The notes under the pieces are model-generated. The model made no database searches, was not told the origin of the DNA, and was given only the letters and a program-made list of their open reading frames with translations. Below, in pieces: positions 1-64,000 of a stretch of DNA of 64,000 nt. The stretch is taken from assembly GCF_012044895.1 (NCBI RefSeq), contig NZ_CP050695.1:2820501-2884500 (forward strand). Direction: 5' to 3'. A program made the translations under genes and the position numbers. The DNA comes from Aquisalimonas sp. 2447. GTDB lineage: Bacteria; Pseudomonadota; Gammaproteobacteria; Nitrococcales; Aquisalimonadaceae. Position 1 is the first letter of the stretch. Every line of letters starts with the position of its first letter.

Positions 1-1114
1 GTTCCAGTGGTGCCTGCAGCTCGCCGGCATCGGCCCCACGCTGCAGTAACCGATTGGCACTCTGGGCGTAACTGCTGACCGCGTACAGAGGCTGGTTGAT
101 CTCGTGGGCGATACCCGCGGCCAGCGCACTCATGGCATTGACCCGGCCAGCTCGGGCGAGTGTATGCAGGTGTTCCCGGGACCTGGCTTCCGCCGCCAGC
201 CGCTCCTGGCGCAACGCGGCAAGGAACAGCCCGGTCATCGCAAGCAACGCCAGCTGGGCGTGGAGGGAGAGTAGATCAGGGCCCATACCGGCGTGGGCGA
301 ACGGGCCCTTGTTCATGGCCGTGCAGTGGACCGCCACCAGACTGGTAACCATTACCGCCCCGGCTGCCATCCACGGCGGAAACCGCAGAGCCACCAGCAT
401 CACCATGGGAAACACGGCATAGGAGAGCGGCAGGGCTATCTGGTCAGAAACCAGGTCCGAGTAAATCACCAGGGTGGTGGCTGCGACCAGCAGCAGTGCA
501 CCCACCGCCGCGAGCCAGCGGCCGGCAGTAAGGCGCTCCCAGCGGGCACTGACAAACACCGGGGCAAACAGGGCGACCCCCATGGCGTCCGCCAGCCAGC
601 ACAGCAGCACAGCCTTGGCCAGATCGGGGCTCAGGCCGACGGCCACCAAGGCACCACCGAACCCGCTGAACAACGCCGTCACGCCCACGCCCACACCTGC
701 CAACCGGTAGAGCTCCCCCATGGTCCCCAGATCACCGCGGAACCCGAGCCGGGCAAGCAGCCATGCGCCCAGCGCTGCACTCGCGGCATTCCCCAAGCCC
801 ATTAGCGTTGCGTCGAGCAGAACGAAGTCCAGCGCCAGATGGGCGATGAGCGAGGCCATGAAAACAGTGACCGTCACGCCGTAGCCGAAGCGCCAGATGG
901 CAGCCAGAGCGATGCCTGTCGCCGGCCAGATCAGCGGGACCTCCGGCTTGTCGAAGGTGAACTCCGCCGCCCACAGCGCCAGCAGGATATACACCGCGAA
1001 GGTCAGTACATGCCCCACCAGCGAGAAGCCGGGAGATCGAAGCGTAGAACGTGCAGTCGCCACTTCAGCCATGGCTCGCCCCCGTTGTGCGCTGACGTCA
1101 GGCGTCATCGCCAT
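1..1114 (-). CDS. MASE1-type sensor histidine kinase (3' end beyond window)
   Basis: Membrane sensor kinase, cut by the left edge so that the ATP-binding domain is missing. The N-terminal ~290 residues are a run of hydrophobic helices of the MASE1 type (WPATGIALAAIWRFGYG near the start). They are followed by a linker and a dimerisation/phosphoacceptor box reading AAGIAHEINQPLYAV, whose His is the predicted autophosphorylation site. The ATG at 1114 overlaps the TAA of the upstream FAD oxidoreductase as TAATG, which points to translational coupling; in-frame ATGs at 1108 and 1072 are alternatives. The signal sensed is unknown. No response regulator is visible inside the window. Confidence 0.85.
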   Translation of the reverse strand, partial: MAMTPDVSAQRGRAMAEVATARSTLRSPGFSLVGHVLTFAVYILLALWAAEFTFDKPEVPLIWPATGIALAAIWRFGYGVTVTVFMASLIAHLALDFVLLDATLMGLGNAASAALGAWLLARLGFRGDLGTMGELYRLAGVGVGVTALFSGFGGALVAVGLSPDLAKAVLLCWLADAMGVALFAPVFVSARWERLTAGRWLAAVGALLLVAATTLVIYSDLVSDQIALPLSYAVFPMVMLVALRFPPWMAAGAVMVTSLVAVHCTAMNKGPFAHAGMGPDLLSLHAQLALLAMTGLFLAALRQERLAAEARSREHLHTLARAGRVNAMSALAAGIAHEINQPLYAVSSYAQSANRLLQRGADAGELQAPLE

Positions 1115-2538
1115 TATGGCAACAGACGATGCAGCCAGCCGACGAGACGCCGGGTTCCCGGCGAATAAAGCTTGTCGGCGTACAGCGTATTCACGGCCCG
1201 TCGGTGGATCTGCGCCAGCGTCGGGTAGGCATGCACCGCCCCGGATAGGTGGCCGATCTTGACGCCGGCCTGCATGGCCAGCACCAGTTCATGGATGAGC
1301 TCACCGCCGTGCGGACCGAGCACGGTCGCCCCGAGAATACGCTTCCTGTGCACCACCAGCTTCAACAGGCCACCGGTAGAACCCTCGGCCAGAGCGCGGT
1401 CCACATCACTGAAGCGAAAGCGCGCGACCTCGACCTGATGCCCCGCGGCTCGGGCGGCCTCCTCGGTCATGCCCACATGCGCAAGCTCAGGTGCGGTGTA
1501 CGTGACCCACGGCATCACCCGATAGTTGGCACGCTTGGGCAGCTTGAACACCACATTGGCGATCACCACCCCGGCCTGGTACTCGGCCACGTGGGTGAAC
1601 GGGTAGGGGCCGCAGACATCGCCCACGGCAAAGATGTGCTTGACGCTGGTGCGCATACGCGCGTCCACCGTGATGCCGCTCTTGTCCACCTCGATCCCGG
1701 CGTTTTCCAGGGCGAGCGTATCGGTGTTCGGCTGACGCCCGGCGGCGACGAGAATACGGTGCACATCGAGGTGCTGGTCCGCGTCACCACGACGACAGGT
1801 CAAGCGGTAGCCACCATCGTGCCCTTCCACCGCGGTCACCGCGGTTCCAGTACGGATATCCAGGCCTTCGTCGGCCAGCAGACGCGCCAGCTCAGCGGTG
1901 ATTTCCGGATCTTCCCGCGGCAGAATGCGATCCGCCATTTCGATCACGGCGACCTGGCTACCCAGGCGGGAGAACGATTGCGCCAGCTCCAGGCCGATGG
2001 GCCCACCACCCAGCACGGCGAGCCGCTCCGGCAGCTCGCGCTGCTGGAAGACGGTCTCGTTGGTCCAGTAATCCGCCTCGGCGAGGCCGGGCACCGGCGG
2101 CACGGCGGGGCGCGAGCCCGTGGCAATCAGGATGCGGCGGCCGTACAGCCGCCGGTCACCCACGGCCACCGTATGGGCATCGACAAAGCGCCCTTCGCCG
2201 AAGATGACGTCCACGCCGTAGGAGCGGAAACGGTCCGGATCATCATGTTTCTGAATCCCCGCGACGACCTCGGCGACGCGATCCATGACTTTGCCGAGAT
2301 CGGTGGCGCCAGAGGACGCATCGACGCCGTACCGTTTTGCCTCCCCGGCCAGGTGCGCCACCTCTGCGGAGCGGATCAGCGTCTTGCTGGGCACACAGCC
2401 GTAGTGCAGGCAATCACCGCCGAGGTTGTCATCACGCTCGATGAGCGCCACCTTCAGCCCGAGTTGCGCTGCAACACTGGACGTCACCAGACCGCCGACA
2501 CCCCCACCGATCACCACCAGATCGAACTTATCCGTCAT
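1114..2538 (-). CDS. FAD-dependent pyridine nucleotide-disulfide oxidoreductase (dihydrolipoamide dehydrogenase/mercuric reductase-like)
   Basis: A class I flavoprotein disulfide reductase of 474 residues. It has an N-terminal FAD Rossmann motif (VVIGGGVGGL), a redox-active pair in GGDCLHYGCVPSK, a second NAD(P)-binding glycine motif (LGGGPIGLELAQSFSRLG), the FAD-contacting segment VFAVGDVCG, and a C-terminal dimerisation domain ending in HAYPTLAQIHRRAVNTLY. The ATG at 2538 is chosen over the in-frame GTG at 2550 because a GGTGAG sequence lies upstream of it. It overlaps the end of the TVP38 gene and is coupled to the histidine kinase. Pairing of such flavoproteins with TVP38/TMEM64 proteins is common in bacteria. 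The substrate is not deducible. Confidence 0.88.
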   Translation of the reverse strand: MTDKFDLVVIGGGVGGLVTSSVAAQLGLKVALIERDDNLGGDCLHYGCVPSKTLIRSAEVAHLAGEAKRYGVDASSGATDLGKVMDRVAEVVAGIQKHDDPDRFRSYGVDVIFGEGRFVDAHTVAVGDRRLYGRRILIATGSRPAVPPVPGLAEADYWTNETVFQQRELPERLAVLGGGPIGLELAQSFSRLGSQVAVIEMADRILPREDPEITAELARLLADEGLDIRTGTAVTAVEGHDGGYRLTCRRGDADQHLDVHRILVAAGRQPNTDTLALENAGIEVDKSGITVDARMRTSVKHIFAVGDVCGPYPFTHVAEYQAGVVIANVVFKLPKRANYRVMPWVTYTAPELAHVGMTEEAARAAGHQVEVARFRFSDVDRALAEGSTGGLLKLVVHRKRILGATVLGPHGGELIHELVLAMQAGVKIGHLSGAVHAYPTLAQIHRRAVNTLYADKLYSPGTRRLVGWLHRLLP

Positions 2539-3259
2539 TGTTTTTCTCACCCGCGGTCGCTGTTACCGGCGCCGAGTCGTCCGCTGCCTCGACGTCCAGC
2601 GTGGGATCATGCTTGAAGCGCTTGACCAGTCGTGGCAGGAAGATCACTGCTGCCAGCAGCCCCAGCGCGATGAGGATGGCGTTGATGCCGCTGCGCCCGC
2701 CGGCCACCGTTTCGGCACCCGCATGCCCGATCCAGGTATAGGCGAAGGCGCCAGGGGCCATGCAGATGAAGGTCGCAACGGCGTAGGGCATGAATCCGAT
2801 ACGGGTCAGGCCCAGCGCGTAGTTGAGCAGGTTGAACGGGAAGATCGGCACCAGCCGCGTGAACGCCACGAACCGCCAGCCCTCGCGCTCCACGCCGACG
2901 ATCAGTTTCTTCAGCCGCCCGCCGGTGTAGGCAGCCACCAGATCCGAGGCGGCATAGCGTGCCACCAGGAACGCCAGCATCGCACCGACCGTTGCCCCCA
3001 GGAGGCTGTAGACGGTGCCGAAAACGGGCCCGAAGAGCACGCCACCGGCAATGGTAAAGACCAGGCCGGGCAGGAAAGCCACCGTTGCAACCGCATAGGC
3101 CGCCATGAAGGCGAACGGAGCCAGCATGCCCAGGTCATCCAGGCGCTGCTGCAGGAGCTCCGGGTTGAGTTCACCGCGGAACTGATACCCCAGGACCAGG
3201 AGCACCAGGACGCCCAGCCCGAGCGCAATGCGCATGATGAGTTTGCCTTGTCCCGCCAT
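2528..3259 (-). CDS. TVP38/TMEM64 (SNARE-associated/DedA-like) inner membrane protein
   Basis: A 243-residue integral membrane protein. A leading helix (IALGLGVLVLLVLGY) is followed by the family core, with re-entrant glycine-rich segments (FLPGLVFTIAGGVLFGPVFG) and the conserved FTRLVPIFPFNLLNYALG motif, which places it in the VTT/DedA superfamily; some members are linked to lipid scrambling. The start at 3259 is taken because AGGAAGG lies 7 bases upstream; the frame stays open to 3322 but that extension has no ribosome binding site. The stop overlaps the start of the flavoprotein, so the three genes 3259-1 read as one operon. Confidence 0.88.
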   Translation of the reverse strand: MAGQGKLIMRIALGLGVLVLLVLGYQFRGELNPELLQQRLDDLGMLAPFAFMAAYAVATVAFLPGLVFTIAGGVLFGPVFGTVYSLLGATVGAMLAFLVARYAASDLVAAYTGGRLKKLIVGVEREGWRFVAFTRLVPIFPFNLLNYALGLTRIGFMPYAVATFICMAPGAFAYTWIGHAGAETVAGGRSGINAILIALGLLAAVIFLPRLVKRFKHDPTLDVEAADDSAPVTATAGEKNNDG

Positions 3260-3355
3260 TCGCAACCTTCCTGTTCGATGAAATACGCTGCCAGTGTGCC
3301 CGCAAACGCCACACCGTGACATTCGTACTTCCCGTAGCCGGATCTGCCGTAGCGC

Positions 3356-4006
3356 CTACTCGGCAAGCAGACGGATTTCCCCGTACCACGCCTCAATGGG
3401 CTCACCGACATCGTCGCAATCCGTCATGATCGCCAGGGCGTCGATCTCATCCAGATCGCGATCGTGGAAGGTCTTGAAGTCTTCGCGAAGATTGCGCCGC
3501 TCGGTGACCCATTGGCCGCTCTCCTCCGGCGGCCCGGACTGCATGGCAATCATGCGCGCCTGGGACGCGTAGGCGTTCTCCCAGTCGGCCCCTTTCGCCA
3601 TCTCACTGGCCCAGACATAGTTAAGTGCACGGGTTCGCCAGCGGAGAACGCGGTGCTCGTCGACGGCGTACAGACGCGCGGGATAGTCATCTCCCGCCCT
3701 GACGGTCTCGTCGATGCCACTGAACGTCTCATCAACCCGCCAAGTCCATTCAACCACCGGGGTCTTGTCCAGATCGATGGTTTCCTCGAGGAACAGCCCC
3801 GACGCAGTACCGTCGGTGCACTGGGCATGAACGGCCTCCCGGCCATCCACCTCCACCAGTTCGTAACGCGTTTCGCCCTCGAATGAATGCGGCTCCCAGT
3901 CGATGATGTCCGCCGGCGTGTAAACGACTTCACCGGCCATGGAGGCGGTCGCGGTCAGAAACGCGGCAAACCCCGCGATGCGTGTCGACCAAACGGGCAA
4001 ATTCAT
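3356..4006 (-). CDS. DUF3047 family exported protein
   Basis: A 216-residue protein with a cleavable-type signal peptide (FAAFLTATASMAG) followed by a beta-rich domain. Motifs such as WTWRVDETFSG, DDYPARLYAV and the C-terminal LDEIDALAIMTDCDDVGE match DUF3047, a periplasmic family of unknown function often annotated next to redox or membrane genes. It is separated from the TVP38 operon by about 100 bp and may have its own promoter. Family assignment rests on motif recognition only. Confidence 0.75.
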   Translation of the reverse strand: MNLPVWSTRIAGFAAFLTATASMAGEVVYTPADIIDWEPHSFEGETRYELVEVDGREAVHAQCTDGTASGLFLEETIDLDKTPVVEWTWRVDETFSGIDETVRAGDDYPARLYAVDEHRVLRWRTRALNYVWASEMAKGADWENAYASQARMIAMQSGPPEESGQWVTERRNLREDFKTFHDRDLDEIDALAIMTDCDDVGEPIEAWYGEIRLLAE

Positions 4007-4106
4007 GGGCGGAACTCCGTCCAGGAGGGAGAATGTCGAAACAATGTAACGGTTATACGCCGGCGCAGCACATCAGTGAAAACCGAAAGTCGCGGCAGGA
4101 CGGAAG

Positions 4107-4134
4107 CCGGTCGGCGCCGAGCGACGCCGACCGG
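4107..4134. terminator. Strong GC hairpin between two genes
   Basis: The arms CCGGTCGGCG (4107-4116) and CGCCGACCGG (4125-4134) are perfectly complementary around an 8-base loop. It lies between the AhpD-like gene (stop at 4182) and the DUF3047 start (4006), both on the minus strand. There is no clear T-run, so it may be a transcript-stabilising hairpin rather than a classical terminator. Confidence 0.45.
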
Positions 4135-4181
4135 GATGGGGCTAGGGAAACGCCGAATAATTCGCGCGCGCCTCTGGCCGC

Positions 4182-4742
4182 TCAGCTACGGCCAGCGAAG
4201 GCGTCATCCACGGGCGTGTGGAAAATGTGGTTGGTGTAGTTGCTCAGCGTTTTCACCGCCAGCGCCAGGATCACCTCCATGACGTGGCGCTCGCTGAACC
4301 CGGCCGCCTTGAAGGTTTCCACGTCGGAGGGCTCCGGCTTGCCGCGGGTGTCGAACATGACTTGGACGAATCGCTGCAAGGCTGCCAGCGTCTCGTCCGG
4401 TGCCGGCTTGCCGTCAAGGATGGCATCGGTGACTTCCTTCGGCACCTTGGACATGTTGTCGGCAATCGTGCCGTGCGCGGAGCGGCAGTAGCCACAGCCA
4501 TTGGCCACGCTGATGGTGAGGAACACCACTTCCTGCTGCTGCGGCGTGAACCCTGAGTTCTGCCGCAAATAGGCGTAGCCGTGTTGATAGGTGGTCAGCA
4601 CACCGGGCGCATTCGCCATGGCGCCGTACATGTTCGGGACGAAGCCCAGTCCCTGCTTGGTCTCCTGCAGAACCCTGGCCGCGTCGCCCTCGGCGTTATC
4701 GGCAGTCTTCAGTTCCAGATCGGTACGGTACGGGGCACCCAT
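4182..4742 (-). CDS. Carboxymuconolactone decarboxylase/AhpD-like alkylhydroperoxidase
   Basis: A 186-residue all-helical protein of the CMD superfamily. The active-site signature is ISVANGCGYCRSAHGT, with the CxxC pair and the downstream His that relay protons in AhpD-type peroxidases. The N-terminal AMANAPGVLTTYQHGYAYLR and C-terminal VILALAVKTLSNYTNHIFHTP segments are typical of the peroxidase-related subgroup of about 180 residues. It is preceded by AGGAGGTCCC just upstream of the ATG. It appears monocistronic, with DUF3179 diverging on the other side. A role in peroxide detoxification is inferred from the family. Confidence 0.85.
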   Translation of the reverse strand: MGAPYRTDLELKTADNAEGDAARVLQETKQGLGFVPNMYGAMANAPGVLTTYQHGYAYLRQNSGFTPQQQEVVFLTISVANGCGYCRSAHGTIADNMSKVPKEVTDAILDGKPAPDETLAALQRFVQVMFDTRGKPEPSDVETFKAAGFSERHVMEVILALAVKTLSNYTNHIFHTPVDDAFAGRS

Positions 4743-4900
4743 GGGACCTCCTCGCGTTTAGGAATGATCGGTTCACAATAGGCTCTAAAAAATCCCCATG
4801 CAACGCCTGGCGCTCGCCGGGAATCCGTGAAAGTCCTTATTGTCCCTTTGCCCGCGCTGGCGTGTGATTGAAGGCCAAAGCATTTCAGGGGGCGAACACG

Positions 4901-5926
4901 ATGCGCACGCACGTACTCACCGTATTGTCGTCGGCGGCGCTGGCGGTTCCAGCACTTGCTCTTGGCGATACACGGCTGCCGGTGACCGATCCGATCCTCA
5001 TGCCACTGGAGCCCTCGGCGTATACCGACGACATGCGTTCCGGCGGTCCGGGGATGGACGGGATCCCCTCCATCGACGAACCGGCGTTCTGGTCCGCCGA
5101 CCGCGGAGACGAATACCTGGAACCGGAGGATCGCGTCATCGGCGTCTACCGCAATGGCGAAGCGCGCGCCTACCCCCAGCGCATCCTGGTCTGGCACGAG
5201 ATCGTCAATGACACCATCGGCGGGGACAACGTGGCCGTGACGTACTGCCCCCTCACCGGCACCGCCCTGGGGTTTAAGCGCGGCGAGAAGGAGCTCGGCG
5301 TCTCCGGCCGGCTGGTGAACAGCAATCTCATCATGTTCGACCGGGATACGGAGAGCTTCTGGCCACAAATCCTCGGTGCCGCCATCAATGGCGAGCACGA
5401 GGGGCACGGACTGGAGGAGTTCCGCGTCATCTGGACCACGTGGAAACAGTGGCGGGAACGGCATCCGGAGACGGAAGTCCTGACCACCGACACCGGCTAC
5501 GTCCGCAACTACCGCCACGACCCGTACGGCAACTACAACCCGCTTTCGGGCTATTACGAGCCGGAGAGCGACCGGATTTTCCCGGTCCAGAACGAGAATG
5601 AACGCTACCCGCAGAAACACGAGGTGTTCGGCTTCCGCACCAGCGCGGGCGCCGTCGCCGTGGACACGGATCACCTTGCGGACGAGGGTGCACTGACCCT
5701 CGAGCACGGGGACCACCATTACCTGGTGCTCCACGACGAGGGCCTGGGAACCGCCTGGGTGTTCCGCGGCGACGAAACCGTCGCTGCCCCGCAGGACGTC
5801 ACGTTCGGCCCCGCGGGTCCGGAGCACGGTGATCTGGATGATCTGGAACCGGTCAACGGCTTCGAGGCCATGTGGTTCGCCTGGGCGGCGTTCTACCCGG
5901 ACACCAGGGTGATTGACGGCCAATGA
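4901..5926 (+). CDS. DUF3179 domain-containing exported protein
   Basis: A 341-residue protein with an N-terminal signal sequence (MRTHVLTVLSSAALAVPALA). The conserved core has ARAYPQRILVWHEIVND, VTYCPLTGTALGF and NSNLIMFDRDTESFWPQ, which are DUF3179 hallmarks. A Cys in TYCPLTG and several His and acidic residues are conserved in the family, whose activity is unknown. The ATG at 4901 has AGGGGG 8 bases upstream; an upstream TTG at 4868 is less likely. Its stop overlaps the ATG of the following membrane-protein gene (ATGA), so the two are translationally coupled. Confidence 0.85.
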   Translation: MRTHVLTVLSSAALAVPALALGDTRLPVTDPILMPLEPSAYTDDMRSGGPGMDGIPSIDEPAFWSADRGDEYLEPEDRVIGVYRNGEARAYPQRILVWHEIVNDTIGGDNVAVTYCPLTGTALGFKRGEKELGVSGRLVNSNLIMFDRDTESFWPQILGAAINGEHEGHGLEEFRVIWTTWKQWRERHPETEVLTTDTGYVRNYRHDPYGNYNPLSGYYEPESDRIFPVQNENERYPQKHEVFGFRTSAGAVAVDTDHLADEGALTLEHGDHHYLVLHDEGLGTAWVFRGDETVAAPQDVTFGPAGPEHGDLDDLEPVNGFEAMWFAWAAFYPDTRVIDGQ

Positions 5927-6464
5927 CACGCTGGATGGCTGCCGGCATCGGTGCGCTCTACGGCGCCATCTACCTGATGGGAGTCGGTGACCTGACCTTC
6001 GACAGGAGTGCCGGCTGGTTCATGCAGACCGGCGCCGCCAGCCTCGAGCGCATGACCACCATGCGCTCGCCATTCCTGTTCGAAGGCATTGCCCTGGCGG
6101 AAGCGGGCTGGTGGGTCATCCTGTTCAGTCCCCTGAACCTGCTGCTGGCAGTGATCCTGGGGGCGCTACTCACGGTGAACCTCCACGGTGCCATGACCCT
6201 GTGGCGGGAGCCTCGAGCCTGCGGGCTCTCCAGTGCGGGCAGCGCCAGCAGCGCCGTGCCGGCACTGCTGGCCGGTTCCGCCTGCTGCGCGCAAGCCTGC
6301 TGCTTCTTCTCGGCATGCCCGGCCTGGGCGTACTGGCCGCCGTCTTCGGCTACCTGATTCCGCTGTCGATCCTCGCCCTGGTCGCTTCGCGGATGTGGCA
6401 ACGCCGCCTGGGTGCACCCCGGTTCCTGGCGCCCTTCTCCCCCACGCGACGCGCAGGGGTGTGA
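5923..6464 (+). pseudogene. Small polytopic membrane protein gene with a frameshift near 6290
   Basis: From the ATG at 5923 the frame reads a plausible membrane protein (GALYGAIYLMGVGDLTFD, then PLNLLLAVILGALLTVNLHG) up to PALLAGSACCA. It then turns into Cys/Ser/Trp-rich nonsense ending at 6357. The continuation lies one frame back: from 6297 it reads LLLLLGMPGLGVLAAVFG, then YLIPLSILALVASRMWQRR, and stops at 6464. One missing base between about 6289 and 6297 explains both halves; the repaired product would be about 180 residues. It could be a true pseudogene, a sequencing error or a recoded gene. Function unknown; it is coupled to the DUF3179 gene. Confidence 0.7.
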
Positions 6465-6465
6465 T

Positions 6466-7899
6466 TCATGGTCCCTCGCCCACCCGCAGGATGCGCATGG
6501 TGTTGGTGCTACCGGCAATCCCGGTGAAGTCCCCCTTGGTGACAATCACGGTATCGCCATCCTTCACGGCGCCGCTGGTGCGCATGGTCTCCAGCGCATC
6601 GGCAATGACGTGGTTGGGGTCGGTGTGCATGATGTCGAAGGCGACCGGGTAGACGTCGCGGTACAGCGTCACCCGGCCGCGGGTGCGCTCGTGGCGGGTC
6701 AGCGCGTAGATGGGAATCCCGGAGCTGATACGCGACATCCACAGGGTGGTGGCACCGGATTCCGTGAGCGCAATGATGGCATCGGCGTGCAGGTGATTGG
6801 CGGTGTACATGGTGGCCATGGCAATGGCCTCGTCGATGCCCTCGAAGACCGAGTCCATGCGGTGGGTGGAGCGCTGGGTGGTCACCTGTGCCTCGGCGCC
6901 GACGCACACCCGCGCCATGGCCTCCACGGTGCGCACCGGGTACTTGCCGGCGGCGGTCTCCGCGGAGAGCATCACCGCATCGGTGCCGTCCATGACGGCA
7001 TTGGCCACATCCAGCACCTCGGCCCGGGTGGGCATGGGCTGCTCGATCATGGACTCCATCATCTGCGTGGCGGTGATCACCGAGCGGTTGAGGCGCAGCG
7101 CGGTGGCGATGATGTGCTTCTGCACCCCGGGAAGCTCGGCGTCGCCGATCTCCACGGCCAGATCACCGCGGGCGACCATCACCGCGTCGGAGGCCAGAGT
7201 GATCTCGTCGATGGCGGCCACCGCCTCGGCGCGCTCGATCTTGGCGATGATGCCGGCGTCGGAGCCGACCTCCTTGAGCAGCGAGCGCGCCAGCTCGATG
7301 TCTGCCGCCGAGCGGGGGAACGACACGGCGATGTAGTCCACGCCCAGCGCGGCCGCCGCGCGCAGGTCCTGGCGGTCCTTGTCCGTGAGCGCGTCGGCGG
7401 AGAGACCACCCCCCTGGCGATTGATTCCCTTGTTGTTGGACAGCTCACCACCGAGTTCCACGCGGCAGTGCACCCGTGAGCCCTGAACCCGCTCGACCCG
7501 CATGGTGATCAGGCCGTCGTTCAACAACAGCAGGTCTCCGGGCCCGACATCATCGGGCAGATGCTTGTAGGCCACGCCCACCTGTTGCCGGTCACCCGCG
7601 GCCGGATCCAGTGCGGCGTCCAGACAGAAGGAATCCCCCTCCTCCAGCGTCACCGCCCCGTCGCGGAAGCGGTCGATGCGGATCTTCGGCCCCTGCAGGT
7701 CGGCGAGCACGCCCACGTCGCGGCCGACGCGTCCGGCGGCCTCGCGCAGGGCCTGCGCCCGCGCCTGGTGATCGGCGGCCTCGCCGTGGGAGTAGTTCAG
7801 CCGGACCACATCGACGCCGGCACGGATGATCTGCTCCAGCACATCGGGGGCATCGGTGGCCGGCCCCAGGGTGGCAACGATCTTGGTTCGGCGGGGCAT
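6466..7899 (-). CDS. pyk: Pyruvate kinase
   Basis: Catalyses phosphoenolpyruvate + ADP to pyruvate + ATP. The 477-residue product starts RRTKIVATLGPATDAPDVL and carries the barrel motifs VRLNYSHGE, DLQGPKIRI, the catalytic-lysine/metal segment IIAKIERAEAV, ARGDLAVEIG and ATQMMESMIEQPMPTRAEV. The C-terminal allosteric domain follows. The ATG at 7899 has GGAG 8 bases upstream; an upstream in-frame ATG at 7920 would overlap gap. It is third in the eda-gap-pyk cluster, so it converts the glyceraldehyde-3-phosphate released by the Entner-Doudoroff aldolase onward to pyruvate. Confidence 0.96.
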   Translation of the reverse strand: MPRRTKIVATLGPATDAPDVLEQIIRAGVDVVRLNYSHGEAADHQARAQALREAAGRVGRDVGVLADLQGPKIRIDRFRDGAVTLEEGDSFCLDAALDPAAGDRQQVGVAYKHLPDDVGPGDLLLLNDGLITMRVERVQGSRVHCRVELGGELSNNKGINRQGGGLSADALTDKDRQDLRAAAALGVDYIAVSFPRSAADIELARSLLKEVGSDAGIIAKIERAEAVAAIDEITLASDAVMVARGDLAVEIGDAELPGVQKHIIATALRLNRSVITATQMMESMIEQPMPTRAEVLDVANAVMDGTDAVMLSAETAAGKYPVRTVEAMARVCVGAEAQVTTQRSTHRMDSVFEGIDEAIAMATMYTANHLHADAIIALTESGATTLWMSRISSGIPIYALTRHERTRGRVTLYRDVYPVAFDIMHTDPNHVIADALETMRTSGAVKDGDTVIVTKGDFTGIAGSTNTMRILRVGEGP

Positions 7900-7912
7900 G
7901 GCGGGGGCTCCT

Positions 7913-8923
7913 CTAGGCATCCAGCAGGGCGCGGGTGGTATCGAGCATGCGGTTGGAGAACCCCCACTCGTTGTCGTACCAGGCGCACACCTTCACCAGG
8001 GTGCCCTCGGCGACGCGGGTCATGAACGGGTCGTAGGTCGACGAGACCGCGTCGTGGTTGAAGTCCATCGATACCAGCGGCTCGTCGTTGACCGCGAGAA
8101 TGCCCTTCAGCGGACCGCCAGCGGCCTCCCGCAGCACGTTCGTGACCTCGTCGACGGACGTCGCGCGTTGCGCCACGAAGCTCAGGTCCACCATGGAGAC
8201 GTTCTGTGTCGGCACGCGCACCGCGAAACCATCCAGCTTGCCGTCGAGTTCCGGCAACACCAGGCCCACCGCCGCGGCGGCACCGGTGCTGGTGGGGATC
8301 ATGGACTGGGTGGCCGAGCGCGCCCGGCGCGGGTCCTTGTGGTAGACGTCGTTCAACACCTGGTCGTTGGTGTAGGAGTGAATGGTGGTCATCAGGCCGT
8401 GTTGCACCCCGATGTGCTCGTGCAGCGGTTTGACCAGGGGCGCGAGGCAGTTGGTGGTGCAGGAGGCGTTGGAGATCACCTGATGGTCCGCCGTCAGGGT
8501 GTCGTGGTTGACCCCGTATACGATGGTGGCGTCCACATCGCTGCCACCGGGGGCGGAGATGACGACCTTGCGGGCGCCGGCCTCCAGGTGGGCAGCCGCC
8601 TTGGCCTTGCTGGTAAACAGCCCGGTGCACTCCAGCACCGCGTCCACGCCGAGCTCGCCCCAGGGCAGTCGGGCCGGGTCGCGCTCGGCGAGCACGCGAA
8701 TGCGATCGCCGTTGACCAGCATGTCGTCGCCATCCACCCGGACCTCGCCCCGGAACGGTCCGTGCACCGTGTCGTGCCGGGTCAGGTGGGCGTTCATCTG
8801 CGCGTCGCCGAGATCGTTGATGGCAACGATGGCAATGTTCTCGTGGCGCTGCTCTTCGTAGAGCGCACGCAGGACGTTGCGGCCGATACGGCCGTAACCG
8901 TTGATGGCAACTCGATAGGTCAT
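7913..8923 (-). CDS. gap: Type I glyceraldehyde-3-phosphate dehydrogenase
   Basis: Oxidises and phosphorylates glyceraldehyde-3-phosphate with NAD(P)+. The 336-residue enzyme has the N-terminal dinucleotide fold ([19 protein letters not shown]), the catalytic Cys in [12 protein letters not shown], and the family motifs [24 protein letters not shown] and [12 protein letters not shown]. The ATG at 8923 is preceded by AGGAG. It lies 13 bp upstream of pyk and 28 bp downstream of eda on the same strand, giving a compact lower-glycolysis operon, probably under HexR control from the eda promoter. Confidence 0.96.
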
Positions 8924-8951
8924 GGCTCCTTTGCTCTCCTCGTCGATATCA

Positions 8952-9611
8952 CTATTGCGTGTCGGCGGCGGCGTCGGCCGCCAGCGCCTGGATCCGGGCC
9001 CAGTCTTGGGTGGCGAGCGCATGGGCGGGCGCGAGCCACGACCCCCCGACACAGGCCACGTTGGGCAGGGCCAGATAGTCCCGGAATGCGTCCGGCGTGA
9101 TGCCGCCGGTGGGGCAGAACAGCACGTCCGGCAACGGCCCGGCCATGGCCTTGAGCATGCCCATGCCGCCGGCCTGTGCCGCCGGGAACAACTTGAGTTC
9201 ACGGAACCCGTATGCCCGCGCGGTCATGGCCTCGCCGGGGGTCATCACCCCGGGCAGGAACGGGATCCGGGCATCGATTGCGGTTTCAGCCAGCATCGGC
9301 GTCAGCCCCGGACTGACGGCGAAACATGCTCCTGCGTCCACCGCCTGCCGCAGGTCCTCCGGCTCCAGCACGGTACCGATGCCAACGACGGCATCGGGCA
9401 CGTCCCTGACCATGGCTGACACCGCGTCCAGGGCACGGGGTGTGCGCAGGGTGACTTCCAGCACCGGCAGGCCACCAGCCACCAGCGCCCGGGCCAGGGG
9501 CACAGCGTGTTCCGGCTCCTCGATGGTCAGCACCGGGATCACTGGTGCCGTTGTCATGATGTCGCGCATGGAGGCGCGGGGTGTCTCGCTTTGCCTGTTT
9601 CCCTTCGTCAT
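8952..9611 (-). CDS. eda: KHG/KDPG aldolase (2-keto-3-deoxy-6-phosphogluconate aldolase)
   Basis: Cleaves 2-keto-3-deoxy-6-phosphogluconate to pyruvate and glyceraldehyde-3-phosphate, the last specific step of the Entner-Doudoroff pathway. The 219-residue protein has the TIM-barrel motifs [34 protein letters not shown] (in the position of the family's substrate-binding FxVSPG motif), and [10 protein letters not shown] with the Schiff-base Lys, then PTGGITPD. The ATG at 9611 has GGAG 5 bases upstream; internal ATGs at 9569 and 9557 lack one. It heads the eda-gap-pyk cluster and diverges from hexR across a 495-bp region holding two HexR palindromes. No edd gene is in the window. Confidence 0.95.
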
Positions 9612-9746
9612 GACTGCTCCGCTTCCCCCTCTGCCGCACCCCCGCTCGCTCGCGGTCAACCTGCTCAATAATTCCGGGAAACGCGCTCAGCGGCTGGCGA
9701 ACCCGGAGGGTGCCGACGATAGACGGTCGATGACCGTGGGATCGAA

Positions 9747-9763
9747 TTGTAGTTTTACTACAA
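9747..9763. promoter_or_regulatory. HexR operator 1
   Basis: TTGTAGTTTTACTACAA is a perfect palindrome matching the known HexR consensus (TGTARTwwwAYTACA). It lies 136 bp upstream of the eda start in the eda-hexR divergent region, and HexR itself is encoded next door. The rest of the 9612-10106 intergenic stretch holds the second box and no further gene that I can see. Confidence 0.88.
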
Positions 9764-9880
9764 CATAGAAGACAAAAAACCCCGAAACAAGTCCAGCATC
9801 AGAACAGGCAGACCACCGGGTTAAGGAACAGAAGCACCCCCTAGCCCAACCTGCTTCCTGCAGCAAGTCCTCATTTAGAT

Positions 9881-9897
9881 GTGTAGTTTAACTACAC
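9881..9897. promoter_or_regulatory. HexR operator 2
   Basis: GTGTAGTTTAACTACAC is a second perfect palindrome of the HexR type, centred 134 bp from the first and 218 bp upstream of the hexR ATG. It most likely serves the hexR promoter (autoregulation) or cooperates with box 1; which promoter each box serves cannot be decided from sequence alone. Confidence 0.85.
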
Positions 9898-10106
9898 TTT
9901 CTATAGCCATCTTAGCTCGCCAACGCGAACGAGCCTGTCATGGGGGATCCACAGGCAGACGCACGTGTAGTCCGAAGCACCGACAAGGCCAATTCGCGGT
10001 ACCGTGCGACGCCCCGGACGTTGGGGGCAACGACTGGGCACCGTAAGCGACAGATCGCGGTGGTACACTCGGCGGGCCAGTCCCGATCCACGTAGGCGAC
10101 CGATAC

Positions 10107-10955
10107 ATGCTCACGAGAATCAAGGCGCTGTGCGGCGAGCTGCGTCGCTCCGAACAGAAAGTTGCGGACCTGGTGCTGGAGCACCCGAGCAGTGTCGTTG
10201 GCGCTTCCATCGCCGCCATCGCAAAAGGCGCAGGCGTCAGCGAACCAACCGTGATCCGCTTCTGCCGCGCGGTGGGCTGCGCCGGTTTCCAGGATTTCAA
10301 ACTGCGCCTGGCAGGCAGCCTTGCCAGCGACATCCCTTACATCTCCAGCGGCGTCAATGTCGCGGACACCGCCGGCGATCTCTCGACCAAGCTTTTCGAC
10401 CGCGCCATCGCCACGCTGGTACAGGCCCGCAACCACCTGAACGCGGACGGTGTCGAGCAGGCCATCGATCTGCTGGCGGCGGCGCCCCGTATCGAGTTCT
10501 ACGGGCACGGGGCATCCGGCATGGTGGCACAGGATGCCCAACACAAGTTCTTCCGCCTGGGCGTGCCCACCATCGCCTACTCCGACGCCCACACGCACAG
10601 CATGTCAGCGTCCATTCTCCCGGCTGACAGCGTCGTGGTGGCCATCTCCCACACCGGGCGCTCGGCGGACCTTCTCCGGAGCGCTGAGCTGGCCCTGACG
10701 GCCGGCGCGCGCGTGGTTTCGATCACTGCCTGTGGCTCACCCCTGGCCCTGATCAGCACCGTGGCCCTTTACGCTGACGTCAACGAGGACACTGACACCT
10801 ACACCCCCATGACCTCTCGCATTGCCCACCTGACCATATGCGACATCCTTGCCGTCGGCGTCGCCCTACGCCGCGGGCCCGAACTGGCGGCATCACTGGA
10901 GCGAACCAAGCGCACTCTGGCGGATAAACGGCTCCACGAGGGCACTGAAAACTAA
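10107..10955 (+). CDS. hexR: HexR, RpiR-family transcriptional regulator
   Basis: A 282-residue regulator with an N-terminal RpiR helix-turn-helix (SIAAIAKGAGVSEPTVIRFC) and a C-terminal sugar-phosphate isomerase (SIS) domain (IEFYGHGASGMVAQDAQ, then VVVAISHTGRSADLL). In Pseudomonas and Shewanella HexR represses or activates central carbon genes and is released by 2-keto-3-deoxy-6-phosphogluconate. Location divergent from eda, together with two consensus operators, makes the assignment firm. It is expected to control eda-gap-pyk here. Confidence 0.93.
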   Translation: MLTRIKALCGELRRSEQKVADLVLEHPSSVVGASIAAIAKGAGVSEPTVIRFCRAVGCAGFQDFKLRLAGSLASDIPYISSGVNVADTAGDLSTKLFDRAIATLVQARNHLNADGVEQAIDLLAAAPRIEFYGHGASGMVAQDAQHKFFRLGVPTIAYSDAHTHSMSASILPADSVVVAISHTGRSADLLRSAELALTAGARVVSITACGSPLALISTVALYADVNEDTDTYTPMTSRIAHLTICDILAVGVALRRGPELAASLERTKRTLADKRLHEGTEN

Positions 10956-10992
10956 CAGGAGGCCCATCACAGGGGTATATGCCACCAGAGCG

Positions 10993-11004
10993 GAAACGCG
11001 TTTC
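10993..11004. promoter_or_regulatory. Probable LacI-family operator
   Basis: GAAACGCGTTTC is a perfect 12-bp palindrome with the central CG typical of LacI-family operators. It lies 106 bp upstream of the LacI-type regulator gene, so autoregulation is the simplest reading. I did not see a matching site upstream of the nearby symporter gene. Confidence 0.6.
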
Positions 11005-11109
11005 AGAGTCCAGGCTGTGTTCCGGCCTCTCGAGGGCTGGCATTCAATCTCTCACAACCCTTGGCAGGACGGGTGATGAGGTTATAGTGCCGTCCAGTGA
11101 TGGCATTCG

Positions 11110-12162
11110 ATGGTGCCGAGGAACCCCTTGATAAGGTCAATCAAGTCCGGTCGCGCCATCGGCTCCTCGTCACCAACCGTGCTGGAAGTGGCGAAAATAG
11201 CCGGCGTCTCTGTCAGCACCGTGTCGCGGATTCTCAACGGCACGGCGCGGGTGTCGGAGGCCAAGCGCCAGGCGGTGGAGGACGCCATCTCCGCCCTGGA
11301 TTTCGAGCCGAACGCGCTGGCGCAGAGCCTCAAGCGAGGCCGTTCCATGACCGTGGGCGTGCTCACGCAGGACGTAAGTAGCGCCTACTTTACCGAGACC
11401 CTGAAGGGCGTCGAAAGCGCATTGACCGGCACCGGTTACGCCCCGCTGATTGCCAGTGGGCACTGGAATGCGGCAGAGGAGTCCCACCGGGTTCGCCTGC
11501 TCATCGCACGTCGCGTGGATGGCATCATCATTCTCAGTGGGAATCTCACCGAGGAACAGATCGGGGAGTATTCCCGGCAGGTTCCGGTGGCGGCCACTGG
11601 GCACACCGTGAATGCCCCGCGCGCCTGGGCCGTGGAACTGGACAATGAGCGCGGAGGGTACCTTGCAACCCGACATCTCCTGGATCTAAACCACCGGCAG
11701 ATCGCCCACGTTCAGGGCCCGGAACAGCACCGCGACGCAGTGCAACGGCTGGCGGGCTATCACCGCGCACTGTCGGAAGCCGGCATCGAGGCCGACCCGC
11801 GCCTGGTGGTGGAGGGCGACTTCTATGAGACCAGCGGGGTACTCGCAGCCACGGAACTGCTGAACCGCGGCACACCGTTTACCGCGATCTTCGCCGCCAA
11901 CGATCAGATGGCATACGGCATCCGTCTTGCCCTGAGCCGGAGGGGAATTCGCGTTCCGGAAGACATCTCCCTGATCGGCTTTGACGATCTGCCCGGCTCC
12001 ACCTATACGACCCCGCCGCTGACCACCGTTCGCCAGCCGCTCTTTGACGTGGGCCGCCTGGCAGCGCGGAACCTGCTGCACATCATCGAGGGGGAAGCAG
12101 TGGAATCCTACACGCCAGAGGTCGAGCTCATGGTTCGGGAGACCACCCGCAGATTGCGCTAG
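11110..12162 (+). CDS. LacI-family transcriptional regulator
   Basis: A 350-residue repressor. The helix-turn-helix is at about residues 22-47 (VLEVAKIAGVSVSTVSRIL), followed by the hinge helix (NALAQSLKRGRS) and a periplasmic-binding-protein-like sensor domain (MTVGVLTQDVSSAYFTETL through LIGFDDLPGSTYTTPPLTTV). The first ~20 residues precede the usual start of the family, and the ATG at 11110 has no good ribosome binding site, so a later TTG or GTG is possible. Its 3' end overlaps by 4 bp the end of the convergent metallophosphoesterase gene. The effector is presumably a sugar or its phosphate; the adjacent symporter is a plausible target. Confidence 0.88.
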   Translation: MVPRNPLIRSIKSGRAIGSSSPTVLEVAKIAGVSVSTVSRILNGTARVSEAKRQAVEDAISALDFEPNALAQSLKRGRSMTVGVLTQDVSSAYFTETLKGVESALTGTGYAPLIASGHWNAAEESHRVRLLIARRVDGIIILSGNLTEEQIGEYSRQVPVAATGHTVNAPRAWAVELDNERGGYLATRHLLDLNHRQIAHVQGPEQHRDAVQRLAGYHRALSEAGIEADPRLVVEGDFYETSGVLAATELLNRGTPFTAIFAANDQMAYGIRLALSRRGIRVPEDISLIGFDDLPGSTYTTPPLTTVRQPLFDVGRLAARNLLHIIEGEAVESYTPEVELMVRETTRRLR

Positions 12163-13133
12163 GCGGGCACGTCCCCGGAATCGATACGCCATGCGTCCCG
12201 GAACCCGTGCATGGGCCCGTGCTGGAGGCGATCGGCGTAGGACGCTGCGGCCGGGCTGCCCGAAGGCCAGGTGCGACGGAACCACGCATCCCATGCCTCC
12301 GATGCCCAGGGCACAGCCATCGCGTCACAGAAGACGCCGTTGAGCTCGGCCCCGTACAGACGGTTTTCTTCCGGGCACGGCGTACTGCCGATGCGAGTGA
12401 CCACGCCGCGGCGATCGCCGCGGAAATTCGGCATGCCCGCCGACCCGTTGTTGATGACCATCCGGGCGCGCCCATCCACCGGGAACCGCTGAATGAAAGG
12501 CAGGCAGGTGTGACTGCAGGCAAACACATCCACCTGCGCGCGCCGGAACCAGTCGGCAATCACGGCTGGCGTCTCTCCGGGAGCAGGCATGTTCTCCACC
12601 GCGAGCCCCCACCCCGCCAGGGACTCCGGGTCACCGTGAATGATGCCTGTACGAACGCCGCCGACGTCAGCCACTATCTGGCGGGGCAATCGCGATACGG
12701 CTTCCGCATGGCCAGGAGCCCGAGTTGCTGCACCCTGCAGGCGCTGCATGATGGCGTTGGAGCGGGCCACCGTGGCGTCATCCACCCATTCCGGATACGC
12801 GCACCCACAGCCGGCCTCGCCGTCGGGTGAGCCGAGTTCTGCCTCGACATTGCCCTGGAGGGCAACGTGCCGGAGGACTTCGGTGTTAATGCGATCAAAC
12901 GTCTGGTCGTCGACGTTGAACCAGTTGAAGTCGCCGTTGAACACCAGCGTGGGCGCTGGTCTTCCCTGCTCTTCCTCGGCGGCCGCCAGCCGCAGCACAG
13001 CGTCCAGCGCCGCCGTATTGCCGTACATGCCACCGATCACGTAGACGGTCTCGGCAACGACATCGGTCCTGCCCGCAAGGGCGGCAGGGTCAGTGCGGTA
13101 ATGCAGCGGACAGTGGCGACCCGGGGTGCTCAT
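12159..13133 (-). CDS. Metallophosphoesterase-like protein
   Basis: A 324-residue protein with a calcineurin-like phosphoesterase layout: NGDFNWFN (motif II), LQGNVEAELG (motif III), GIIHGDPESLAGWG and a C-terminal ACSHTCLPF resembling the GHTH motif. The usual first metal-binding motif (GDxHGN) reads GGMYGN, so the motif I Asp and His are absent; the active site is therefore unusual or degenerate. A Cys-rich stretch (EAGCGCAYPEW) follows motif III. The start overlaps the symporter stop (ATGA), so the two are coupled and likely act on the same substrate. A role in dephosphorylating an imported compound is a guess. Confidence 0.72.
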   Translation of the reverse strand: MSTPGRHCPLHYRTDPAALAGRTDVVAETVYVIGGMYGNTAALDAVLRLAAAEEEQGRPAPTLVFNGDFNWFNVDDQTFDRINTEVLRHVALQGNVEAELGSPDGEAGCGCAYPEWVDDATVARSNAIMQRLQGAATRAPGHAEAVSRLPRQIVADVGGVRTGIIHGDPESLAGWGLAVENMPAPGETPAVIADWFRRAQVDVFACSHTCLPFIQRFPVDGRARMVINNGSAGMPNFRGDRRGVVTRIGSTPCPEENRLYGAELNGVFCDAMAVPWASEAWDAWFRRTWPSGSPAAASYADRLQHGPMHGFRDAWRIDSGDVPA

Positions 13134-14536
13134 GCTGTGCCTCCGCTCGCTGCTTTGCCGGCGGGCCGCTGCCCCAGCGCAAAGGCGGCCATGCCGCCCG
13201 CAAGGATTGCCACCGTTACCACCAGCAGCTTGCTGTAACTGTGCTCCAGCCCCGTCAAGAAGCCGATCCAGTCGATGTATCCCGAATCCTCGAGAAAATA
13301 GAGGCCGGACCCCGCCATGGCCAGCGCAAACGCCACCAGCAGGCTCCAGCGGGCAACTTCGCACCCCTTCAGGATGGAGAAGACAATCACCGGGGCCAGG
13401 AACAGCGATGCGGTGCCGCTCACGGCCACCGCGGCAAACAGATCGTCCGTGCCCACCAGCACCAGCACCAGGCCGCCCAGTGCGGTGAGGACCATCGCCA
13501 GGCGACCGGCACCCGGGGAGTGTCTCCCCAGCCCCATGTCCACTACGGCGAGCTTGGCCGTGCTGGAATACACGGAGTCCATGGTGGACGCGGCGGAGAG
13601 AACCAGAGCCACCGCCAGCACCAGCATGGCCGAACCACCCAGCAACGACTCCAGCGACTTGAGGAACTCGCCCTCGCCCCCGGCGTTCAGCCCGGCGAAC
13701 ACGCCCAGCAGCCCGAAGGCGAGAATGCACAGGGAAGACAGCCAGAACGCATGCAGGAAGCTTCGACGCGTGGTGCGCCGGTCGGCGATGAAACCCCGGT
13801 CCATCATCACGGGATCGTGCAGCGGATAGCTCAGGACCTGCAGCAGCGCCACCGCCAGCAGGATCCATCCGGGACTGGTGATCTCCGGGCTGCTGACCAC
13901 CACGGCGGTGGTGCTGAACTGGGGGTGCACCAGCACCAGTCCCAGCAACAACAACAGGGCACCGGCCAGAAGTACCATCTGCAGGGCATCCGTGCGCAGG
14001 GACGCGCGCAACCCGCCGAATGCTGAATACGCCAGTGTCACGCCCGCCACCGCGATGATGGCAACCGTGCTCAACTGCTCGCCGGCGGCAGAGAAGACAA
14101 TGCCAATGACCAGCAGGTTGGCAAATACTTCGCTCAGCAGCCGCAGGCTGATCAGCAGGTTGAAGCACCAGGTACCGACCCGCCCGAAGCGCTGGAACAG
14201 AAACGCCTGGACACTCGGTGCCCCGTGGCGGAAACGCAGCCGGTCGGTGATCAGCCAGCCGGTGAGAAACGAGCCGTAGTAGGCCGTATAGGCGAGCACC
14301 CCGGCAATGCCGAAAAAGTAGCCGAGGATGCCGGCGTTGAGCAGCGAACGCGCGAAAATCCAGGTGGTGACCTGGGAGAGGGTGAGTGTCAGCACGCCCG
14401 GCGGTTCACCGGTATCCGTCCAGCCGCGGAAAAAGCCGTCTGCCGTGCGCACCTTTGGTGCGAGGGCCACGCTGGCGGCAGCGAGAAGCACAAGGATTGC
14501 GGTCAGTGCCGTCAGATTGAGACTGGTCAAGATCAC
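13130..14536 (-). CDS. Sodium:solute symporter (SSS family)
   Basis: A 468-residue polytopic transporter with about 13 predicted helices. It starts with a periplasmic helix (ALTAILVLLAAASVALA) and has SSS-type features: RTADGFFRGW, the QVTTWIFARSLLNAGILG helix, AYSAFGGLRASLRTDALQM, and the sodium-site-like VLSAASTMDSVYSSTAKL. SSS proteins use the sodium gradient to import sugars, amino acids or carboxylates. The substrate is unknown. It is translationally coupled to the metallophosphoesterase and convergent with the LacI gene, suggesting a small uptake-and-processing unit. Confidence 0.85.
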   Translation of the reverse strand: MILTSLNLTALTAILVLLAAASVALAPKVRTADGFFRGWTDTGEPPGVLTLTLSQVTTWIFARSLLNAGILGYFFGIAGVLAYTAYYGSFLTGWLITDRLRFRHGAPSVQAFLFQRFGRVGTWCFNLLISLRLLSEVFANLLVIGIVFSAAGEQLSTVAIIAVAGVTLAYSAFGGLRASLRTDALQMVLLAGALLLLLGLVLVHPQFSTTAVVVSSPEITSPGWILLAVALLQVLSYPLHDPVMMDRGFIADRRTTRRSFLHAFWLSSLCILAFGLLGVFAGLNAGGEGEFLKSLESLLGGSAMLVLAVALVLSAASTMDSVYSSTAKLAVVDMGLGRHSPGAGRLAMVLTALGGLVLVLVGTDDLFAAVAVSGTASLFLAPVIVFSILKGCEVARWSLLVAFALAMAGSGLYFLEDSGYIDWIGFLTGLEHSYSKLLVVTVAILAGGMAAFALGQRPAGKAASGGTA

Positions 14537-14668
14537 CCCACCTGCGTTTTCCGAAGGCCGTCACCTTAAGCTGCGGAGCCTGACCGGGGAATACGGGATT
14601 CCCGAAGGCACACGGAACACGGCACCACGACCAACACGGGGGGAGCGGCAGACGACCACGAGGAGGTT

Positions 14669-14756
14669 GTCATTGCGAGCATAGCGAAGCAATCTCCCAG
14701 CTTCGAGGTTTCAAGGCATCGCGAGATTGCTTCGTCGCTGCGCTCCTGGCAATGAC
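14669..14756. repeat. REP-like palindromic intergenic repeat
   Basis: The outer arms GTCATTGCGAGCATAGCG and CGCTGCGCTCCTGGCAATGAC are imperfect reverse complements, and the inner segments GCGAAGCAATCTC and GAGATTGCTTCG also pair. The whole 88-bp unit can fold into a long hairpin. This kind of CATTGCGAG...AAGCAATCTC repeat is found dispersed in many bacterial genomes. It sits between the symporter and CBS genes and shows no coding capacity. Confidence 0.8.
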
Positions 14757-14774
14757 GACGTCTTCAGCGTTTCC

Positions 14775-15164
14775 CTACTTCTCGGCCATCTCCAGGATGG
14801 GCGTGACAATATCGTTTCGGGTCACGATGCCCTGGAGTTCGCTGTCCCGCAGCACCACCACCCGCCGGAACCGCTGATTAACCATGAGCCGGGCCACATG
14901 GCGGACATCCATTTCGGCGTGGACGGTAATCACTGGCTTGGTGCACACGTCATAGACGTTGATCAGATCGATGTCACCCTCTTCGGCGACGATGGTCCGC
15001 AGGATGGTGGTGTAAGTGATGATGCCGTAGGCGTCATGGTTGTCCCTCTTGTCCACCACCAGGGACTTCACCTTGTGTGTACGCATTGTCTGCATGGCTT
15101 CACGGATGCTGGCAGTCGCCCGGATGGTGACCACCTCAGTCCGCATGATGTCCTTGACTAGCAT
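14775..15164 (-). CDS. CBS-domain protein
   Basis: A 129-residue protein made of one CBS pair: DIMRTEVVTIRATASIREAMQ through VKSLVVDK for the first motif, and CTKPVITVHAEMDVRHVARLM through GIVTRNDIVTPIL for the second. Such pairs bind adenosine nucleotides and regulate transporters or enzymes. It is the last gene of the ATPase/PII-like/DUF1538 operon, 18 bp after the second PII-like gene, so a role in energy-dependent control of the DUF1538 or ATPase transporter is inferred from context. Confidence 0.88.
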   Translation of the reverse strand: MLVKDIMRTEVVTIRATASIREAMQTMRTHKVKSLVVDKRDNHDAYGIITYTTILRTIVAEEGDIDLINVYDVCTKPVITVHAEMDVRHVARLMVNQRFRRVVVLRDSELQGIVTRNDIVTPILEMAEK

Positions 15165-15182
15165 CGCGCCCCCTGCCCGTTG

Positions 15183-15530
15183 TCAGATGTCATCCCGGAT
15201 CTGGGATTCGAATTTTTCCAGCTGCTGCATGTCGATGCCGGCGATATGCTCCAGCGGTAGCGTGAACACCACGCCCTTGCTGTGGGAGTTCAGATCCAGG
15301 TCCCGGGTCATCTGCTTGAGCACTCGGACCGAGAGCTTCTTCTCCAGCACGAACAGCAGCACCGACTGGCTGCCCTCATAGGTCAGCCCGAAGAAGGTCT
15401 TCTTCTCCTTGGTGCCAATGCCCCGCGCATCGAGAATGGTGACGCCACCGGCCCCCGCCTTCTTGGCAGAGTCGATGGCCTGCTCTTCCAGATCCTCGGC
15501 CAGGATGGCCACCAGTGCCGCGAATTTCAT
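15183..15530 (-). CDS. PII-like signalling protein (second copy)
   Basis: A 115-residue ferredoxin-like protein resembling the PII superfamily but lacking the GlnB uridylylation signature. The strand-helix start KFAALVAILAEDLEEQAIDSAKKAG is followed by the loop GVTILDARGIGTKEKKTF and the strand SQSVLLFVLEKKLSVRVLKQM. PII-like proteins usually form trimers that bind nucleotides or other small ligands and control neighbouring transporters. Its start overlaps the DUF1538 stop by 4 bp, so it is co-translated with that membrane protein. It is a paralogue of the gene at 17067-17435, sharing RGIG...TFxGLTYxG. Confidence 0.8.
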   Translation of the reverse strand: MKFAALVAILAEDLEEQAIDSAKKAGAGGVTILDARGIGTKEKKTFFGLTYEGSQSVLLFVLEKKLSVRVLKQMTRDLDLNSHSKGVVFTLPLEHIAGIDMQQLEKFESQIRDDI

Positions 15531-17038
15531 GTCGCACCTCCTCTCGCCTTGGCGACGAGCTCCACGGAAATAGCGTAGAGCATGACGGTAATGATCGGGA
15601 AAATGGACGCGAACGCAATCAGGCCGAAGCCGTCGATCAGCACGCTGCGCCCTTCGATATGGGTGGCCAGGCCGATGCCCAGCGCCGTGACCAGGGGTAC
15701 GGTGACCTCCGAGGTGGTCACGCCGCCGAGATCGAAGGCCAGCGCCACGATGTACTTCGGCGACAGCCAGGTCAGCAGAATGACCACGGCATAGCCGCCC
15801 ATGATGTAGTAATGGATGGAATCACCGGTGATGATGCGGTGCACCCCGATGGTAATCCCGATGGCCACGCCCAGAGCCACCAGCAGGCGAATGACGTTGC
15901 CCTTGAGCTGCCCCTTGGCCGCCTCCTCCGCCTTCTCGCCAATGGCGATCAGTGCCGGCTCCGCCATGGTGGTGGCGAAGCCGATGCAGAAGGCGAACAG
16001 GTAGACGAACAGGATCTGATCCCGACCGATGAGCTGTGCGGCCATACTCTCACCGATAGGGAACAGGCCGAGCTTGAGCCCCACGACGAAGGCGTACAGA
16101 CCGACGATCACCAGTGCGAAACCCACGATCACCTTATGCAGGTGGGCGATGTGTTTGCGCAGCACTAGGTACTGAAACACCAGTACCACGGCGATGATGG
16201 GCAACACATCCCGGATCATCACCAGCAGATCCGTCACCATGCCCAGGGCCAGACTGCCGGCCACCGGGTCCGCAACACCCTCCGTTTCGGCATCCATCGG
16301 CACGCCGTTGGCGGCAACATCCCCGGTCTCGCCGAAGGTGTAGACCATGATGCCGTAGAGCTGCACCGAGATCATGGGCACCATCACCGCCAGCGCCACC
16401 AGGCCGAAGCCATGCATGAGTGCAGTGCGGCCACGAATCGAGACAGCCAGCCCGATACCCAGAGCGGCGATCAATGGCACGGTGACAATGTTGGTGGTCA
16501 CGCCCCCGGAGTCGTAGGCCAGGCCAACGATCTCCTCCGGCGCGAAGAAAGTGACGAACACCACCAGCAGGTAACCGGCAATCATGTACCAGTGCAGGCT
16601 GTGGCCGAGGATGATGCGCACGATACCGAGCCCCACCACCGCGCCCACGGAGGTGGCCACCAGCAACCGCAGGGTGAATGCGTTGACACGCCCTTCGCTG
16701 ATCACCTCCGCCTGTTCTGCCACCGCAATCAGCGCTGGCTCGGCAATTACTGCGGCAAACCCCAGGGAGAACCCGAACAGCATCAGCAACACCAGCGAAC
16801 CGCGCTTGGCAAGCTGGTTGGAGAGGTTCTTGCCAATGGGAAAGATGCCCAGTTCCAGCCCCTGGAGGAACAGCGCCACGCCCAGCACCACGATACCCAG
16901 GCCAATCACCATGGACAGCAGGCCGTCAGGCACCTCCTGCATCACCGCGAACTGGAAGAAGCTCACCACCGCGATAATCGGCAGGAGGTTGCGGAACGCA
17001 TGCTTGAGGATGCCGTAGAATTCCCGGAGCTGATTCAC
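15527..17038 (-). CDS. DUF1538 polytopic membrane protein, two-repeat transporter-like
   Basis: A 503-residue integral membrane protein with two tandem homologous halves. Each half has LLPIIAVV, a FPIG loop (ELGIFPIGKN and KLGLFPIGES), AEPALIA (VIAEPALIAVAEQAE and TMAEPALIAIGEKAE), and a glycine motif (YDSGGVTTNIVTVPL and FDLGGVTTSEVTVPL). Internal duplication with conserved polar motifs inside helices is typical of secondary transporters, but the DUF1538 substrate is unknown. The GTG at 17038 is chosen; the frame remains open upstream to 17158 but overlaps the first PII-like gene. It is flanked by two PII-like genes in the same operon. Confidence 0.85.
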   Translation of the reverse strand: MNQLREFYGILKHAFRNLLPIIAVVSFFQFAVMQEVPDGLLSMVIGLGIVVLGVALFLQGLELGIFPIGKNLSNQLAKRGSLVLLMLFGFSLGFAAVIAEPALIAVAEQAEVISEGRVNAFTLRLLVATSVGAVVGLGIVRIILGHSLHWYMIAGYLLVVFVTFFAPEEIVGLAYDSGGVTTNIVTVPLIAALGIGLAVSIRGRTALMHGFGLVALAVMVPMISVQLYGIMVYTFGETGDVAANGVPMDAETEGVADPVAGSLALGMVTDLLVMIRDVLPIIAVVLVFQYLVLRKHIAHLHKVIVGFALVIVGLYAFVVGLKLGLFPIGESMAAQLIGRDQILFVYLFAFCIGFATTMAEPALIAIGEKAEEAAKGQLKGNVIRLLVALGVAIGITIGVHRIITGDSIHYYIMGGYAVVILLTWLSPKYIVALAFDLGGVTTSEVTVPLVTALGIGLATHIEGRSVLIDGFGLIAFASIFPIITVMLYAISVELVAKARGGAT

Positions 17039-17066
17039 TGGCGGTGGGAGTCCTCTGCTGCTGTTT

Positions 17067-17435
17067 TCAGTCCGACGGAGCCTGTCCGCTGTCCAGGTAA
17101 CCCCGTATGGCGGCCGGATCGATCCCGCCCGAGGCATCCACCGGCGCCACGAACGCAAGCCCCTGAAATGGCCGCAGCAATTCCAGCTCGCGGTTCAGAC
17201 GCTCGGCGATGCGTGTGGCCGTCTCACCATCCAGCACCCAGAGCAGCACCACGCCGATCCCCCGGTAAGTCAGGCCACAGAAGGTGATGTGCTCGGGAAA
17301 GCCGATGCCCCGCGATGGCAGCATGGTGACGCCCCGTGCTCCCTCCTCCCGGGCGATGGTCAGCGCCGCCTCCTCGAGTTCGTCGCTGACCGCGGCGATC
17401 AGCAGTGATGCACTCGTGTTCGTTTCCGCCACCAT
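17067..17435 (-). CDS. PII-like signalling protein (first copy)
   Basis: A 122-residue PII-like protein. The start SLLIAAVSDELEEAALTIAREEG, the loop GVTMLPSRGIGFPEHITF, then CGLTYRGIGVVLLWVLDGETATRIAERL follow the same strand/helix plan as the second copy. The C-terminal FQGLAFVAPVDASGGID contains the final strand. It lies 4 bp after the P-type ATPase stop and 28 bp before the DUF1538 GTG. Having one PII-like gene on each side of a transporter gene suggests each could regulate a different partner or form mixed trimers; neither is shown by the sequence. Confidence 0.78.
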   Translation of the reverse strand: MVAETNTSASLLIAAVSDELEEAALTIAREEGARGVTMLPSRGIGFPEHITFCGLTYRGIGVVLLWVLDGETATRIAERLNRELELLRPFQGLAFVAPVDASGGIDPAAIRGYLDSGQAPSD

Positions 17436-17439
17436 GGCT

Positions 17440-20169
17440 CTATCCTGTCTGTACCCACGACAACCGACGCAAGACCATCTTCTCTAGCTCCACGATCACG
17501 AACACCGCGCCCCCGAACGTGATGATGCGCGCCCAGTCGGCCGCACCAATGGCGGTGGTGCCGAACAGGGTATGCATGATCGGGGCGTAAGTGAATGCCA
17601 GTTGCAGCAGCACCAACACGCCAATGGCGAGCCACATGGCCCGACTGCGGAAGATGGCACCGTCCACCAGCACCGGCTGGTGGATCAACCGCAGGTTGAG
17701 CAGGTAGAAGGCCTGGCCGGCCACCAGCGTGTTGATGGCCACGGTGCGGGCGACTTCGGCCGGCGCCCCGACGATCTCTTCCATCCAGACAAAGTGGCCG
17801 AACGTCCCGAGCCACAGCAGAATCGCCACGAACGGGATGCGCCAGAGCAGAAAACCCGACAGCAGCGGCGCCGCCGGGTCCCGGGGCGGTCGGCGCATCA
17901 CCCCCGGCTCGCTGGGCTCGAAGGCGAGAGCCATGGCCAGGGTCACCGAGGTCACCATGTTCACCCACAGCACCTGCACCGGCGTGAGCGGCAGGGCCAG
18001 GCCCATGAGAATGGCCATCATGATGGTCAACGACTGCCCGGCATTGGTGGGCAGCATGTGCAGGATGGCCTTGCGGATGTTGTCGTAGACCGTGCGGCCT
18101 TCTTCCACCGCGTGGGCAATGGAGGCAAAATTGTCGTCGGCCAGCACCATCTCCGAGGCCTCCTTGGCCGCCTCGGTGCCCTTGTTGCCCATGGCCACGC
18201 CCACGTCGGCCCGCTTGAGCGCCGGGGCGTCGTTGACGCCGTCGCCGGTCATCGCGACGATTCCGCCCCGGGCCTGCAAGGCCTGCACCAGCCGCAGTTT
18301 GTGTTCCGGGGTGGTGCGGGCGAACACGTCGGTATCCCGCGCCGCATCACGCAACCTTTCGTCATCCATTTCGTCCAGTTCATGCCCGGCCATGGCCCGG
18401 CCATCACCGCCGATACCCAGCAGACGGCCCACAGCGCTGGCCGTCACCAGGTGGTCGCCGGTAATCATCTTCACCCGAACGCCGGCTGCGCGGCACTCGG
18501 CCACGGCGGTGATCGCCTCGTCCCGGGGCGGGTCCATGATTCCCAGCACCGCCAGCATGGCGAAGCCACCGCTTTCCACATCCTCGTAGTTCAGACTGAC
18601 CTGCTCGGCACCGGTACGCCGCCGCGCCACCGCCAGCAGGCGCTGTCCCCGCTGGGCGATGTCATCCATGACCTGCCGCCAGGCGTCTGCGTCCAGAGAC
18701 TGTTCACCGACGGCAGTGACCTGCGCATCGCAGAGCGAGAGCACCCGCTCCGGCGCCCCCTTGAGATAGATCACGCCATGGCCTTCATGGTCGTGATGCA
18801 GGGTGGCCATGTACTTGTGATCGGACTCGAACGGAATGGCATCGGTGCGAGGCTGTTGCCGACGGCTGTGGTCCGGATCGAGGCCGGCCTTGAGCGCCAG
18901 GGTCATCAGGGCACCCTCGGTGGGATCACCCTCCATGATCCATTGATCGTCCCTGCGATACACCTGCGCATCGTTGCACAGCAGTGAGGCCAGCACGGTT
19001 TCCGCCAGAACCGGGTCACCGTCCGCCTCGATGGTCTCATCAGCGCGCCGGAACCCGCCCTCGGGGGCATAGCCCACACCATCCACATCCACCATGGCAC
19101 CGGCCAGCGCAACGCTCTGGACGGTCATTTCATTACGGGTCAGGGTGCCGGTCTTGTCGGAGCAGATCATGGACACCGAGCCCAGGGTCTCCACCCCCGG
19201 GAGACGCCGGATGATGGCATTGCGCCGCGCCATTTTCTGCACACCGATGGCCAGGGCGATGGTCATGATCGCCGGCAGCCCTTCGGGTATGGACGACACC
19301 GCCAGGCTGGCCGCGGCCAGGAACATCTCGTCCAGGGGATAGGACCGCACCCAGTAGCCGAAGGCGAAGGTGACGGCCGAAATGGCCACGATCACCGCCG
19401 CCAGCCAGCGGCCGAACTGCTCCATCTGCCGCACCAGCGGCGTCTCCAGCCCCTCCACCTCGCTGAGCATCCCGGAAATGCGGCCGATCTCGGTCTGCTC
19501 GCCGGTGGCCACCACCAGGCCCGTGCCGCGACCGAAGGTCACCAGGGTCCCGGAGTAGGCCATGCAGGCACGGTCACCGAGGTCCGCCTCTGCGTCCACG
19601 GGATCCACGCCCTTCTCCACCGGCACGGATTCGCCGGTGAGCACCGCCTCCTCGATGCGCAGGTTCTTGGCGTGGAGCAGGCGGAGGTCCGCCGGCACCT
19701 TGTCACCGGCCTGCAGGACCACCGCATCCCCCGGCACGATCTGCTCGGCGGGGATCTCGCGCCGCTGGCCGTCGCGGATCACCAGCGCCGTGGGCGAGAG
19801 CATCTGACGAATGGCGTCCAACGCCTTCTCCGCGCGCCCTTCCTGGATGAAGCCGATGAGGGTGTTGATCAGCACCACGGCGAGGATGACGCCCGTGTCC
19901 ACCCAGTGCCCGAGGAACGCCGTGCCCACCGCCGCGGCGATCAGGATGTAGATGAGGATGTTATGGAAATGCCGCAGAAAGCGGACCAGCGGGCCGGCCT
20001 TCTCCGGGGGCTTCAGGCGATTGTCACCGTACTCCTCCCGTCGGCGCTCCGCTTCGCTGGTGGAGAGGCCGTCGCGGTCCGATTCCAGCGTCGCTACCGC
20101 ATCCGAGGCGGTGCGCGCATACCACGGTGGAGCCGGCCGTTCGCTGCCTGTTTTCTGTTGCGACATCAA
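17440..20169 (-). CDS. Cation-transporting P2-type ATPase
   Basis: A 909-residue P-type ATPase of the Ca2+/Na+,K+-like P2 group. Features in order: N-terminal cation ATPase domain, actuator TGES (EAVLTGESVPVEKG), helix M4 with SSIPEGLPAIMTIALAIG (the PEGLP ion-site motif), the phosphorylation site CSDKTGTLT, KGAPERVL in the nucleotide domain, MITGDH and the hinge MTGDGVNDAPALKRADVGVAMG, then a six-helix C-terminal domain. Length and motifs fit bacterial Ca2+- or Na+-exporting pumps; the ion cannot be fixed from sequence. It is the first gene of the operon, with an FNR-like box about 97 bp upstream. Confidence 0.9.
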   Translation of the reverse strand: MMSQQKTGSERPAPPWYARTASDAVATLESDRDGLSTSEAERRREEYGDNRLKPPEKAGPLVRFLRHFHNILIYILIAAAVGTAFLGHWVDTGVILAVVLINTLIGFIQEGRAEKALDAIRQMLSPTALVIRDGQRREIPAEQIVPGDAVVLQAGDKVPADLRLLHAKNLRIEEAVLTGESVPVEKGVDPVDAEADLGDRACMAYSGTLVTFGRGTGLVVATGEQTEIGRISGMLSEVEGLETPLVRQMEQFGRWLAAVIVAISAVTFAFGYWVRSYPLDEMFLAAASLAVSSIPEGLPAIMTIALAIGVQKMARRNAIIRRLPGVETLGSVSMICSDKTGTLTRNEMTVQSVALAGAMVDVDGVGYAPEGGFRRADETIEADGDPVLAETVLASLLCNDAQVYRRDDQWIMEGDPTEGALMTLALKAGLDPDHSRRQQPRTDAIPFESDHKYMATLHHDHEGHGVIYLKGAPERVLSLCDAQVTAVGEQSLDADAWRQVMDDIAQRGQRLLAVARRRTGAEQVSLNYEDVESGGFAMLAVLGIMDPPRDEAITAVAECRAAGVRVKMITGDHLVTASAVGRLLGIGGDGRAMAGHELDEMDDERLRDAARDTDVFARTTPEHKLRLVQALQARGGIVAMTGDGVNDAPALKRADVGVAMGNKGTEAAKEASEMVLADDNFASIAHAVEEGRTVYDNIRKAILHMLPTNAGQSLTIMMAILMGLALPLTPVQVLWVNMVTSVTLAMALAFEPSEPGVMRRPPRDPAAPLLSGFLLWRIPFVAILLWLGTFGHFVWMEEIVGAPAEVARTVAINTLVAGQAFYLLNLRLIHQPVLVDGAIFRSRAMWLAIGVLVLLQLAFTYAPIMHTLFGTTAIGAADWARIITFGGAVFVIVELEKMVLRRLSWVQTG

Positions 20170-20265
20170 ACCCCCTGAACGCAGTCATGCCCTGAAACCG
20201 CAATGCCCTGCCAACCGATCGCATCACGTCGCAACCAAAGGCTACCACCGAAGAGGCAGTCAGCA

Positions 20266-20279
20266 TTGATACAGATCAG
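20266..20279 (-). promoter_or_regulatory. FNR/Anr-like box upstream of the ATPase operon
   Basis: TTGATACAGATCAG matches 9 of 10 specific positions of the FNR consensus TTGATnnnnATCAA, differing only in the last A. It lies in the 170-bp gap upstream of the P-type ATPase, about 97 bp from the ATG. This suggests oxygen-dependent control of the operon. Confidence 0.5.
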
Positions 20280-20339
20280 GTGCCTTGGCGATTGGCACGC
20301 AACGACCCCGCTCCCACGGGTCAGGACACTCGTTCGGCG

Positions 20340-21233
20340 TCATACGCCCTGGTCATCAACAATCAGATCCGCGACCAGATCGGGGTCTTCCATGGGTATG
20401 AAGTGGCTGTGACCGGGCAGATGCAGATCACGGCCATTGGGAAACGACGCAGCCAGGTCCGGCCAGGTCGGTGAGCTTGAGAAGTCCATGGACTCCCGCT
20501 GCGCCGGTGGCGCCTTGGCACGCACCACCGTCACGGGCACCGGCAAGCCCGCAACCTGTGCGTGGATGTCGGCACCCAGGCTGTTGACGTACACCGATGC
20601 TTCCACCCAGGGCGGACACGCCAGCACGTAACCATCGCCGTCCTCTGCCGGCACCAACCCCCAGCGACAGTAGTCCTCCAGCACCGCATTTTCCCAGTGA
20701 CAGAACGGGGCACGATTCGTGAAACGCTCATACATGGCCTCCCAGGACGACCACTGGTTCCTCCGGCGTGCAGTGGGATGATCGCGATAATCCCCGGGAA
20801 GCTGGTCGGGCACGTACCGATCCGGCGGAAAAATCACAGGATCCAGTAACAGCAGCCGGCGGAAGGCTCCGCGATTCGCGGCCGCAGCCTGGACCAGGGA
20901 GTGCGCGCCCATGGAATGGCCAACCCCCACGGCACCGTCCAGCCCCAGCAGGCGGACCAGCTGCGCCAGGTCCTCGCCGAACACATCCCAGGTCAAGGGT
21001 GCCTGTTTGGCACTGCGACCGTGCCCGCGCATATCGACGGCAAGCACGCGGCGCCCGTCCAGGCGCGACACTACCTGATCCCAGCAGCGCGCATGAAACC
21101 CGGTGGCATGGACCAGCAGCACCGGCGGCTCGGACGCATGGTCCCGGTCCGCAGGCCATTCGAAACACGACAACGTCACACCATTGACTGAATAACGGTG
21201 TTCCTCGGGAGAGGATGTTTGTTCACGCGACAT
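20340..21233 (-). CDS. Alpha/beta hydrolase
   Basis: A 297-residue cytoplasmic alpha/beta-hydrolase-fold protein with no signal peptide. The oxyanion-hole segment LLVHATGFHARCWD is followed by the nucleophile elbow VGHSMGAH (Ser nucleophile) and, near the C-terminus, LHLPGHSHFIPMEDPDLVADLI with the likely catalytic His. DMRGHGRS is typical of the esterase/epoxide hydrolase-like group. The substrate is unknown. The gene is transcribed toward the ATPase operon and ends before its promoter region. Confidence 0.85.
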   Translation of the reverse strand: MSREQTSSPEEHRYSVNGVTLSCFEWPADRDHASEPPVLLVHATGFHARCWDQVVSRLDGRRVLAVDMRGHGRSAKQAPLTWDVFGEDLAQLVRLLGLDGAVGVGHSMGAHSLVQAAAANRGAFRRLLLLDPVIFPPDRYVPDQLPGDYRDHPTARRRNQWSSWEAMYERFTNRAPFCHWENAVLEDYCRWGLVPAEDGDGYVLACPPWVEASVYVNSLGADIHAQVAGLPVPVTVVRAKAPPAQRESMDFSSSPTWPDLAASFPNGRDLHLPGHSHFIPMEDPDLVADLIVDDQGV

Positions 21234-21393
21234 GCTGGTGTCCTGGGTCGATTTTCACGGCACCAGACTTTACCGCACGGCGAATGCCGGCTGCGAGCTC
21301 AACAATCATCCACCCCCACCCATGGAACGCGCGCCAACCGGCCACACCAGGACGCTTCGCGCACGCGCACAACGCAAGGGGGTGTTGGCGTAT

Positions 21394-21672
21394 TCAGCGG
21401 CTCCTTAACCGCTCGATGGACACGACGCGCTCATCGCGGTAGGTGACTACATGATTCCCGGTGCCATGGGCACTGTCATACATCTCCCGCTTACCCACCC
21501 TGGCGCCGAACTCGTTCTCGAGTCGGGTGGTCCGGACCGGTTCACCACACTTGGAATGCACCTGGGACACATGATCGCCCTTCAGAACGAGGTCGTTGCC
21601 ACAGCGCATGTGGTCAGCGGCGACGGTACCGGAGGCGGCGAGCAGTAACACGGCCAGCACAATCGATTTCAT
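21394..21672 (-). CDS. DUF2845 family small exported protein
   Basis: A 92-residue protein with a signal peptide ([15 protein letters not shown]) followed by [25 protein letters not shown]. The two Cys and the pattern CGxxLVxxGD...V...CGEP are the DUF2845 signature, a small periplasmic family related to the lipoprotein SmpA/BamE fold. Function unknown. It is isolated, with about 160 bp on the upstream side and 180 bp before the next plus-strand gene. Confidence 0.75.
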
Positions 21673-21850
21673 GGCAAGTCACCAACAACCAGGGGGGCCA
21701 GTAGTAAAGAATATGACGCGGGAGCAATGCGGACGCAAGGGACGCCTAGAAGGCCTGCTGGTGTTGGATGCTGTAGCCCGCTATTACCCCTCGCCGTCCG
21801 GAGCCTGCCAGACTTTCAAGCTCGACCGGAGGAGAACAAGAGGGACTGTC

Positions 21851-22432
21851 ATGCCTGCCAAGAAGATTCTGATGCTCTGTGGCAACTTCGCCGAGGACTA
21901 CGAGACCATGGTGCCCTTCCAGGCGCTACTGGCCGTCGGCCACCAGGTGGATGCCGTATGCCCGGACAAGAGCGCCGGCGACACCATCGCCACCGCGATT
22001 CACGACTTCGAGGGTGACCAGACCTATACCGAGAAGCGGGGACACAATTTCACCCTCAACGCCACCTTTGCCGAGATCAATGCGGCCAACTACGATGCCC
22101 TGCTGATCCCGGGCGGACGGGCACCGGAATACCTGCGGCTGGACGAGCGCGTTCTGGCCATCGTGCGCACATTTGCCGCTGATCGCAAACCGGTGGCGGC
22201 CATTTGCCACGCGGCGCAACTCCTGGCCGCCGCCGGCGTCCTGGAAGGCATGAAGTGTTCCGCCTACCCGGCCTGCCGGCCGGATGTGGAACTCGCACAT
22301 GGCCAGTACGCAGAGATCGCCATCGACGAGGCCCATACCGACCAGTGGCTGGTAACCGGGCCGGCCTGGCCCGCGCATCCGGCGTGGATCAGCCAGTTCC
22401 TGAAGGTGCTGGGCACACGCATCGAGCTGTAA
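21851..22432 (+). CDS. DJ-1/PfpI family protein
   Basis: A 193-residue class I glutamine amidotransferase-like protein. [21 protein letters not shown] forms the first strand with the conserved Glu; [13 protein letters not shown] follows, and the nucleophile elbow [16 protein letters not shown] has the Cys-His pair. The family includes deglycase/protease-like stress proteins. The ATG at 21851 has GAGGGA 5 bases upstream; the frame is open further upstream (to 21596) but that part overlaps other features and looks non-coding. Confidence 0.9.
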
Positions 22433-22522
22433 CGGGGAACGGCCCGGGGAGAACCTGATTCCGCCACTGGCCGGGGCGGAATCCCCGGGCTATTCTCGGG
22501 AGAGCCACCGGGAGGACGCCCC

Positions 22523-22903
22523 ATGTGTCAGATCTTTGTCTCCGCGGATCCACAACTCTACAGCCGCCGTTCCCGCTCGCTGCGCCTGCACGGCGCCGTC
22601 ACCTGTATCCGCCTGGAAAACCTGTTCTGGCAGGTGCTTGAGGAGATCGCCGGGCGGGACAACCTGTCTTTGAGCCAGCTGATCACCCGGCTCTACGACG
22701 AGATCATCGAGGCACGGGGCGATGTCGAGAATTTCTCGTCCTTCCTGCGGGTGAGTTGCCTTCGCTACCTGGCCCTCCAGGCGGATGGTGCCATTCCGGG
22801 TGACACGAGCATTCCCATCCGCTCCCTGGACACCCACACGGTGCTGTCGCGGGATCGGTTCAGGCAATCGGGGCAGAACGTGCCGAACCGAGTGACGGCA
22901 TAG
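22523..22903 (+). CDS. Ribbon-helix-helix domain protein (RHH_4 type)
   Basis: A 126-residue protein. The N-terminal CQIFVSADPQLYSRRSRSLR and LHGAVTCIRLENLFWQVLEEIA lead into LSLSQLITRLYDEI, which matches the RHH_4 arrangement of a beta-strand and two helices used for DNA binding or dimerisation. The remainder (FSSFLRVSCLRYLALQ) is also characteristic of this family. Target unknown. It is followed 65 bp later by an FMN reductase on the same strand. Confidence 0.75.
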   Translation: MCQIFVSADPQLYSRRSRSLRLHGAVTCIRLENLFWQVLEEIAGRDNLSLSQLITRLYDEIIEARGDVENFSSFLRVSCLRYLALQADGAIPGDTSIPIRSLDTHTVLSRDRFRQSGQNVPNRVTA

Positions 22904-22968
22904 CATCGGAGTGTCCACGGTGCCGGGGGAAGTCCATCCCGTGGCCGCTGACCGGAGAGGCAGTCCGA

Positions 22969-23565
22969 ATGGATCAATCGCACAACAGTATCCTGGTATT
23001 CGCCGGAAGCGCGAGAGCCGACTCCTTCAACAAACGGCTGGCGCGGCTTGCCGCAGACCGGGCCAGGGAGGCCGGTGGTATGGCCACGTTCGCTGATCTC
23101 CGTGACTACCCGATGCCCCTCTACGATGGCGATCTGGAGCGCGAGCAGGGAGTCCCCGAACATGCCCGGCGCCTCAAGGCGCTGCTCGCGGACCACACCG
23201 GGCTGGTGGTCGTGTCCCCGGAGTACAACGGCTTCATCACCCCGCTGTTGAAGAACACGCTGGACTGGCTGTCCCGCCCGGACGACGACAGGGAGGGCCT
23301 TGCGCTGTTCCGGAACAGGGTGGCCTGTGTCCTGTCTGCCTCACCCGGTGGATTCGGAGGCATGCGCAGCCTGGCACTCGCCCGGCAGCTGCTGACCAAC
23401 CTGGGGGTGACGGTCCTGCCCGACCAGCTCGCTGTGCCCCGTGCCGCCCAGGCGTTTACGGACGCCGGTGATCTGGCCGATCAGGGCACCCGGGAGCGTC
23501 TGGATCAGATCTGTCACCGGCTGGTGGAGACGCTGAACCGCCTCAATCCTCGTGCAGGGCGTTGA
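22969..23565 (+). CDS. NADPH-dependent FMN reductase
   Basis: A 198-residue flavodoxin-like reductase. The FMN phosphate loop ILVFAGSARADSFNKRLARLA and the flavin-binding VVVSPEYNGFITPLLKNTLDWL identify the NADPH_FMN_red family (quinone/chromate/azo reductases). A further SASPGGFGGMRSLALARQLL segment is typical. It acts in the cytoplasm, reducing quinones or flavins. Its partner may be pirin, a redox-linked cupin encoded downstream as an intact gene and a broken copy. Confidence 0.9.
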   Translation: MDQSHNSILVFAGSARADSFNKRLARLAADRAREAGGMATFADLRDYPMPLYDGDLEREQGVPEHARRLKALLADHTGLVVVSPEYNGFITPLLKNTLDWLSRPDDDREGLALFRNRVACVLSASPGGFGGMRSLALARQLLTNLGVTVLPDQLAVPRAAQAFTDAGDLADQGTRERLDQICHRLVETLNRLNPRAGR

Positions 23566-23613
23566 ACGTGTCTGCAAGGTGATCGATCAAGGCCCGCCCG
23601 GCAGCCCAGGGGC

Positions 23614-23876
23614 GTGAGCGAGCACCCGCACAAGGGGTTCGAGACGGTCACCATCGTCTACCAGGGTGAGGTGGAGCATCGCGACTCCACGGGTCACGGT
23701 GGTGTCATCGGTCCCGGAGACGTGCAGTGGATGACAGCCTGCTGGTGCTCAGCGGCGAGCCAATCGGCGAACCGGTTGCCGGCTACGGCCCGTTTGTCAT
23801 GAACCATCAGCACGAGATCGACCGTGCACTTGCGGACTATCGCCGCAACCGGCTCGCGGAGCCTGCGGGATCGTAG
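23614..23876 (+). pseudogene. Pirin remnant with internal deletion
   Basis: From 23614 the frame reads [20 protein letters not shown] and [20 protein letters not shown], which is the metal-binding N-domain of a pirin (HPHKGFE). At about 23732 it jumps in another frame to [19 protein letters not shown], then ends [11 protein letters not shown] at 23876, the C-terminal end of pirin. Roughly 130 central residues and the first ~55 residues are missing. It is a different pirin subgroup from the intact gene at 24036, so it is a decayed second pirin rather than a recent duplicate. Confidence 0.8.
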
Positions 23877-24035
23877 GCCAGGCCAACTCCGATCGAAGAC
23901 CGTGGTCGGGGTTGGCTTCATTATGCGCACCACTGAGGGCGTCCACCCCACCCGGGCCGATTGTAGGCCCGCAGCAATCTAGACTTATCAGTGGGTCGCG
24001 CCTGCGATCAGGTCCATTAGCCGGAGGAGATACCC

Positions 24036-24971
24036 ATGAGCTGGAATCCCGCACTGACACCGGGCTGCCCGGACGAGATCGGCGTTGACGCCATTGACAC
24101 GCTCATCGTCCCCCGAGCGCGGGACATTGGCGGCTTTGAGGTGCGCCGCGCGCTGCCGGCACCGAAGCGACAGATGGTCGGCCCGTTCATCTTCTTCGAT
24201 CAGATGGGTCCCGCGGAGTTTCTCACCGGACAGGGCATCGATGTCCGGCCCCACCCTCACATCGGCCTCGGGACCGTCACCTATCTGTACGACGGCGACC
24301 TGCACCACCGGGACAGCCTCGGCACGGACCAGGTCATTCATCCGGGGGCGCTGAACTGGATGGTGGCCGGCCGCGGTGTCACGCACTCGGAGCGCACCTC
24401 GAGCGCATCCCGCAGTGCAGGCAGCGAACTCTTCGGCATCCAGACCTGGGTCGCCCTGCCGGAGGATCACGAGGACACCACACCACTGTTTGAGCATCAC
24501 GGCAGCACCGGGCTGCCGGTCATCGAGAGCGAAGGTGTGCGCGTGCAGCTGCTCCTCGGCAACGCGTACGGCGAACAGGCACCGGCGACACTCTACTCGG
24601 AAGCGTTCTATGCCGACGTCCAGCTTCAGCCGAAAACCCGCTTCCCCCTGCCGGACGAACACGAGGACCGGGGTATCTACGTGGTCGCCGGGTCCGTGAC
24701 CATCGCCGGCCAGTGCTTTGAAGCCGGCCAGATGATGGTGTTCCGCCCCGGCGATGCCATCACCGTGGCGTCAGGGGAGACCGGCGCCCGTCTGATGATT
24801 CTGGGTGGGGCCACGCTGGGCGGGCCACGGTACATCTGGTGGAACTTCGTGGCGTCGTCAAAGGAGCGCATCGAAGAGGCCAAGCGGCAGTGGCGCGCTC
24901 AGGACTGGGGGGTCGGGCTGTTCGACCTCCCCCCGGGAGATCGTGAGGAGCACATTCCGTTGCCGGATTAG
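24036..24971 (+). CDS. Pirin family protein
   Basis: A 311-residue bicupin. The N-terminal metal centre is supplied by RPHPHIGLGTVTYLYDGDLH with HRDSLG and GVTHSERTS; the C-terminal cupin contains EDRGIYVVAGSVTIAGQ and ends with the typical GPRYIWWNFVASSKERIEEAK and W..G.F.LPPGDREEHIPLP. Pirins are iron-binding regulators or quercetinase-like enzymes. GGAGGAG lies 6 bases upstream of the ATG. It follows the pirin remnant and precedes a convergent dehydrogenase. Confidence 0.92.
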   Translation: MSWNPALTPGCPDEIGVDAIDTLIVPRARDIGGFEVRRALPAPKRQMVGPFIFFDQMGPAEFLTGQGIDVRPHPHIGLGTVTYLYDGDLHHRDSLGTDQVIHPGALNWMVAGRGVTHSERTSSASRSAGSELFGIQTWVALPEDHEDTTPLFEHHGSTGLPVIESEGVRVQLLLGNAYGEQAPATLYSEAFYADVQLQPKTRFPLPDEHEDRGIYVVAGSVTIAGQCFEAGQMMVFRPGDAITVASGETGARLMILGGATLGGPRYIWWNFVASSKERIEEAKRQWRAQDWGVGLFDLPPGDREEHIPLPD

Positions 24972-25028
24972 TTCGCGGTGTCATCTCGCGGAGGTACCAC
25001 GCGCCTGGAGCCTCGTGGCGAATCGCGT

Positions 25029-26042
25029 TCAACGCCCGAAGTCAAAGCAGATCTTGCCCTGGTGGGCACCGGACTCCATGCGGCGCAGCCCGTCGGGCAC
25101 GGACTCCAACGGCAGGGTGGTGTCGATCACCGGGCGGAGCTCGTGCTCTGCGATGGCCTGGCACATATCCTCGAAATGGCGGCGGCTGCCCACGGAAAGC
25201 CCGATGAGGTGGAGGTTCTTGCCGTAGATGGAGCGCATGGCGATTTCCTGGGAAAAGCCCGAGAGCACGCCGATAATCATGATCCTGCCGCCCACGCGGG
25301 CCGCTGCAAGGGAGCGGTTGATGCTCTCCCGGCCGCCGAGCTCCAGGATGTGGTCCACACCCACACCGTCGGTGAAGTCCATGACGGCGCGATCCCACTC
25401 CGGCGTGGAGCGGTAGTTTATCAGCCCTTCCGCGCCAAGGGCGCGGGCCTGCTCCAGCTTGTCGTCGCTACTGGAGATGACAATGGCGTGGGCACCCAGG
25501 AGTCGGGTGAACATCAGCGCGAAGGTGGCGACCCCACCGGTGCCCTGCAGCAGGACCGTGTCACCGGGCTGGACGTTGCCCTCCACCACCAGCGCCCGCC
25601 AGGCGGTGAGCGCCGCGCAGGGCAGCGTAGCGGCCTCGATCAGCGAGAGATGCTTAGGAAACCGGGACACGCCTTCCGCGTCCAGCAGCATCTGCTCCTG
25701 CAGCACGCCCGGCAGCGGGCCGCCCAGCGGCCGACTGCGCCGCTCCGCGGTGGGCCCGCCGTCGATCCAGGACTGGAAGAACATAGGGCAGACCCGATCG
25801 CCCACTGCGACGCGGGTCACTCCCTCGCCCACCTGAACTACCTCGCCGGCGCCGTCGGAAAACGGAATCAACGGCAGCTCGGCCCCGGGGCTCTTGCCCT
25901 GCACAGTCATGAGATCCCGATAGTTCAGGGACGCGGCCGTCATCCGTGCAACGACCTGCCCCGAACCCGCTACTGGCTCGGGCTTGTCCACCAGCCGCAG
26001 GTGCTCGATGCCCCAATCGCCCTGCAATTCCCAGGCGCGCAT
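25029..26042 (-). CDS. Zinc-type alcohol dehydrogenase-like (MDR) oxidoreductase
   Basis: A 337-residue medium-chain dehydrogenase/reductase. It has an N-terminal GroES-like domain (SLNYRDLMTVQGKSPG, PFSDGAGEVVQVGEGVTRVAVGDRV), the cofactor domain VLLQGTGGVATFALMFTRLLGA and a Rossmann acidic position at SSSDDKLEQARALGA. The family's catalytic-zinc Cys is replaced (SLNYRD), so this is a quinone-oxidoreductase-like zinc-independent MDR. Product GRIMIIGVLSGFSQ is typical. Substrate unknown. Confidence 0.88.
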   Translation of the reverse strand: MRAWELQGDWGIEHLRLVDKPEPVAGSGQVVARMTAASLNYRDLMTVQGKSPGAELPLIPFSDGAGEVVQVGEGVTRVAVGDRVCPMFFQSWIDGGPTAERRSRPLGGPLPGVLQEQMLLDAEGVSRFPKHLSLIEAATLPCAALTAWRALVVEGNVQPGDTVLLQGTGGVATFALMFTRLLGAHAIVISSSDDKLEQARALGAEGLINYRSTPEWDRAVMDFTDGVGVDHILELGGRESINRSLAAARVGGRIMIIGVLSGFSQEIAMRSIYGKNLHLIGLSVGSRRHFEDMCQAIAEHELRPVIDTTLPLESVPDGLRRMESGAHQGKICFDFGR

Positions 26043-26232
26043 GACTCTCTCCCGTCTGTTGGCTCGAAGTGACCGTAGCCGAGATGTGCCCGCAACCCCA
26101 ACGTGGCGGTGTCAGGTGAACCGTACCGGTTTGCCCGGACGCTCGGTGCGGATGAGATTGGGCGGCGACTCTGGCACCGGGGGCGCCACAGTCCGGGGCA
26201 GTCTGGCGAGTCAGCGCCAGTCGGGACCTTCA

Positions 26233-26958
26233 CTACTTGCCCCTTCTCTGACCACCCCATTCCCCGGATCGACGTGTCTGATCCATGAGACCTGCAGCAC
26301 GGGCAGTCATGCCGTCCTGGGCCTCGTGAAGAAGGGTCTGTTCCACGGTGGCGCCGAGGGCGAAATTCACCGTCGCACGGTTCATGCGAATGGCTAGTGT
26401 CCCGTCCCAGAAGTACGTGCACTTAATGCGCCCCGCCGGGCCGGGATTGCAAGGCGGCGACGCGAAGGCGTGGCGAGACCACGTCGAGCGGCGCCAACGC
26501 CGCAAGACCGGCCCGCCGGGGCGCCGCAGAGGCCCCAGCGTCGCCAGCGCTGCGTTGCGCCTCCTCGCCGTAGCGCCACTACGCCTTCGTCGCCGCGCCT
26601 TGCTCTGACGACGCTGGGGCCTCATCAATTGCACGTACTTCTGGGACGGGACACTAGCTGATGTTACTCCAGGATCGTTCTTGCCATGCCCTCAGCCGCC
26701 TCGTCCAGTTCCGCCCTGGGCACCACCCGATTCACCAGCGCCCAGTCCTCGGCCGTGGGTGCGTCGAGCATCCTGCCCGTGTAGAACAGTTCCCTGGCAC
26801 GACCCAGCCCGATGGTGGCCGGAATCCTCGCCCGCCTCGCGCAACCTGCTCAGCAACTGGTCCACCAGTTCCTCACTGATGGCGTTCAGGGAGTCGGGAC
26901 GATTGAGGGTCAGGGTTCCCAATCGGTCCTGCGAGTGGTAGAGCACCAAGTCACTCAT
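26233..26958 (-). pseudogene. Enoyl-CoA hydratase/isomerase pseudogene interrupted by a MITE
   Basis: From 26958 the minus strand reads an enoyl-CoA hydratase N-terminus (GTLTLNRPDSLNAISEELVD), then shifts at about 26820 to the C-terminal third (ATIGLGRARELFYTGRMLDA, then DWALVNRVVPRAELDEAA), so the central oxyanion-hole region is deleted. After RTILE there is a TAA (26664-26666), then HQL, then the MITE (26395-26656). On the other side the same frame resumes as AIRMNRATVNFALGATVEQ, and stops at 26233. Removing the MITE and one TA restores continuous frame apart from the TAA. The gene is therefore broken three ways: deletion, nonsense codon, insertion. Confidence 0.8.
26395..26656. mobile_element. 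MITE, 262 bp, TA-flanked, long terminal inverted repeats
   Basis: The ends are perfect inverted repeats of 27 bp starting TAGTGTCCCGTCCCAGAAGT. The element sits in a GCTAGC target with TA at both ends, as for IS630/Tc1-mariner-type insertion. Inside, GGCCCCAGCGTCG pairs with CGACGCTGGGGCC around a second hairpin (CTCGCCGTAGCGCCACTACG). It carries no transposase. It interrupts the enoyl-CoA hydratase pseudogene. Two relatives are at 27169 and 63520. Confidence 0.85.
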
Positions 26959-27168
26959 GACGGCTTCAGCCCTTGGTTTCCGGGGAGTCCGTCGACCATA
27001 TCACGGCCCGACGGAGGTCTGCCTCGCTTGCGCCGGCCATTCGATTCAGGCCCGAGGACCTGCCGGAGATCGTAACCGAGGTTCTGGAAACCGGACGCTT
27101 GTCCCTCGGTAGCCGGAAGACTGGTGGGGGTTGAGACTCGCCGACTGGCGTGCTCAGCCAGCTCCACC

Positions 27169-27325
27169 TAGTGTCCTGTAACCCAAATTCGTTGCATTTT
27201 GCATGTCCTCTGGGCCGCTGAGGCAAGGCCATCAGGCCGAAGGCGTAGCGTCACTACGGCGAGGACCGATAACGCCGCCTCAGCGGCCCAGAGGCAGGCC
27301 CTGCGGGAGCGCCTGTGCGGCGCAA
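27169..27325. mobile_element. Truncated MITE of the TAGTGTCC family
   Basis: The left end, CTAGTGTCCTGTAACCC, again lies at a CTAG. An 18-bp perfect inverted repeat (CCTCTGGGCCGCTGAGGC at 27207-27224 against 27277-27294) encloses CGAAGGCGTAGCGTCACTAC, the same inner hairpin found in reverse orientation in the 26395 element. The right terminal repeat is missing; the sequence runs into the HepT remnant. GAGCGCCTGTGCGGC near 27308 is also found in the 63520 element. Confidence 0.7.
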
Positions 27326-27487
27326 TTCGGGAAGCTTGCTGGATGCGATGCACCAGACGTTGGGATCGCCAACATCCGCGTAGGCGTGGACCAGGATGTT
27401 ACGGAAGGCAATGATGCGCCGGTATTCGGGGATACGCGCCACGATCCGTCGCCACAAACACATCGTAAAGATACTTCCTCGGGTCAC
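27254..27487 (-). pseudogene. HepT-like (DUF86) toxin remnant
   Basis: The minus strand encodes the C-terminal part of a HepT-family HEPN toxin: IPEYRRIIAFRNILVHAYAD followed by VW and SSKLPELRR. RNILVHAY is the catalytic RX4HXY motif. The first residues in a neighbouring frame (DPRKYLYDVFVAT) look like the native N-terminus, so about 60-70 residues between them are deleted; the last residues are replaced by the MITE. The GTG at 27487 overlaps the TGA of the upstream MNT-like fragment, the normal coupling in MntA/HepT type VII toxin-antitoxin pairs. Not functional as it stands. Confidence 0.65.
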
Positions 27488-27585
27488 GCCGCATAGACCA
27501 CCGCGTTATCTCGCTCGATTTCCTGCCGGAGGTACAAGTTACTGATGCTCCGCTCCGTCACGAGATCGACTTCGCGCTGCAACAC
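27484..27585 (-). pseudogene. MNT-type nucleotidyltransferase (antitoxin) C-terminal fragment
   Basis: VLQREVDLVTERSISNLYLR followed by QEIERDNAVVYAA and a stop fits the C-terminal end of minimal nucleotidyltransferases that pair with HepT (pattern VDLVTxxxLSxxxRxxxxREAVYA). The N-terminal GSRARG catalytic part is absent, and the upstream sequence does not resemble the family. It overlaps the HepT remnant by 4 bp. The 27586-27848 stretch upstream holds no gene I recognise. Confidence 0.55.
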
Positions 27586-27848
27586 GCACGTGGCCTTCGC
27601 GGACCTGGCGTTATTGCAGCGGGCACAGCAGGGCTTCATGGCGGGCGTCCAGTGCATGGCAGGCGGCGCCGGTAATGCGGCATCGCGAGCCAACCCTGCT
27701 CAGGGCCTGACAGCGGCGGTAGGACGATTCAATTGCAGACATGGCCTTCTCCTGTCGCTGTGGTGGACAGGGAAGGCCAGACTGTGACTTCTGCGTGACT
27801 CGTCGGCTTGATAGCCTTCGGGCTAGAACCGTAAGCCACCGATTTGAT

Positions 27849-27925
<77 letters not shown>

Positions 27926-27981
27926 AAGCACCGGAATGGTACACAAAACGCGGCGCCGGGCCAAGCCGCGCCGCAGGTGAA

Positions 27982-28338
27982 TCAGCGCTTGAGCGCTTGG
28001 GCGATTTCCTCCAGCTCCAGCCGGACCTGGTGGATAACCTGCTGGCTCTGGTTCAGGTCTTCCTTCGCACCTTCACCGGAGAGCCTCTGCCGGGCACCGC
28101 CGATGGTGAAGCCCTCCTCATACAACAGGGAACGGATCTGGCGGATGAGAATCACGTCCTGACGCTGATAGTAGCGGCGGTTGCCGCGACGCTTCACGGG
28201 CTTTACCTGGGGAAACTCCTGCTCCCAGTAGCGCAGCACATGCGGCTTCACCGCGCACAGTTCGCTGACCTCGCCAATGGTGAAATACCGCTTGGCAGGG
28301 ATCGGCGGAAGCTCGTCGTTATTCCCGGGTTCCAGCAT
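27982..28338 (-). CDS. MerR-family transcriptional regulator
   Basis: A 118-residue regulator. The winged helix-turn-helix is at residues ~17-60 ([20 protein letters not shown] with [20 protein letters not shown]), followed by a short coiled-coil ([18 protein letters not shown]). No metal-binding Cys residues are present, so it is not a metal sensor of the classical type. It overlaps the 3' end of ihfA by 20 bp and precedes tRNA-Pro. This MerR gene after ihfA is a conserved gammaproteobacterial arrangement; its targets are not known. Confidence 0.9.
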
Positions 28339-28618
28339 ATGCCTCTACTCGCGCCTTGAGTTTCTGCCCGGGCCGGAAGGTGACCACCCGCCGTGCGGAG
28401 ATGGGGATCTCCTCACCGGTCTTGGGGTTGCGTCCCGGCCGCTCGCTCTTGTCCCTGAGATCGAAATTACCGAACCCGGAGAGTTTGACCGCCGTGCCAT
28501 CTTCCAGAGACTGGCGGATTTCTTCGAAGAAGCACTCCACCAGTTCCTTGGCCTCGCGTTTGTTCAAGCCAACTTCTTCAAACAGGCGCTCGGCCATGTC
28601 TGCCTTGGTCAATGCCAT
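28319..28618 (-). CDS. ihfA: Integration host factor subunit alpha
   Basis: A 99-residue HU/IHF-fold DNA-bending protein. It starts [20 protein letters not shown] and has the beta-arm segment [20 protein letters not shown] with the conserved Pro that intercalates DNA, followed by [16 protein letters not shown]. Length and motifs are those of IhfA. It lies 4 bp after pheT and overlaps merR, so it belongs to the pheST-ihfA operon as in E. coli. Confidence 0.97.
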
Positions 28619-28622
28619 GCGA

Positions 28623-31001
28623 TCACCCCCTCAGCTCGGCGTCAAGCTCGCCACGCAATGCGACGACGACACCGGAAATCACTTCATCCACGTCACTATC
28701 CGTTAGAGTGCGTGAGAAATCCTGCAAAATCAATCCAATACCAACACTCTTAAACCCATCGGCGACGCCCTTGCCCTGGTAGACGTCGAACAGCGCCACG
28801 CCCTGAAGCCAGTCGCCGGTCGCCCGGCGCACACACTGTTCCAGCGCGGCGGCGGACACCGATTCCGCGACCACCACCGCGAGGTCCCGCCGAATGGACG
28901 GGAAGCGGGACAACGGCGCGAACGCAGGCAGGCGCGCCTGCTGTGCGGCCTCCAGCGTCATCTCGAAGACGTAGGCCGGCTCGTCCATATCCAGCTTCCG
29001 CTGAACATCGGGATGCAATGCCCCCAGCCAGCCAACCGCCTCGCCGTCCAGCTCGATACGTGCGCTTTGCCCGGGGTGCAGCGCCGGATGGCGATCGGCA
29101 ACGAAGGAGAATGCCTCGGGCCGCCCGGTGAGCGCCAGCACGGCCTCAAGATCGCCCTTGAGGTCAAAGAAGTCCACCGCCCGGGCCGGTTCGCCCCACT
29201 GCTCGGGCTGCACCGGACCCATGACCATGGCGCCCAGCATGGGCTGTTGTTCCAGTTGATCCAGGGAGCCCCGGAAGCGCAGGCCGGTCTCGAACAGGCG
29301 CAGGCGCTGGTGCTGTCGGTGCCGGTTATGTACCGCGGCCCGGGCCAACCCGGGCCAGAGCGAGGTCCGCATTACCGCAAGTTCGGCGGAGATGGGATTG
29401 GCCAGAGGCACCGGCTCGTGATCCGGATCCATCAGGTGTTGCAGACCCGGCTCAACGAAACTGTAGGTGACCGTCTCCTGGAACCCGCGGTCCACCAGGG
29501 CGCTGCGCAGCCGCGCCAGGGCCACGCGCTCCTCCGGCTGCGGCTGGATGAGTGTCGGTGTTGCCGGACGCGTCTCCGGGATGCGGTCGTAGCCGTGCAC
29601 CCGCGCCAGCTCCTCGATCAGGTCTGCCTCGATATCGATATCGAACCGGTAGGCAGGCACAGAGACCTGCCATCCGCCGCCGCTGTCCACCAGGCTCATG
29701 CCCAGGCGCTGGAGTATGTCAGCGACTTCAGCGGCAGGGATATCCACGCCCAGCAGTTCCCGCACGCGGCCGGAGCGGAGGGTGACCGTGCGCTCCGTCG
29801 GCACCTCGGACGACACCTGCTCGTCCACCACCGGCCCGGGGCGTCCGCCGGCGATATCTGTCAGCAGGGAGGTTGCCCGCTCGACCGCCCGCACCTGCCC
29901 TGCGGGATCGACGCCACGCTCGAAGCGGTGGGAGGAATCCGTGTGCAGCCCGTAGGCTCGCGCACGGCCGGCCATGGCCTCCGGGGCAAAAAATGCGCTC
30001 TCGAAGAGGATGTCGGTGGTGTGATCGGTTACCGATGACGGTGCGCCGCCCATGACCCCGGCCATGGCCAGGGGCCCACGGTGATCGGCGATCACCAGTG
30101 TACCCGCCTGCAGCTCCACTGTTTCGTCACCGAGCAGAGTCAGCGTCTCGCCGGCTTCCGCCTGGCGCACGACGATACCCTCATGGATCTTCGCCAGGTC
30201 GAAGGCGTGCATGGGCTGGCCGAGTTCCAGCATAACGTAGTTGGTGACGTCCACCACGGGCCCCAGGCTTCGGACTCCGGCGCGGCGCAGACGTTCCTGC
30301 ATCCAGAAGGGCGTGGCCGCTGTGACGTCCACACCCCGGATCACACGGCCTACATAGCGCGGGCATGCCAGCGGGTCACGCAGATCCACGCCGACGGTGT
30401 CATCAACTTCCGCGGCAACCTGCGCCACTTCGGCGGCTCGCATGTCGACGCCGGTTAGAGCGGACACCTCACGGGCGACGCCGATCATGCCCAGACAGTC
30501 ACCGCGGTTCGGGGTGAGGTCGACTTCGATGACCTGGTCATCCAGTTGCAGCCATTGACGCAGGTCCTGCCCCACCGGCGCGTCGGCCGGTAACTCCAGC
30601 AGTCCGGCGGCGTCCTCGCTGAGGCCGAGCTCCCGGGCGGAACACAGCATGCCGAAGGATTCCTGACCGCGCAGCTTGGCCCGCTTGATGCGCATGCCAT
30701 CGGGAAGCTCCCCGCCGACCCGCGCAAAGGGCGCGCGCAATCCGGCGCGGGCGTTGGGCGCCCCACAGACCACCTGCAGCGGCTCGCCGGTGCCGTCATT
30801 CACCCGGCACAGGGAGAGCTTGTCGGCGTCGGGGTGAGGCGCGCAATCGATGATCTCGCCCACCACCACGTCACTAAAGGCCGGTGCGGCCGGCTCGATG
30901 CCGTCCACTTCCAGCCCCGCCATGGTCAAACGGTGGGCGAGTGTCTGCGTGTCCAGCCCTGCAGGCACCCACTCCGCCAGCCACTGTTCACTGATCTTCA
31001 T
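28623..31001 (-). CDS. pheT: Phenylalanyl-tRNA synthetase beta subunit
   Basis: The 792-residue beta chain of the (alpha-beta)2 enzyme that charges tRNA-Phe. Domains in order: EMAP/OB-type tRNA-binding domain ([20 protein letters not shown]), B3/B4 editing region ([12 protein letters not shown]... and [10 protein letters not shown]), the B5 domain ([20 protein letters not shown]), the catalytic-like core ([19 protein letters not shown]), and the C-terminal anticodon-binding fold ([20 protein letters not shown]). The ATG at 31001 is the family start; the frame is open upstream into pheS. It follows pheS by 8 bp. Confidence 0.97.
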
Positions 31002-31009
31002 GAGGACTC

Positions 31010-32053
<1,044 letters not shown>

Positions 32054-32096
32054 TCACGGCAGCGACCCGGAGTTCCCCGGGCCACGGCACCATCAC

Positions 32097-32130
32097 AAAA
32101 AAAGGGAAAGGTCTGGCCCACCTTTCCCTT
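32097..32130 (-). terminator. Intrinsic terminator/attenuator between rplT and pheS
   Basis: In the mRNA sense, AAGGGAAAGGT and ACCTTTCCCTT form an 11-bp stem around a 7-base loop, directly followed by a run of T. It lies 47 bp after the rplT stop and 56 bp before the pheS start, the position of the pheST attenuator in E. coli. A mini-ORF overlapping it reads KGKVGQTFPFF. Confidence 0.85.
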
Positions 32131-32177
32131 CATCCCGCATCCACCCACCACGGGCGGATAGCCGGTGGCAGGCCGGC

Positions 32178-32537
32178 TCAGCCCTGGAGCGACGCCTTGG
32201 CGCGCTCGGCGACGGCGGCGAAGCCGGCCTTGTCGAACACGGCCATGTCGGCCAGCACCTTGCGGTCCAGCTCGATGTTGCTTTTCTTCAGGCCGTTCAT
32301 CAGCCGGCTGTAGGACAGACCGTTGATGCGGGCAGCGGCGTTGATGCGCGTCACCCACAGCGCACGGAACTGGCGCTTGCGCTGACGGCGGTCGCGGTAG
32401 GCATACTGCCCGGCCTTGTAGACGGCCTGGTTGGCGATACGCCAGCTGCGGCTGCGGGCGCCGTAGTACCCCTTGGCCCGGGCCAGCACCTTGTTGTGCC
32501 GCGCGCGGCCGGTGACACCCCGTTTGACTCGTGCCAT
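32178..32537 (-). CDS. rplT: 50S ribosomal protein L20
   Basis: A 119-residue rRNA-binding protein with the basic N-terminal helix ([40 protein letters not shown]) and globular C-terminus ([20 protein letters not shown]). L20 organises 23S rRNA early in assembly and, in E. coli, represses its own operon by binding a pseudoknot upstream of rpmI. It follows rpmI by 25 bp. Confidence 0.98.
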
Positions 32538-32562
32538 GTCTCAGACTCCCAGATTTGATGCT

Positions 32563-32760
32563 TCAGCTGTACGGCAGAAGACGCCGCACGCTGTCATGAT
32601 CCCGCTTGTGGACCAGCGTAAAGCCGCGCAGGTTGCGCTTCCGCTTCTGCGCCTTCTTGGTCAGGATGTGATTGGCAAACGCCTTCTTGCGCTTGAACCG
32701 ACCCGACCCCGTTCTCGCAAAGCGCTTCGCGGCGCCGCGATTCGTCTTGATCTTGGGCAT
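32563..32760 (-). CDS. rpmI: 50S ribosomal protein L35
   Basis: A 65-residue small basic ribosomal protein starting [20 protein letters not shown] and containing [20 protein letters not shown]. The ATG at 32760 is the family start; the frame is open 48 bp further upstream but the extra residues are hydrophobic and not part of L35. It lies 70 bp after infC. Confidence 0.98.
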
Positions 32761-32830
32761 TGCCAGTCTCCAGTCAAAAAAACAGCAGGCCAGCACCAGG
32801 CTGGCCATGCAGCATTACGATACCGTTCGG

Positions 32831-33376
32831 TTACTTCTTGCGCGGTGCCAGCATCATCACCATGGTGCGCCCTTCCATCTTCGGGCGCTGCTCCACTACG
32901 GCGATATCTTCGAGATCCGCTTCCACGCGCTCAAGCAGCTTGAGGCCGAGATCCTGGTGGGCCATCTCGCGGCCCCGGAACCGCAGCGTCACCTTGCCGC
33001 GGTCCCCGTCTTCAAGAAACTTCCGCAGATTGCGCAGCTTGACATTGTAGTCCCCCTCGTCCGTGCCGGGGCGGAACTTCACTTCCTTGAGCTGCACCTG
33101 CTTCTGCTTCTTCTTGGCGGCCTGCTGCTTCTTGCTCGCCTCGAACTTGTGTTTGCCGTAATCCATGATCCGGCAAACAGCGGTCTCCGGGTCTGGAACC
33201 ATTTCGACCAGGTCCAGACCGGCGTCTTCCGCCCGCTGCAGCGCATCTTCCAGGGATACGATCCCGGCCTGTTCACCGTCCTGATCAATCAGCCGGACCT
33301 GCTGCGTCTGAATTTCATCATTGACGTTCTTGTCGTCCCCCTGCGCGGGGCGTTTGCGCTTGTTTTTCAGAGCGAT
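32831..33376 (-). CDS. infC: Translation initiation factor IF-3 (AUC start codon)
   Basis: A 181-residue IF3. The N-domain ([40 protein letters not shown]) and linker/C-domain ([19 protein letters not shown], then [19 protein letters not shown]) are complete. No ATG, GTG or TTG is available at the N-terminus; the family start coincides with an ATC codon at 33374-33376, with GGAGG 8 bases upstream. E. coli infC uses AUU, and IF3 itself discriminates against such codons, giving autoregulation; AUC should work likewise. The first plain ATG (33202) would remove the N-domain. It begins 3 bp after thrS ends. Confidence 0.93.
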
Positions 33377-33379
33377 GCT

Positions 33380-35305
33380 TTAATCCTCCGCTGTACCACG
33401 ATTTCGCCGTGCAACCTCCGCCTCCAGCCTGTCGACCAGGTCTGATACGGGCATGGCGCCCAAGTCTTCACCCGAGCGAGTGCGCACGGCCACGGATCCA
33501 GAATCCATTTCGCGGTCCCCGATGACCAGCATGTAGGGAACCTTCTGCAAAGTGTGCTCGCGGATTTTAAAGCCGATCTTCTCGTTTCTCAAGTCGCTGG
33601 AGGCGCGAAATCCGCGACTACGAAGGGTTTTTTCCACTTCGACGGCGAAATCGGCCTGGCGATCGGTGATATTCATCACCACCGCCTGCTCCGGAGCCAG
33701 CCACAGGGGCAGCGCTCCGGCGTGTTCCTCGATGAGAATACCGATGAACCGCTCGAAGGAACCGAGGATGGCACGATGGAGCATCACCGGCTCACGCCGG
33801 GAGCCGTCTTCGGCCACGTAACTCGCGCCAAGCCGACCCGGCAGGGCAAAATCCACCTGGATCGTCCCGCACTGCCACACCCGGCCCAGACAGTCCTTCA
33901 GCGAGAATTCCACCTTCGGGCCATAGAAGGCGCCCTCGCCGGGCTGCAGAGTGTAGTCCAGGTTCGCGTTGTTCAGCGCCGTCTCCAGCGCCGCCTCGGC
34001 CTTGTCCCACACGGCGTCGGATCCGACCCGCTTGGCCGGGCGCGTGGACAGTGCGATGAGCACGTCCTCGAACCCGAGTTCGCGGTAGGCACGGAACACC
34101 ATGTCGATGAACGCCGCTACTTCGGACTGCACCTGATCCTCGGTACAGAAGATGTGGGCGTCGTCCTGGACGAAATTGCGTACCCGCATGAGCCCGTGCA
34201 GCGTGCCCGAGGGCTCGTTGCGGTGACAGGAGCCGAACTCGGCCATACGCAGGGGCAAATCCCGGTAGCTTTTCAGGCCCTGGTTGAAGATCTGCACGTG
34301 GCAGGGGCAGTTCATGGGCTTGACGGCATAGGTCCGGTTCTCGGACTCCGTGTAGAACATGTCGTCGCCGAACTTCTCCCAGTGCCCCGACTTCTCCCAC
34401 AGGCTGCGATCCACCAGCTGCGGCGTACGCACTTCCTGGTAGTCGTGCTCGCGCAGCAGGTTACGGATGTAGTCCTCCAGCACGCGGTAGATGCGCCAGC
34501 CCTTGTCGTGCCAGAACACCATCCCCGGGGATTCTTCCTGGACGTGGAAGAGATCCTGCGAGCGGGCGATACGGCGATGATCACGCTTCTGCGCCTCTTC
34601 CAGCCGTTTCATGTAGGCCTTGAGCGCCTTGCGGTCGCCCCAGGCGGTGCCGTAGATGCGCTGGAGCATTTCATTGCTGGCGTCGGCGCGCCAGTAGGCG
34701 CCCGCCAGCTTGGTGAGCTTGAAGGCCTTGCAGAAGCGGGTATTGGGGACGTGGGGGCCCAGGCACATGTCCACGTATTCCTGATGGTAGTACAGGGCCA
34801 TGTGGGACACGTCCGGCATGTCTTCCACCAACTGAACCTTGTAGTCCTCGCCCCGCTCGCGGAAGATCCGCAGCACTTCCTCCCGCGGCGTCACTTCCTT
34901 GATGACGTCGTATTCCTGGTCGATGAGCTCCGCCATGCGCTGCTCGATCTTCTCCAGATCGTCCGGCGTGAAACCGGCGTCGCGGCGGATGTCGTAGTAG
35001 AAGCCGTCTTCCACCACGGGGCCGATGGCCATCTGCGCCTCGGGATAGAGCTGCTTCACGGCCTGGCCGACCATGTGGGCACAGGAGTGGCGGATGATCT
35101 CCAGCCCCTCGTCGCTCTTCGGCGTGATGATCTCCAGCTGCGCGTCCTCAGTGATGAGATCGCAGGCATCGCGCAGCTCGCCGTTGACGCGTCCGGCCAG
35201 TGTCGCCTTGGCGAGGCCGCTGCCGATATCCGCGGCAACCCGGGAGATGGGCACGGGCTCGGCATATTCGCGCTGACTGCCGTCCGGAAGGGTAACTACG
35301 GGCAT
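33380..35305 (-). CDS. thrS: Threonyl-tRNA synthetase
   Basis: A 641-residue class II synthetase. It has an N-terminal TGS domain ([20 protein letters not shown]), the editing domain with [17 protein letters not shown] and the C/H site [13 protein letters not shown], a catalytic core with zinc ligands in [10 protein letters not shown], motif 2 [20 protein letters not shown], motif 3 [20 protein letters not shown], and an anticodon-binding domain ([20 protein letters not shown]). The ATG at 35305 matches the family. It is the first gene of the thrS-infC-rpmI-rplT block. Confidence 0.98.
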
Positions 35306-35402
35306 GGGGAGTGCTCCCGACAGTGGTGACCCATACGAGAGGCCACGTGTATTTGGCGCTAAAGCGCAGAAGGCGCGCAGTATACCGATCCGTGCAGGGA
35401 GA

Positions 35403-37352
35403 TCAAAGTGAGACGCCGGGCTCGGCGACGCCCTCGACGCGGTTGCGCCCCCGACTCTTGGCCCGGTAGACGCCGGCATCGGCCCGTGCGATCAGCAGGG
35501 CCGGTTCCACGCCCACACCGGTGGCTGTGGCACAACCGACGCTGACCGTCACCACATCGCGCTGTGCCCCCTCCGTATGCGGGATCTGTGCGGTTTCCAC
35601 CGCCTTGCGTATACGCTCGGCCACCACCACCGCCGCATCGGCGTCCGCCACCGGCAGGATGATGGCGAACTCCTCACCGCCGTAGCGGCAGATCAGATCG
35701 GCCGGGCGATTGACACTCTGCTCCAGGACCATCCCGATCCGGCGTAGCGCCTGGTCCCCCGCGGGATGACCGAACGTGTCGTTGTAGAGCTTGAATTCAT
35801 CCACGTCGAGCATCAACAGCGACAGCGGATTCCCGGTGCGCTGCGCCCGGGCGCTCTCACGCTGGAGGCTGGTATCGAGCATGCGCCGGTTACCCAGCCC
35901 CGTTAGTGGGTCCCGGGCGGCCTGCTCCTTGAGGCTGGAAAGCTCGCGAGCGCGGTCGGCGATGTCATGGAACACCGCCACGACACCGTTTTTCACGCCC
36001 CGTAACGGAGCAACAGTCAACGACACCGGCAGACTGGTTCCGTCCCGGCGCCGCAGTTCATGACGCTCGCTGCGATAGGCGCCGCCCGTGCGCAGCACCT
36101 CCCACCCCGGGATGCGGGTGGGCCGCCCTTGAACACCCGCAGAATCATAGAACAGGGCATTCGCCTTGGCTCCGGTGATCTCGTCCGGGCGATAACCGAG
36201 CATCTGGCTGGCGGCCTGGTTCACGTAACCGACACGCCCCTGCCCGTCCAGCACGTACACACCCTCACCCATACTCTCGGTAATGGCGTCCATCTGTTCG
36301 CGTAGTGCCAGGACACCCCGCCGGGACCGCACCACCAGCATCACCAGCGTTGCCAAGGCTCCCACCAGCAACCACCCGAGCACGGCGTAAGCCAGCAACT
36401 GCCTCTGCCAGGCCACGATCGGTGCGGCACTGCTTTCCGAGGCGGCGTAGCCGATCGCCCGTCCGGCCATGTCCCGCACCGGCACCATGGCCACGGCCAC
36501 ATCCCGCCCATAGGCATCGCGAACCAGAGCACTGACGGGCAGACTGGCGTCGAACCCGTCCGCCAGCGCTCGCCGCAGGGACTCGGCGTGCTGCAGCCAG
36601 TGCGGCAGGCGGGACCCCGTACCACCCATCTGCACCGGTTCCACCAGCCCGTGGTGGAGTTCGGTGGCGCGGAAGATCTGTGAGCCACTGTCCACAGTGA
36701 GGCCATCAGGGAGAACGTCCCGGCGCAGCAGCACATGGTAGAGCAATGCGTCCCCGCCGATCCGCCGCAGCAGCGTCACCAGGTCGCCCGGCTGCAACAC
36801 CGCTTCCACGGCGCCCACAGGCTCGCCCTCGTGCCACACGGGCAGCACCCGACGGTAAGCCAGGCCGCTGGCACTGATCTCGAAACCCTGCGCGCCCATG
36901 CGGGTATTCATGATCTCCACCACCTGACCCCGCCGCTGGGGATTGGCGCTATGCTCCTGCTGCAGTCGCGCGTCGAAATGGGCGATGGTTTCGCCGTTCG
37001 CGCCCAGCACATGGAGACTGGCGCCGCAGCAGGTCCGCAGACTGCGGTGAGCCGCCGCGCCCAGGTTCATCACGGTCGCTTGAAGGGTTTCAGGTGCATC
37101 GGCAGCACCGGGCGCCCCGGCCCTGACGAGGAAGCGGCGCAACTCGCCATTGCCGAGGATGTCGGCAAACGCCTGGTTGGTCATGGTCCGCAGGAGTGAG
37201 TCCGTACTACGCAGCGCAGCCTGCAACTCGACGCCCTCGCGGTTCAGAAACGCCTCCACCTCGCGTTCCTGAATCAACCAGAACGGCACGGCAACAACCG
37301 CGGCCGCCAGCCCCCACACTGCGGCGACCTGCACAACGAATCCGTAACGCAT
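35403..37352 (-). CDS. Membrane diguanylate cyclase with periplasmic sensor and PAS domain
   Basis: A 649-residue c-di-GMP synthase. It has an N-terminal helix ([20 protein letters not shown]), a periplasmic sensor region of about 280 residues (double-Cache-like, containing a CC pair in [14 protein letters not shown]), a second helix ([20 protein letters not shown]), a PAS domain ([20 protein letters not shown]) and a C-terminal GGDEF domain whose active-site motif is [10 protein letters not shown]. The intact GGEEF predicts activity; [13 protein letters not shown] and [12 protein letters not shown] are present. The start at 37352 is where the hydrophobic helix begins. Confidence 0.9.
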
Positions 37353-37591
37353 GGACGTGGCCCTGTCCGCTAGCACGGTCGGCGCCCCGCCCACCGGCCG
37401 TCCCTCGGTTCCGGGCGACAGGCTTATTGCGCCAGCCTCCACCCATTGCGCCGGCAGGCCCCCTGCCGCAACCCGGAATGAACATCTGCTTCCGCTACCA
37501 GGAAGAACCTTCAACCTTCACAGGGTTTTGCCGCAAAGGCAAGCCTCGCAATGGCACACGTGATCCCCTCCACGGAGGGGGTGCCGAGCCG

Positions 37592-38839
37592 TCAGGACAA
37601 CACGGCCTGCGATGCCCCGCCCCGTGTGCCGTCCTCGGGGCCGGCCACCACACGGTTGCGGCCCTCGGCCTTGCCACGGTAAAGCGCCCGGTCGGCGCGC
37701 TGCAGGGCAGCATCCACCGAAGGGTCGTCTTCGTTGACCGTCGCCACACCTACCGTGACCGTGGGACGGATGGCGGTGGGTAGGGCCGATATCTCCATGG
37801 TTGCCACGTGCTCCCGCAGGCGCTCGGCAAGCGCGCAGGCACCCTCCAGATCCGTGCCAGGCAGCATCACCGTAAACTCTTCACCACCGAAGCGGCCAAT
37901 GATATCCGACTCCCGCAGTGCCTCACGGCAACGCCGCGCGACACCGCGCAGCACGCGGTCGCCAACCGCATGGCCATGGGTGTCGTTGACCTCCTTGAAA
38001 CCGTCCAGATCCAGCATGCACACCGCCAGCGGCATGTGCTCACGCCGGGTCCGGCGCATCTCCTGCGCCGCCAGTTCGAAGAACCGCCGGCGGGTATACA
38101 CCCCGGTCAACTCATCGGTCCGCGCCATCTCCTTGAGCTGCGTTTCCAGACGTCGCCGTTCGGCAATCTCCTCTTGCAACCGCTGGTTGATCTGCCGCTC
38201 TTCCAGCAGGGACGCGTACTGCGACCGCCGCAACACACTCAGCCGCATGGCAGTCATCAAACCCACGGTGTTGACGAAGAGCAGCAGCAGCGACAGCGTC
38301 ACCAGTACACCTGCCGGTACAGGTGCCAGCCAGGCGACGGCCAACAGGAAACCGATCCCCAGGTAACCGTTCATGGCAACCATCCAGGGAACCCGGTTGG
38401 GGAAATACAGGTAGACAGCGATGGTGGCCACCATCACCGCCGGGATCTGTGTGTTCACCGTCTCGGGGCGCAGCGGAACAATCAGGATGATTCCCGTCAC
38501 ACCGATGAACACCACCGCATTCACGGCGAGCGGACTGTTGACCAGGCTCGGCCAGCGTACCAGTGCTCCGGCCAGTGTCAGCGCGGCGGCCACCACCACG
38601 GCGCGCAGGGCCAGCAACGCGAAGAAGGCGTCACCAATGCCGAGCAGCGCATAGTCGGAAACACTGAAGGCCAGGAACAGGCCCGCCGCCACCAGCAGCG
38701 ACGAACGCATCTGGCGGGCTGTTTCACCCTGGACATGATGCCGATACCGGGCTTCCAGCACGGCACTGAGGAATTCACCGCGCCACCGGGAGATTGAACT
38801 GGGGTGTTCGTTACCAGCGGAGTGTTCAGCGCTGTCCAA
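37592..38839 (-). CDS. Membrane diguanylate cyclase
   Basis: A 415-residue protein with six hydrophobic helices in the first ~210 residues (SLLVAAGLFLAFSVSDYALL to TLSLLLLFVNTVGLMTAM), a short coiled-coil (LEERQINQRLQEEIAERRRL) and a GGDEF domain with TDELTGVYTRRRF, LDLDGFKEVNDTHGHAVGD and the active motif RFGGEEFTVMLP. The membrane part resembles MASE-type sensors but I do not assign a specific one. It is the second diguanylate cyclase in tandem, 240 bp from the first. That gap holds no gene. Confidence 0.88.
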   Translation of the reverse strand: MDSAEHSAGNEHPSSISRWRGEFLSAVLEARYRHHVQGETARQMRSSLLVAAGLFLAFSVSDYALLGIGDAFFALLALRAVVVAAALTLAGALVRWPSLVNSPLAVNAVVFIGVTGIILIVPLRPETVNTQIPAVMVATIAVYLYFPNRVPWMVAMNGYLGIGFLLAVAWLAPVPAGVLVTLSLLLLFVNTVGLMTAMRLSVLRRSQYASLLEERQINQRLQEEIAERRRLETQLKEMARTDELTGVYTRRRFFELAAQEMRRTRREHMPLAVCMLDLDGFKEVNDTHGHAVGDRVLRGVARRCREALRESDIIGRFGGEEFTVMLPGTDLEGACALAERLREHVATMEISALPTAIRPTVTVGVATVNEDDPSVDAALQRADRALYRGKAEGRNRVVAGPEDGTRGGASQAVLS

Positions 38840-38924
38840 TCAACCCTCCAGAGAACCATTCCGGAAGAGCGCACACTCCCGGGCACAAGCCAAACGGTAG
38901 TTTGCTAACCTTTCAGGAACATTG

Positions 38925-39887
38925 TCAGGTCTCAGCGTCGTCGTGCGGCTTGCCACCCTCACGGACACGCCGAACGGCGTCCGGCGCGTCCAGCGTGACG
39001 AAGTGGCTCACTTCCGACAGCCGCACCACCTCGACATGCGGCCCGCCTTCGGCGGCGCTTGCCTGCATGCTGCGGGGATCGAGCACCCGGTCACGCCCGG
39101 GGACGAGTATGGATGCCGAGCCAAGCCCCTGGAATACATTGGCCTGTCGCGACTCGACCCAGTCTGCGATGTTCAGCAGGTTACGCCGCACCGTCAGCGC
39201 CCGCCGGACATTCCACGGCAGGGCGGTGATCACCCTGCGCTTGCGCGCGTCGTCCAGACTCCCCCACACCCGCCTGTTGAACCGATTGATGGGCCGACGG
39301 CGCCACAAGGGTAGCAGCAGAGGTAACGCCCCGATCACGACCGCAGGAGCCGGCCTCGGCTGACGGGCCTGCGGCAGCACCGGTGCCTCGAGGATGGCCC
39401 GGGCAAATCCGAACAGATCCGGCCGGCGTGCCGCCGCCTCGAGCACCACGGCCCCGCCCCGGGAATGCCCGTGAAGGAGGACAGCCGGGGTGGTCACCAG
39501 ATGCTCCATCACCTGGATCAGCACCTCGGCATCATGCTCGATGGTGCCGACGCCTGCCTCGGGGAATCGGGCCCACGGAGGCTCAGTGACCTGCCGGGGT
39601 CTCAACGCCGGATGGTAATCCCCGTTGCCGAGGAGCACCAGTGCCGCAGAATCCTCGCGATACAGTTCGGTGAAGTAGGCCGGGCTCTCCAGAAAGCCGT
39701 GCACGGCAATCACGGTTTCCCCTGCACCGTCACCGCGCCGGTAGTACACACAACTGGGCCCGACCCTGTAGAGTTCGCCGTCGAACGCTTCCTGCTCCGG
39801 GCCCGGGCCGGTGCGCAACAGTAACCAGGCATACGCCCCACCGGATACAAGGACGCTCAGAACAACCACCAACAGCACCGTCAGCAT
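38925..39887 (-). CDS. Membrane-anchored alpha/beta hydrolase (lipase-like)
   Basis: A 320-residue protein with an N-terminal signal anchor (LTVLLVVVLSVLVSGGAYAW) followed by an alpha/beta-hydrolase domain: VIAVHGFLESPAYF for the oxyanion hole, LLHGHSRGGAVVLEAAARRP with the Ser nucleophile (GHSRG), an acid in VPGRDRVLDP and His in SEVSHFVTLDAP. The ATG at 39887 has GGAGG 6 bases upstream. The product likely acts in the periplasm as an esterase or lipase; substrate unknown. Confidence 0.82.
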   Translation of the reverse strand: MLTVLLVVVLSVLVSGGAYAWLLLRTGPGPEQEAFDGELYRVGPSCVYYRRGDGAGETVIAVHGFLESPAYFTELYREDSAALVLLGNGDYHPALRPRQVTEPPWARFPEAGVGTIEHDAEVLIQVMEHLVTTPAVLLHGHSRGGAVVLEAAARRPDLFGFARAILEAPVLPQARQPRPAPAVVIGALPLLLPLWRRRPINRFNRRVWGSLDDARKRRVITALPWNVRRALTVRRNLLNIADWVESRQANVFQGLGSASILVPGRDRVLDPRSMQASAAEGGPHVEVVRLSEVSHFVTLDAPDAVRRVREGGKPHDDAET

Positions 39888-39991
39888 TCTTTTCCTCCCT
39901 GCAATTGTCTCCGCCACCCAAGGATGGACGGCTGCACGTTCCTCACCCTGTCTGTTGGTGGGTATCATGGTGGCGCGATACGGAGAGCACC

Positions 39992-40360
39992 ATGGCAAAA
40001 CTGTTAATGAATCTGCGCGGGGTTCCCGAGGATGAAGCCGAAGAGGTGAGGGACCTGTTACGCCAGCATGCAGTGGACTACTACGAAACGCCACCCAACC
40101 GCTGGGGGCTCAGCATGGGTGCGATCTGGCTGCGTGAGGTGGACGATTACCCACGTGTGCGCTCATTGCTGGACAACTACCAGCAGCGCCGCCGACAGCA
40201 GGCACGCGCGGAATACGAGGAACAGCGCCGGGCGGGAAACCAGGAAACGTTTGTCTCGCTCTTCCGTCGCGACCCACTCCGGTATCTGCTCTACATGGGG
40301 ATCGTCGGCCTGATACTGTATTTTTCCATCACCCCCTTCCTGGGGCTGATCGGCGACTAG
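39992..40360 (+). CDS. DUF6164 family small membrane protein
   Basis: A 122-residue protein with a soluble N-terminal domain resembling a ferredoxin-like fold (KLLMNLRGVPEDEAEEVRDL, HAVDYYETPPNRWGLSMGAI), a charged helix and a C-terminal membrane helix (LLYMGIVGLILYFSITPFLG). This arrangement is DUF6164; function unknown. GGAG lies 6 bases upstream of the ATG. It diverges from the hydrolase and ends at a bidirectional terminator. Confidence 0.72.
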   Translation: MAKLLMNLRGVPEDEAEEVRDLLRQHAVDYYETPPNRWGLSMGAIWLREVDDYPRVRSLLDNYQQRRRQQARAEYEEQRRAGNQETFVSLFRRDPLRYLLYMGIVGLILYFSITPFLGLIGD

Positions 40361-40376
40361 TAGTGTCCCTTTACAC

Positions 40377-40408
40377 AAAAAAAACGCCACCCGAAGGTGG
40401 CGTTTTTT
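40377..40408. terminator. Bidirectional intrinsic terminator
   Basis: ACGCCACC and GGTGGCGT form an 8-bp stem around CGAA, with A-run before and T-run after, so it can terminate both the plus-strand DUF6164 gene and the minus-strand phasin gene. Confidence 0.93.
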
Positions 40409-40426
40409 CGTAACCGGAATCCGGGC

Positions 40427-40792
40427 TTACTTGCTCTGCCCGGCGGCCTTGGAGACGTTCTGGGCACTTTCCTGGGCAACCTTCTGTGCGTTCTGCGCGA
40501 AGGCCTGGTTCAGGGAAACCACCTTCTCGGCGTCGCCCTTCATACGCTCGCCCAGATCCTTGGCAACTTTCTGCTGGTTCTCGACATAGGCGCGGACGTC
40601 GGACGGATCCTTCACGTCCAGGGCAGCGCGGGCCTGCTGCACGCCGGTCTCGGCGTAGGCCTTGGCGGCCTCGAACTGCAGGTTCGCGAGCTGCTCGACA
40701 TGATCCAGCACCATGCTGGCGTAGGTGCGCGCCGGGGCGCCGAAGGTGCTGTCGAACTGCTTCTGCATCTGGGTCACGGTTTCATTGCTCAT
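40427..40792 (-). CDS. Phasin family protein
   Basis: A 121-residue, almost entirely helical protein (NETVTQMQKQFDSTFGAPAR, VLDHVEQLANLQFEAAKAYA, VQQARAALDVKDPSDVRAYV) of the phasin_2 type. Phasins coat polyhydroxyalkanoate granules and control their size. An AGGAGG sequence lies just upstream of the ATG. The frame is open upstream through the neighbouring gene but without coding character. The PHA synthase is 3.4 kb away. Confidence 0.9.
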   Translation of the reverse strand: MSNETVTQMQKQFDSTFGAPARTYASMVLDHVEQLANLQFEAAKAYAETGVQQARAALDVKDPSDVRAYVENQQKVAKDLGERMKGDAEKVVSLNQAFAQNAQKVAQESAQNVSKAAGQSK

Positions 40793-40925
40793 GATCAACC
40801 TCCTCTGGATTCGTTGGATCTGCAAAGGCCCTCTGCCTTTGTTGCGATGCAATATAGCAAAGCAATTGCGGCAGCGCAACATCCAGGAATCCGGTCGTAG
40901 AGGCGGTCCTAGTGTCCCGAAACGA

Positions 40926-40952
40926 AAAAGGCCGGTCCTGGACCGGCCTTCA
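40926..40952 (-). terminator. Intrinsic terminator of the repeat-protein gene
   Basis: AAGGCCGGTC and GACCGGCCTT are complementary arms; on the minus strand the hairpin is followed by TTTTT. It lies downstream of the gene ending at 40983 and separates it from the phasin gene. Confidence 0.8.
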
Positions 40953-40982
40953 AGGAAAAGAGGGACACGCCCTGCAACGCTG

Positions 40983-41690
40983 TCACTGCATGCCGGGGCT
41001 ACCCCCCGGAGCAGTGTCGCCGGCACCGGGGCTTTGCTGCTGCTCACCGATCTGCCCGGGCTGTTCGCCCGCGCCAGGCGCCTGCTGCTGGGCTCCCGGT
41101 TGCTGACCCTGCTGAGCTGGCGCTGCTCCGGACTGCCCGGGAGTCGCCGCCTGTTGACCCGGAGCCTGACCCTGCTGACCCGGAGCCTGACCCTGCTGAC
41201 CCGGGGCCTCGCGCTGCTGGCCAGGGGCCGCACCCTGTTGACCCGGTGTCTGGCCTTGCTGACCGGGAGCCTGTCCCTGTTGCCCCGGAGCCTGCCCTTG
41301 CTGTCCCGGGGCGCCGTCCTGCCCTGGCGCGGCAGGTTGCTGCCCCTGGGTTCCACCGGGCTGACCGACGCCGGCACGGGCATCGGCACCGCCACCCTCG
41401 ACACCCAGGCCGGAACGGGACTGGTGCGGGTCTTCACCTGCCTGCTGTTGCTGGCGAATGCGCTCCCGAACCGGGGGGCCCTGATCGATTTCGCCGCCGC
41501 CGGGCTGGCCGGCGCCCGGCTGTTGCGGGCCACCCATGCCCGGCTGACCCTGCCCCGCGCCGGTGGCACGATCTGCGGCCGACCCCGTACCCGGCGCCGC
41601 GCCGCCGGCCCCGGGCCCGTCCAGGGCGATCAACGCCACCGGGAACGCGAAGGCAAGCATCGCGCAGGCTGTCTTCAATCCTGTCCTCAT
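40983..41690 (-). CDS. Exported Gln/Gly/Pro-rich repeat protein
   Basis: A 235-residue low-complexity protein. A signal-like helix (TACAMLAFAFPVALIALDG) is followed by a Gly/Gln/Pro-rich tail with about ten copies of a 7-residue unit of the type QAPGQQG in the centre (residues ~120-190). A short charged region (PPVRERIRQQQQAGEDPHQS) separates the two parts. There is no Cys after the signal. The composition predicts an unstructured, extracytoplasmic polymer-like protein; no known family is recognised. The DNA is correspondingly repetitive. Confidence 0.7.
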   Translation of the reverse strand: MRTGLKTACAMLAFAFPVALIALDGPGAGGAAPGTGSAADRATGAGQGQPGMGGPQQPGAGQPGGGEIDQGPPVRERIRQQQQAGEDPHQSRSGLGVEGGGADARAGVGQPGGTQGQQPAAPGQDGAPGQQGQAPGQQGQAPGQQGQTPGQQGAAPGQQREAPGQQGQAPGQQGQAPGQQAATPGQSGAAPAQQGQQPGAQQQAPGAGEQPGQIGEQQQSPGAGDTAPGGSPGMQ

Positions 41691-41789
41691 AACGTACTCC
41701 TGGATTGCCTACGGCACTGAAAGGCCGCCTGATAAACGGACTGCCGCTATGTGTGACACTGCTGAATAATGCGTGTTCCCCACAGCGTA

Positions 41790-42251
41790 TCAACGCTGTT
41801 CCGGCGGATCACCACGCCGGTATTCGCCCTCGATCGCCTCGCGACCCTGTGCCGGCCGATCGGACGTCTGCCCCTGCACCGGCCCGTACTGGACATGCAC
41901 GCGACGCATCAGTGCATGGATTATCAGCCGCCGCGTTGCCGGAATCAGACAGGCGAACCCGATCACGTCCGTCGCGAACCCGGGAGTCAGCAACATGACG
42001 CCGCCCACCCCGAGAGCAAGCCCCTCGAGCATCTCCACCGCCGGAACGGCACCCCGGTCGAGGTTGATGCGTGCTCGCTGCAGTGTCTGCAGGCCCTGAT
42101 GGCGCAGCAGGGCGCCCCCGATGACGGCAGTCAACACACACAGGCCAATGGTAGCCAGCGCGCCAATGACCTGACCGACCTCGATCAGGATGAACAGCTC
42201 GACCAGAGGAACAACGATCAGCAGTAGCAGCAGTAGCAGCAGTACGGGCAC
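41790..42251 (-). CDS. fxsA: FxsA family membrane protein
   Basis: A 153-residue inner membrane protein. VPLVELFILIEVGQVIGALA and GLCVLTAVIGGALLRHQGLQ, then PAVEMLEGLALGVGGVMLLT PGFATDVIGF, are FxsA signatures. FxsA overproduction in E. coli relieves phage T7 exclusion by the F plasmid. The GTG at 42251 places the first helix at the N-terminus with a GAGGTG just upstream; the frame stays open to 42326. The poly-Leu start is encoded by a (CAG/TAG)-like repeat, CAGCAGTAGCAGCAGTAGCA on the plus strand. Confidence 0.82.
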   Translation of the reverse strand: MPVLLLLLLLLIVVPLVELFILIEVGQVIGALATIGLCVLTAVIGGALLRHQGLQTLQRARINLDRGAVPAVEMLEGLALGVGGVMLLTPGFATDVIGFACLIPATRRLIIHALMRRVHVQYGPVQGQTSDRPAQGREAIEGEYRRGDPPEQR

Positions 42252-42348
42252 GGCACACCTCGGCGCGTTCTGGGCAAGTGAAGGCAACACTGAGAGCGGA
42301 ATGGCGACGACGACGGCCGATTGCAACCCCCGGGGGTCGTTTCCTGCG

Positions 42349-42714
42349 TCAGTGGACGTGCTCCGGCTCGGAGGTCAGGCGCAGCTTCCAGTCGCCGCCG
42401 TGGGCCCGCGCGCACTCCTCCTCACTGTCAAAGTCCACATGCTGGCGGATGTCGCTTACCGTTACGCCGGCCGCCTCCAGCGCCTCCTCGGTGAGATGAT
42501 TCAGGTATGCCTCGTGCCCCGCCCGCAACGCCTCGGCAAGGTGGCGATTACTGTCGAACACCCAGACCACATGGATGTTCGTGGTGACTTCGCCATACTC
42601 CATGACGTGGGTCACCCACTGGAACCCGGGGATTTCCCCGCGGGCCGCTTCACACGCCCGGCCCAGTGTGGCGTTGAGTTCATGCTCCAGGTTCTTGCGT
42701 TCCGACTCGTTCAT
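42349..42714 (-). CDS. Conserved hypothetical protein
   Basis: A 121-residue, soluble, acidic protein (LEHELNATLGRACEAARGEI, FQWVTHVMEYGEVTTNIHVV, WVFDSNRHLAEALRAGHEAY). The C-terminus DFDSEEECARAHGGDWKLRL looks like a conserved ending. No signal peptide or membrane segment. I do not recognise the family. The ATG overlaps the stop of a short upstream frame (ATGA), suggesting coupling with it. Confidence 0.65.
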   Translation of the reverse strand: MNESERKNLEHELNATLGRACEAARGEIPGFQWVTHVMEYGEVTTNIHVVWVFDSNRHLAEALRAGHEAYLNHLTEEALEAAGVTVSDIRQHVDFDSEEECARAHGGDWKLRLTSEPEHVH

Positions 42715-42845
42715 TCCTCAGGGTCCACGGTAATGCCGCTGTCGGCACAGAATGAGTGCAGATCGTCGATCACTCGCTCCGGCAACGTCAACGTCATCGA
42801 TACACCCTCGCCATAGCCGACGTGATCGATCCGGGCATCATGCAC
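42711..42845 (-). CDS. Small ORF, possibly the detached C-terminus of the upstream gene
   Basis: Starting at GTG 42845 the frame encodes 44 residues: HDARIDHVGYGEGVSMTLTL then PERVIDDLHSFCADSGITVD. It ends by overlapping the next ATG (ATGA). The frame is the same as that of the 168-residue protein ending at TGA 42897, and is open between the two, so it could be that protein's C-terminus cut off by a nonsense codon, or an independent small gene starting at this GTG or at the ATG at 42797. Confidence 0.45.
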   Translation of the reverse strand: MHDARIDHVGYGEGVSMTLTLPERVIDDLHSFCADSGITVDPEE

Positions 42846-42896
42846 CTCGCTCCAGTATTGAGGATGGGACGCCCGGCGGCGGGCACCGGATAGCCG

Positions 42897-43403
42897 TCAC
42901 CCGTCGTTGGGCGCATTGGCCGTGGGGGACAGGCCGTACTCTTCCACGCCGAAGCGTTCCTCATCGCGACGCAGCCCAAGCCAGACCCGGTCGCCCGCCT
43001 CGGCCAGCACCTCATCCACGGCATCGGCCGGCAGGAACAGCACCTGCTGCTCCACCCCGGCCGCCGCTTCGACGGTCGCCCGCCAGTCGCCATCCTGGCG
43101 GGGATCGCACCCTGGCGCGAACACGGGTGCTGGCGCTTCTCCACCAATCCCGTTACTGACCAGGCACAGGCCGTCGCCGATACACACCTGCAGGCCCGCG
43201 GGGACTGCGTCCAGCGCCAGATGCTCGCGCGGCGGCAGTTCGCCCCGGGGCGGTTTCGGCGCTTCGGGGTGACGAAAGCGTGCCTCCAGCATCTGATCCG
43301 CCGTCGGTTCATGCTGGCTGCACTGGCTCGCATGGGCCAGCAGCGCGCGCACACGCTCCGCGTCAAAATCAAGCCAGTTCCATTCCTGCGCGGTGGCCGT
43401 CAT
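42897..43403 (-). CDS. Hypothetical protein
   Basis: A 168-residue acidic, soluble protein beginning TATAQEWNWLDFDAERVRAL, with a Pro-rich stretch (FRHPEAPKPPRGELPPREHL) and a C-terminal region LFLPADAVDEVLAEAGDRVW followed by GLRRDEERFGVEEYGLSP. No family is recognised. The TGA at its end is followed in frame by about 61 further sense codons. It is on the strand opposite to the riboswitch-controlled gene and diverges from it. Confidence 0.6.
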   Translation of the reverse strand: MTATAQEWNWLDFDAERVRALLAHASQCSQHEPTADQMLEARFRHPEAPKPPRGELPPREHLALDAVPAGLQVCIGDGLCLVSNGIGGEAPAPVFAPGCDPRQDGDWRATVEAAAGVEQQVLFLPADAVDEVLAEAGDRVWLGLRRDEERFGVEEYGLSPTANAPNDG

Positions 43404-43494
43404 TGATCCGCCCCGTCGTCAAAAGGCCTCAAAGTGTAACAACTCGCCGGCGGGGTTGCACCGACCCAATCCACCCTATATCTTGGGTTTCGTC

Positions 43495-43704
43495 TTCACA
43501 GAGACTCAACATGCTGAGTCCAGCGGGGAACACCGGTGAGAATCCGGGGCTGTCGCGCAACGGTATGGCGAATGTACTCGCCGAGCCCGATCACCGCCGA
43601 AGACGTCACGGGAGCCTCGCGCCAAGGTTCCGCGGTACTGGTGCACCCACCACCCGCCAACCCCGCGACGGCTTCTCACCCACGGATGATCACGGGAGAA
43701 GCCC
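43495..43704 (+). ncRNA. Cobalamin (B12) riboswitch with SD-sequestering hairpin
   Basis: The core reads GCGGGGAACACCGGTGAGAA then TCCGGGGCTGTCGCGCAACGG, matching the B12-riboswitch consensus GGGAA...GGTG..AATCC...GCTG.C.CGCAAC.GT in the sense direction. GCCGAGCCCGATCACCGCCG follows, as expected for the 3' part of the core. At the end, GGCTTCTC (43670-43677) pairs with GAGAAGCC (43696-43703), a hairpin that hides the ribosome binding site GGGAG just before the ATG at 43705. This predicts translational OFF control by adenosyl- or another cobalamin. Confidence 0.85.
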
Positions 43705-44136
43705 ATGAATACTGCGAGCCTGCATACTGCCCACACTACGCGGCCGCCCGGAGCACCACTGGAAACCCTGGTGCTGCGCGGCCGTCTGACGCCGGCCTTG
43801 CGTCGGCTACTGGCAGGCCTGGGCGTGCACATGGAACCTGTACGCTGGAGCGGATTCGTCGGCCCGGAACTCGAGCACCTGCACGGCACTACGACCACAC
43901 CGGCGCCGGAATGGCTGGATCCGGATACCGCCGAGGACCTGCTACAGGTGCTCAGGGAAATGGAAGCCCGCCGCAAGGCACCTGAGTGGGCGCGGCAGTG
44001 GCTGGTCAGTCACCGGGCCGGCACTTTGCTGAATGGCGACGGCTCGCTGGAAGTGCCCGACGCCCTGCCGCTGGACCAGCTTCTGGGCCTGCCCAGCGCA
44101 AGGCGCGGTGCAATCCGATCAGCGGCGAGACGCTGA
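43705..44136 (+). CDS. Uncharacterised protein under a cobalamin riboswitch
   Basis: A 143-residue protein that I cannot place in a family. It starts NTASLHTAHTTRPPGAPLET and includes LRGRLTPALRRLLAGLGVHM, PEWLDPDTAEDLLQVLREME and LEVPDALPLDQLLGLPSARR. It is probably soluble, Arg- and Leu-rich, with no signal peptide, membrane helix or Cys residues. The upstream riboswitch implies a job in cobalamin synthesis, uptake or a B12-sparing reaction, but the sequence lacks motifs of known Cob/Cbi/Btu proteins. It stands alone: the next gene (phaC) is convergent. Confidence 0.7.
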   Translation: MNTASLHTAHTTRPPGAPLETLVLRGRLTPALRRLLAGLGVHMEPVRWSGFVGPELEHLHGTTTTPAPEWLDPDTAEDLLQVLREMEARRKAPEWARQWLVSHRAGTLLNGDGSLEVPDALPLDQLLGLPSARRGAIRSAARR

Positions 44137-44225
44137 ACGGCTGACAGCCTCTGGCTCTGTAGCCCCCGGGAGCCCACCTCAGCGGGCAGAGGCCAGATCG
44201 CTGCCCCGGAGCCTGCGCTCCGGGA

Positions 44226-45980
44226 TCACTTCTGGTGCACGTACTTGCCGGGGGCTGGATACAGGGGCGCGTACCCCGCCGCGGCCGCACCCATCTCCGG
44301 CGGCTTCACCTTGTTGCCCGAGCGTGCCTGCAACCACGACAGCCACTCGGGCCACCAGGAGCCCTCCTGGACCGGCGTCTGCTCCATGAAGTCGTCGGTC
44401 TGGAGCATCAGCTCGTCGGGCTGGTGGGTATGCACGCGGTAACGGCGGCGCGGATGATCCGGCGGGCTGACGATGCCGGCGTTGTGCCCGCCGTTGGTGA
44501 GCAGGAAGGTCACCGGACTGCGGGCCATGCGATTGATCTTGTAGACCGATGGCCACGGCGCCACGTGGTCCTTCTCGGTGCCCACCACGAAGAACGGCAC
44601 CTTGACGTCGGAGAGGTGCACCGCGTCGTCATCCACTGCGAAGACGCCATCGGCAAATTCATTGTCCAGATACAGCCGCTGCAGGTACTCGCTGTGCATG
44701 CGGTAAGGCAGCCGGGTGGCATCGGCGTTCCAGGCCATCAAGTCGTTCATGGCGTAGCGCTCGCCCTGGAGGTACTGCCGCACGGAGGTGGACCAGATCA
44801 GATCCTGTGAGCGCAGAAGCTGGAACGCGCCGGCCATGCGCCGACCATCCAGATAGCCGGTCTCCCACATGATGTCGTCGAGGAACGTGACCTGGCTGTC
44901 GTCGATGAACAGGCCCAGCTCGCCGGGTTCGGAGAAATCCGCCTGGGCGGCGAAAAGGGTCAGGCTGGCGAGGCGCTCATCCTTTTTCCGCGCCATGGCG
45001 GCGGCTGCGATCATCAGCAGCGTCCCACCGAGGCAATAGCCGACACCGTGCACCGGCTTTTCCGGGACGATGGCATTGATCGCCTCCAGCGCGGCCATGA
45101 CCCCGGAGCGACGGTAGTCGTCCAGTGACAGGTCACGGTCACCCTGATCCGGATTCTTCCAGGAGATGGCGAACACCGTATAACCTTGCCCCACCAGGTA
45201 ACGTACCAGGGAATTCTCCGGGCTGAGATCGAGAATGTAGTACTTCATGATCCACGCCGGGACAATCAGCACAGGCTCCGGGTGCACCCGCGCCGTTGCG
45301 GGCTCGTACTGGATCAGCTCCATGAGCCGGTTGCGATACACCACCTTGCCGGGCGTCACGGCGACGTTGTTGCCAGGGACATAGTCCCCGGCCCCCGTGG
45401 GCGCCGCGCCGCTGATGCTGCGCTGGACGTCTTCCCAGAAGTAGCGGGCGCCGCGTGTGAGATTGGCGCCGCCCTCGTCCATGGTCTGGCGGAGCAACTC
45501 GGGGTTGGTCAGCAGGTAATTGCTGGGCGAGATCATGTCCAGGACCTGGCGCCCGAGGAAGTTCACTACCTCCTCGTGATGGGGCGTCACGCCGCGCACG
45601 CCGGTGGTTGCGTTGTGCCACCACTGCTGCGTCAGCAGAAACGACTGGTACACGAGGTTGAACGGCCACTGCTGCCACTCCTCCGCCGCGAACCGCCGAT
45701 CATTGGGAAGTGGGTCAATGCAGGGCGTGGCACCGGCCTCCTGGCAGTGTACCGAGTATTGGGCGAACCGACCGGCCTTGCGCAGAACCTTGTCCAGCAA
45801 CTGCATTTGCTTGCCAGGCGAGCTCGCCAGGTGCACCGCCCAGTCCAGGTAGGCGAGCTGCAGCGCAGCGGGCGACAGCCCCATGGTCGCCCTGCCGATG
45901 GCCACCCGCACCATGCGGTCCAGCGGTGACGGCGGATCTGGCGGGTTGATGTCATGCTGTGGAACTGTAGCCCGGGACAT
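44226..45980 (-). CDS. phaC: Poly(3-hydroxyalkanoate) synthase (class I-like)
   Basis: A 584-residue PHA synthase that polymerises hydroxyacyl-CoA. The N-terminal PhaC_N domain (NDRRFAAEEWQQWPFNLVYQ) precedes the alpha/beta-hydrolase domain with the lipase-like box GVGYCLGGTLL (catalytic Cys), the Asp region VVGTEKDHVAPWPSVYKI and the His in TNGGHNAGIVSPP. The length fits class I. The ATG at 45980 has GGAG 6 bases upstream. A perfect FNR box lies between it and the divergent universal stress gene; the phasin is nearby, so granule formation is likely in this organism. Confidence 0.94.
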   Translation of the reverse strand: MSRATVPQHDINPPDPPSPLDRMVRVAIGRATMGLSPAALQLAYLDWAVHLASSPGKQMQLLDKVLRKAGRFAQYSVHCQEAGATPCIDPLPNDRRFAAEEWQQWPFNLVYQSFLLTQQWWHNATTGVRGVTPHHEEVVNFLGRQVLDMISPSNYLLTNPELLRQTMDEGGANLTRGARYFWEDVQRSISGAAPTGAGDYVPGNNVAVTPGKVVYRNRLMELIQYEPATARVHPEPVLIVPAWIMKYYILDLSPENSLVRYLVGQGYTVFAISWKNPDQGDRDLSLDDYRRSGVMAALEAINAIVPEKPVHGVGYCLGGTLLMIAAAAMARKKDERLASLTLFAAQADFSEPGELGLFIDDSQVTFLDDIMWETGYLDGRRMAGAFQLLRSQDLIWSTSVRQYLQGERYAMNDLMAWNADATRLPYRMHSEYLQRLYLDNEFADGVFAVDDDAVHLSDVKVPFFVVGTEKDHVAPWPSVYKINRMARSPVTFLLTNGGHNAGIVSPPDHPRRRYRVHTHQPDELMLQTDDFMEQTPVQEGSWWPEWLSWLQARSGNKVKPPEMGAAAAGYAPLYPAPGKYVHQK

Positions 45981-46064
45981 TCGCTGCTCCTGGTTCAACG
46001 CGAACCCAAATGAAAAGAGTGGCTTGATCACCTTCCATTACAAGGAAAAAACCGGGGGCTTCTG

Positions 46065-46078
46065 TTGATCCGGATCAA
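46065..46078. promoter_or_regulatory. FNR/Anr box between phaC and usp
   Basis: TTGATCCGGATCAA is a perfect match to the FNR consensus TTGATnnnnATCAA and a perfect palindrome. It is centred 92 bp upstream of the phaC ATG and 88 bp upstream of the usp ATG, so it can control either of the divergent promoters. No clear -10 element could be fixed. Confidence 0.75.
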
Positions 46079-46158
46079 GAGTAAGCGGATCGGTCTACGG
46101 CAAAGTAAGTAGTCAGGTACAACCTGACCATACTGAAGAATAAAAGAGGAGTGTCGCC

Positions 46159-46998
46159 ATGAGCAGCCAGGAACTCATCGTCCCCGTAGAGTGGAGCCGG
46201 CGTTCCCTCGCCGCCCTGACGCCCGCGAACGTGCTGTCACGGCAGACGGGCCGCAGCGTGCACATTGTTTCCATCATCCCCACCGAATCGGCGAGCGAAG
46301 AACGGCGCACGGCACTTCAGGGAGAAGCCGAGCGCCGTGGCATCGAGAACCCCACCATCTCCGTGCTCAAGGCCGACCTGAACACCGTCCCTATCGGCGA
46401 GGAGGAAGGAACGCTGATGCGCGTTATCCAGGCATCACCGGATGCCATGGTATGCATGGCCACCCATGCCCGCACGGCCATTGGCGACATCCTGCTGGGC
46501 AGTGTGGCCAGCGACATCCTCAACCGCTCAGACACACCCGTGGTGCTGACCGGTCCGCAGTTCAGCGCCGACTGGCAGGGGCCGCTGCAGACACTGCTGG
46601 TGTGCCTGGACGGCTCCGCTCTCTCCGAGGCGATCATCGCACCGGCCGCCGCCCTGGCGAAGACCACCGGTGCCAGCCTGATGCTGATTCAGGTGCAATC
46701 ACCGGACGTCCACCACACCGCTCTGGCTCAGGACGCCGCGGAATCCGGCTACCTGCAGTCGAAGGCCGCCGAGATCCGCAGGAATCACGGCTTCGAGGTC
46801 AACTGGGACGTGCTCCACGGCAAGGATCCGGGCAAGACCATCGCCGAGTACGTGGCGGGCTATCCCGGTGCCATGGTAGCGATGACCACCCACGGCCACA
46901 CCGGCTTCCGCAAGCTCACCGTTGGCAGTGTGGCCCGGGATGTGGTCCATGCCATCAACTGCCCGGTATACGCGTTCCGGGCGAAGGATAGTAACTGA
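46159..46998 (+). CDS. Tandem universal stress protein (UspA family)
   Basis: A 279-residue protein with two Usp domains. The first (residues 1-~135) ends MATHARTAIGDILLGSVASD and the second (from ~145) with LLVCLDGSALSEAIIAPAAA and MTTHGHTGFRKLTVGSVARD. The second keeps the ATP-binding pattern THGHTG..K...GS; the first has THARTA..D...GS, so it is a variant. Usp proteins help survival under starvation or low oxygen; the FNR box upstream fits an anaerobic induction. AGAGGAG precedes the ATG. Confidence 0.92.
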   Translation: MSSQELIVPVEWSRRSLAALTPANVLSRQTGRSVHIVSIIPTESASEERRTALQGEAERRGIENPTISVLKADLNTVPIGEEEGTLMRVIQASPDAMVCMATHARTAIGDILLGSVASDILNRSDTPVVLTGPQFSADWQGPLQTLLVCLDGSALSEAIIAPAAALAKTTGASLMLIQVQSPDVHHTALAQDAAESGYLQSKAAEIRRNHGFEVNWDVLHGKDPGKTIAEYVAGYPGAMVAMTTHGHTGFRKLTVGSVARDVVHAINCPVYAFRAKDSN

Positions 46999-47047
46999 CC
47001 TGCCCGGACGTTCTGTCGGTCTCAGCGGCGTTGCCCCGGGCCGGTGG

Positions 47048-47362
47048 TCAATGCCGCTGGCCCGGAGCGTAATAGCGCCCGCCCAGAAAGCGATTGAAGA
47101 ACTCGCCCAGCGCCGGATGCTCGATCTGCTGGCCGGAGGTATCCGGTTCCAGGTGGCGCTCGGCAACGTAGGTGCTGTGCGCGGCACCATCCACAAGCAC
47201 GTGGTACCAAGGCTGATCCCGAGGTGGCCGACTGCGGGCCATGGTTTCGTACCAGGCGTCGGTACCCTGGAAGACCGGATCCACGTCAACGATCACCCCG
47301 CGGTAGTCAAACTTCCGGTGGTGAACCACTTCGCCGACCGCGAATTTCGGTGTGACTTCCAT
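47048..47362 (-). CDS. hspQ: Heat shock protein HspQ
   Basis: A 104-residue HspQ/YccV-family protein starting EVTPKFAVGEVVHHRKFDYR and carrying GVIVDVDPVFQGTDAWYETM, QPWYHVLVDGAAHSTYVAER and the C-terminal HPALGEFFNRFLGGRY. HspQ binds hemimethylated DNA in vitro and acts as an enhancer of Lon protease in Yersinia and Salmonella. Monocistronic; convergent with usp and divergent from the isomerase gene. Confidence 0.93.
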   Translation of the reverse strand: MEVTPKFAVGEVVHHRKFDYRGVIVDVDPVFQGTDAWYETMARSRPPRDQPWYHVLVDGAAHSTYVAERHLEPDTSGQQIEHPALGEFFNRFLGGRYYAPGQRH

Positions 47363-47499
47363 CGTTGCATCCTCTATCCGTCAGCCCGAACAACGCTTAC
47401 CCTGTTCTCGACTATGCGTACCGTCGGCAGCCGCGTAAAGATCCAATCCGGAGCACCGCTGTCCGGCGGGCGGCACGCACCAACAGGGAGCGACCAGTA

Positions 47500-48090
47500 A
47501 TGACACGACAGGTTGAGTTCTTCTTCGACTTCGTCAGCACCGCCAGTTACCTTGCCTGGACTCAGCTTCCGGGGCTGATCCGGCGAACCGACGCGGAGAT
47601 TCTCTATCGGCCGATGGTGCTCGGCGCGGTCATGAAGGCGACGGGGAACACCCCGCCGCCGAGCATCCCCGCCAAGGGCAAGTACATGCGCACGGATTTC
47701 AGCCGCTTTGCCGAGCGCTACGGCGTGGCATTCCGCTACCCCTCCAGACACCCCGTCAATACCATGTCCGCCCTGCGCGGTGCAGTCGCGTTCCTGGACC
47801 GGCCGGAGTTTCCCGACTACGTCAAGTCCGTGTTCGAGGGCTTCTGGGTGCACGATCAGGATATCGAGGATCCGGAGATCCTCGCCCATCTGGCCGCACA
47901 GGCGGGGATCGGCGCCGAGGAATTTCAGGAGGCCGTAGGGCGGCAGGACGTGAAGGACCGGCTGCGGGCCAATACCGACGAAGCCGTGGAACGCGGCGCC
48001 TTTGGCGCACCCACATTCTTCGTTGGTGATGAGATGTTCTTCGGGCAGGACCGTCTGGATTTCGTGGCCGAAGCGCTGCAGCGCCAGTAA
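47500..48090 (+). CDS. 2-hydroxychromene-2-carboxylate isomerase/DsbA-like (kappa GST) protein
   Basis: A 196-residue thioredoxin-fold protein. VEFFFDFVSTASYLAWTQLP places a Ser/Thr instead of the CxxC motif, as in HCCA isomerases and kappa-class glutathione transferases. VLGAVMKATGNTPPPSIPAK, FRYPSRHPVNTMSALRGAVA and the C-terminal RGAFGAPTFFVGDEMFFGQD match the family. Likely GSH-dependent isomerase or transferase; substrate unknown. The ATG at 47500 is chosen because family homology begins there. Confidence 0.88.
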   Translation: MTRQVEFFFDFVSTASYLAWTQLPGLIRRTDAEILYRPMVLGAVMKATGNTPPPSIPAKGKYMRTDFSRFAERYGVAFRYPSRHPVNTMSALRGAVAFLDRPEFPDYVKSVFEGFWVHDQDIEDPEILAHLAAQAGIGAEEFQEAVGRQDVKDRLRANTDEAVERGAFGAPTFFVGDEMFFGQDRLDFVAEALQRQ

Positions 48091-48149
48091 TCAGCCGACA
48101 GCGGCCGCGGCACCGGCGAGTGCCACGGCCAAGTCGCGGACCGGGGCCG

Positions 48150-48968
48150 TCAGTCGAACAGGCTCCGGACGCCGTCACGCACGCGATCCCGTACCTCACC
48201 ACGTGTTTCACCGGCAGCATCGTCCCGGGCGACCTCCCCGGTGCCGCGGATCTGACGGCCGAGCCAGCCCGGCTCGTCACTGCCATCAGCTTCGCCCTCG
48301 GGCGCACGCTCACGCGCTTGCTCAACCTCGGCCACCAGGTCCCGGTGGCGGACATCCGGCGGCAGGCTGAAGCTGTGATCCGGCAGAGTGTCCGAACTGA
48401 ACTCCGTCAGTTCCATGTCCCTGGAGCGCAACAAGGTGTACTCCGACGTATCCACCTGCCCGACGCCCACCATCTCTGCGTCCTGCTCAACGCCCTCGAA
48501 CAGCTCCCCCATGCGCTGGAAGGCCTGGCCGATCCCGCGTAGCCGGGTGTCATCGCTCAGCACGATGCGATCGATCTCCTCCCACTCACCGGCCCAGTCA
48601 TCCCCCTCATCAAGGCGATAGAGCTCACCGACGAATCCGGCCACCATCTCCTCCTGGCCCAGGGGTTCGATCCGCACGTCCGGCTGCGACGGAGCGTCGC
48701 CGCTCAGCTCGGCAATCTGCTCGGTGGATATGGCATACCAGCCATCGTCGTCGCGTCCGAGAACATGCCCTTCGCCGTCCGCGATCAGCAGGAACTGTCG
48801 TTCCGGACCAGGCAAGCCGATGCGGAGATTGTCCGCATCGCGGTACTCGACGGTGAATTCGCCATCCGGCGTATCGTACGCGGCGCGACTGTCCGCCAGC
48901 GCCTGGCCAGTGGCGGCAAGAAGCAACGGCGCCGCCGCAGCGGCAATGATTCGATTGGTTGTTGTCAT
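48150..48968 (-). CDS. Exported hypothetical protein
   Basis: A 272-residue acidic protein with a signal peptide (IIAAAAAPLLLAATGQALAD) followed by a soluble domain (EFTVEYRDADNLRIGLPGPE, EQIAELSGDAPSQPDVRIEP). The last ~90 residues are highly charged (EVEQARERAPEGEADGSDEP) and end RGEVRDRVRDGVRSLFD. No recognised family. GAGGGTGG upstream supports the ATG at 48968. Strongly acidic composition is typical of halophile exported proteins. Confidence 0.7.
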   Translation of the reverse strand: MTTTNRIIAAAAAPLLLAATGQALADSRAAYDTPDGEFTVEYRDADNLRIGLPGPERQFLLIADGEGHVLGRDDDGWYAISTEQIAELSGDAPSQPDVRIEPLGQEEMVAGFVGELYRLDEGDDWAGEWEEIDRIVLSDDTRLRGIGQAFQRMGELFEGVEQDAEMVGVGQVDTSEYTLLRSRDMELTEFSSDTLPDHSFSLPPDVRHRDLVAEVEQARERAPEGEADGSDEPGWLGRQIRGTGEVARDDAAGETRGEVRDRVRDGVRSLFD

Positions 48969-49248
48969 GATCCACCCTCTTGCTCCATGCACCCCGACGC
49001 AGCTCCGTGAGCCCTGATCGGGTTCTTCTGGTCACCGGGTTAACATACTCACGTTCCCCGCCACACGCGCACCCATGCACGTCTGCCCACCGTCTTGCCT
49101 TCAGCATGCCTGACGTCACCTTACAATCGCCTTACATCCCGGCAGCCACACGTCAACGCCCATCATGCAGACGCCGAACACCCCCGGGCTGGTGTCCGTA
49201 CCGCGTGTGCGTTTAGGCTTGGCGGTCTCGCCGAAATGGAGCCCTGTC

Positions 49249-51501
49249 ATGCCCCGGGAACGCGGTTTCGCCCTGTTCGCTCTGCAATCAGCAGGCGCAC
49301 TGCTGGCACTGGTGCTCGGCGGCCTGCTCGTGGCAACCGGGGCGCACGCGCAGCCGGTCACTCTGGACCAGCTCACCGATGAAGAAGCCGCCGTGGAACT
49401 GGACGCCTCCGACCGCCGGGACCTGGAGCAGAGTCTGGATGACGTCATTACGACGCTGGAGGATGCCGAGCAGCGCGGGGCATTACTGGAGGATCTCCGG
49501 GAGTTGCGCGCCGCCATTGGCGAAACCGAGGAAGAGCCGGAGGTGGCCCCCGGCACCGGTCTGCTGGGCGCACTGAGCACGGCCCTGGAAGAATTCGGCG
49601 ACGAGGCAACACCGGACGGTACCCTGCTGGATTCCTGGACCGAACGTACCGGCGAAGCGTGGCAGGATATCGGTGCCATCGCGACCGAGTCCGACACCGG
49701 AGACCTCACCAGTTTCGCGACGGACATCGGAATATTTCTCGCCGTCTGGGTCGCACTGGTGGGAGCAGGCCTGTTTCTGGCGCGGCGTGTTTCCATTGCC
49801 CGGGGATGGCCACAGCGACTACCCAACGAACCCCGCGGCTGGCTGCTTGCTGCACATCTGCTGCGCCGCCTCCTGCCCTGGGCACTTGGTTTCGGCGTGC
49901 TTCTCGGCTTGCTTTATCTGGCGCCGGCAACGCCGGGCCGTACCACCGCCCTGGTTCTGGCCTATGCCGCACTGCTCGGGCGTGCGGTGTCGCTGGTCTG
50001 TGAACTGGTCCTGGCGGTGTTTGCCCGCGGACACCGGCGGCCTGCTGTCGCCATCCTGCGCCGTAACGGCCTGCCACGGCTGTTCCTGTTGGGAGCGCTG
50101 GTGGGCCTGGCCGATGCCACCAGTTCCGGAACCATCGAATCCATGCTGGGGCATTCGCTGGCCGAACTCGTTGCCCTACTCATCAGCGGTATTGCCACGT
50201 TGCTGGCAGGCCACTTCATCCTGCGCTTCCGGCGGCCGGTGCGCCATATCATCTACAACCGCCCCTTTCACGAACGCCGGCGCAACACCACTGTCAATGA
50301 GCTGCTGCGCCTGATCAGCCGCTACTGGCACCTACCGGTGCTGGTGCTGGTGCTGATGTCCCTGGCGACCGTCGTGGTGGCCACCGGTGAGCCCGGGGAC
50401 GTACTCATCCGTGGAGTCATCTGTATCGCCCTGCTCACTGCCACGCTGGCAATCACCGGGCTGATCAACCACCACGCAGAGCGCCTCGATCGGCGACCAC
50501 GGCGCATCTCGGACTATCAACGCCGCCTGGAGCGGTTCGGTTATACCGTGGCACATCTGGCCGCCTGGACAGCGTTCGTGGAAGCGTCACTGTGGGTGTG
50601 GGGTGGCTCCCTGTTCGGTTTCGGCCAGGAAACACTGGGTGGCCGCATCGCCCAGGCGTTACTGGCGGTGGCCATCACGGCCCTGCTCGCCTGGCTGGCC
50701 TGGATCGTCGCCGACAGCGCCATCCATCGGGGCCTGACTTCAACCATGGAAGGCCGCGGTCGGCGGGTGAACACGGCGCGGGTGCAGACCATCACGCCCA
50801 TGGTCCGCAACGTGATTTTCACCGCTATCCTGGTGATTGCCGTGATCGTTGCCCTGGCCAACCTGGGGGTCAACGTCACGCCGCTGCTGGCCGGCGCGGG
50901 CATCATCGGCATCGCCATCGGCTTCGGCGCCCAGACACTGGTGCAGGACCTGATCACCGGCATGTTCATCCTCATCGAGGACTCCCTGGCCATCGACGAT
51001 TTTGTCGACCTGGGCGGCCAGATGGGCACGGTGGAGGGCCTGAGCCTGCGCACCGTGCGCCTGCGGGATCTGGACGGCATCCTCCACATCGTGCCCTTCA
51101 GCCAGATTCAGGCCATTCACAACATGTCGCGGCAGTTCGGCGTCGCCCTGATCCGGGTGAAGGTCCCGCATACGTCGGCCGTCGACGACGTTCGCGCCCT
51201 CCTGTTGGAGGTGTCCGAGGACGTCCGCAGCGATCCGGAGTTCGGCCGGAACATCTGGGCACCGCTGGAGTTCCAGGGCGTCGAACGGTTCGAGGACGGT
51301 GCCGCGGTGCTGCGGGTGCGAATCCGCACTGCGCCGGTGATGCAGTGGGATATCGCCCGGGAATTCAATCTGCGCCTCAAGCGCCGTTTCGAGCAAGACG
51401 GCCTGGACCTGGCAACCCAGCGCATCAGTCTGCGCATGGAGGGGCAGGCAGACGCATCCACTGACGACACCCCCGAGGCCGACAGCGCCCCGGACCGCTG
51501 A
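49249..51501 (+). CDS. Large MscS-family mechanosensitive channel
   Basis: A 750-residue protein with a signal peptide (ALLALVLGGLLVATGAHAQ), a periplasmic acidic coiled region (~residues 35-150), about ten membrane helices, and a C-terminal MscS domain: the pore helix TPLLAGAGIIGIAIGFGAQTL, VQDLITGMFILIEDSLAIDD FVDLGG, and the beta domain GILHIVPFSQIQAIHNMS. Extra N-terminal helices place it in the YbdG/YjeP-like large subfamily. Such channels release solutes on hypo-osmotic shock, fitting a halophile. The ATG at 49249 is chosen because GGAG and a signal peptide follow from it. Confidence 0.88.
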   Translation: MPRERGFALFALQSAGALLALVLGGLLVATGAHAQPVTLDQLTDEEAAVELDASDRRDLEQSLDDVITTLEDAEQRGALLEDLRELRAAIGETEEEPEVAPGTGLLGALSTALEEFGDEATPDGTLLDSWTERTGEAWQDIGAIATESDTGDLTSFATDIGIFLAVWVALVGAGLFLARRVSIARGWPQRLPNEPRGWLLAAHLLRRLLPWALGFGVLLGLLYLAPATPGRTTALVLAYAALLGRAVSLVCELVLAVFARGHRRPAVAILRRNGLPRLFLLGALVGLADATSSGTIESMLGHSLAELVALLISGIATLLAGHFILRFRRPVRHIIYNRPFHERRRNTTVNELLRLISRYWHLPVLVLVLMSLATVVVATGEPGDVLIRGVICIALLTATLAITGLINHHAERLDRRPRRISDYQRRLERFGYTVAHLAAWTAFVEASLWVWGGSLFGFGQETLGGRIAQALLAVAITALLAWLAWIVADSAIHRGLTSTMEGRGRRVNTARVQTITPMVRNVIFTAILVIAVIVALANLGVNVTPLLAGAGIIGIAIGFGAQTLVQDLITGMFILIEDSLAIDDFVDLGGQMGTVEGLSLRTVRLRDLDGILHIVPFSQIQAIHNMSRQFGVALIRVKVPHTSAVDDVRALLLEVSEDVRSDPEFGRNIWAPLEFQGVERFEDGAAVLRVRIRTAPVMQWDIAREFNLRLKRRFEQDGLDLATQRISLRMEGQADASTDDTPEADSAPDR

Positions 51502-51528
51502 GACGACGAGGGGCGCCGCCCAGCGGCG

Positions 51529-53049
51529 CTATTCGTGGAAGCGCAGGCAGTTGCGGCCGGCGCGCTTGGCATCATAGAGCGCCCGGTCGGCGGCACGCAG
51601 CAAGTCCGCGACCGACTCCGCGACCTCCTCCCCGCCCTCCTGCACCGCGACACCGACGGAGGCGGTAACGCCAAAGGTCGCACCCTGCTCGTCGGTATGC
51701 GCCAGCTGCTCCAGGGCCGTGAGAAGGCGATCGAACACCTGCGCCGCATTGGGCGCCCCGGTACCGGGCAGCACGACAACGAACTCCTCACCGCCGTAAC
51801 GCGCCAGACAATCACCGCTGCGCAGATGATCTGCGAGCACCTCACCGACGCGCACCAGAACGGAATCACCCACAGCATGCCCGTGCCGGTCGTTGACCGC
51901 CTTGAAGTAATCCAGATCCAGGAAACCCACCGCCAGGGGCCAGCCGTGCTCCCTGGCCATGGCGAACTCGGACTCCAGGCGCTCGTCCAGGTAGCGTCGG
52001 TTGTAAAGCCCAGTGAGCGCGTCGCGGCTGGCGGTCTCGCGCCAGGCACGGCTGTTGCGTTCCAGTTCGCTGGCTCGGCGGTGCTGCTCGGCAACCTCGC
52101 TGATGAGCTGCAGGTTACGCACAGCCAGCACTTCACGCGCTTCGTCGACAATGCCGGTGGCACGGCGCGGCGACATGATATCGGTCTCGAACAGCCGCTC
52201 CAGATGGGGCATCCGCTCCGCGACACGACCCAGCAGCCCTTCCAGTTCACTGCCGCCGAGACCAAGCCACCGATTTGCCTGCTCGCCAAGCGCTTCAGTG
52301 GCCTCCGTGCCGCCATGGGCCAGAAACAGATCGGCAACACGCCCGCTCAGGGCAACGCAGAACACGCACGGGCGAAGGCTCTCCGCACTATCCACGGCCT
52401 CCGGGTCATGGCTACCCAGAGCCGCAGTTGCCAGATACTCGGGCAGGCTCCAGTAACGCATCAGCCAGGCACCGGCATCGGCGTGATCGGTGCCGAGGGT
52501 GTCGTGTTCACGACGCACGAGTTCGTTGTGGTCAGCTTGAGCGCCCAGCAGTTGTCCGTATCGCTCCGGCAGCGCCGCCTCAAGGGCCAGCACGCCAACA
52601 TCCTGCAACAGCCCGGCCAGGAAGAGCTCTTCCAGATCCCGCCGACCGAGAATCTCGCCCAGGCAGCGGCATGCGGTAGCGGCGATCAGTGCACGCCGCC
52701 ATACGGCTTCCAGCGCCCCGGCGCTGACCGACGGCCCCCGCAACTGATCCGCCAGCGAGAAGCTCAACCCCAGGGTCAGTGCGGAATTCAGGCCGATGAC
52801 CGCGACAGCCTGATGCAGGTTGTCGCAGGATCTGCGCTTGGCATAGAGAGGCGAGTTACTGACACGCAGGATGCGGCTGGCCAGGGCAGGATCCTGGGAC
52901 AGCACCGAGGCCACGGTGGCGACGTTTGCCTCGGGATCACGCCCCAGTTCCACGATACGCATGGCCACCGACGATAGCGTGGGCAGGCTGGGACAGTACT
53001 GCAGGGCTTCCCGGATCTGTGCATCCATGGGCGACGTTGGCAACCTCAT
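51529..53049 (-). CDS. HDOD-GGDEF protein
   Basis: A 506-residue cytoplasmic signalling protein. The N-terminal HDOD domain covers residues ~10-210 (LPTLSSVAMRIVELGRDPEA, SQDPALASRILRVSNSPLYA, LFLAGLLQDVGVLALEAALP), and the C-terminal GGDEF domain begins with SRDALTGLYNRRYLDERL and holds an active-type RYGGEEFVVVLP motif. It probably makes c-di-GMP under control of the HDOD domain. An ATG at 53028 is an alternative start. This is the third diguanylate cyclase in the window. Confidence 0.9.
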   Translation of the reverse strand: MRLPTSPMDAQIREALQYCPSLPTLSSVAMRIVELGRDPEANVATVASVLSQDPALASRILRVSNSPLYAKRRSCDNLHQAVAVIGLNSALTLGLSFSLADQLRGPSVSAGALEAVWRRALIAATACRCLGEILGRRDLEELFLAGLLQDVGVLALEAALPERYGQLLGAQADHNELVRREHDTLGTDHADAGAWLMRYWSLPEYLATAALGSHDPEAVDSAESLRPCVFCVALSGRVADLFLAHGGTEATEALGEQANRWLGLGGSELEGLLGRVAERMPHLERLFETDIMSPRRATGIVDEAREVLAVRNLQLISEVAEQHRRASELERNSRAWRETASRDALTGLYNRRYLDERLESEFAMAREHGWPLAVGFLDLDYFKAVNDRHGHAVGDSVLVRVGEVLADHLRSGDCLARYGGEEFVVVLPGTGAPNAAQVFDRLLTALEQLAHTDEQGATFGVTASVGVAVQEGGEEVAESVADLLRAADRALYDAKRAGRNCLRFHE

Positions 53050-53156
53050 TGGCCGATGTGTCGACGACCTGCCGGAACGGTATCAGGACAATCGATGCAA
53101 CAGATTACAGGTCAGCCTCTGCGGCTGACTTGACTCACGACAGACAACTGGCGGGT

Positions 53157-53396
53157 TCAGTCCACATTTTTGTGACTGCCATCGCAATACGGGGGATTGC
53201 CAGTCTGCTTGCATCCACACAGCGCCACCTTGCGCGGTTCCTCAAGCACCAGTTTCTCCGGCGCCAGATCGGTGCCCTTGTGCGAGCCGTCGCAGTAGGG
53301 CTGGTTCGCGGACCGGCCACACCGGCACCACATATAGGTGCCCGACTCCAGCTCCAGGACATACGGGGTCTTGCTCGCCACCACCGGTTCGCTCAT
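53157..53396 (-). CDS. CDGSH iron-sulfur domain protein, tandem
   Basis: A 79-residue protein with two CDGSH motifs: CRCGRSANQPYCDGSHKG and CGCKQTGNPPYCDGSHKN. Each supplies a 3Cys-1His site for a [2Fe-2S] cluster. Tandem microbial CDGSH (mitoNEET-like) proteins take part in redox or Fe-S handling. The start at 53396 is followed immediately by the conserved domain; the frame is open further upstream (to 53534) but non-conserved. Confidence 0.92.
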   Translation of the reverse strand: MSEPVVASKTPYVLELESGTYMWCRCGRSANQPYCDGSHKGTDLAPEKLVLEEPRKVALCGCKQTGNPPYCDGSHKNVD

Positions 53397-53581
53397 GGGT
53401 GCTGTGCTCCTGTTTGCGTGATTGCTGACTGACGCCACAATGAAACACGACCGGCACGGCAAGTCCATGGTGGACGCCCCCGCCGCCCCTTGCCAAGCCG
53501 GGCGTGTGACCGACGGCGCCATCCGCGCTACCATTCACGGCGAACAACAGGGAAGCCCTGCCGCCAACCGTGAGGCCGAGT

Positions 53582-54175
53582 ATGGAAGTCATTATCGCGT
53601 TACTGGTGATCGTTCTCGCCATCGTTCTGCCGGGCGTACTGCTCTACAACCGCCTGGTCCGCAAGCGCAACGCATTCAAGAACGCCTTTGCGCAGATCGA
53701 CGTGCAGCTGAAGCGCCGCCACGACCTGATCCCCAACCTGGTGGAGACGGTTCAGGGTTACATGCAGCACGAGCGCGAGACGCTCACGGCTGTCATCGAG
53801 GCGCGCAACAACGCCGAACAGGTTCGCCAACAGAGTCAGAACGCCCCCGGCGACCCGAACTCCATGGCCAAGCTCGGCCAGGCCGAGGGCTCGCTGGGCG
53901 GTGTACTAGGGCGCCTTTTCGCCCTCTCCGAGGCCTACCCGGACCTCAAGGCCAACGAGAACTTCCAGAGCCTGCAGGAGGAACTGACCTCCACCGAGAA
54001 CCGCGTGGCCTACGCGCGGCAGGCATACAACGACGCCGCCATGCGCTACAACAACGCCGTCGAGGTGGTGCCGTCGAACATCATCGCCGGCATGTTCAAC
54101 TTCACCCGTGCCGCCATGCTGGAGTTCGAGGACCGGGAATCGCTCCAGGAGCCGCCCCAGGTGTCGTTCTCCTGA
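53582..54175 (+). CDS. LemA family protein
   Basis: A 197-residue protein with one N-terminal transmembrane helix (VIIALLVIVLAIVLPGVLLY) and a cytoplasm- or periplasm-facing helical bundle with the signature NAFAQIDVQLKRRHDLIPNL VETVQGYM, TSTENRVAYARQAYNDAAMR and YNNAVEVVPSNIIAGMFNF. LemA proteins commonly pair with M48 proteases, as here 18 bp downstream. The ATG at 53582 is preceded by GAGG; a GTG at 53570 is an alternative. Confidence 0.94.
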   Translation: MEVIIALLVIVLAIVLPGVLLYNRLVRKRNAFKNAFAQIDVQLKRRHDLIPNLVETVQGYMQHERETLTAVIEARNNAEQVRQQSQNAPGDPNSMAKLGQAEGSLGGVLGRLFALSEAYPDLKANENFQSLQEELTSTENRVAYARQAYNDAAMRYNNAVEVVPSNIIAGMFNFTRAAMLEFEDRESLQEPPQVSFS

Positions 54176-54193
54176 TCTGGCCAAAGGGGCTGC

Positions 54194-55315
54194 ATGACCG
54201 ACTCTGCGTTCTTCAACTTTGCCGAGGCCCAGGCCCGGGCCCGACGCCAGACCCTGGTCCTGGTGGCCCTGTTCGTCGCCCTGGCGGCGGCCATCGCCGT
54301 GGCGGTGGGGGCGCTGGCCGGACTGCTGCTGGGCGGTGCCGGCGAACACACCGCTGCCGGGCCACGGGGGGAAACGCAGGTGCAGCCGTCCGGGGAAGTG
54401 CTGCTGACCCAGTTCGACCCCGGCACGGCAGTAATGGCAGGGCTTGCGGTCCTGGGCATCATCCTGGTCACGGCGGCGGTGCGCGGCCTGATGCTCGGCG
54501 GTGATGGCGCCAACGTCGCGCGTTCCATGGGCGGCACCGAGATCACCCGCGACAGCACCAACGCCACGCACCGGCGTCTGTACAACGTGGTCGAGGAGAT
54601 GGCCATCGCGGCGAATCTGCCGATACCGAAGGTGTTCGTGATCAAGCACGAACAGGGCATCAATGCTTTCGCCGCGGGCAATTCCCCGGACAACGCCGCC
54701 ATTGGCATGACCCACGGCGCCCTGGCATCGCTGAACCGCCAGGAACTCAAGGGCGTGGTGGCGCATGAGTTTGCCCACATTGCCAACGGCGACATGCGCC
54801 TCAATCTCCGCCTCATGGCCATGATCTTCGGCCTGGTGGCGCTGACCGTGGCGGGTCGCATGGCCATGCGCAGCGTGCTGATCACCGGTGGCGGGCGGCG
54901 GGATCAACGGGCCGTGCTGGTAGCCATGGCCATCGGCATCAGCCTGCTGATTCTCGGCGCCCTCGGCGTGCTGGCGGGGCGCATGCTGCAGGCAGCGGTG
55001 TCACGCCGCCGCGAGTACCTGGCCGACGCCACCGCCGTGGAGTTCACCCGCAACCCCGAGGGCCTGGCCAACGCGCTGAAGAAGATCGGCGCCCTGCAGC
55101 AGGCCGAGCGCATGAACAACGCCCACGGTGAGGAGATACGGCACATGCTGTTCGCCGAGGCGGTCGCCCGGCGTTCACCCGGCCTGTTGGCAACCCATCC
55201 TCCGCTCACGGATCGCATCCGTGCGCTGGAGCCGCAGTTCAACCCGGAAACGGATCAGGTCTGGCGCATGCCACAGAAGGAAATGATCCGCGAGAGCCGC
55301 GCCGAACTGGCGTAG
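54194..55315 (+). CDS. M48 family metallopeptidase (HtpX-like)
   Basis: A 373-residue membrane zinc protease. It has two N-terminal helices (LVLVALFVALAAAIAVAVGA and AVMAGLAVLGIILVTAAVRG), the zinc site VVAHEFAHIANGD (HExxH-type; here HEFAH), another pair of helices, and the third ligand region RRREYLADATAVEFTRNPEG. Its job is likely membrane-protein quality control with LemA, whose gene ends 18 bp before. The C-terminus (PLTDRIRALEPQF) is typical. Confidence 0.93.
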   Translation: MTDSAFFNFAEAQARARRQTLVLVALFVALAAAIAVAVGALAGLLLGGAGEHTAAGPRGETQVQPSGEVLLTQFDPGTAVMAGLAVLGIILVTAAVRGLMLGGDGANVARSMGGTEITRDSTNATHRRLYNVVEEMAIAANLPIPKVFVIKHEQGINAFAAGNSPDNAAIGMTHGALASLNRQELKGVVAHEFAHIANGDMRLNLRLMAMIFGLVALTVAGRMAMRSVLITGGGRRDQRAVLVAMAIGISLLILGALGVLAGRMLQAAVSRRREYLADATAVEFTRNPEGLANALKKIGALQQAERMNNAHGEEIRHMLFAEAVARRSPGLLATHPPLTDRIRALEPQFNPETDQVWRMPQKEMIRESRAELA

Positions 55316-55330
55316 ACCGACCCCGACGGG

Positions 55331-56686
55331 TCAGCCGGCTCGTCGCAGGAGTTCCGCGACCGCCCACTCCAGGTCCCGGAGGGTTCGGCAGCGCAGAACC
55401 TCATCACAGCGCCTGGCATAGGCTGGCATTTCCGAATCCCCCGTCCCCCAGCTACGCTCCGGCTCCGGATTCAGCCAGATCACCTCCCGGGCCCGACCGG
55501 CAATTCGCTCCAGCGCCTCCACGCCCGTGGGACCATGATTGTTGCGACCGTCCCCCAGTATGACCACAGTGGTCTGGCGCTGAATCAGGCGCTGGGTGGC
55601 CGCGTCGAAGCTTGCCAGGGTGCCGCCGTAATCCGTGGAACCATTGCCGTAGTGGGCCAGGGCCTCCGCCATGGCACGCTCCGGCGCGTACTGGCGAAAC
55701 AGCGTGGTCACATTCACCGGGTCACTGGCAAACACCCAGGAGTGGACCTCGGGTAGCACGCCCTGCAGTGCGTGAACGAAGGGCAACAGCACCGCGGCCT
55801 GACCACGGACCGACTGACTGACATCGCACAGCACCACCACGCGAGCCCGGTCACGCCGCTGCCCCTTCCACACAGGCTGAAACGGCACACCGCCATAGCG
55901 CAGGCTCTGGCGCACGGTACGCGGCGCATCCAGACGTCCACGGCGGTGCCGGCGGCGTCGGCGACCGTGGCGGGCCGCCAGACGCCGCGCCAGGCGCTGC
56001 ACCAGTTCCCGCATACGCGCCTGGTCACGCCGATCCAGTGCCGACAATGGCGTCTGACGCAGCACCCGGTCGCGGAACGTCCAGGCATGGGTTTCGGCCT
56101 GCATGCGGACCCGCTGTTCCACCCGGTCCCGGATGTGCCGATCGAACGCGGCACGCGCCCGGGCCAGCCGCTCCGCCGGTTGTCCCTGCTCGCGACGACG
56201 GCGCAGAATGCTATCCACGGCGTCCAGTTCCAGCACCTGTCGTACCCGCTGGGTCATGACACCGGTCTGGGTCCAGTGACGCGCCTCGGCGACACGGGCC
56301 TCGTTCATGGCATGTGCCAGACGCGCTTCCAGCGCGGCGGTGTCACCGGTCTCCAGCGCACGGGCAAGACCACCGCCCCCACCCGCCTGTTCCCCGACAG
56401 GGGCGGGAGTTTCGGCGTCCGAGTGCTCTGCCGCTGGTGACGGCGACACGCCTTCCTCCTCCGGCTGTGTTCTCCCGGTCTGGAAATAGCGGTCGAAACA
56501 CGCGTCGAAAGCTGGCCGCTGGTCCTGGTCCTTGATCAGGGTCGCCGCAAGCACGCGGCGGGTGCGCTCGCGGTCCATCACGCCGGTGACGGTGAGCGCC
56601 CGGGCCGCATCGGCACTCTGCGCGGGCCCCACGTCGATGTGAGCCCCGCGCAGGACCTGGACGAATTCGGTGAGCAGCCGCTCCAT
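55331..56686 (-). CDS. CoxE-like von Willebrand factor A domain protein
   Basis: A 451-residue protein of the VWA_CoxE family. The N-terminal ~270 residues are helical (LLTEFVQVLRGAHIDVGPAQ SADAARAL) with a basic region (LAARHGRRRRRHRRGRLD), and the VWA domain begins VVVLCDVSQSVRGQAAVLLP with a MIDAS-like DxSxS. It also has TDYGGTLASFDA and VVILGDGRNNHGPTGVEALE. The TGA of the moxR gene is immediately followed by its ATG. MoxR AAA+/VWA pairs act as chaperones in metal-centre insertion. Confidence 0.88.
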   Translation of the reverse strand: MERLLTEFVQVLRGAHIDVGPAQSADAARALTVTGVMDRERTRRVLAATLIKDQDQRPAFDACFDRYFQTGRTQPEEEGVSPSPAAEHSDAETPAPVGEQAGGGGGLARALETGDTAALEARLAHAMNEARVAEARHWTQTGVMTQRVRQVLELDAVDSILRRRREQGQPAERLARARAAFDRHIRDRVEQRVRMQAETHAWTFRDRVLRQTPLSALDRRDQARMRELVQRLARRLAARHGRRRRRHRRGRLDAPRTVRQSLRYGGVPFQPVWKGQRRDRARVVVLCDVSQSVRGQAAVLLPFVHALQGVLPEVHSWVFASDPVNVTTLFRQYAPERAMAEALAHYGNGSTDYGGTLASFDAATQRLIQRQTTVVILGDGRNNHGPTGVEALERIAGRAREVIWLNPEPERSWGTGDSEMPAYARRCDEVLRCRTLRDLEWAVAELLRRAG

Positions 56687-57613
56687 TCAGCTGCGCGCCC
56701 CGGCCTGCAACTCGCGGACCCGGGGCATGGCGGTCTCGACATCATCCTGGAACTTCAGCAGCACATTCAGGGTGCGCTGGACGAGTTCCGTGTCGAGCTG
56801 ATCGGCCTGCAGGAGCAGCAGCGTTCGCGCCCAGTCCAGGGTCTCGGAGATGGCCGGGCGTTTGCGCAGGTCAAGTTCCCGCAGCCCGTGCACGAACGCC
56901 ACCACTTCCCCACGCAACGCCTCCCCCATGCCGGGCACTCGCTGGGCCAGGATGCGCTCCTCCAGCACCCGGTCCGGGTAGGGAATGTGGAGATGCAGGC
57001 AGCGCCGCTTCAGTGCCTCGGAAAGTTCACGACTGCCGTTGCTGGTGAGAAAGACAATGGGGGTATGCACGGCGCCAATGGTGCCGAGTTCCGGAATGGT
57101 GACCTGGTAGTCGGCCAGAAATTCCAGCAGGAAGGCCTCGAACTCCGGATCACCCTTGTCCACCTCGTCGATGAGCAGCACGGCACCCCGCTCCGAGCGC
57201 AGGGCCTGCAGCAACGGCCGCGCCTCCAGGAACGGTTCCGAGAAGAACCCGCCACCCAGGGTGTCCAGACGCCGGACCGCGTCGCCGAGGCTGTCACTGT
57301 CGGCCAGCAGACTGCCGAGGCGGTCCCGCAGCAACTGGGTGTAGAGCAGTTGCTTGCCGTACTTCCACTCGTACAGCGCCCGCCCCTCGTCCAGACCCTC
57401 GTAGCACTGCAATCGGATGAGTTCGCGATCAACCACGTCGGCAACGGCACGGGCCAGTTCCGTCTTGCCCACGCCGGGAGGGCCTTCCACCAGAACCGGC
57501 TTGCCCAGGGCGTCACCGAGATAGACGACCATCGCCACATCTTCGCTGGAAATATAGCCAACCCGGGCCAGTTCGTCGGTCAACCCGTGGATCTGTTCGA
57601 CTGCGTCGGTCAT
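56687..57613 (-). CDS. MoxR-family AAA+ ATPase
   Basis: A 308-residue AAA+ ATPase. The Walker A is VLVEGPPGVGKTELARAVAD, Walker B GAVLLIDEVDKGDPEFEAFL, sensor 1 TPIVFLTSNGSRELSEALKRR, and a lid domain with LRKRPAISETLDWARTLLLL. It is adjacent to the VWA gene with no spacer, forming a MoxR/CoxE pair that probably remodels or activates a client enzyme that is not in this window. Confidence 0.92.
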   Translation of the reverse strand: MTDAVEQIHGLTDELARVGYISSEDVAMVVYLGDALGKPVLVEGPPGVGKTELARAVADVVDRELIRLQCYEGLDEGRALYEWKYGKQLLYTQLLRDRLGSLLADSDSLGDAVRRLDTLGGGFFSEPFLEARPLLQALRSERGAVLLIDEVDKGDPEFEAFLLEFLADYQVTIPELGTIGAVHTPIVFLTSNGSRELSEALKRRCLHLHIPYPDRVLEERILAQRVPGMGEALRGEVVAFVHGLRELDLRKRPAISETLDWARTLLLLQADQLDTELVQRTLNVLLKFQDDVETAMPRVRELQAGARS

Positions 57614-57663
57614 GGATAGCGGTCCTTTCCGTCAGTGTTCCGTTGTCATGTAGGTAAATGCGG

Positions 57664-58752
57664 TTAGCGCAGGTCTGTCGGCTGCTCCTGGGACAGGCCC
57701 CCGGCCTCCTCGAACTGCGCCCGTATCCTCGGCAGATACTGTGGATACGCTCGCTGCACGAAGGCGACCAGCCCCTCCCGCACCAGACAGCGGAGGTCCC
57801 AGGTGGCAGAGGAATCACCGGCACTCATCAGAAAACGCACTTGCACGGCCTGGCTGGAAGAATCGGTGACCTGGACGGTGCTGGTCTCGCCATCCCATTG
57901 CGGAGATTCCTGCAGCAGGCGCATGAACTCCTCGCGCAACGGCTCCATGGGCATGCGATAGTCCACCCAGAGGAACACCGGGCCACACAGGTTGTTGGAG
58001 TTGCGCGTCCAGTTCTGGAACGGATTCTCGATGAACCACTGCAACGGCACCACCAGGCGCCGCAAGTCCCACACCCGCAGCACCACGTAGGTGCTGGTCA
58101 CCTCCTCCACCCAGCACCACTCCCCCTGCACGAACAGCACGTCATCGATGCGGAAGGGCTGGGTCAGAGCGATCTGCATGCCTGCGAGTAGGTTGGTAAG
58201 CACCGGTCGCGCGGCAAAGCCAAGAATGATGCCACCGATCCCCGCCGACGCCAGCAAACTGGTGCCCAGCTGCTGAACCGGCGGGAAGGTCATTAGCGCC
58301 GCCGCGAAACCGACGATGACAATGAGGATATTCAACCCACGGGTGATGAACCGGGTCTGGGTCTCGATCTTGCGCGCCTGACGACTCTGGTCCGGCAATG
58401 GCGGATTCAGGTGGACAATCACCTCACCGATGGCCGCCGAACAACGGACCGCCGCCCACGTGAGCGCCACAATGAGCAGCAGGGTAATCAAATGCTGCGT
58501 GACCGGGACCAGAGGAAGGTCGGCCGGCGCCTGCTGCCATACCACCTGCAGGGCCAGGAGACAGAGCACCGCCCCCAGCGCCCGCGCGGCGTTGTCGAGG
58601 AAAAGGCGCGCCAGGTGCTCCGGTCTGAGCATCCGGCGCAATCCCGCCAGCATAATGCGATAGACGCCCAGCACCAGAACCACGGCCATGACCGAGGCCA
58701 CGGCCACCACCAGCCAGGCCTGCAACACGTCCTCGACGGATTCTACGTCCAT
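57664..58752 (-). CDS. MscS-family mechanosensitive channel
   Basis: A 362-residue channel with four helices (LQAWLVVAVASVMAVVLVLG through FITRGLNILIVIVGFAAALM), a pore helix (LGTSLLASAGIGGIILGFAA RPVLTNLLAG) and the MscS beta domain (FRIDDVLFVQGEWCWVEEVT, RRLVVPLQWFIENPFQNWTR). The NP..NWTR segment is typical of a YnaI-like subgroup. It lies 50 bp upstream of the moxR gene and is the second MscS-type channel in the window. Confidence 0.88.
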   Translation of the reverse strand: MDVESVEDVLQAWLVVAVASVMAVVLVLGVYRIMLAGLRRMLRPEHLARLFLDNAARALGAVLCLLALQVVWQQAPADLPLVPVTQHLITLLLIVALTWAAVRCSAAIGEVIVHLNPPLPDQSRQARKIETQTRFITRGLNILIVIVGFAAALMTFPPVQQLGTSLLASAGIGGIILGFAARPVLTNLLAGMQIALTQPFRIDDVLFVQGEWCWVEEVTSTYVVLRVWDLRRLVVPLQWFIENPFQNWTRNSNNLCGPVFLWVDYRMPMEPLREEFMRLLQESPQWDGETSTVQVTDSSSQAVQVRFLMSAGDSSATWDLRCLVREGLVAFVQRAYPQYLPRIRAQFEEAGGLSQEQPTDLR

Positions 58753-58903
58753 TGCACCTGCTCCCGGGACCGTAACGTGCCCAGCTTACGCAAACCGCCA
58801 TGGACAACGCCATTGCCACAACGCTTGCGGATGCGGCACGACTGGCCGACGCTCGATTGGCCAGCCATTTTCATCCGTTCTCGGCCATGCAGACAGGAGA
58901 CCC

Positions 58904-60199
58904 ATGAGCCGTTTCCTGGCATCGATTACCGCCCTGCTCGCTTCCATGGCCATCCTGCTCCTGGGCGGTGGACTGATGGGCAGCCTGCTGAGCATTCGGC
59001 TGAGCTTCGAGGCCATTGACCCGCTGATCAAAGGCCTGGTCCTTTCCGCGTACTATGTCGGTCTGGTTGTGGGCTCTCACCAGGCGGGGCGGATCATCCG
59101 GCAGGCGGGGCACATCCGTGCGTTTGCCATTTTCGCGGCGCTCTGCACCGCCGCCATTCTCCTCCAGGGCCTGTATGTCCTGCCCGCGGCCTGGTTCCTG
59201 CTCCGGGCCATCATCGGTTTCAGCATCGCCGGCATCTACATGGTGGTGGAGAGCTGGCTCAACGAACGCGCAGACCCTGCCTCCCGCGGGCGGGTGTTCT
59301 CGCTGTACCAGATCATCTCCTATGTCGCCCTGGGCGCCGGGCAGTTCCTGTTACACCTGGGGGACCCGGCGGGCGCGGAACTGTTCATGGTCGTCGGCCT
59401 GCTGTTCGCGCTGTGCCTGGTTCCAGTCGCCCTGAGTCGCGCCAGCAATCCGCCGGAACCGTCTCCCCATGTGCCGATGGCGTTGCGTCAGACGCTGGTT
59501 GGCGCACCGCTGGCGGCCTGGACCTGCCTTGCATCGGGCCTGAGCAGCGGTGCCGTCTTCACCCTGACACCGGCGTTCGCCCTGCGCCTGGGCCTGGATG
59601 TGGGTGGCGTGGCCACGCTGATGGCCAGTCTGATCCTGGGGGGCGTGGCCCTGCAGTGGCCCATTGGCCATTTCTCCGACCGTTTCGGCAGACGACCGCT
59701 AATCCTGATCGTCGGCCTGGCCAGCGCCGTCCTGGCCGTTGCCATCGGCCTGTTCAGTGCGCAGGTGCCGATGCAGGCGCTGCTGGTCGCCACGGCGGTG
59801 TTCGGCGGATTCACCTTCACGTTCTACCCGTTGGCCGTTTCCCAGGCCAACGACACGGTGGGGCCGGGCAGCGATTTTGTCTCCGTGGCAGCGGCGCTGC
59901 TCTTCCTCTGGGGAGTGGGGGCCGCCGCCGGGCCTGTCGTCGGCGGCTGGGTGATCGCCTGGATCGGCGGTTCCGGCCTCTTCTACTATCTGGCAGCGCT
60001 GGGATTCGTCACCGGACTGGCGGCCTGGATACAGGGAACGGACCGCGCTCCCGTGCGCCAGCCGTACCGGACCATGTCCCGGACCAGCGCCGTGATTGCG
60101 GAGCTGGATCCGCGCGCATACGACGACCAACCCGCCTCACCGCCGTCCGGGACAACCGCTGATGGCGACGTTCCGGACACACCCCTCCCGCCGCGCTGA
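58904..60199 (+). CDS. Major facilitator superfamily transporter (YcaD-like)
   Basis: A 431-residue MFS protein with 12 helices. SLLSIRLSFEAIDPLIKGLV, LSAYYVGLVVGSHQAGRIIR, and the middle-loop signature GHFSDRFGRRPLILIVGLAS are present; the first half has GIYMVVESWLNERADPASRG, a motif of the YcaD/UMF group. The substrate is unknown. AGGAGA lies just upstream of the ATG at 58904; the frame is open further upstream. Confidence 0.88.
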   Translation: MSRFLASITALLASMAILLLGGGLMGSLLSIRLSFEAIDPLIKGLVLSAYYVGLVVGSHQAGRIIRQAGHIRAFAIFAALCTAAILLQGLYVLPAAWFLLRAIIGFSIAGIYMVVESWLNERADPASRGRVFSLYQIISYVALGAGQFLLHLGDPAGAELFMVVGLLFALCLVPVALSRASNPPEPSPHVPMALRQTLVGAPLAAWTCLASGLSSGAVFTLTPAFALRLGLDVGGVATLMASLILGGVALQWPIGHFSDRFGRRPLILIVGLASAVLAVAIGLFSAQVPMQALLVATAVFGGFTFTFYPLAVSQANDTVGPGSDFVSVAAALLFLWGVGAAAGPVVGGWVIAWIGGSGLFYYLAALGFVTGLAAWIQGTDRAPVRQPYRTMSRTSAVIAELDPRAYDDQPASPPSGTTADGDVPDTPLPPR

Positions 60200-60235
60200 C
60201 ACCCTGCGAACTGACGTGTTGAACGCGTCATTCAT

Positions 60236-60313
60236 TTGACACCATGAGACTGGTCGTCTATGCCTGTAGGCGACAATACATTATGCTTTATCGTCTCTTT
60301 TTGAGACGATAAA
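60236..60313 (+). promoter_or_regulatory. Promoter-like region and inverted repeat upstream of truncated hydrolase copy 1
   Basis: TTGACA at 60236 is followed at 60287 by TTTATCGTCTC and at 60303 by GAGACGATAAA, an 11-bp inverted repeat around TTTTT. The layout TTGACA plus about 50 bp plus TTATCGTnTCTTT is the same as before hydrolase copy 3, so this is a duplicated promoter region left without its gene start. The inverted repeat followed by TGTTTTT could also terminate the MFS gene. Confidence 0.45.
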
Positions 60314-60428
60314 TGTTTTTCCGCGAAAGCTCCAGACTTCTGGGTCTTCGCAACACACGCGGTCCGGCGCCGCGACCGGATCGCGTGCTCCGGCTGCATC
60401 GATAGCGTGCAGCAATCGCGATCTTCAG

Positions 60429-60896
60429 GACGCCGTGGAAGAGGAGTTCGCCGGCAACGTCGACATGGACCGCGTCGGCGCCTCCGGCCACTCCCAGGGC
60501 GGCGGCGGCGCCATCATGGCGGGGCGTGACGAGCGTGTCACCGCAACGGCGCCCATGCAGCCGTATACCATCGGCCTGGGTCACCGCAGCAGTTCCCAGA
60601 GCGAGCAGCACGGGCCTATGTTCCTGATGTCCGGCAGCAGTGATGCAATCGCCGGCACCACGCTCAACCAGGGCCCGGTATTCCGCAACACCAACGTACC
60701 GGTGTTCTGGGGCATTCTGCAGGGTGCGGGCCATTTCGAGCCCACCGGCAGCGCCGGCGACTTCCGCGGTCCGTCAACGGCATGGATGCGCTACTACCTG
60801 ATGGACGACGGCGACGCCGCCGCCTGGTTCTTTGGCAGCGACTGCGTCCTCTGCGAGAGCAGCGACTGGGACGTGGACACCCGCGACATCAACTGA
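60429..60896 (+). pseudogene. Secreted alpha/beta hydrolase copy 1, 5'-truncated
   Basis: The sequence from DAVEEEFAGNVDMDRVGASG through GHSQGGGGAIMAGRD to the C-terminal SDWDVDTRDIN aligns with the last ~155 residues of the intact copy at 62528. The catalytic Ser (GHSQG), Asp (GSSDAIAG) and His (GAGHFEP) are all kept, but the first ~140 residues, including the signal peptide, are replaced by unrelated sequence. The first in-frame start is a GTG at 60435 that has no ribosome binding site. Probably not expressed as a functional enzyme. Confidence 0.8.
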
Positions 60897-60916
60897 TGTA
60901 GCGTCCTACCGCAACG

Positions 60917-60935
60917 GCGCCGGGCTTCCCGGCGC
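60917..60935 (+). terminator. Eroded terminator of hydrolase copy 1
   Basis: GCGCCGGG and CCCGGCGC form a stem with a 3-base loop at the same place as the terminators of copies 2 and 3, but without a T-run. It is a shortened version of the same element. Confidence 0.55.
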
Positions 60936-61000
60936 AGTTCTCCATCACGCCGACGCCGGGGACTCGGGCAACGTCATGCCCCCGGGCTCAAGGCAGGGAT

Positions 61001-61029
61001 TTGACACGTCGGCGACTGGCGTTTACAAC
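61001..61029 (+). promoter_or_regulatory. Putative promoter of hydrolase copy 2
   Basis: TTGACA at 61001-61006 and TACAAC at 61024-61029 are 17 bp apart. The -35 element lies 238 bp before the ATG; in copy 3 the TTGACA lies 235 bp before its ATG. A leader of about 200 nt is therefore predicted for both. Confidence 0.45.
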
Positions 61030-61143
61030 TACCAGAAATGAAACAATACGATGTTCCGTATCATACATGATCACTCCTGAATTATCGTTTTCTTCATCAA
61101 CGGCACTCTGACCGGTTTCCGATAACCATTCAGCACAGGGCTC

Positions 61144-61204
61144 GATCAATCGCCGTGAGTTGATTGATCCCTCTTCAGCGTCTGCTAGGCGCGACAATCA
61201 CGGC
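61144..61204 (+). ncRNA. Pseudoknot-capable leader element, copy 2
   Basis: GATCAATC and GATTGATC form an 8-bp stem around the loop GCCGTGAGTT. The loop sequence GCCGTGA can pair with TCACGGC at 61198-61204, giving an H-type pseudoknot that ends 34 nt before the ATG. The same loop and partner occur before copy 3 with a different stem sequence. Confidence 0.5.
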
Positions 61205-61238
61205 AAATAACGATTCAACAGAAATGAGGAGACTCGCC

Positions 61239-62147
61239 ATGGAACGCTTCAATACGAGGAGCACCACCACTGCCAGCTGGCTGCTGGCCGCCGCCTTTGC
61301 CCTGGGCACCACCAGTGCCCTGGCCTTTAATGGCAACGGGGGTGATGACCCGACCCCGCCCGGCAACGAAACCGGTACCGGCTTCCCGGGCGTCACCGAC
61401 TTCGCCGATGACGGTCCCTACAGCACCAGCAGCACCAGCCTGGGCGGCGGCTGGGGAAGCAGCGGCTGCGATGTCCGCTACCCGTCCGACATCGGCGATA
61501 CCGGCCTGGAACACCCGGTGATTGTCTGGGGCAACGGCACCGGAACCAGCACAACGAGCTACAGCGGCCTGCTGGACCACTGGGCCAGCCACGGTTTCGT
61601 GGTCGCCGGTGCGGACACGTCCAGTGCCGGGGATGGCGAGGACATGCTGTAGTGCGTGGACGAACTGGAAGAGGCGAACGCCTCCGGCACAGGCACCTTC
61701 GGCGGTAACCTGGACATGGACCGCGTTGGCACCTCCGGCCACTCCCAGGGCGGTGGCGGCGCCATCATGGCCGGCCAAGACGAGCGCATCACCGCCACGG
61801 CACCGATGCAGCCCTACACCATCGGCCTGGGGCATGACACCAGTTCCCAGAGCAACCAGAACGGGCCCATGTTCCTGATGTCCGGCAGCAGCGACTCCAT
61901 CGCCGGCCCCACGCTGAATCAGTCACCGGTCTTCAGCCGGGCCAACGTACCGGTCTTCTGGGGCACGCTGCAGGGTGCCGGCCACTTCGAGCCCATGGGC
62001 AGCGCCGGTGACTTCCGCGGCCCCTCCACCGCGTGGATGCGGTACTACCTGATGGATGACGGCGACGCCGCCGCCATGTTCTTTGGCAACGACTGCGTCC
62101 TCTGCGAGAGCGGCGACTGGGACGTGGATACCAGCGACATCAACTAA
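61239..62147 (+). pseudogene. Secreted alpha/beta hydrolase copy 2, interrupted by an amber codon
   Basis: The frame from ATG 61239 (GAGGAG 7 bases upstream) encodes a signal peptide (TASWLLAAAFALGTTSALA) and the first 137 residues, up to GEDML, then a TAG at 61650-61652 where the intact copy has GAG (Glu). The same frame continues open for 165 codons to 62147, keeping the Ser, Asp and His of the triad. There is also a small insertion (ANASGTGT) after the amber. It is one base change away from an intact gene. Confidence 0.85.
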
Positions 62148-62164
62148 TGTGACGTCCTCCCATG

Positions 62165-62197
62165 AAACCGGCGCCGGGAATCCCCGGCGCCGGTTTT
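62165..62197 (+). terminator. Terminator after hydrolase copy 2
   Basis: A 14-bp stem, AAACCGGCGCCGGG with CCCGGCGCCGGTTT, around a 4-base loop and followed by T. Strong Rho-independent terminator. Confidence 0.92.
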
Positions 62198-62292
62198 CCT
62201 TGTTCGTCTTTACCCGTCTCTACGCCTAGAGACACCTCCCCCTCATACGCTTGCGTTACCAGGCCGCCACGCAAATAGGTCACGATGCGAGT

Positions 62293-62325
62293 TTGACAAA
62301 TCTGGAATAGCAGTCTAAATATAGT
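62293..62325 (+). promoter_or_regulatory. Putative promoter of hydrolase copy 3
   Basis: TTGACA at 62293-62298 is followed by an AT-rich segment with TAAATA at 62316 (17-bp spacing) and TATAGT at 62320 (21-bp spacing). It lies in a noticeably AT-rich stretch, 235 bp before the ATG, as for copy 2. Confidence 0.55.
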
Positions 62326-62434
62326 CATACAAATGATACATAAACGGTTATCGTTTCTTTCTCACATCACTAAACGCGATTCGGTAGCTTGTACAATGGC
62401 CGGCAACCACCGGTCGCCCCTCGCAGTATGGTCT

Positions 62435-62491
62435 GGCCGCACGCCGTGAGGCGGCCGATCTCCCCCGCGCCGCTGTGCGCAAGTTCACGGC
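62435..62491 (+). ncRNA. Pseudoknot-capable leader element, copy 3
   Basis: GGCCGC and GCGGCC form a stem around ACGCCGTGAG; the loop part GCCGTGA is complementary to TCACGGC at 62485-62491, which ends 36 nt before the ATG. Loop and partner are identical to those of copy 2, and the stem is different in sequence but still paired. Confidence 0.5.
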
Positions 62492-62527
62492 AAACAACGA
62501 AAGAAATAGCAAACGAGGAGTAGCGCT

Positions 62528-63415
62528 ATGCAAAAGGAAACCACGAGGGCAACAACAACCACCACCTGGTTGCTGGCCGCCGCCTTTGCCCTGGGCACCA
62601 CCAGTGCCATGGCCTGGAACGGTAACGGAGGTGATGACCCGACCCCGCCCGGCAACGAAACCGGCACCGGCTTCCCGGGCGTCACCGACTTCGCCGATGA
62701 CGGTCCCTATAGCACCAGCAGCACCAGTCTGGGCGGCGGCTGGTTCAGCAGCAGTTGCGATGTCCGCTATCCATCCGATATCGGTGGCACCGGCCTGGAG
62801 CACCCCGTGATCATCTGGGGCAACGGCACCGGCTCCAGCCCCACCACCTACAGCGGTCTGCTCAACCACTGGGCCAGCCATGGCTTCGTGGTCGCGGCGG
62901 CCGAGACGTCCAACGCCGGTACCGGCGAGGACATGCTGGAGTGCCTGGACGCCGTGGAAGAGGAGTTCGGCGGCAACGTCGACATGGACCGCGTCGGCGC
63001 ATCCGGCCACTCCCAGGGCGGCGGCGGCGCCATCATGGCCGGCCAGGACGAGCGGATCACGACCACCGCGCCGATGCAGCCCTATCAGTTGGGCCTGGGC
63101 CATGACACCAGTTCGCAGCGCAACCAGAACGGCCCGATGTTCCTGATGTCCGGCAGCAGTGATTCAATTGCCGGCACCACACTGAACCAGGGCCCGATCT
63201 TCAACCGGGCTAACGTGCCGGTATTCTGGGGCATCCTGCAGGGCGCCGGTCACTTCGAGCCGGTGGGCAGCGCCGGCGACTTCCGTGGCCCGTCCACCGC
63301 TTGGTTGCGCTACTACCTCATGGACGACGGCGACGCCGCTGCCACGTTCTTCGGCAGCGACTGCATCCTCTGCCAGAGCAGCGACTGGGAGGTCGAAACC
63401 AAGGACTTCAACTGA
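62528..63415 (+). CDS. Secreted alpha/beta hydrolase copy 3 (intact)
   Basis: A 295-residue exported hydrolase. It has a signal peptide (TTTTWLLAAAFALGTTSAMA), then CDVRYPSDIGGTGLEHPVII WGNGTG, the nucleophile elbow GASGHSQGGGGA (Ser162), an acid in SGSSDSIAG (Asp212) and His in LQGAGHFEP (His242). The C-terminal Cys pair in SDCILCQSSDW may be a disulfide. GHSQGGGGA and the layout resemble the cutinase/PETase-like and dienelactone-hydrolase-like esterases; a polyester or lipid ester substrate is plausible but unproven. It is the only complete copy of three. Acidic composition fits a saline habitat. Confidence 0.88.
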   Translation: MQKETTRATTTTTWLLAAAFALGTTSAMAWNGNGGDDPTPPGNETGTGFPGVTDFADDGPYSTSSTSLGGGWFSSSCDVRYPSDIGGTGLEHPVIIWGNGTGSSPTTYSGLLNHWASHGFVVAAAETSNAGTGEDMLECLDAVEEEFGGNVDMDRVGASGHSQGGGGAIMAGQDERITTTAPMQPYQLGLGHDTSSQRNQNGPMFLMSGSSDSIAGTTLNQGPIFNRANVPVFWGILQGAGHFEPVGSAGDFRGPSTAWLRYYLMDDGDAAATFFGSDCILCQSSDWEVETKDFN

Positions 63416-63432
63416 GGTAACACCGCTGTAAT

Positions 63433-63466
63433 CCGGCGCCGGGAGAGACCCGGCGCCGGTTTCTTC
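63433..63466 (+). terminator. Terminator after hydrolase copy 3
   Basis: CCGGCGCCGGG and CCCGGCGCCGG form an 11-bp stem around AGAGA, followed by TTTCTTC. Nearly the same element as after copy 2. Confidence 0.9.
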
Positions 63467-63519
63467 GCTCACGGGCGCAGCTTTACGCAATGGCGACGTG
63501 ACGTGCACACCGAATAGAC

Positions 63520-63611
63520 TAGTGTCCTGTCCCCGAAGTGCGTTGCATTTTGAGCGCCTGTGCGGCCCAGAGGACAGGCAAAATACAGCGCACTTCGGGG
63601 ACAGAACACTC
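63520..63611. mobile_element. Short MITE of the TAGTGTCC family
   Basis: A 92-bp element with near-perfect terminal inverted repeats of about 30 bp: the left starts TAGTGTCCTGTCCCCGAAGT and the right is its complement with a few changes, ending AACACTC. It lies at a CTAG on the left; the right TA has been lost. It contains GAGCGCCTGTGCGGC, shared with the 27169 element. It ends 6 bp before the next start codon. Confidence 0.8.
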
Positions 63612-63617
63612 GCCTTC

Positions 63618-64000
63618 ATGCCGCCGATATCTACAGCCGCCATCCCCGCCCCGCTGCGCAGCGGGGGGCTTGCCCTGTGTTCCGGGATCCTGCTGGCACT
63701 TCCTTTCCTGCACCCCCAGTTGTTCCTGGCGGGCTGGGTCGCCTTTGTCCCCCTGTTATTCGCGCTGCGGGGGGCCACCATCGCGCGTGCCTGGCTTCTG
63801 GGCACGCTGACAGGTGTTGCGGCATGGGCCGCCGCCCATTACTGGATGCCGCAAATGGTGGCGAACTTCCTCGGCCATGGGCCAACGGCGAGCTTTGCTG
63901 CGGCCACCGTTTACTGGCTTTACGTCTCCCAGAGCATCGCCCTGGCAGCACTCCTGTTCCGTTGGCTCGAGCAACGCACCGGCTGGCCGGTTCTGCTGCT
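63618..64000 (+). CDS. Apolipoprotein N-acyltransferase-like protein (3' end beyond window)
   Basis: The first ~127 residues of a polytopic membrane protein: SGGLALCSGILLALPFLHPQ, LFLAGWVAFVPLLFALRGAT, LLGTLTGVAAWAAAHYWMPQ. The combination of short helices with GWVAFVPLLFAL and the F/W...HYWMPQ loop is the Lnt N-terminal region that precedes the nitrilase domain. Lnt adds the third acyl chain to lipoproteins. The catalytic domain is outside the window, so a paralogue is possible. The start codon is 6 bp from a MITE, with no good ribosome binding site. Confidence 0.75.
   Translation, partial: MPPISTAAIPAPLRSGGLALCSGILLALPFLHPQLFLAGWVAFVPLLFALRGATIARAWLLGTLTGVAAWAAAHYWMPQMVANFLGHGPTASFAAATVYWLYVSQSIALAALLFRWLEQRTGWPVLL

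Follow-up and report, generated by a model that had tools for sequence, protein, structure and literature searches.

The locus raises the question of why a cobalamin riboswitch should precede a single small gene without recognizable relatives, and where the RNA came from. An initial annotation of the 64,000-nucleotide stretch of the Aquisalimonas sp. 2447 genome analyzed here (the window) had placed a cobalamin riboswitch in sense orientation ahead of an uncharacterized reading frame. An Rfam scan of the whole window returned two matches, namely one tRNA and, at 43468-43615 on the + strand, a match to the Cobalamin family RF00174 (31.6 bits, E 3e-4). The covariance-model scan that the annotation had called for thus gave a significant match in the claimed orientation, which exceeds the gathering cut-off of the family (31.5 bits) by 0.1 bit; in the whole-genome scan with the Cobalamin model, the same copy had an E-value of 4.5e-6. 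The related model RF01482 scored it at 45.4 bits, short of the 50 bits at which that model has its cut-off. The genome's three further cobalamin riboswitches reach 86-96 bits; as read from the sequence, the target at L027 and at L028 is a gene for a TonB-dependent receptor, which at L028 lies within a btuB/cob-like cluster, and the target at L029 is a cluster of cob-like genes. We count the score of the window copy, barely above the cut-off, against our preferred explanation. The aptamer core GGGAACACCGGUGAGAAUCCGGGGCUGUCGCGCAACGGU is, however, intact, and we therefore attribute the marginal score to the compact form of the RNA rather than to a broken core. That the match arose by chance and that the downstream hairpin is an ordinary ribosome-site hairpin is a reading to which that margin of only 0.1 bit lends some support; against it, the three orthologous Aquisalimonas leaders also match the Cobalamin model above the cut-off (38.7, 38.6, and 32.9 bits), and compensatory changes appear when the nrdA leaders of the order are aligned. 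Given this comparative evidence, a chance match appears very unlikely, and we regard the reading as close to negligible.

The compact aptamer, delimited by the RF00174 match and by a count of pairings, spans 43491-43605 on the + strand, as do all of the elements described below. Its helices are P1 (43491-43497/43599-43605), P2 (43503-43507/43516-43520), P3 (43523-43526/43594-43597), P4 (43533-43536/43544-43547), P5 (43548-43551/43584-43587), and P6 (43567-43571/43578-43582), the last being a 5-bp hairpin with a 6-nt loop (43567-43582). The riboswitch claimed at this place is thus present, although its start is not at 43495, as had been proposed, since P1 begins at 43491. L5 (43552-43565) contains a UCGCG motif (43553-43557) that is invariant in all seven leaders compared, and the P13 hairpin that follows the aptamer (43611-43631; GGAGCC/GGUUCC), with its loop L13 UCGCGCCAA (43617-43625), is conserved in Aquisalimonas and occupies the equivalent place, in a shifted register, in the sister genus. 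By their complementarity (CGCG/CGCG), L5 and L13 likely form a kissing loop.

The core helices P3-P6 of the RF00174 type are present together with the B12 box, whereas the P7-P11 arm, which extends P6, forms the second four-way junction, and is the defining trait of class I cobalamin riboswitches, is absent. By its score and core, we classify the RNA as a cobalamin riboswitch, the outline of which resembles class II. With class II members, namely env8 and Mycobacterium tuberculosis ppe2, it shares the missing P7-P11 arm, a GGAA in J3/4, and a translational OFF design, but within Rfam it lies nearest to RF00174 and RF01482. Moreover, other nrdA leaders of the class carry a large P6 arm, and the Aquisalimonas RNA therefore looks like a shrunken class I switch. 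The ppe2 element is likewise a compact B12 switch whose target is of uncertain function (PMC11260477). The riboswitch of Escherichia coli btuB is also translational and couples an L5/L13 kissing loop to ribosome-site access, but differs from the Aquisalimonas RNA in its target, its size, and its P6 arm. Across the order, the nrdA riboswitches (L064-L066 and L076-L087) are compact and lack the P7-P11 arm, whereas several nrdA leaders elsewhere in the class retain it; a class I switch has apparently shrunk within one order.

Upstream of the aptamer, a promoter-like block (TTGCAC ... CTATATCTTG; 43456-43484) contains TTG and CTATAT.TTG elements that are invariant in all seven leaders of Aquisalimonas and the sister genus. 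A simple promoter scan of the leader reported no promoter, and the block is therefore called from conservation; its position places the transcript start likely at the 5' arm of P1. Downstream of the aptamer, two mutually exclusive arrangements are predicted. The sequestering hairpin of the OFF state pairs 43670-43677 with 43696-43703 (GGCUUCUC/GAGAAGCC; -14.8 kcal/mol, z -2.1) and covers the GGGAG ribosome site ahead of the ATG at 43705, just as the initial annotation had described it. The hairpin is conserved in the Aquisalimonas genome G001 with a compensatory change (GGCUCCUC/GAGGAGCC), and in a further one, G004, inspection by eye allows the ribosome site, which is displaced there, to be paired (GGCUUCUCC/GGAGGAGCC). 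Missing from the earlier description was the alternative, an anti-sequester helix of the ON state, in which 43610-43616 pairs with 43670-43676 and 43617-43621 pairs with 43664-43668. Here, GGGAGCCUCGCG (43610-43621), comprising the 5' arm of P13 and part of its loop, is complementary to CGCGACGGCUUCU (43664-43676). The minimum-energy fold computed for 43608-43707 (-36.9 kcal/mol) contains this helix, as does the RNAalifold consensus; all of its pairs are retained in the four Aquisalimonas leaders, and it is incompatible with both P13 and the ribosome-site hairpin. No intrinsic terminator was found in the leader.

Because the anti-sequester ties up the P13 strand as well as the one that covers the ribosome site, we propose the following ON/OFF model. 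Without ligand, the 5' side and the loop of P13 would pair with 43664-43676, so that the ribosome site stays accessible and the gene is ON. With ligand, L5 and L13 would kiss and lock P13, and the released strand 43670-43677 would close over the ribosome site, turning translation OFF. This scheme matches the established logic of corrinoid riboswitches (PMC10653944). We infer corrinoid binding and the OFF direction from the sequence, which has the design of a translational OFF switch.

The OFF structure was examined in a structure alignment of seven leaders, namely four from Aquisalimonas and three from the sister genus. In this alignment, 94.9% of the cells are paired, and both sides have changed in 17 cells, many of these changes being single events counted repeatedly, because the seven sequences fall into only two groups. 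None of 500 shuffles reached this covariation, and slid controls gave 0-3. Compensatory changes occur in P1 (U-A to C-G), P3 (C-G to A-U), P6, and the ribosome-site hairpin.

To trace the origin of the RNA, we used a covariance model (R1) made from the four Aquisalimonas leaders, which it scores at 231-266 bits. When 54 genomes of the order were scanned, these leaders were followed in score by 15 matches of 63-104 bits, each of them immediately upstream of nrdA, a gene recognized by its ATP-cone motif. Lower matches, at 36-62 bits, precede TonB-receptor and nrdD-like targets, one evident chance match falls inside a glpK-like gene, and a sample of the whole class yielded further, weaker matches, mostly also before nrdA. 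By blastn, the nrdA leaders of the sister genus match those of Aquisalimonas with best E-values of 5e-12 to 8e-23 and 66-79% identity; inside the open reading frame, no significant similarity to the nrdA region of the sister genus was found, so that significant similarity is confined to the leader. The leaders of the two genera are homologous in the aptamer core, L5/L13, the promoter block, the anti-sequester, and the ribosome-site hairpin, up to the start codon, but in Aquisalimonas the target is an unrelated small orphan and P6 is a plain short hairpin. Thus, the nearest relatives of the RNA stand before nrdA, whereas the RNA itself does not control nrdA and nrdB. The surroundings also differ, in that the sister-genus nrdAB has metR or metE-metR upstream, which we count against our preferred explanation. 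A B12 riboswitch on nrdABS of Streptomyces is on record (Borovok et al. 2006, as cited in PMC5962746).

In searches with working controls, none of the five Aquisalimonas genomes has NrdB, although it occurs in the sister genus and, across the order, in 15 of 54 genomes. The large subunits of the reductase were scanned in three Aquisalimonas genomes and are NrdJ (TIGR02504). While nrdA encodes the class Ia ribonucleotide reductase, a B12-independent enzyme, NrdJ is the adenosylcobalamin-dependent one. From the absence of NrdB and the NrdJ identity of the large subunits, we conclude that the genus most likely lost its B12-independent class I enzyme and kept the switch with a new gene. The NrdJ gene in the window's genome (L055:154-3291, about 600.3-603.4 kb) holds an apparent intein of ~430 residues, with a Cys start, a LAGLIDTDG motif, and an HN|C end; NrdJ of G001 has no intein, and the 1219-codon reductase reading frame of the Aquisalimonas genome G003 may hold one too. 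Cobalamin riboswitches also precede an nrdD-like (class III) gene in two genomes (G005 and G020; L068 and L089), and B12 may control reductases of several classes in the order.

The gene now behind the switch is the 143-residue reading frame at 43705-44136 that the initial annotation had delineated, and its start codon aligns with the nrdA start in the sister-genus leaders. Orthologues of its product, at 44-78% identity, occur in four of the five Aquisalimonas genomes, the window's included, and in a profile search of the kind suggested earlier, all four lie behind cobalamin riboswitches. The RNA and the reading frame always occur together, and G003 has neither; that G003 lives without the gene counts against our preferred explanation. 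Downstream in the window lies phaC on the opposite strand, and at the other three loci no same-strand operon partner is evident; the gene therefore appears to be transcribed alone, as had been claimed. It sits among polyhydroxyalkanoate genes (window 40427-46031; a phasin-like reading frame and phaC, named from sequence), for which no link to B12 was found. The divergent neighbor (42897-43403, - strand, 168 aa) is weakly like DUF3085 (18.2 bits, below the cut-off) and adjoins the riboswitch in G001 and in another Aquisalimonas genome, G002, but was not seen in G004.

The reading frame has a dN/dS of 0.42-0.65, and its third codon positions carry an excess of changes (p 0.0007 to 0.03), which argues for a coding gene under weak purifying selection; the weakness of this constraint is a further point against our preferred explanation. 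These values bear on another explanation, according to which the leader and the reading frame are decaying remnants of the vanished nrdAB operon without present function. It would agree with the loss of nrdAB and with a gene that lacks relatives, evolves fast (dN/dS up to 0.65), and is missing in G003. However, the aptamer core of the window copy is 91-92% identical to those of G002, G004, and G001, while the reading-frame DNA is 82%, 57%, and 59% identical, respectively, and upstream of the leader identity is 21-46%; hence, the core is conserved even where the coding DNA has fallen to 57-59%. In addition, the pairs of the expression platform are maintained by compensation, and the reading frame has stayed open and kept its start codon in four species, with the third-position excess just described. 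We therefore consider a decaying leftover unlikely. Very probably, 43491-43704 is a compact, nrdAB-derived cobalamin riboswitch that would be OFF with corrinoid and that now controls a genus-specific protein of 139-143 aa, made under B12 scarcity.

That the product resembles no known family of B12 synthesis, B12 transport, or B12-independent enzymes, as noted from the sequence at the outset, agrees with database searches, in which it had no significant relative in Pfam, NCBIfam, PHROGs, PADLOC, PDB sequences, plasmids, phages, or viral contigs. A profile search of 369 genomes of the class and 54 of the order found the protein in Aquisalimonas only, and the sister-genus nrdAB operons contain no relative of it. 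AlphaFold modeled the window protein poorly (pLDDT 50), whereas the G004 orthologue as query gave a usable model (pLDDT 75, pTM 0.67) of an alpha/beta fold, with strands at residues 19-23, 41-44, and 55-59 and helices at 29-37, 72-87, 93-103, and 122-135. Searches with this model gave no Foldseek match at E < 0.4 (PDB) or < 0.1 (viral) and no VIA-align Z above 3.9, with KH-, PII-, and PRK-like rows tied. Neither the CCG domain nor the ATP-cone is among these fold matches, an absence that excludes neither and does not show a new fold.

Both domains enter through proposals on the ancestry of the protein. The first would derive it, without the cysteines, from the CCG domain that is found in GlcF, the glycolate oxidase iron-sulfur subunit: four of five weak profile matches in other genomes of the class fall on one 40-residue stretch in GlcF-like proteins (named from sequence), and hhalign scores 42 against 14 +/- 2 for column shuffles. 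The best E-value of 7e-4 per genome is, however, about what chance gives over 369 genomes, matches within one family are not independent, Pfam CCG was not reported for the protein, and the cluster-binding cysteines (C...CCG...C) are absent, the window protein having no cysteine at all. The resemblance is short and may serve as a lead of low weight, and a GlcF descent seems quite unlikely. The second proposal, a truncated and diverged NrdA N-terminus (ATP-cone) still behind its own riboswitch, draws on the position of the start codon at the nrdA start in the aligned leaders. It is opposed by hhalign P values of 0.27 to 0.88 against the NrdA N-terminus, NrdA, NrdB, and NrdJ, by global alignment z-scores of -1.8 to 1.0, with NrdA and NrdB no better than column shuffles, and by blastn similarity that is significant in the leader only; we judge it very unlikely. 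A resemblance to the NrdA ATP-cone seen by eye was not supported by the statistics, and a piece of NrdA, NrdB, or NrdJ could not be recognized by either hhalign or global alignment.

What remains to guide the assignment of function is the regulation, from which alone we infer a B12-related role. The mean hydropathy of the protein (-0.09 to -0.35) and the lack of a visible hydrophobic N-terminus indicate that it is probably cytosolic, and the cell probably wants it only under B12 shortage. Since low B12 threatens DNA synthesis in a cell without a class I reductase, and since a former nrdAB switch would release the gene under just this condition, the protein is most simply a shortage factor; most likely, it would be a soluble one that eases B12 shortage by helping NrdJ, salvaging B12, or slowing DNA replication. 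More specifically, and tentatively, the B12 switch may have been recruited after the loss of the class I reductase to a new family that protects the B12-dependent DNA supply, for instance by chaperoning cobalamin to NrdJ or by restraining replication.

To our knowledge, riboswitches normally stay with their gene families. The RNA described here is a riboswitch of a known kind with an unusual swap of target, and among open-licence papers we found none in which a B12 switch is reported to have moved from nrdAB to an orphan gene of a different family. Across a bacterial order, one riboswitch can thus be followed from nrdAB to an unrelated orphan, and the swap has occurred in Aquisalimonas, a salt-loving genus that lacks a B12-independent aerobic route to DNA precursors. 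Provided that the protein is functional, the way in which it is regulated would be a strong lead toward a new factor of B12 shortage in organisms that rely on B12 for replication.
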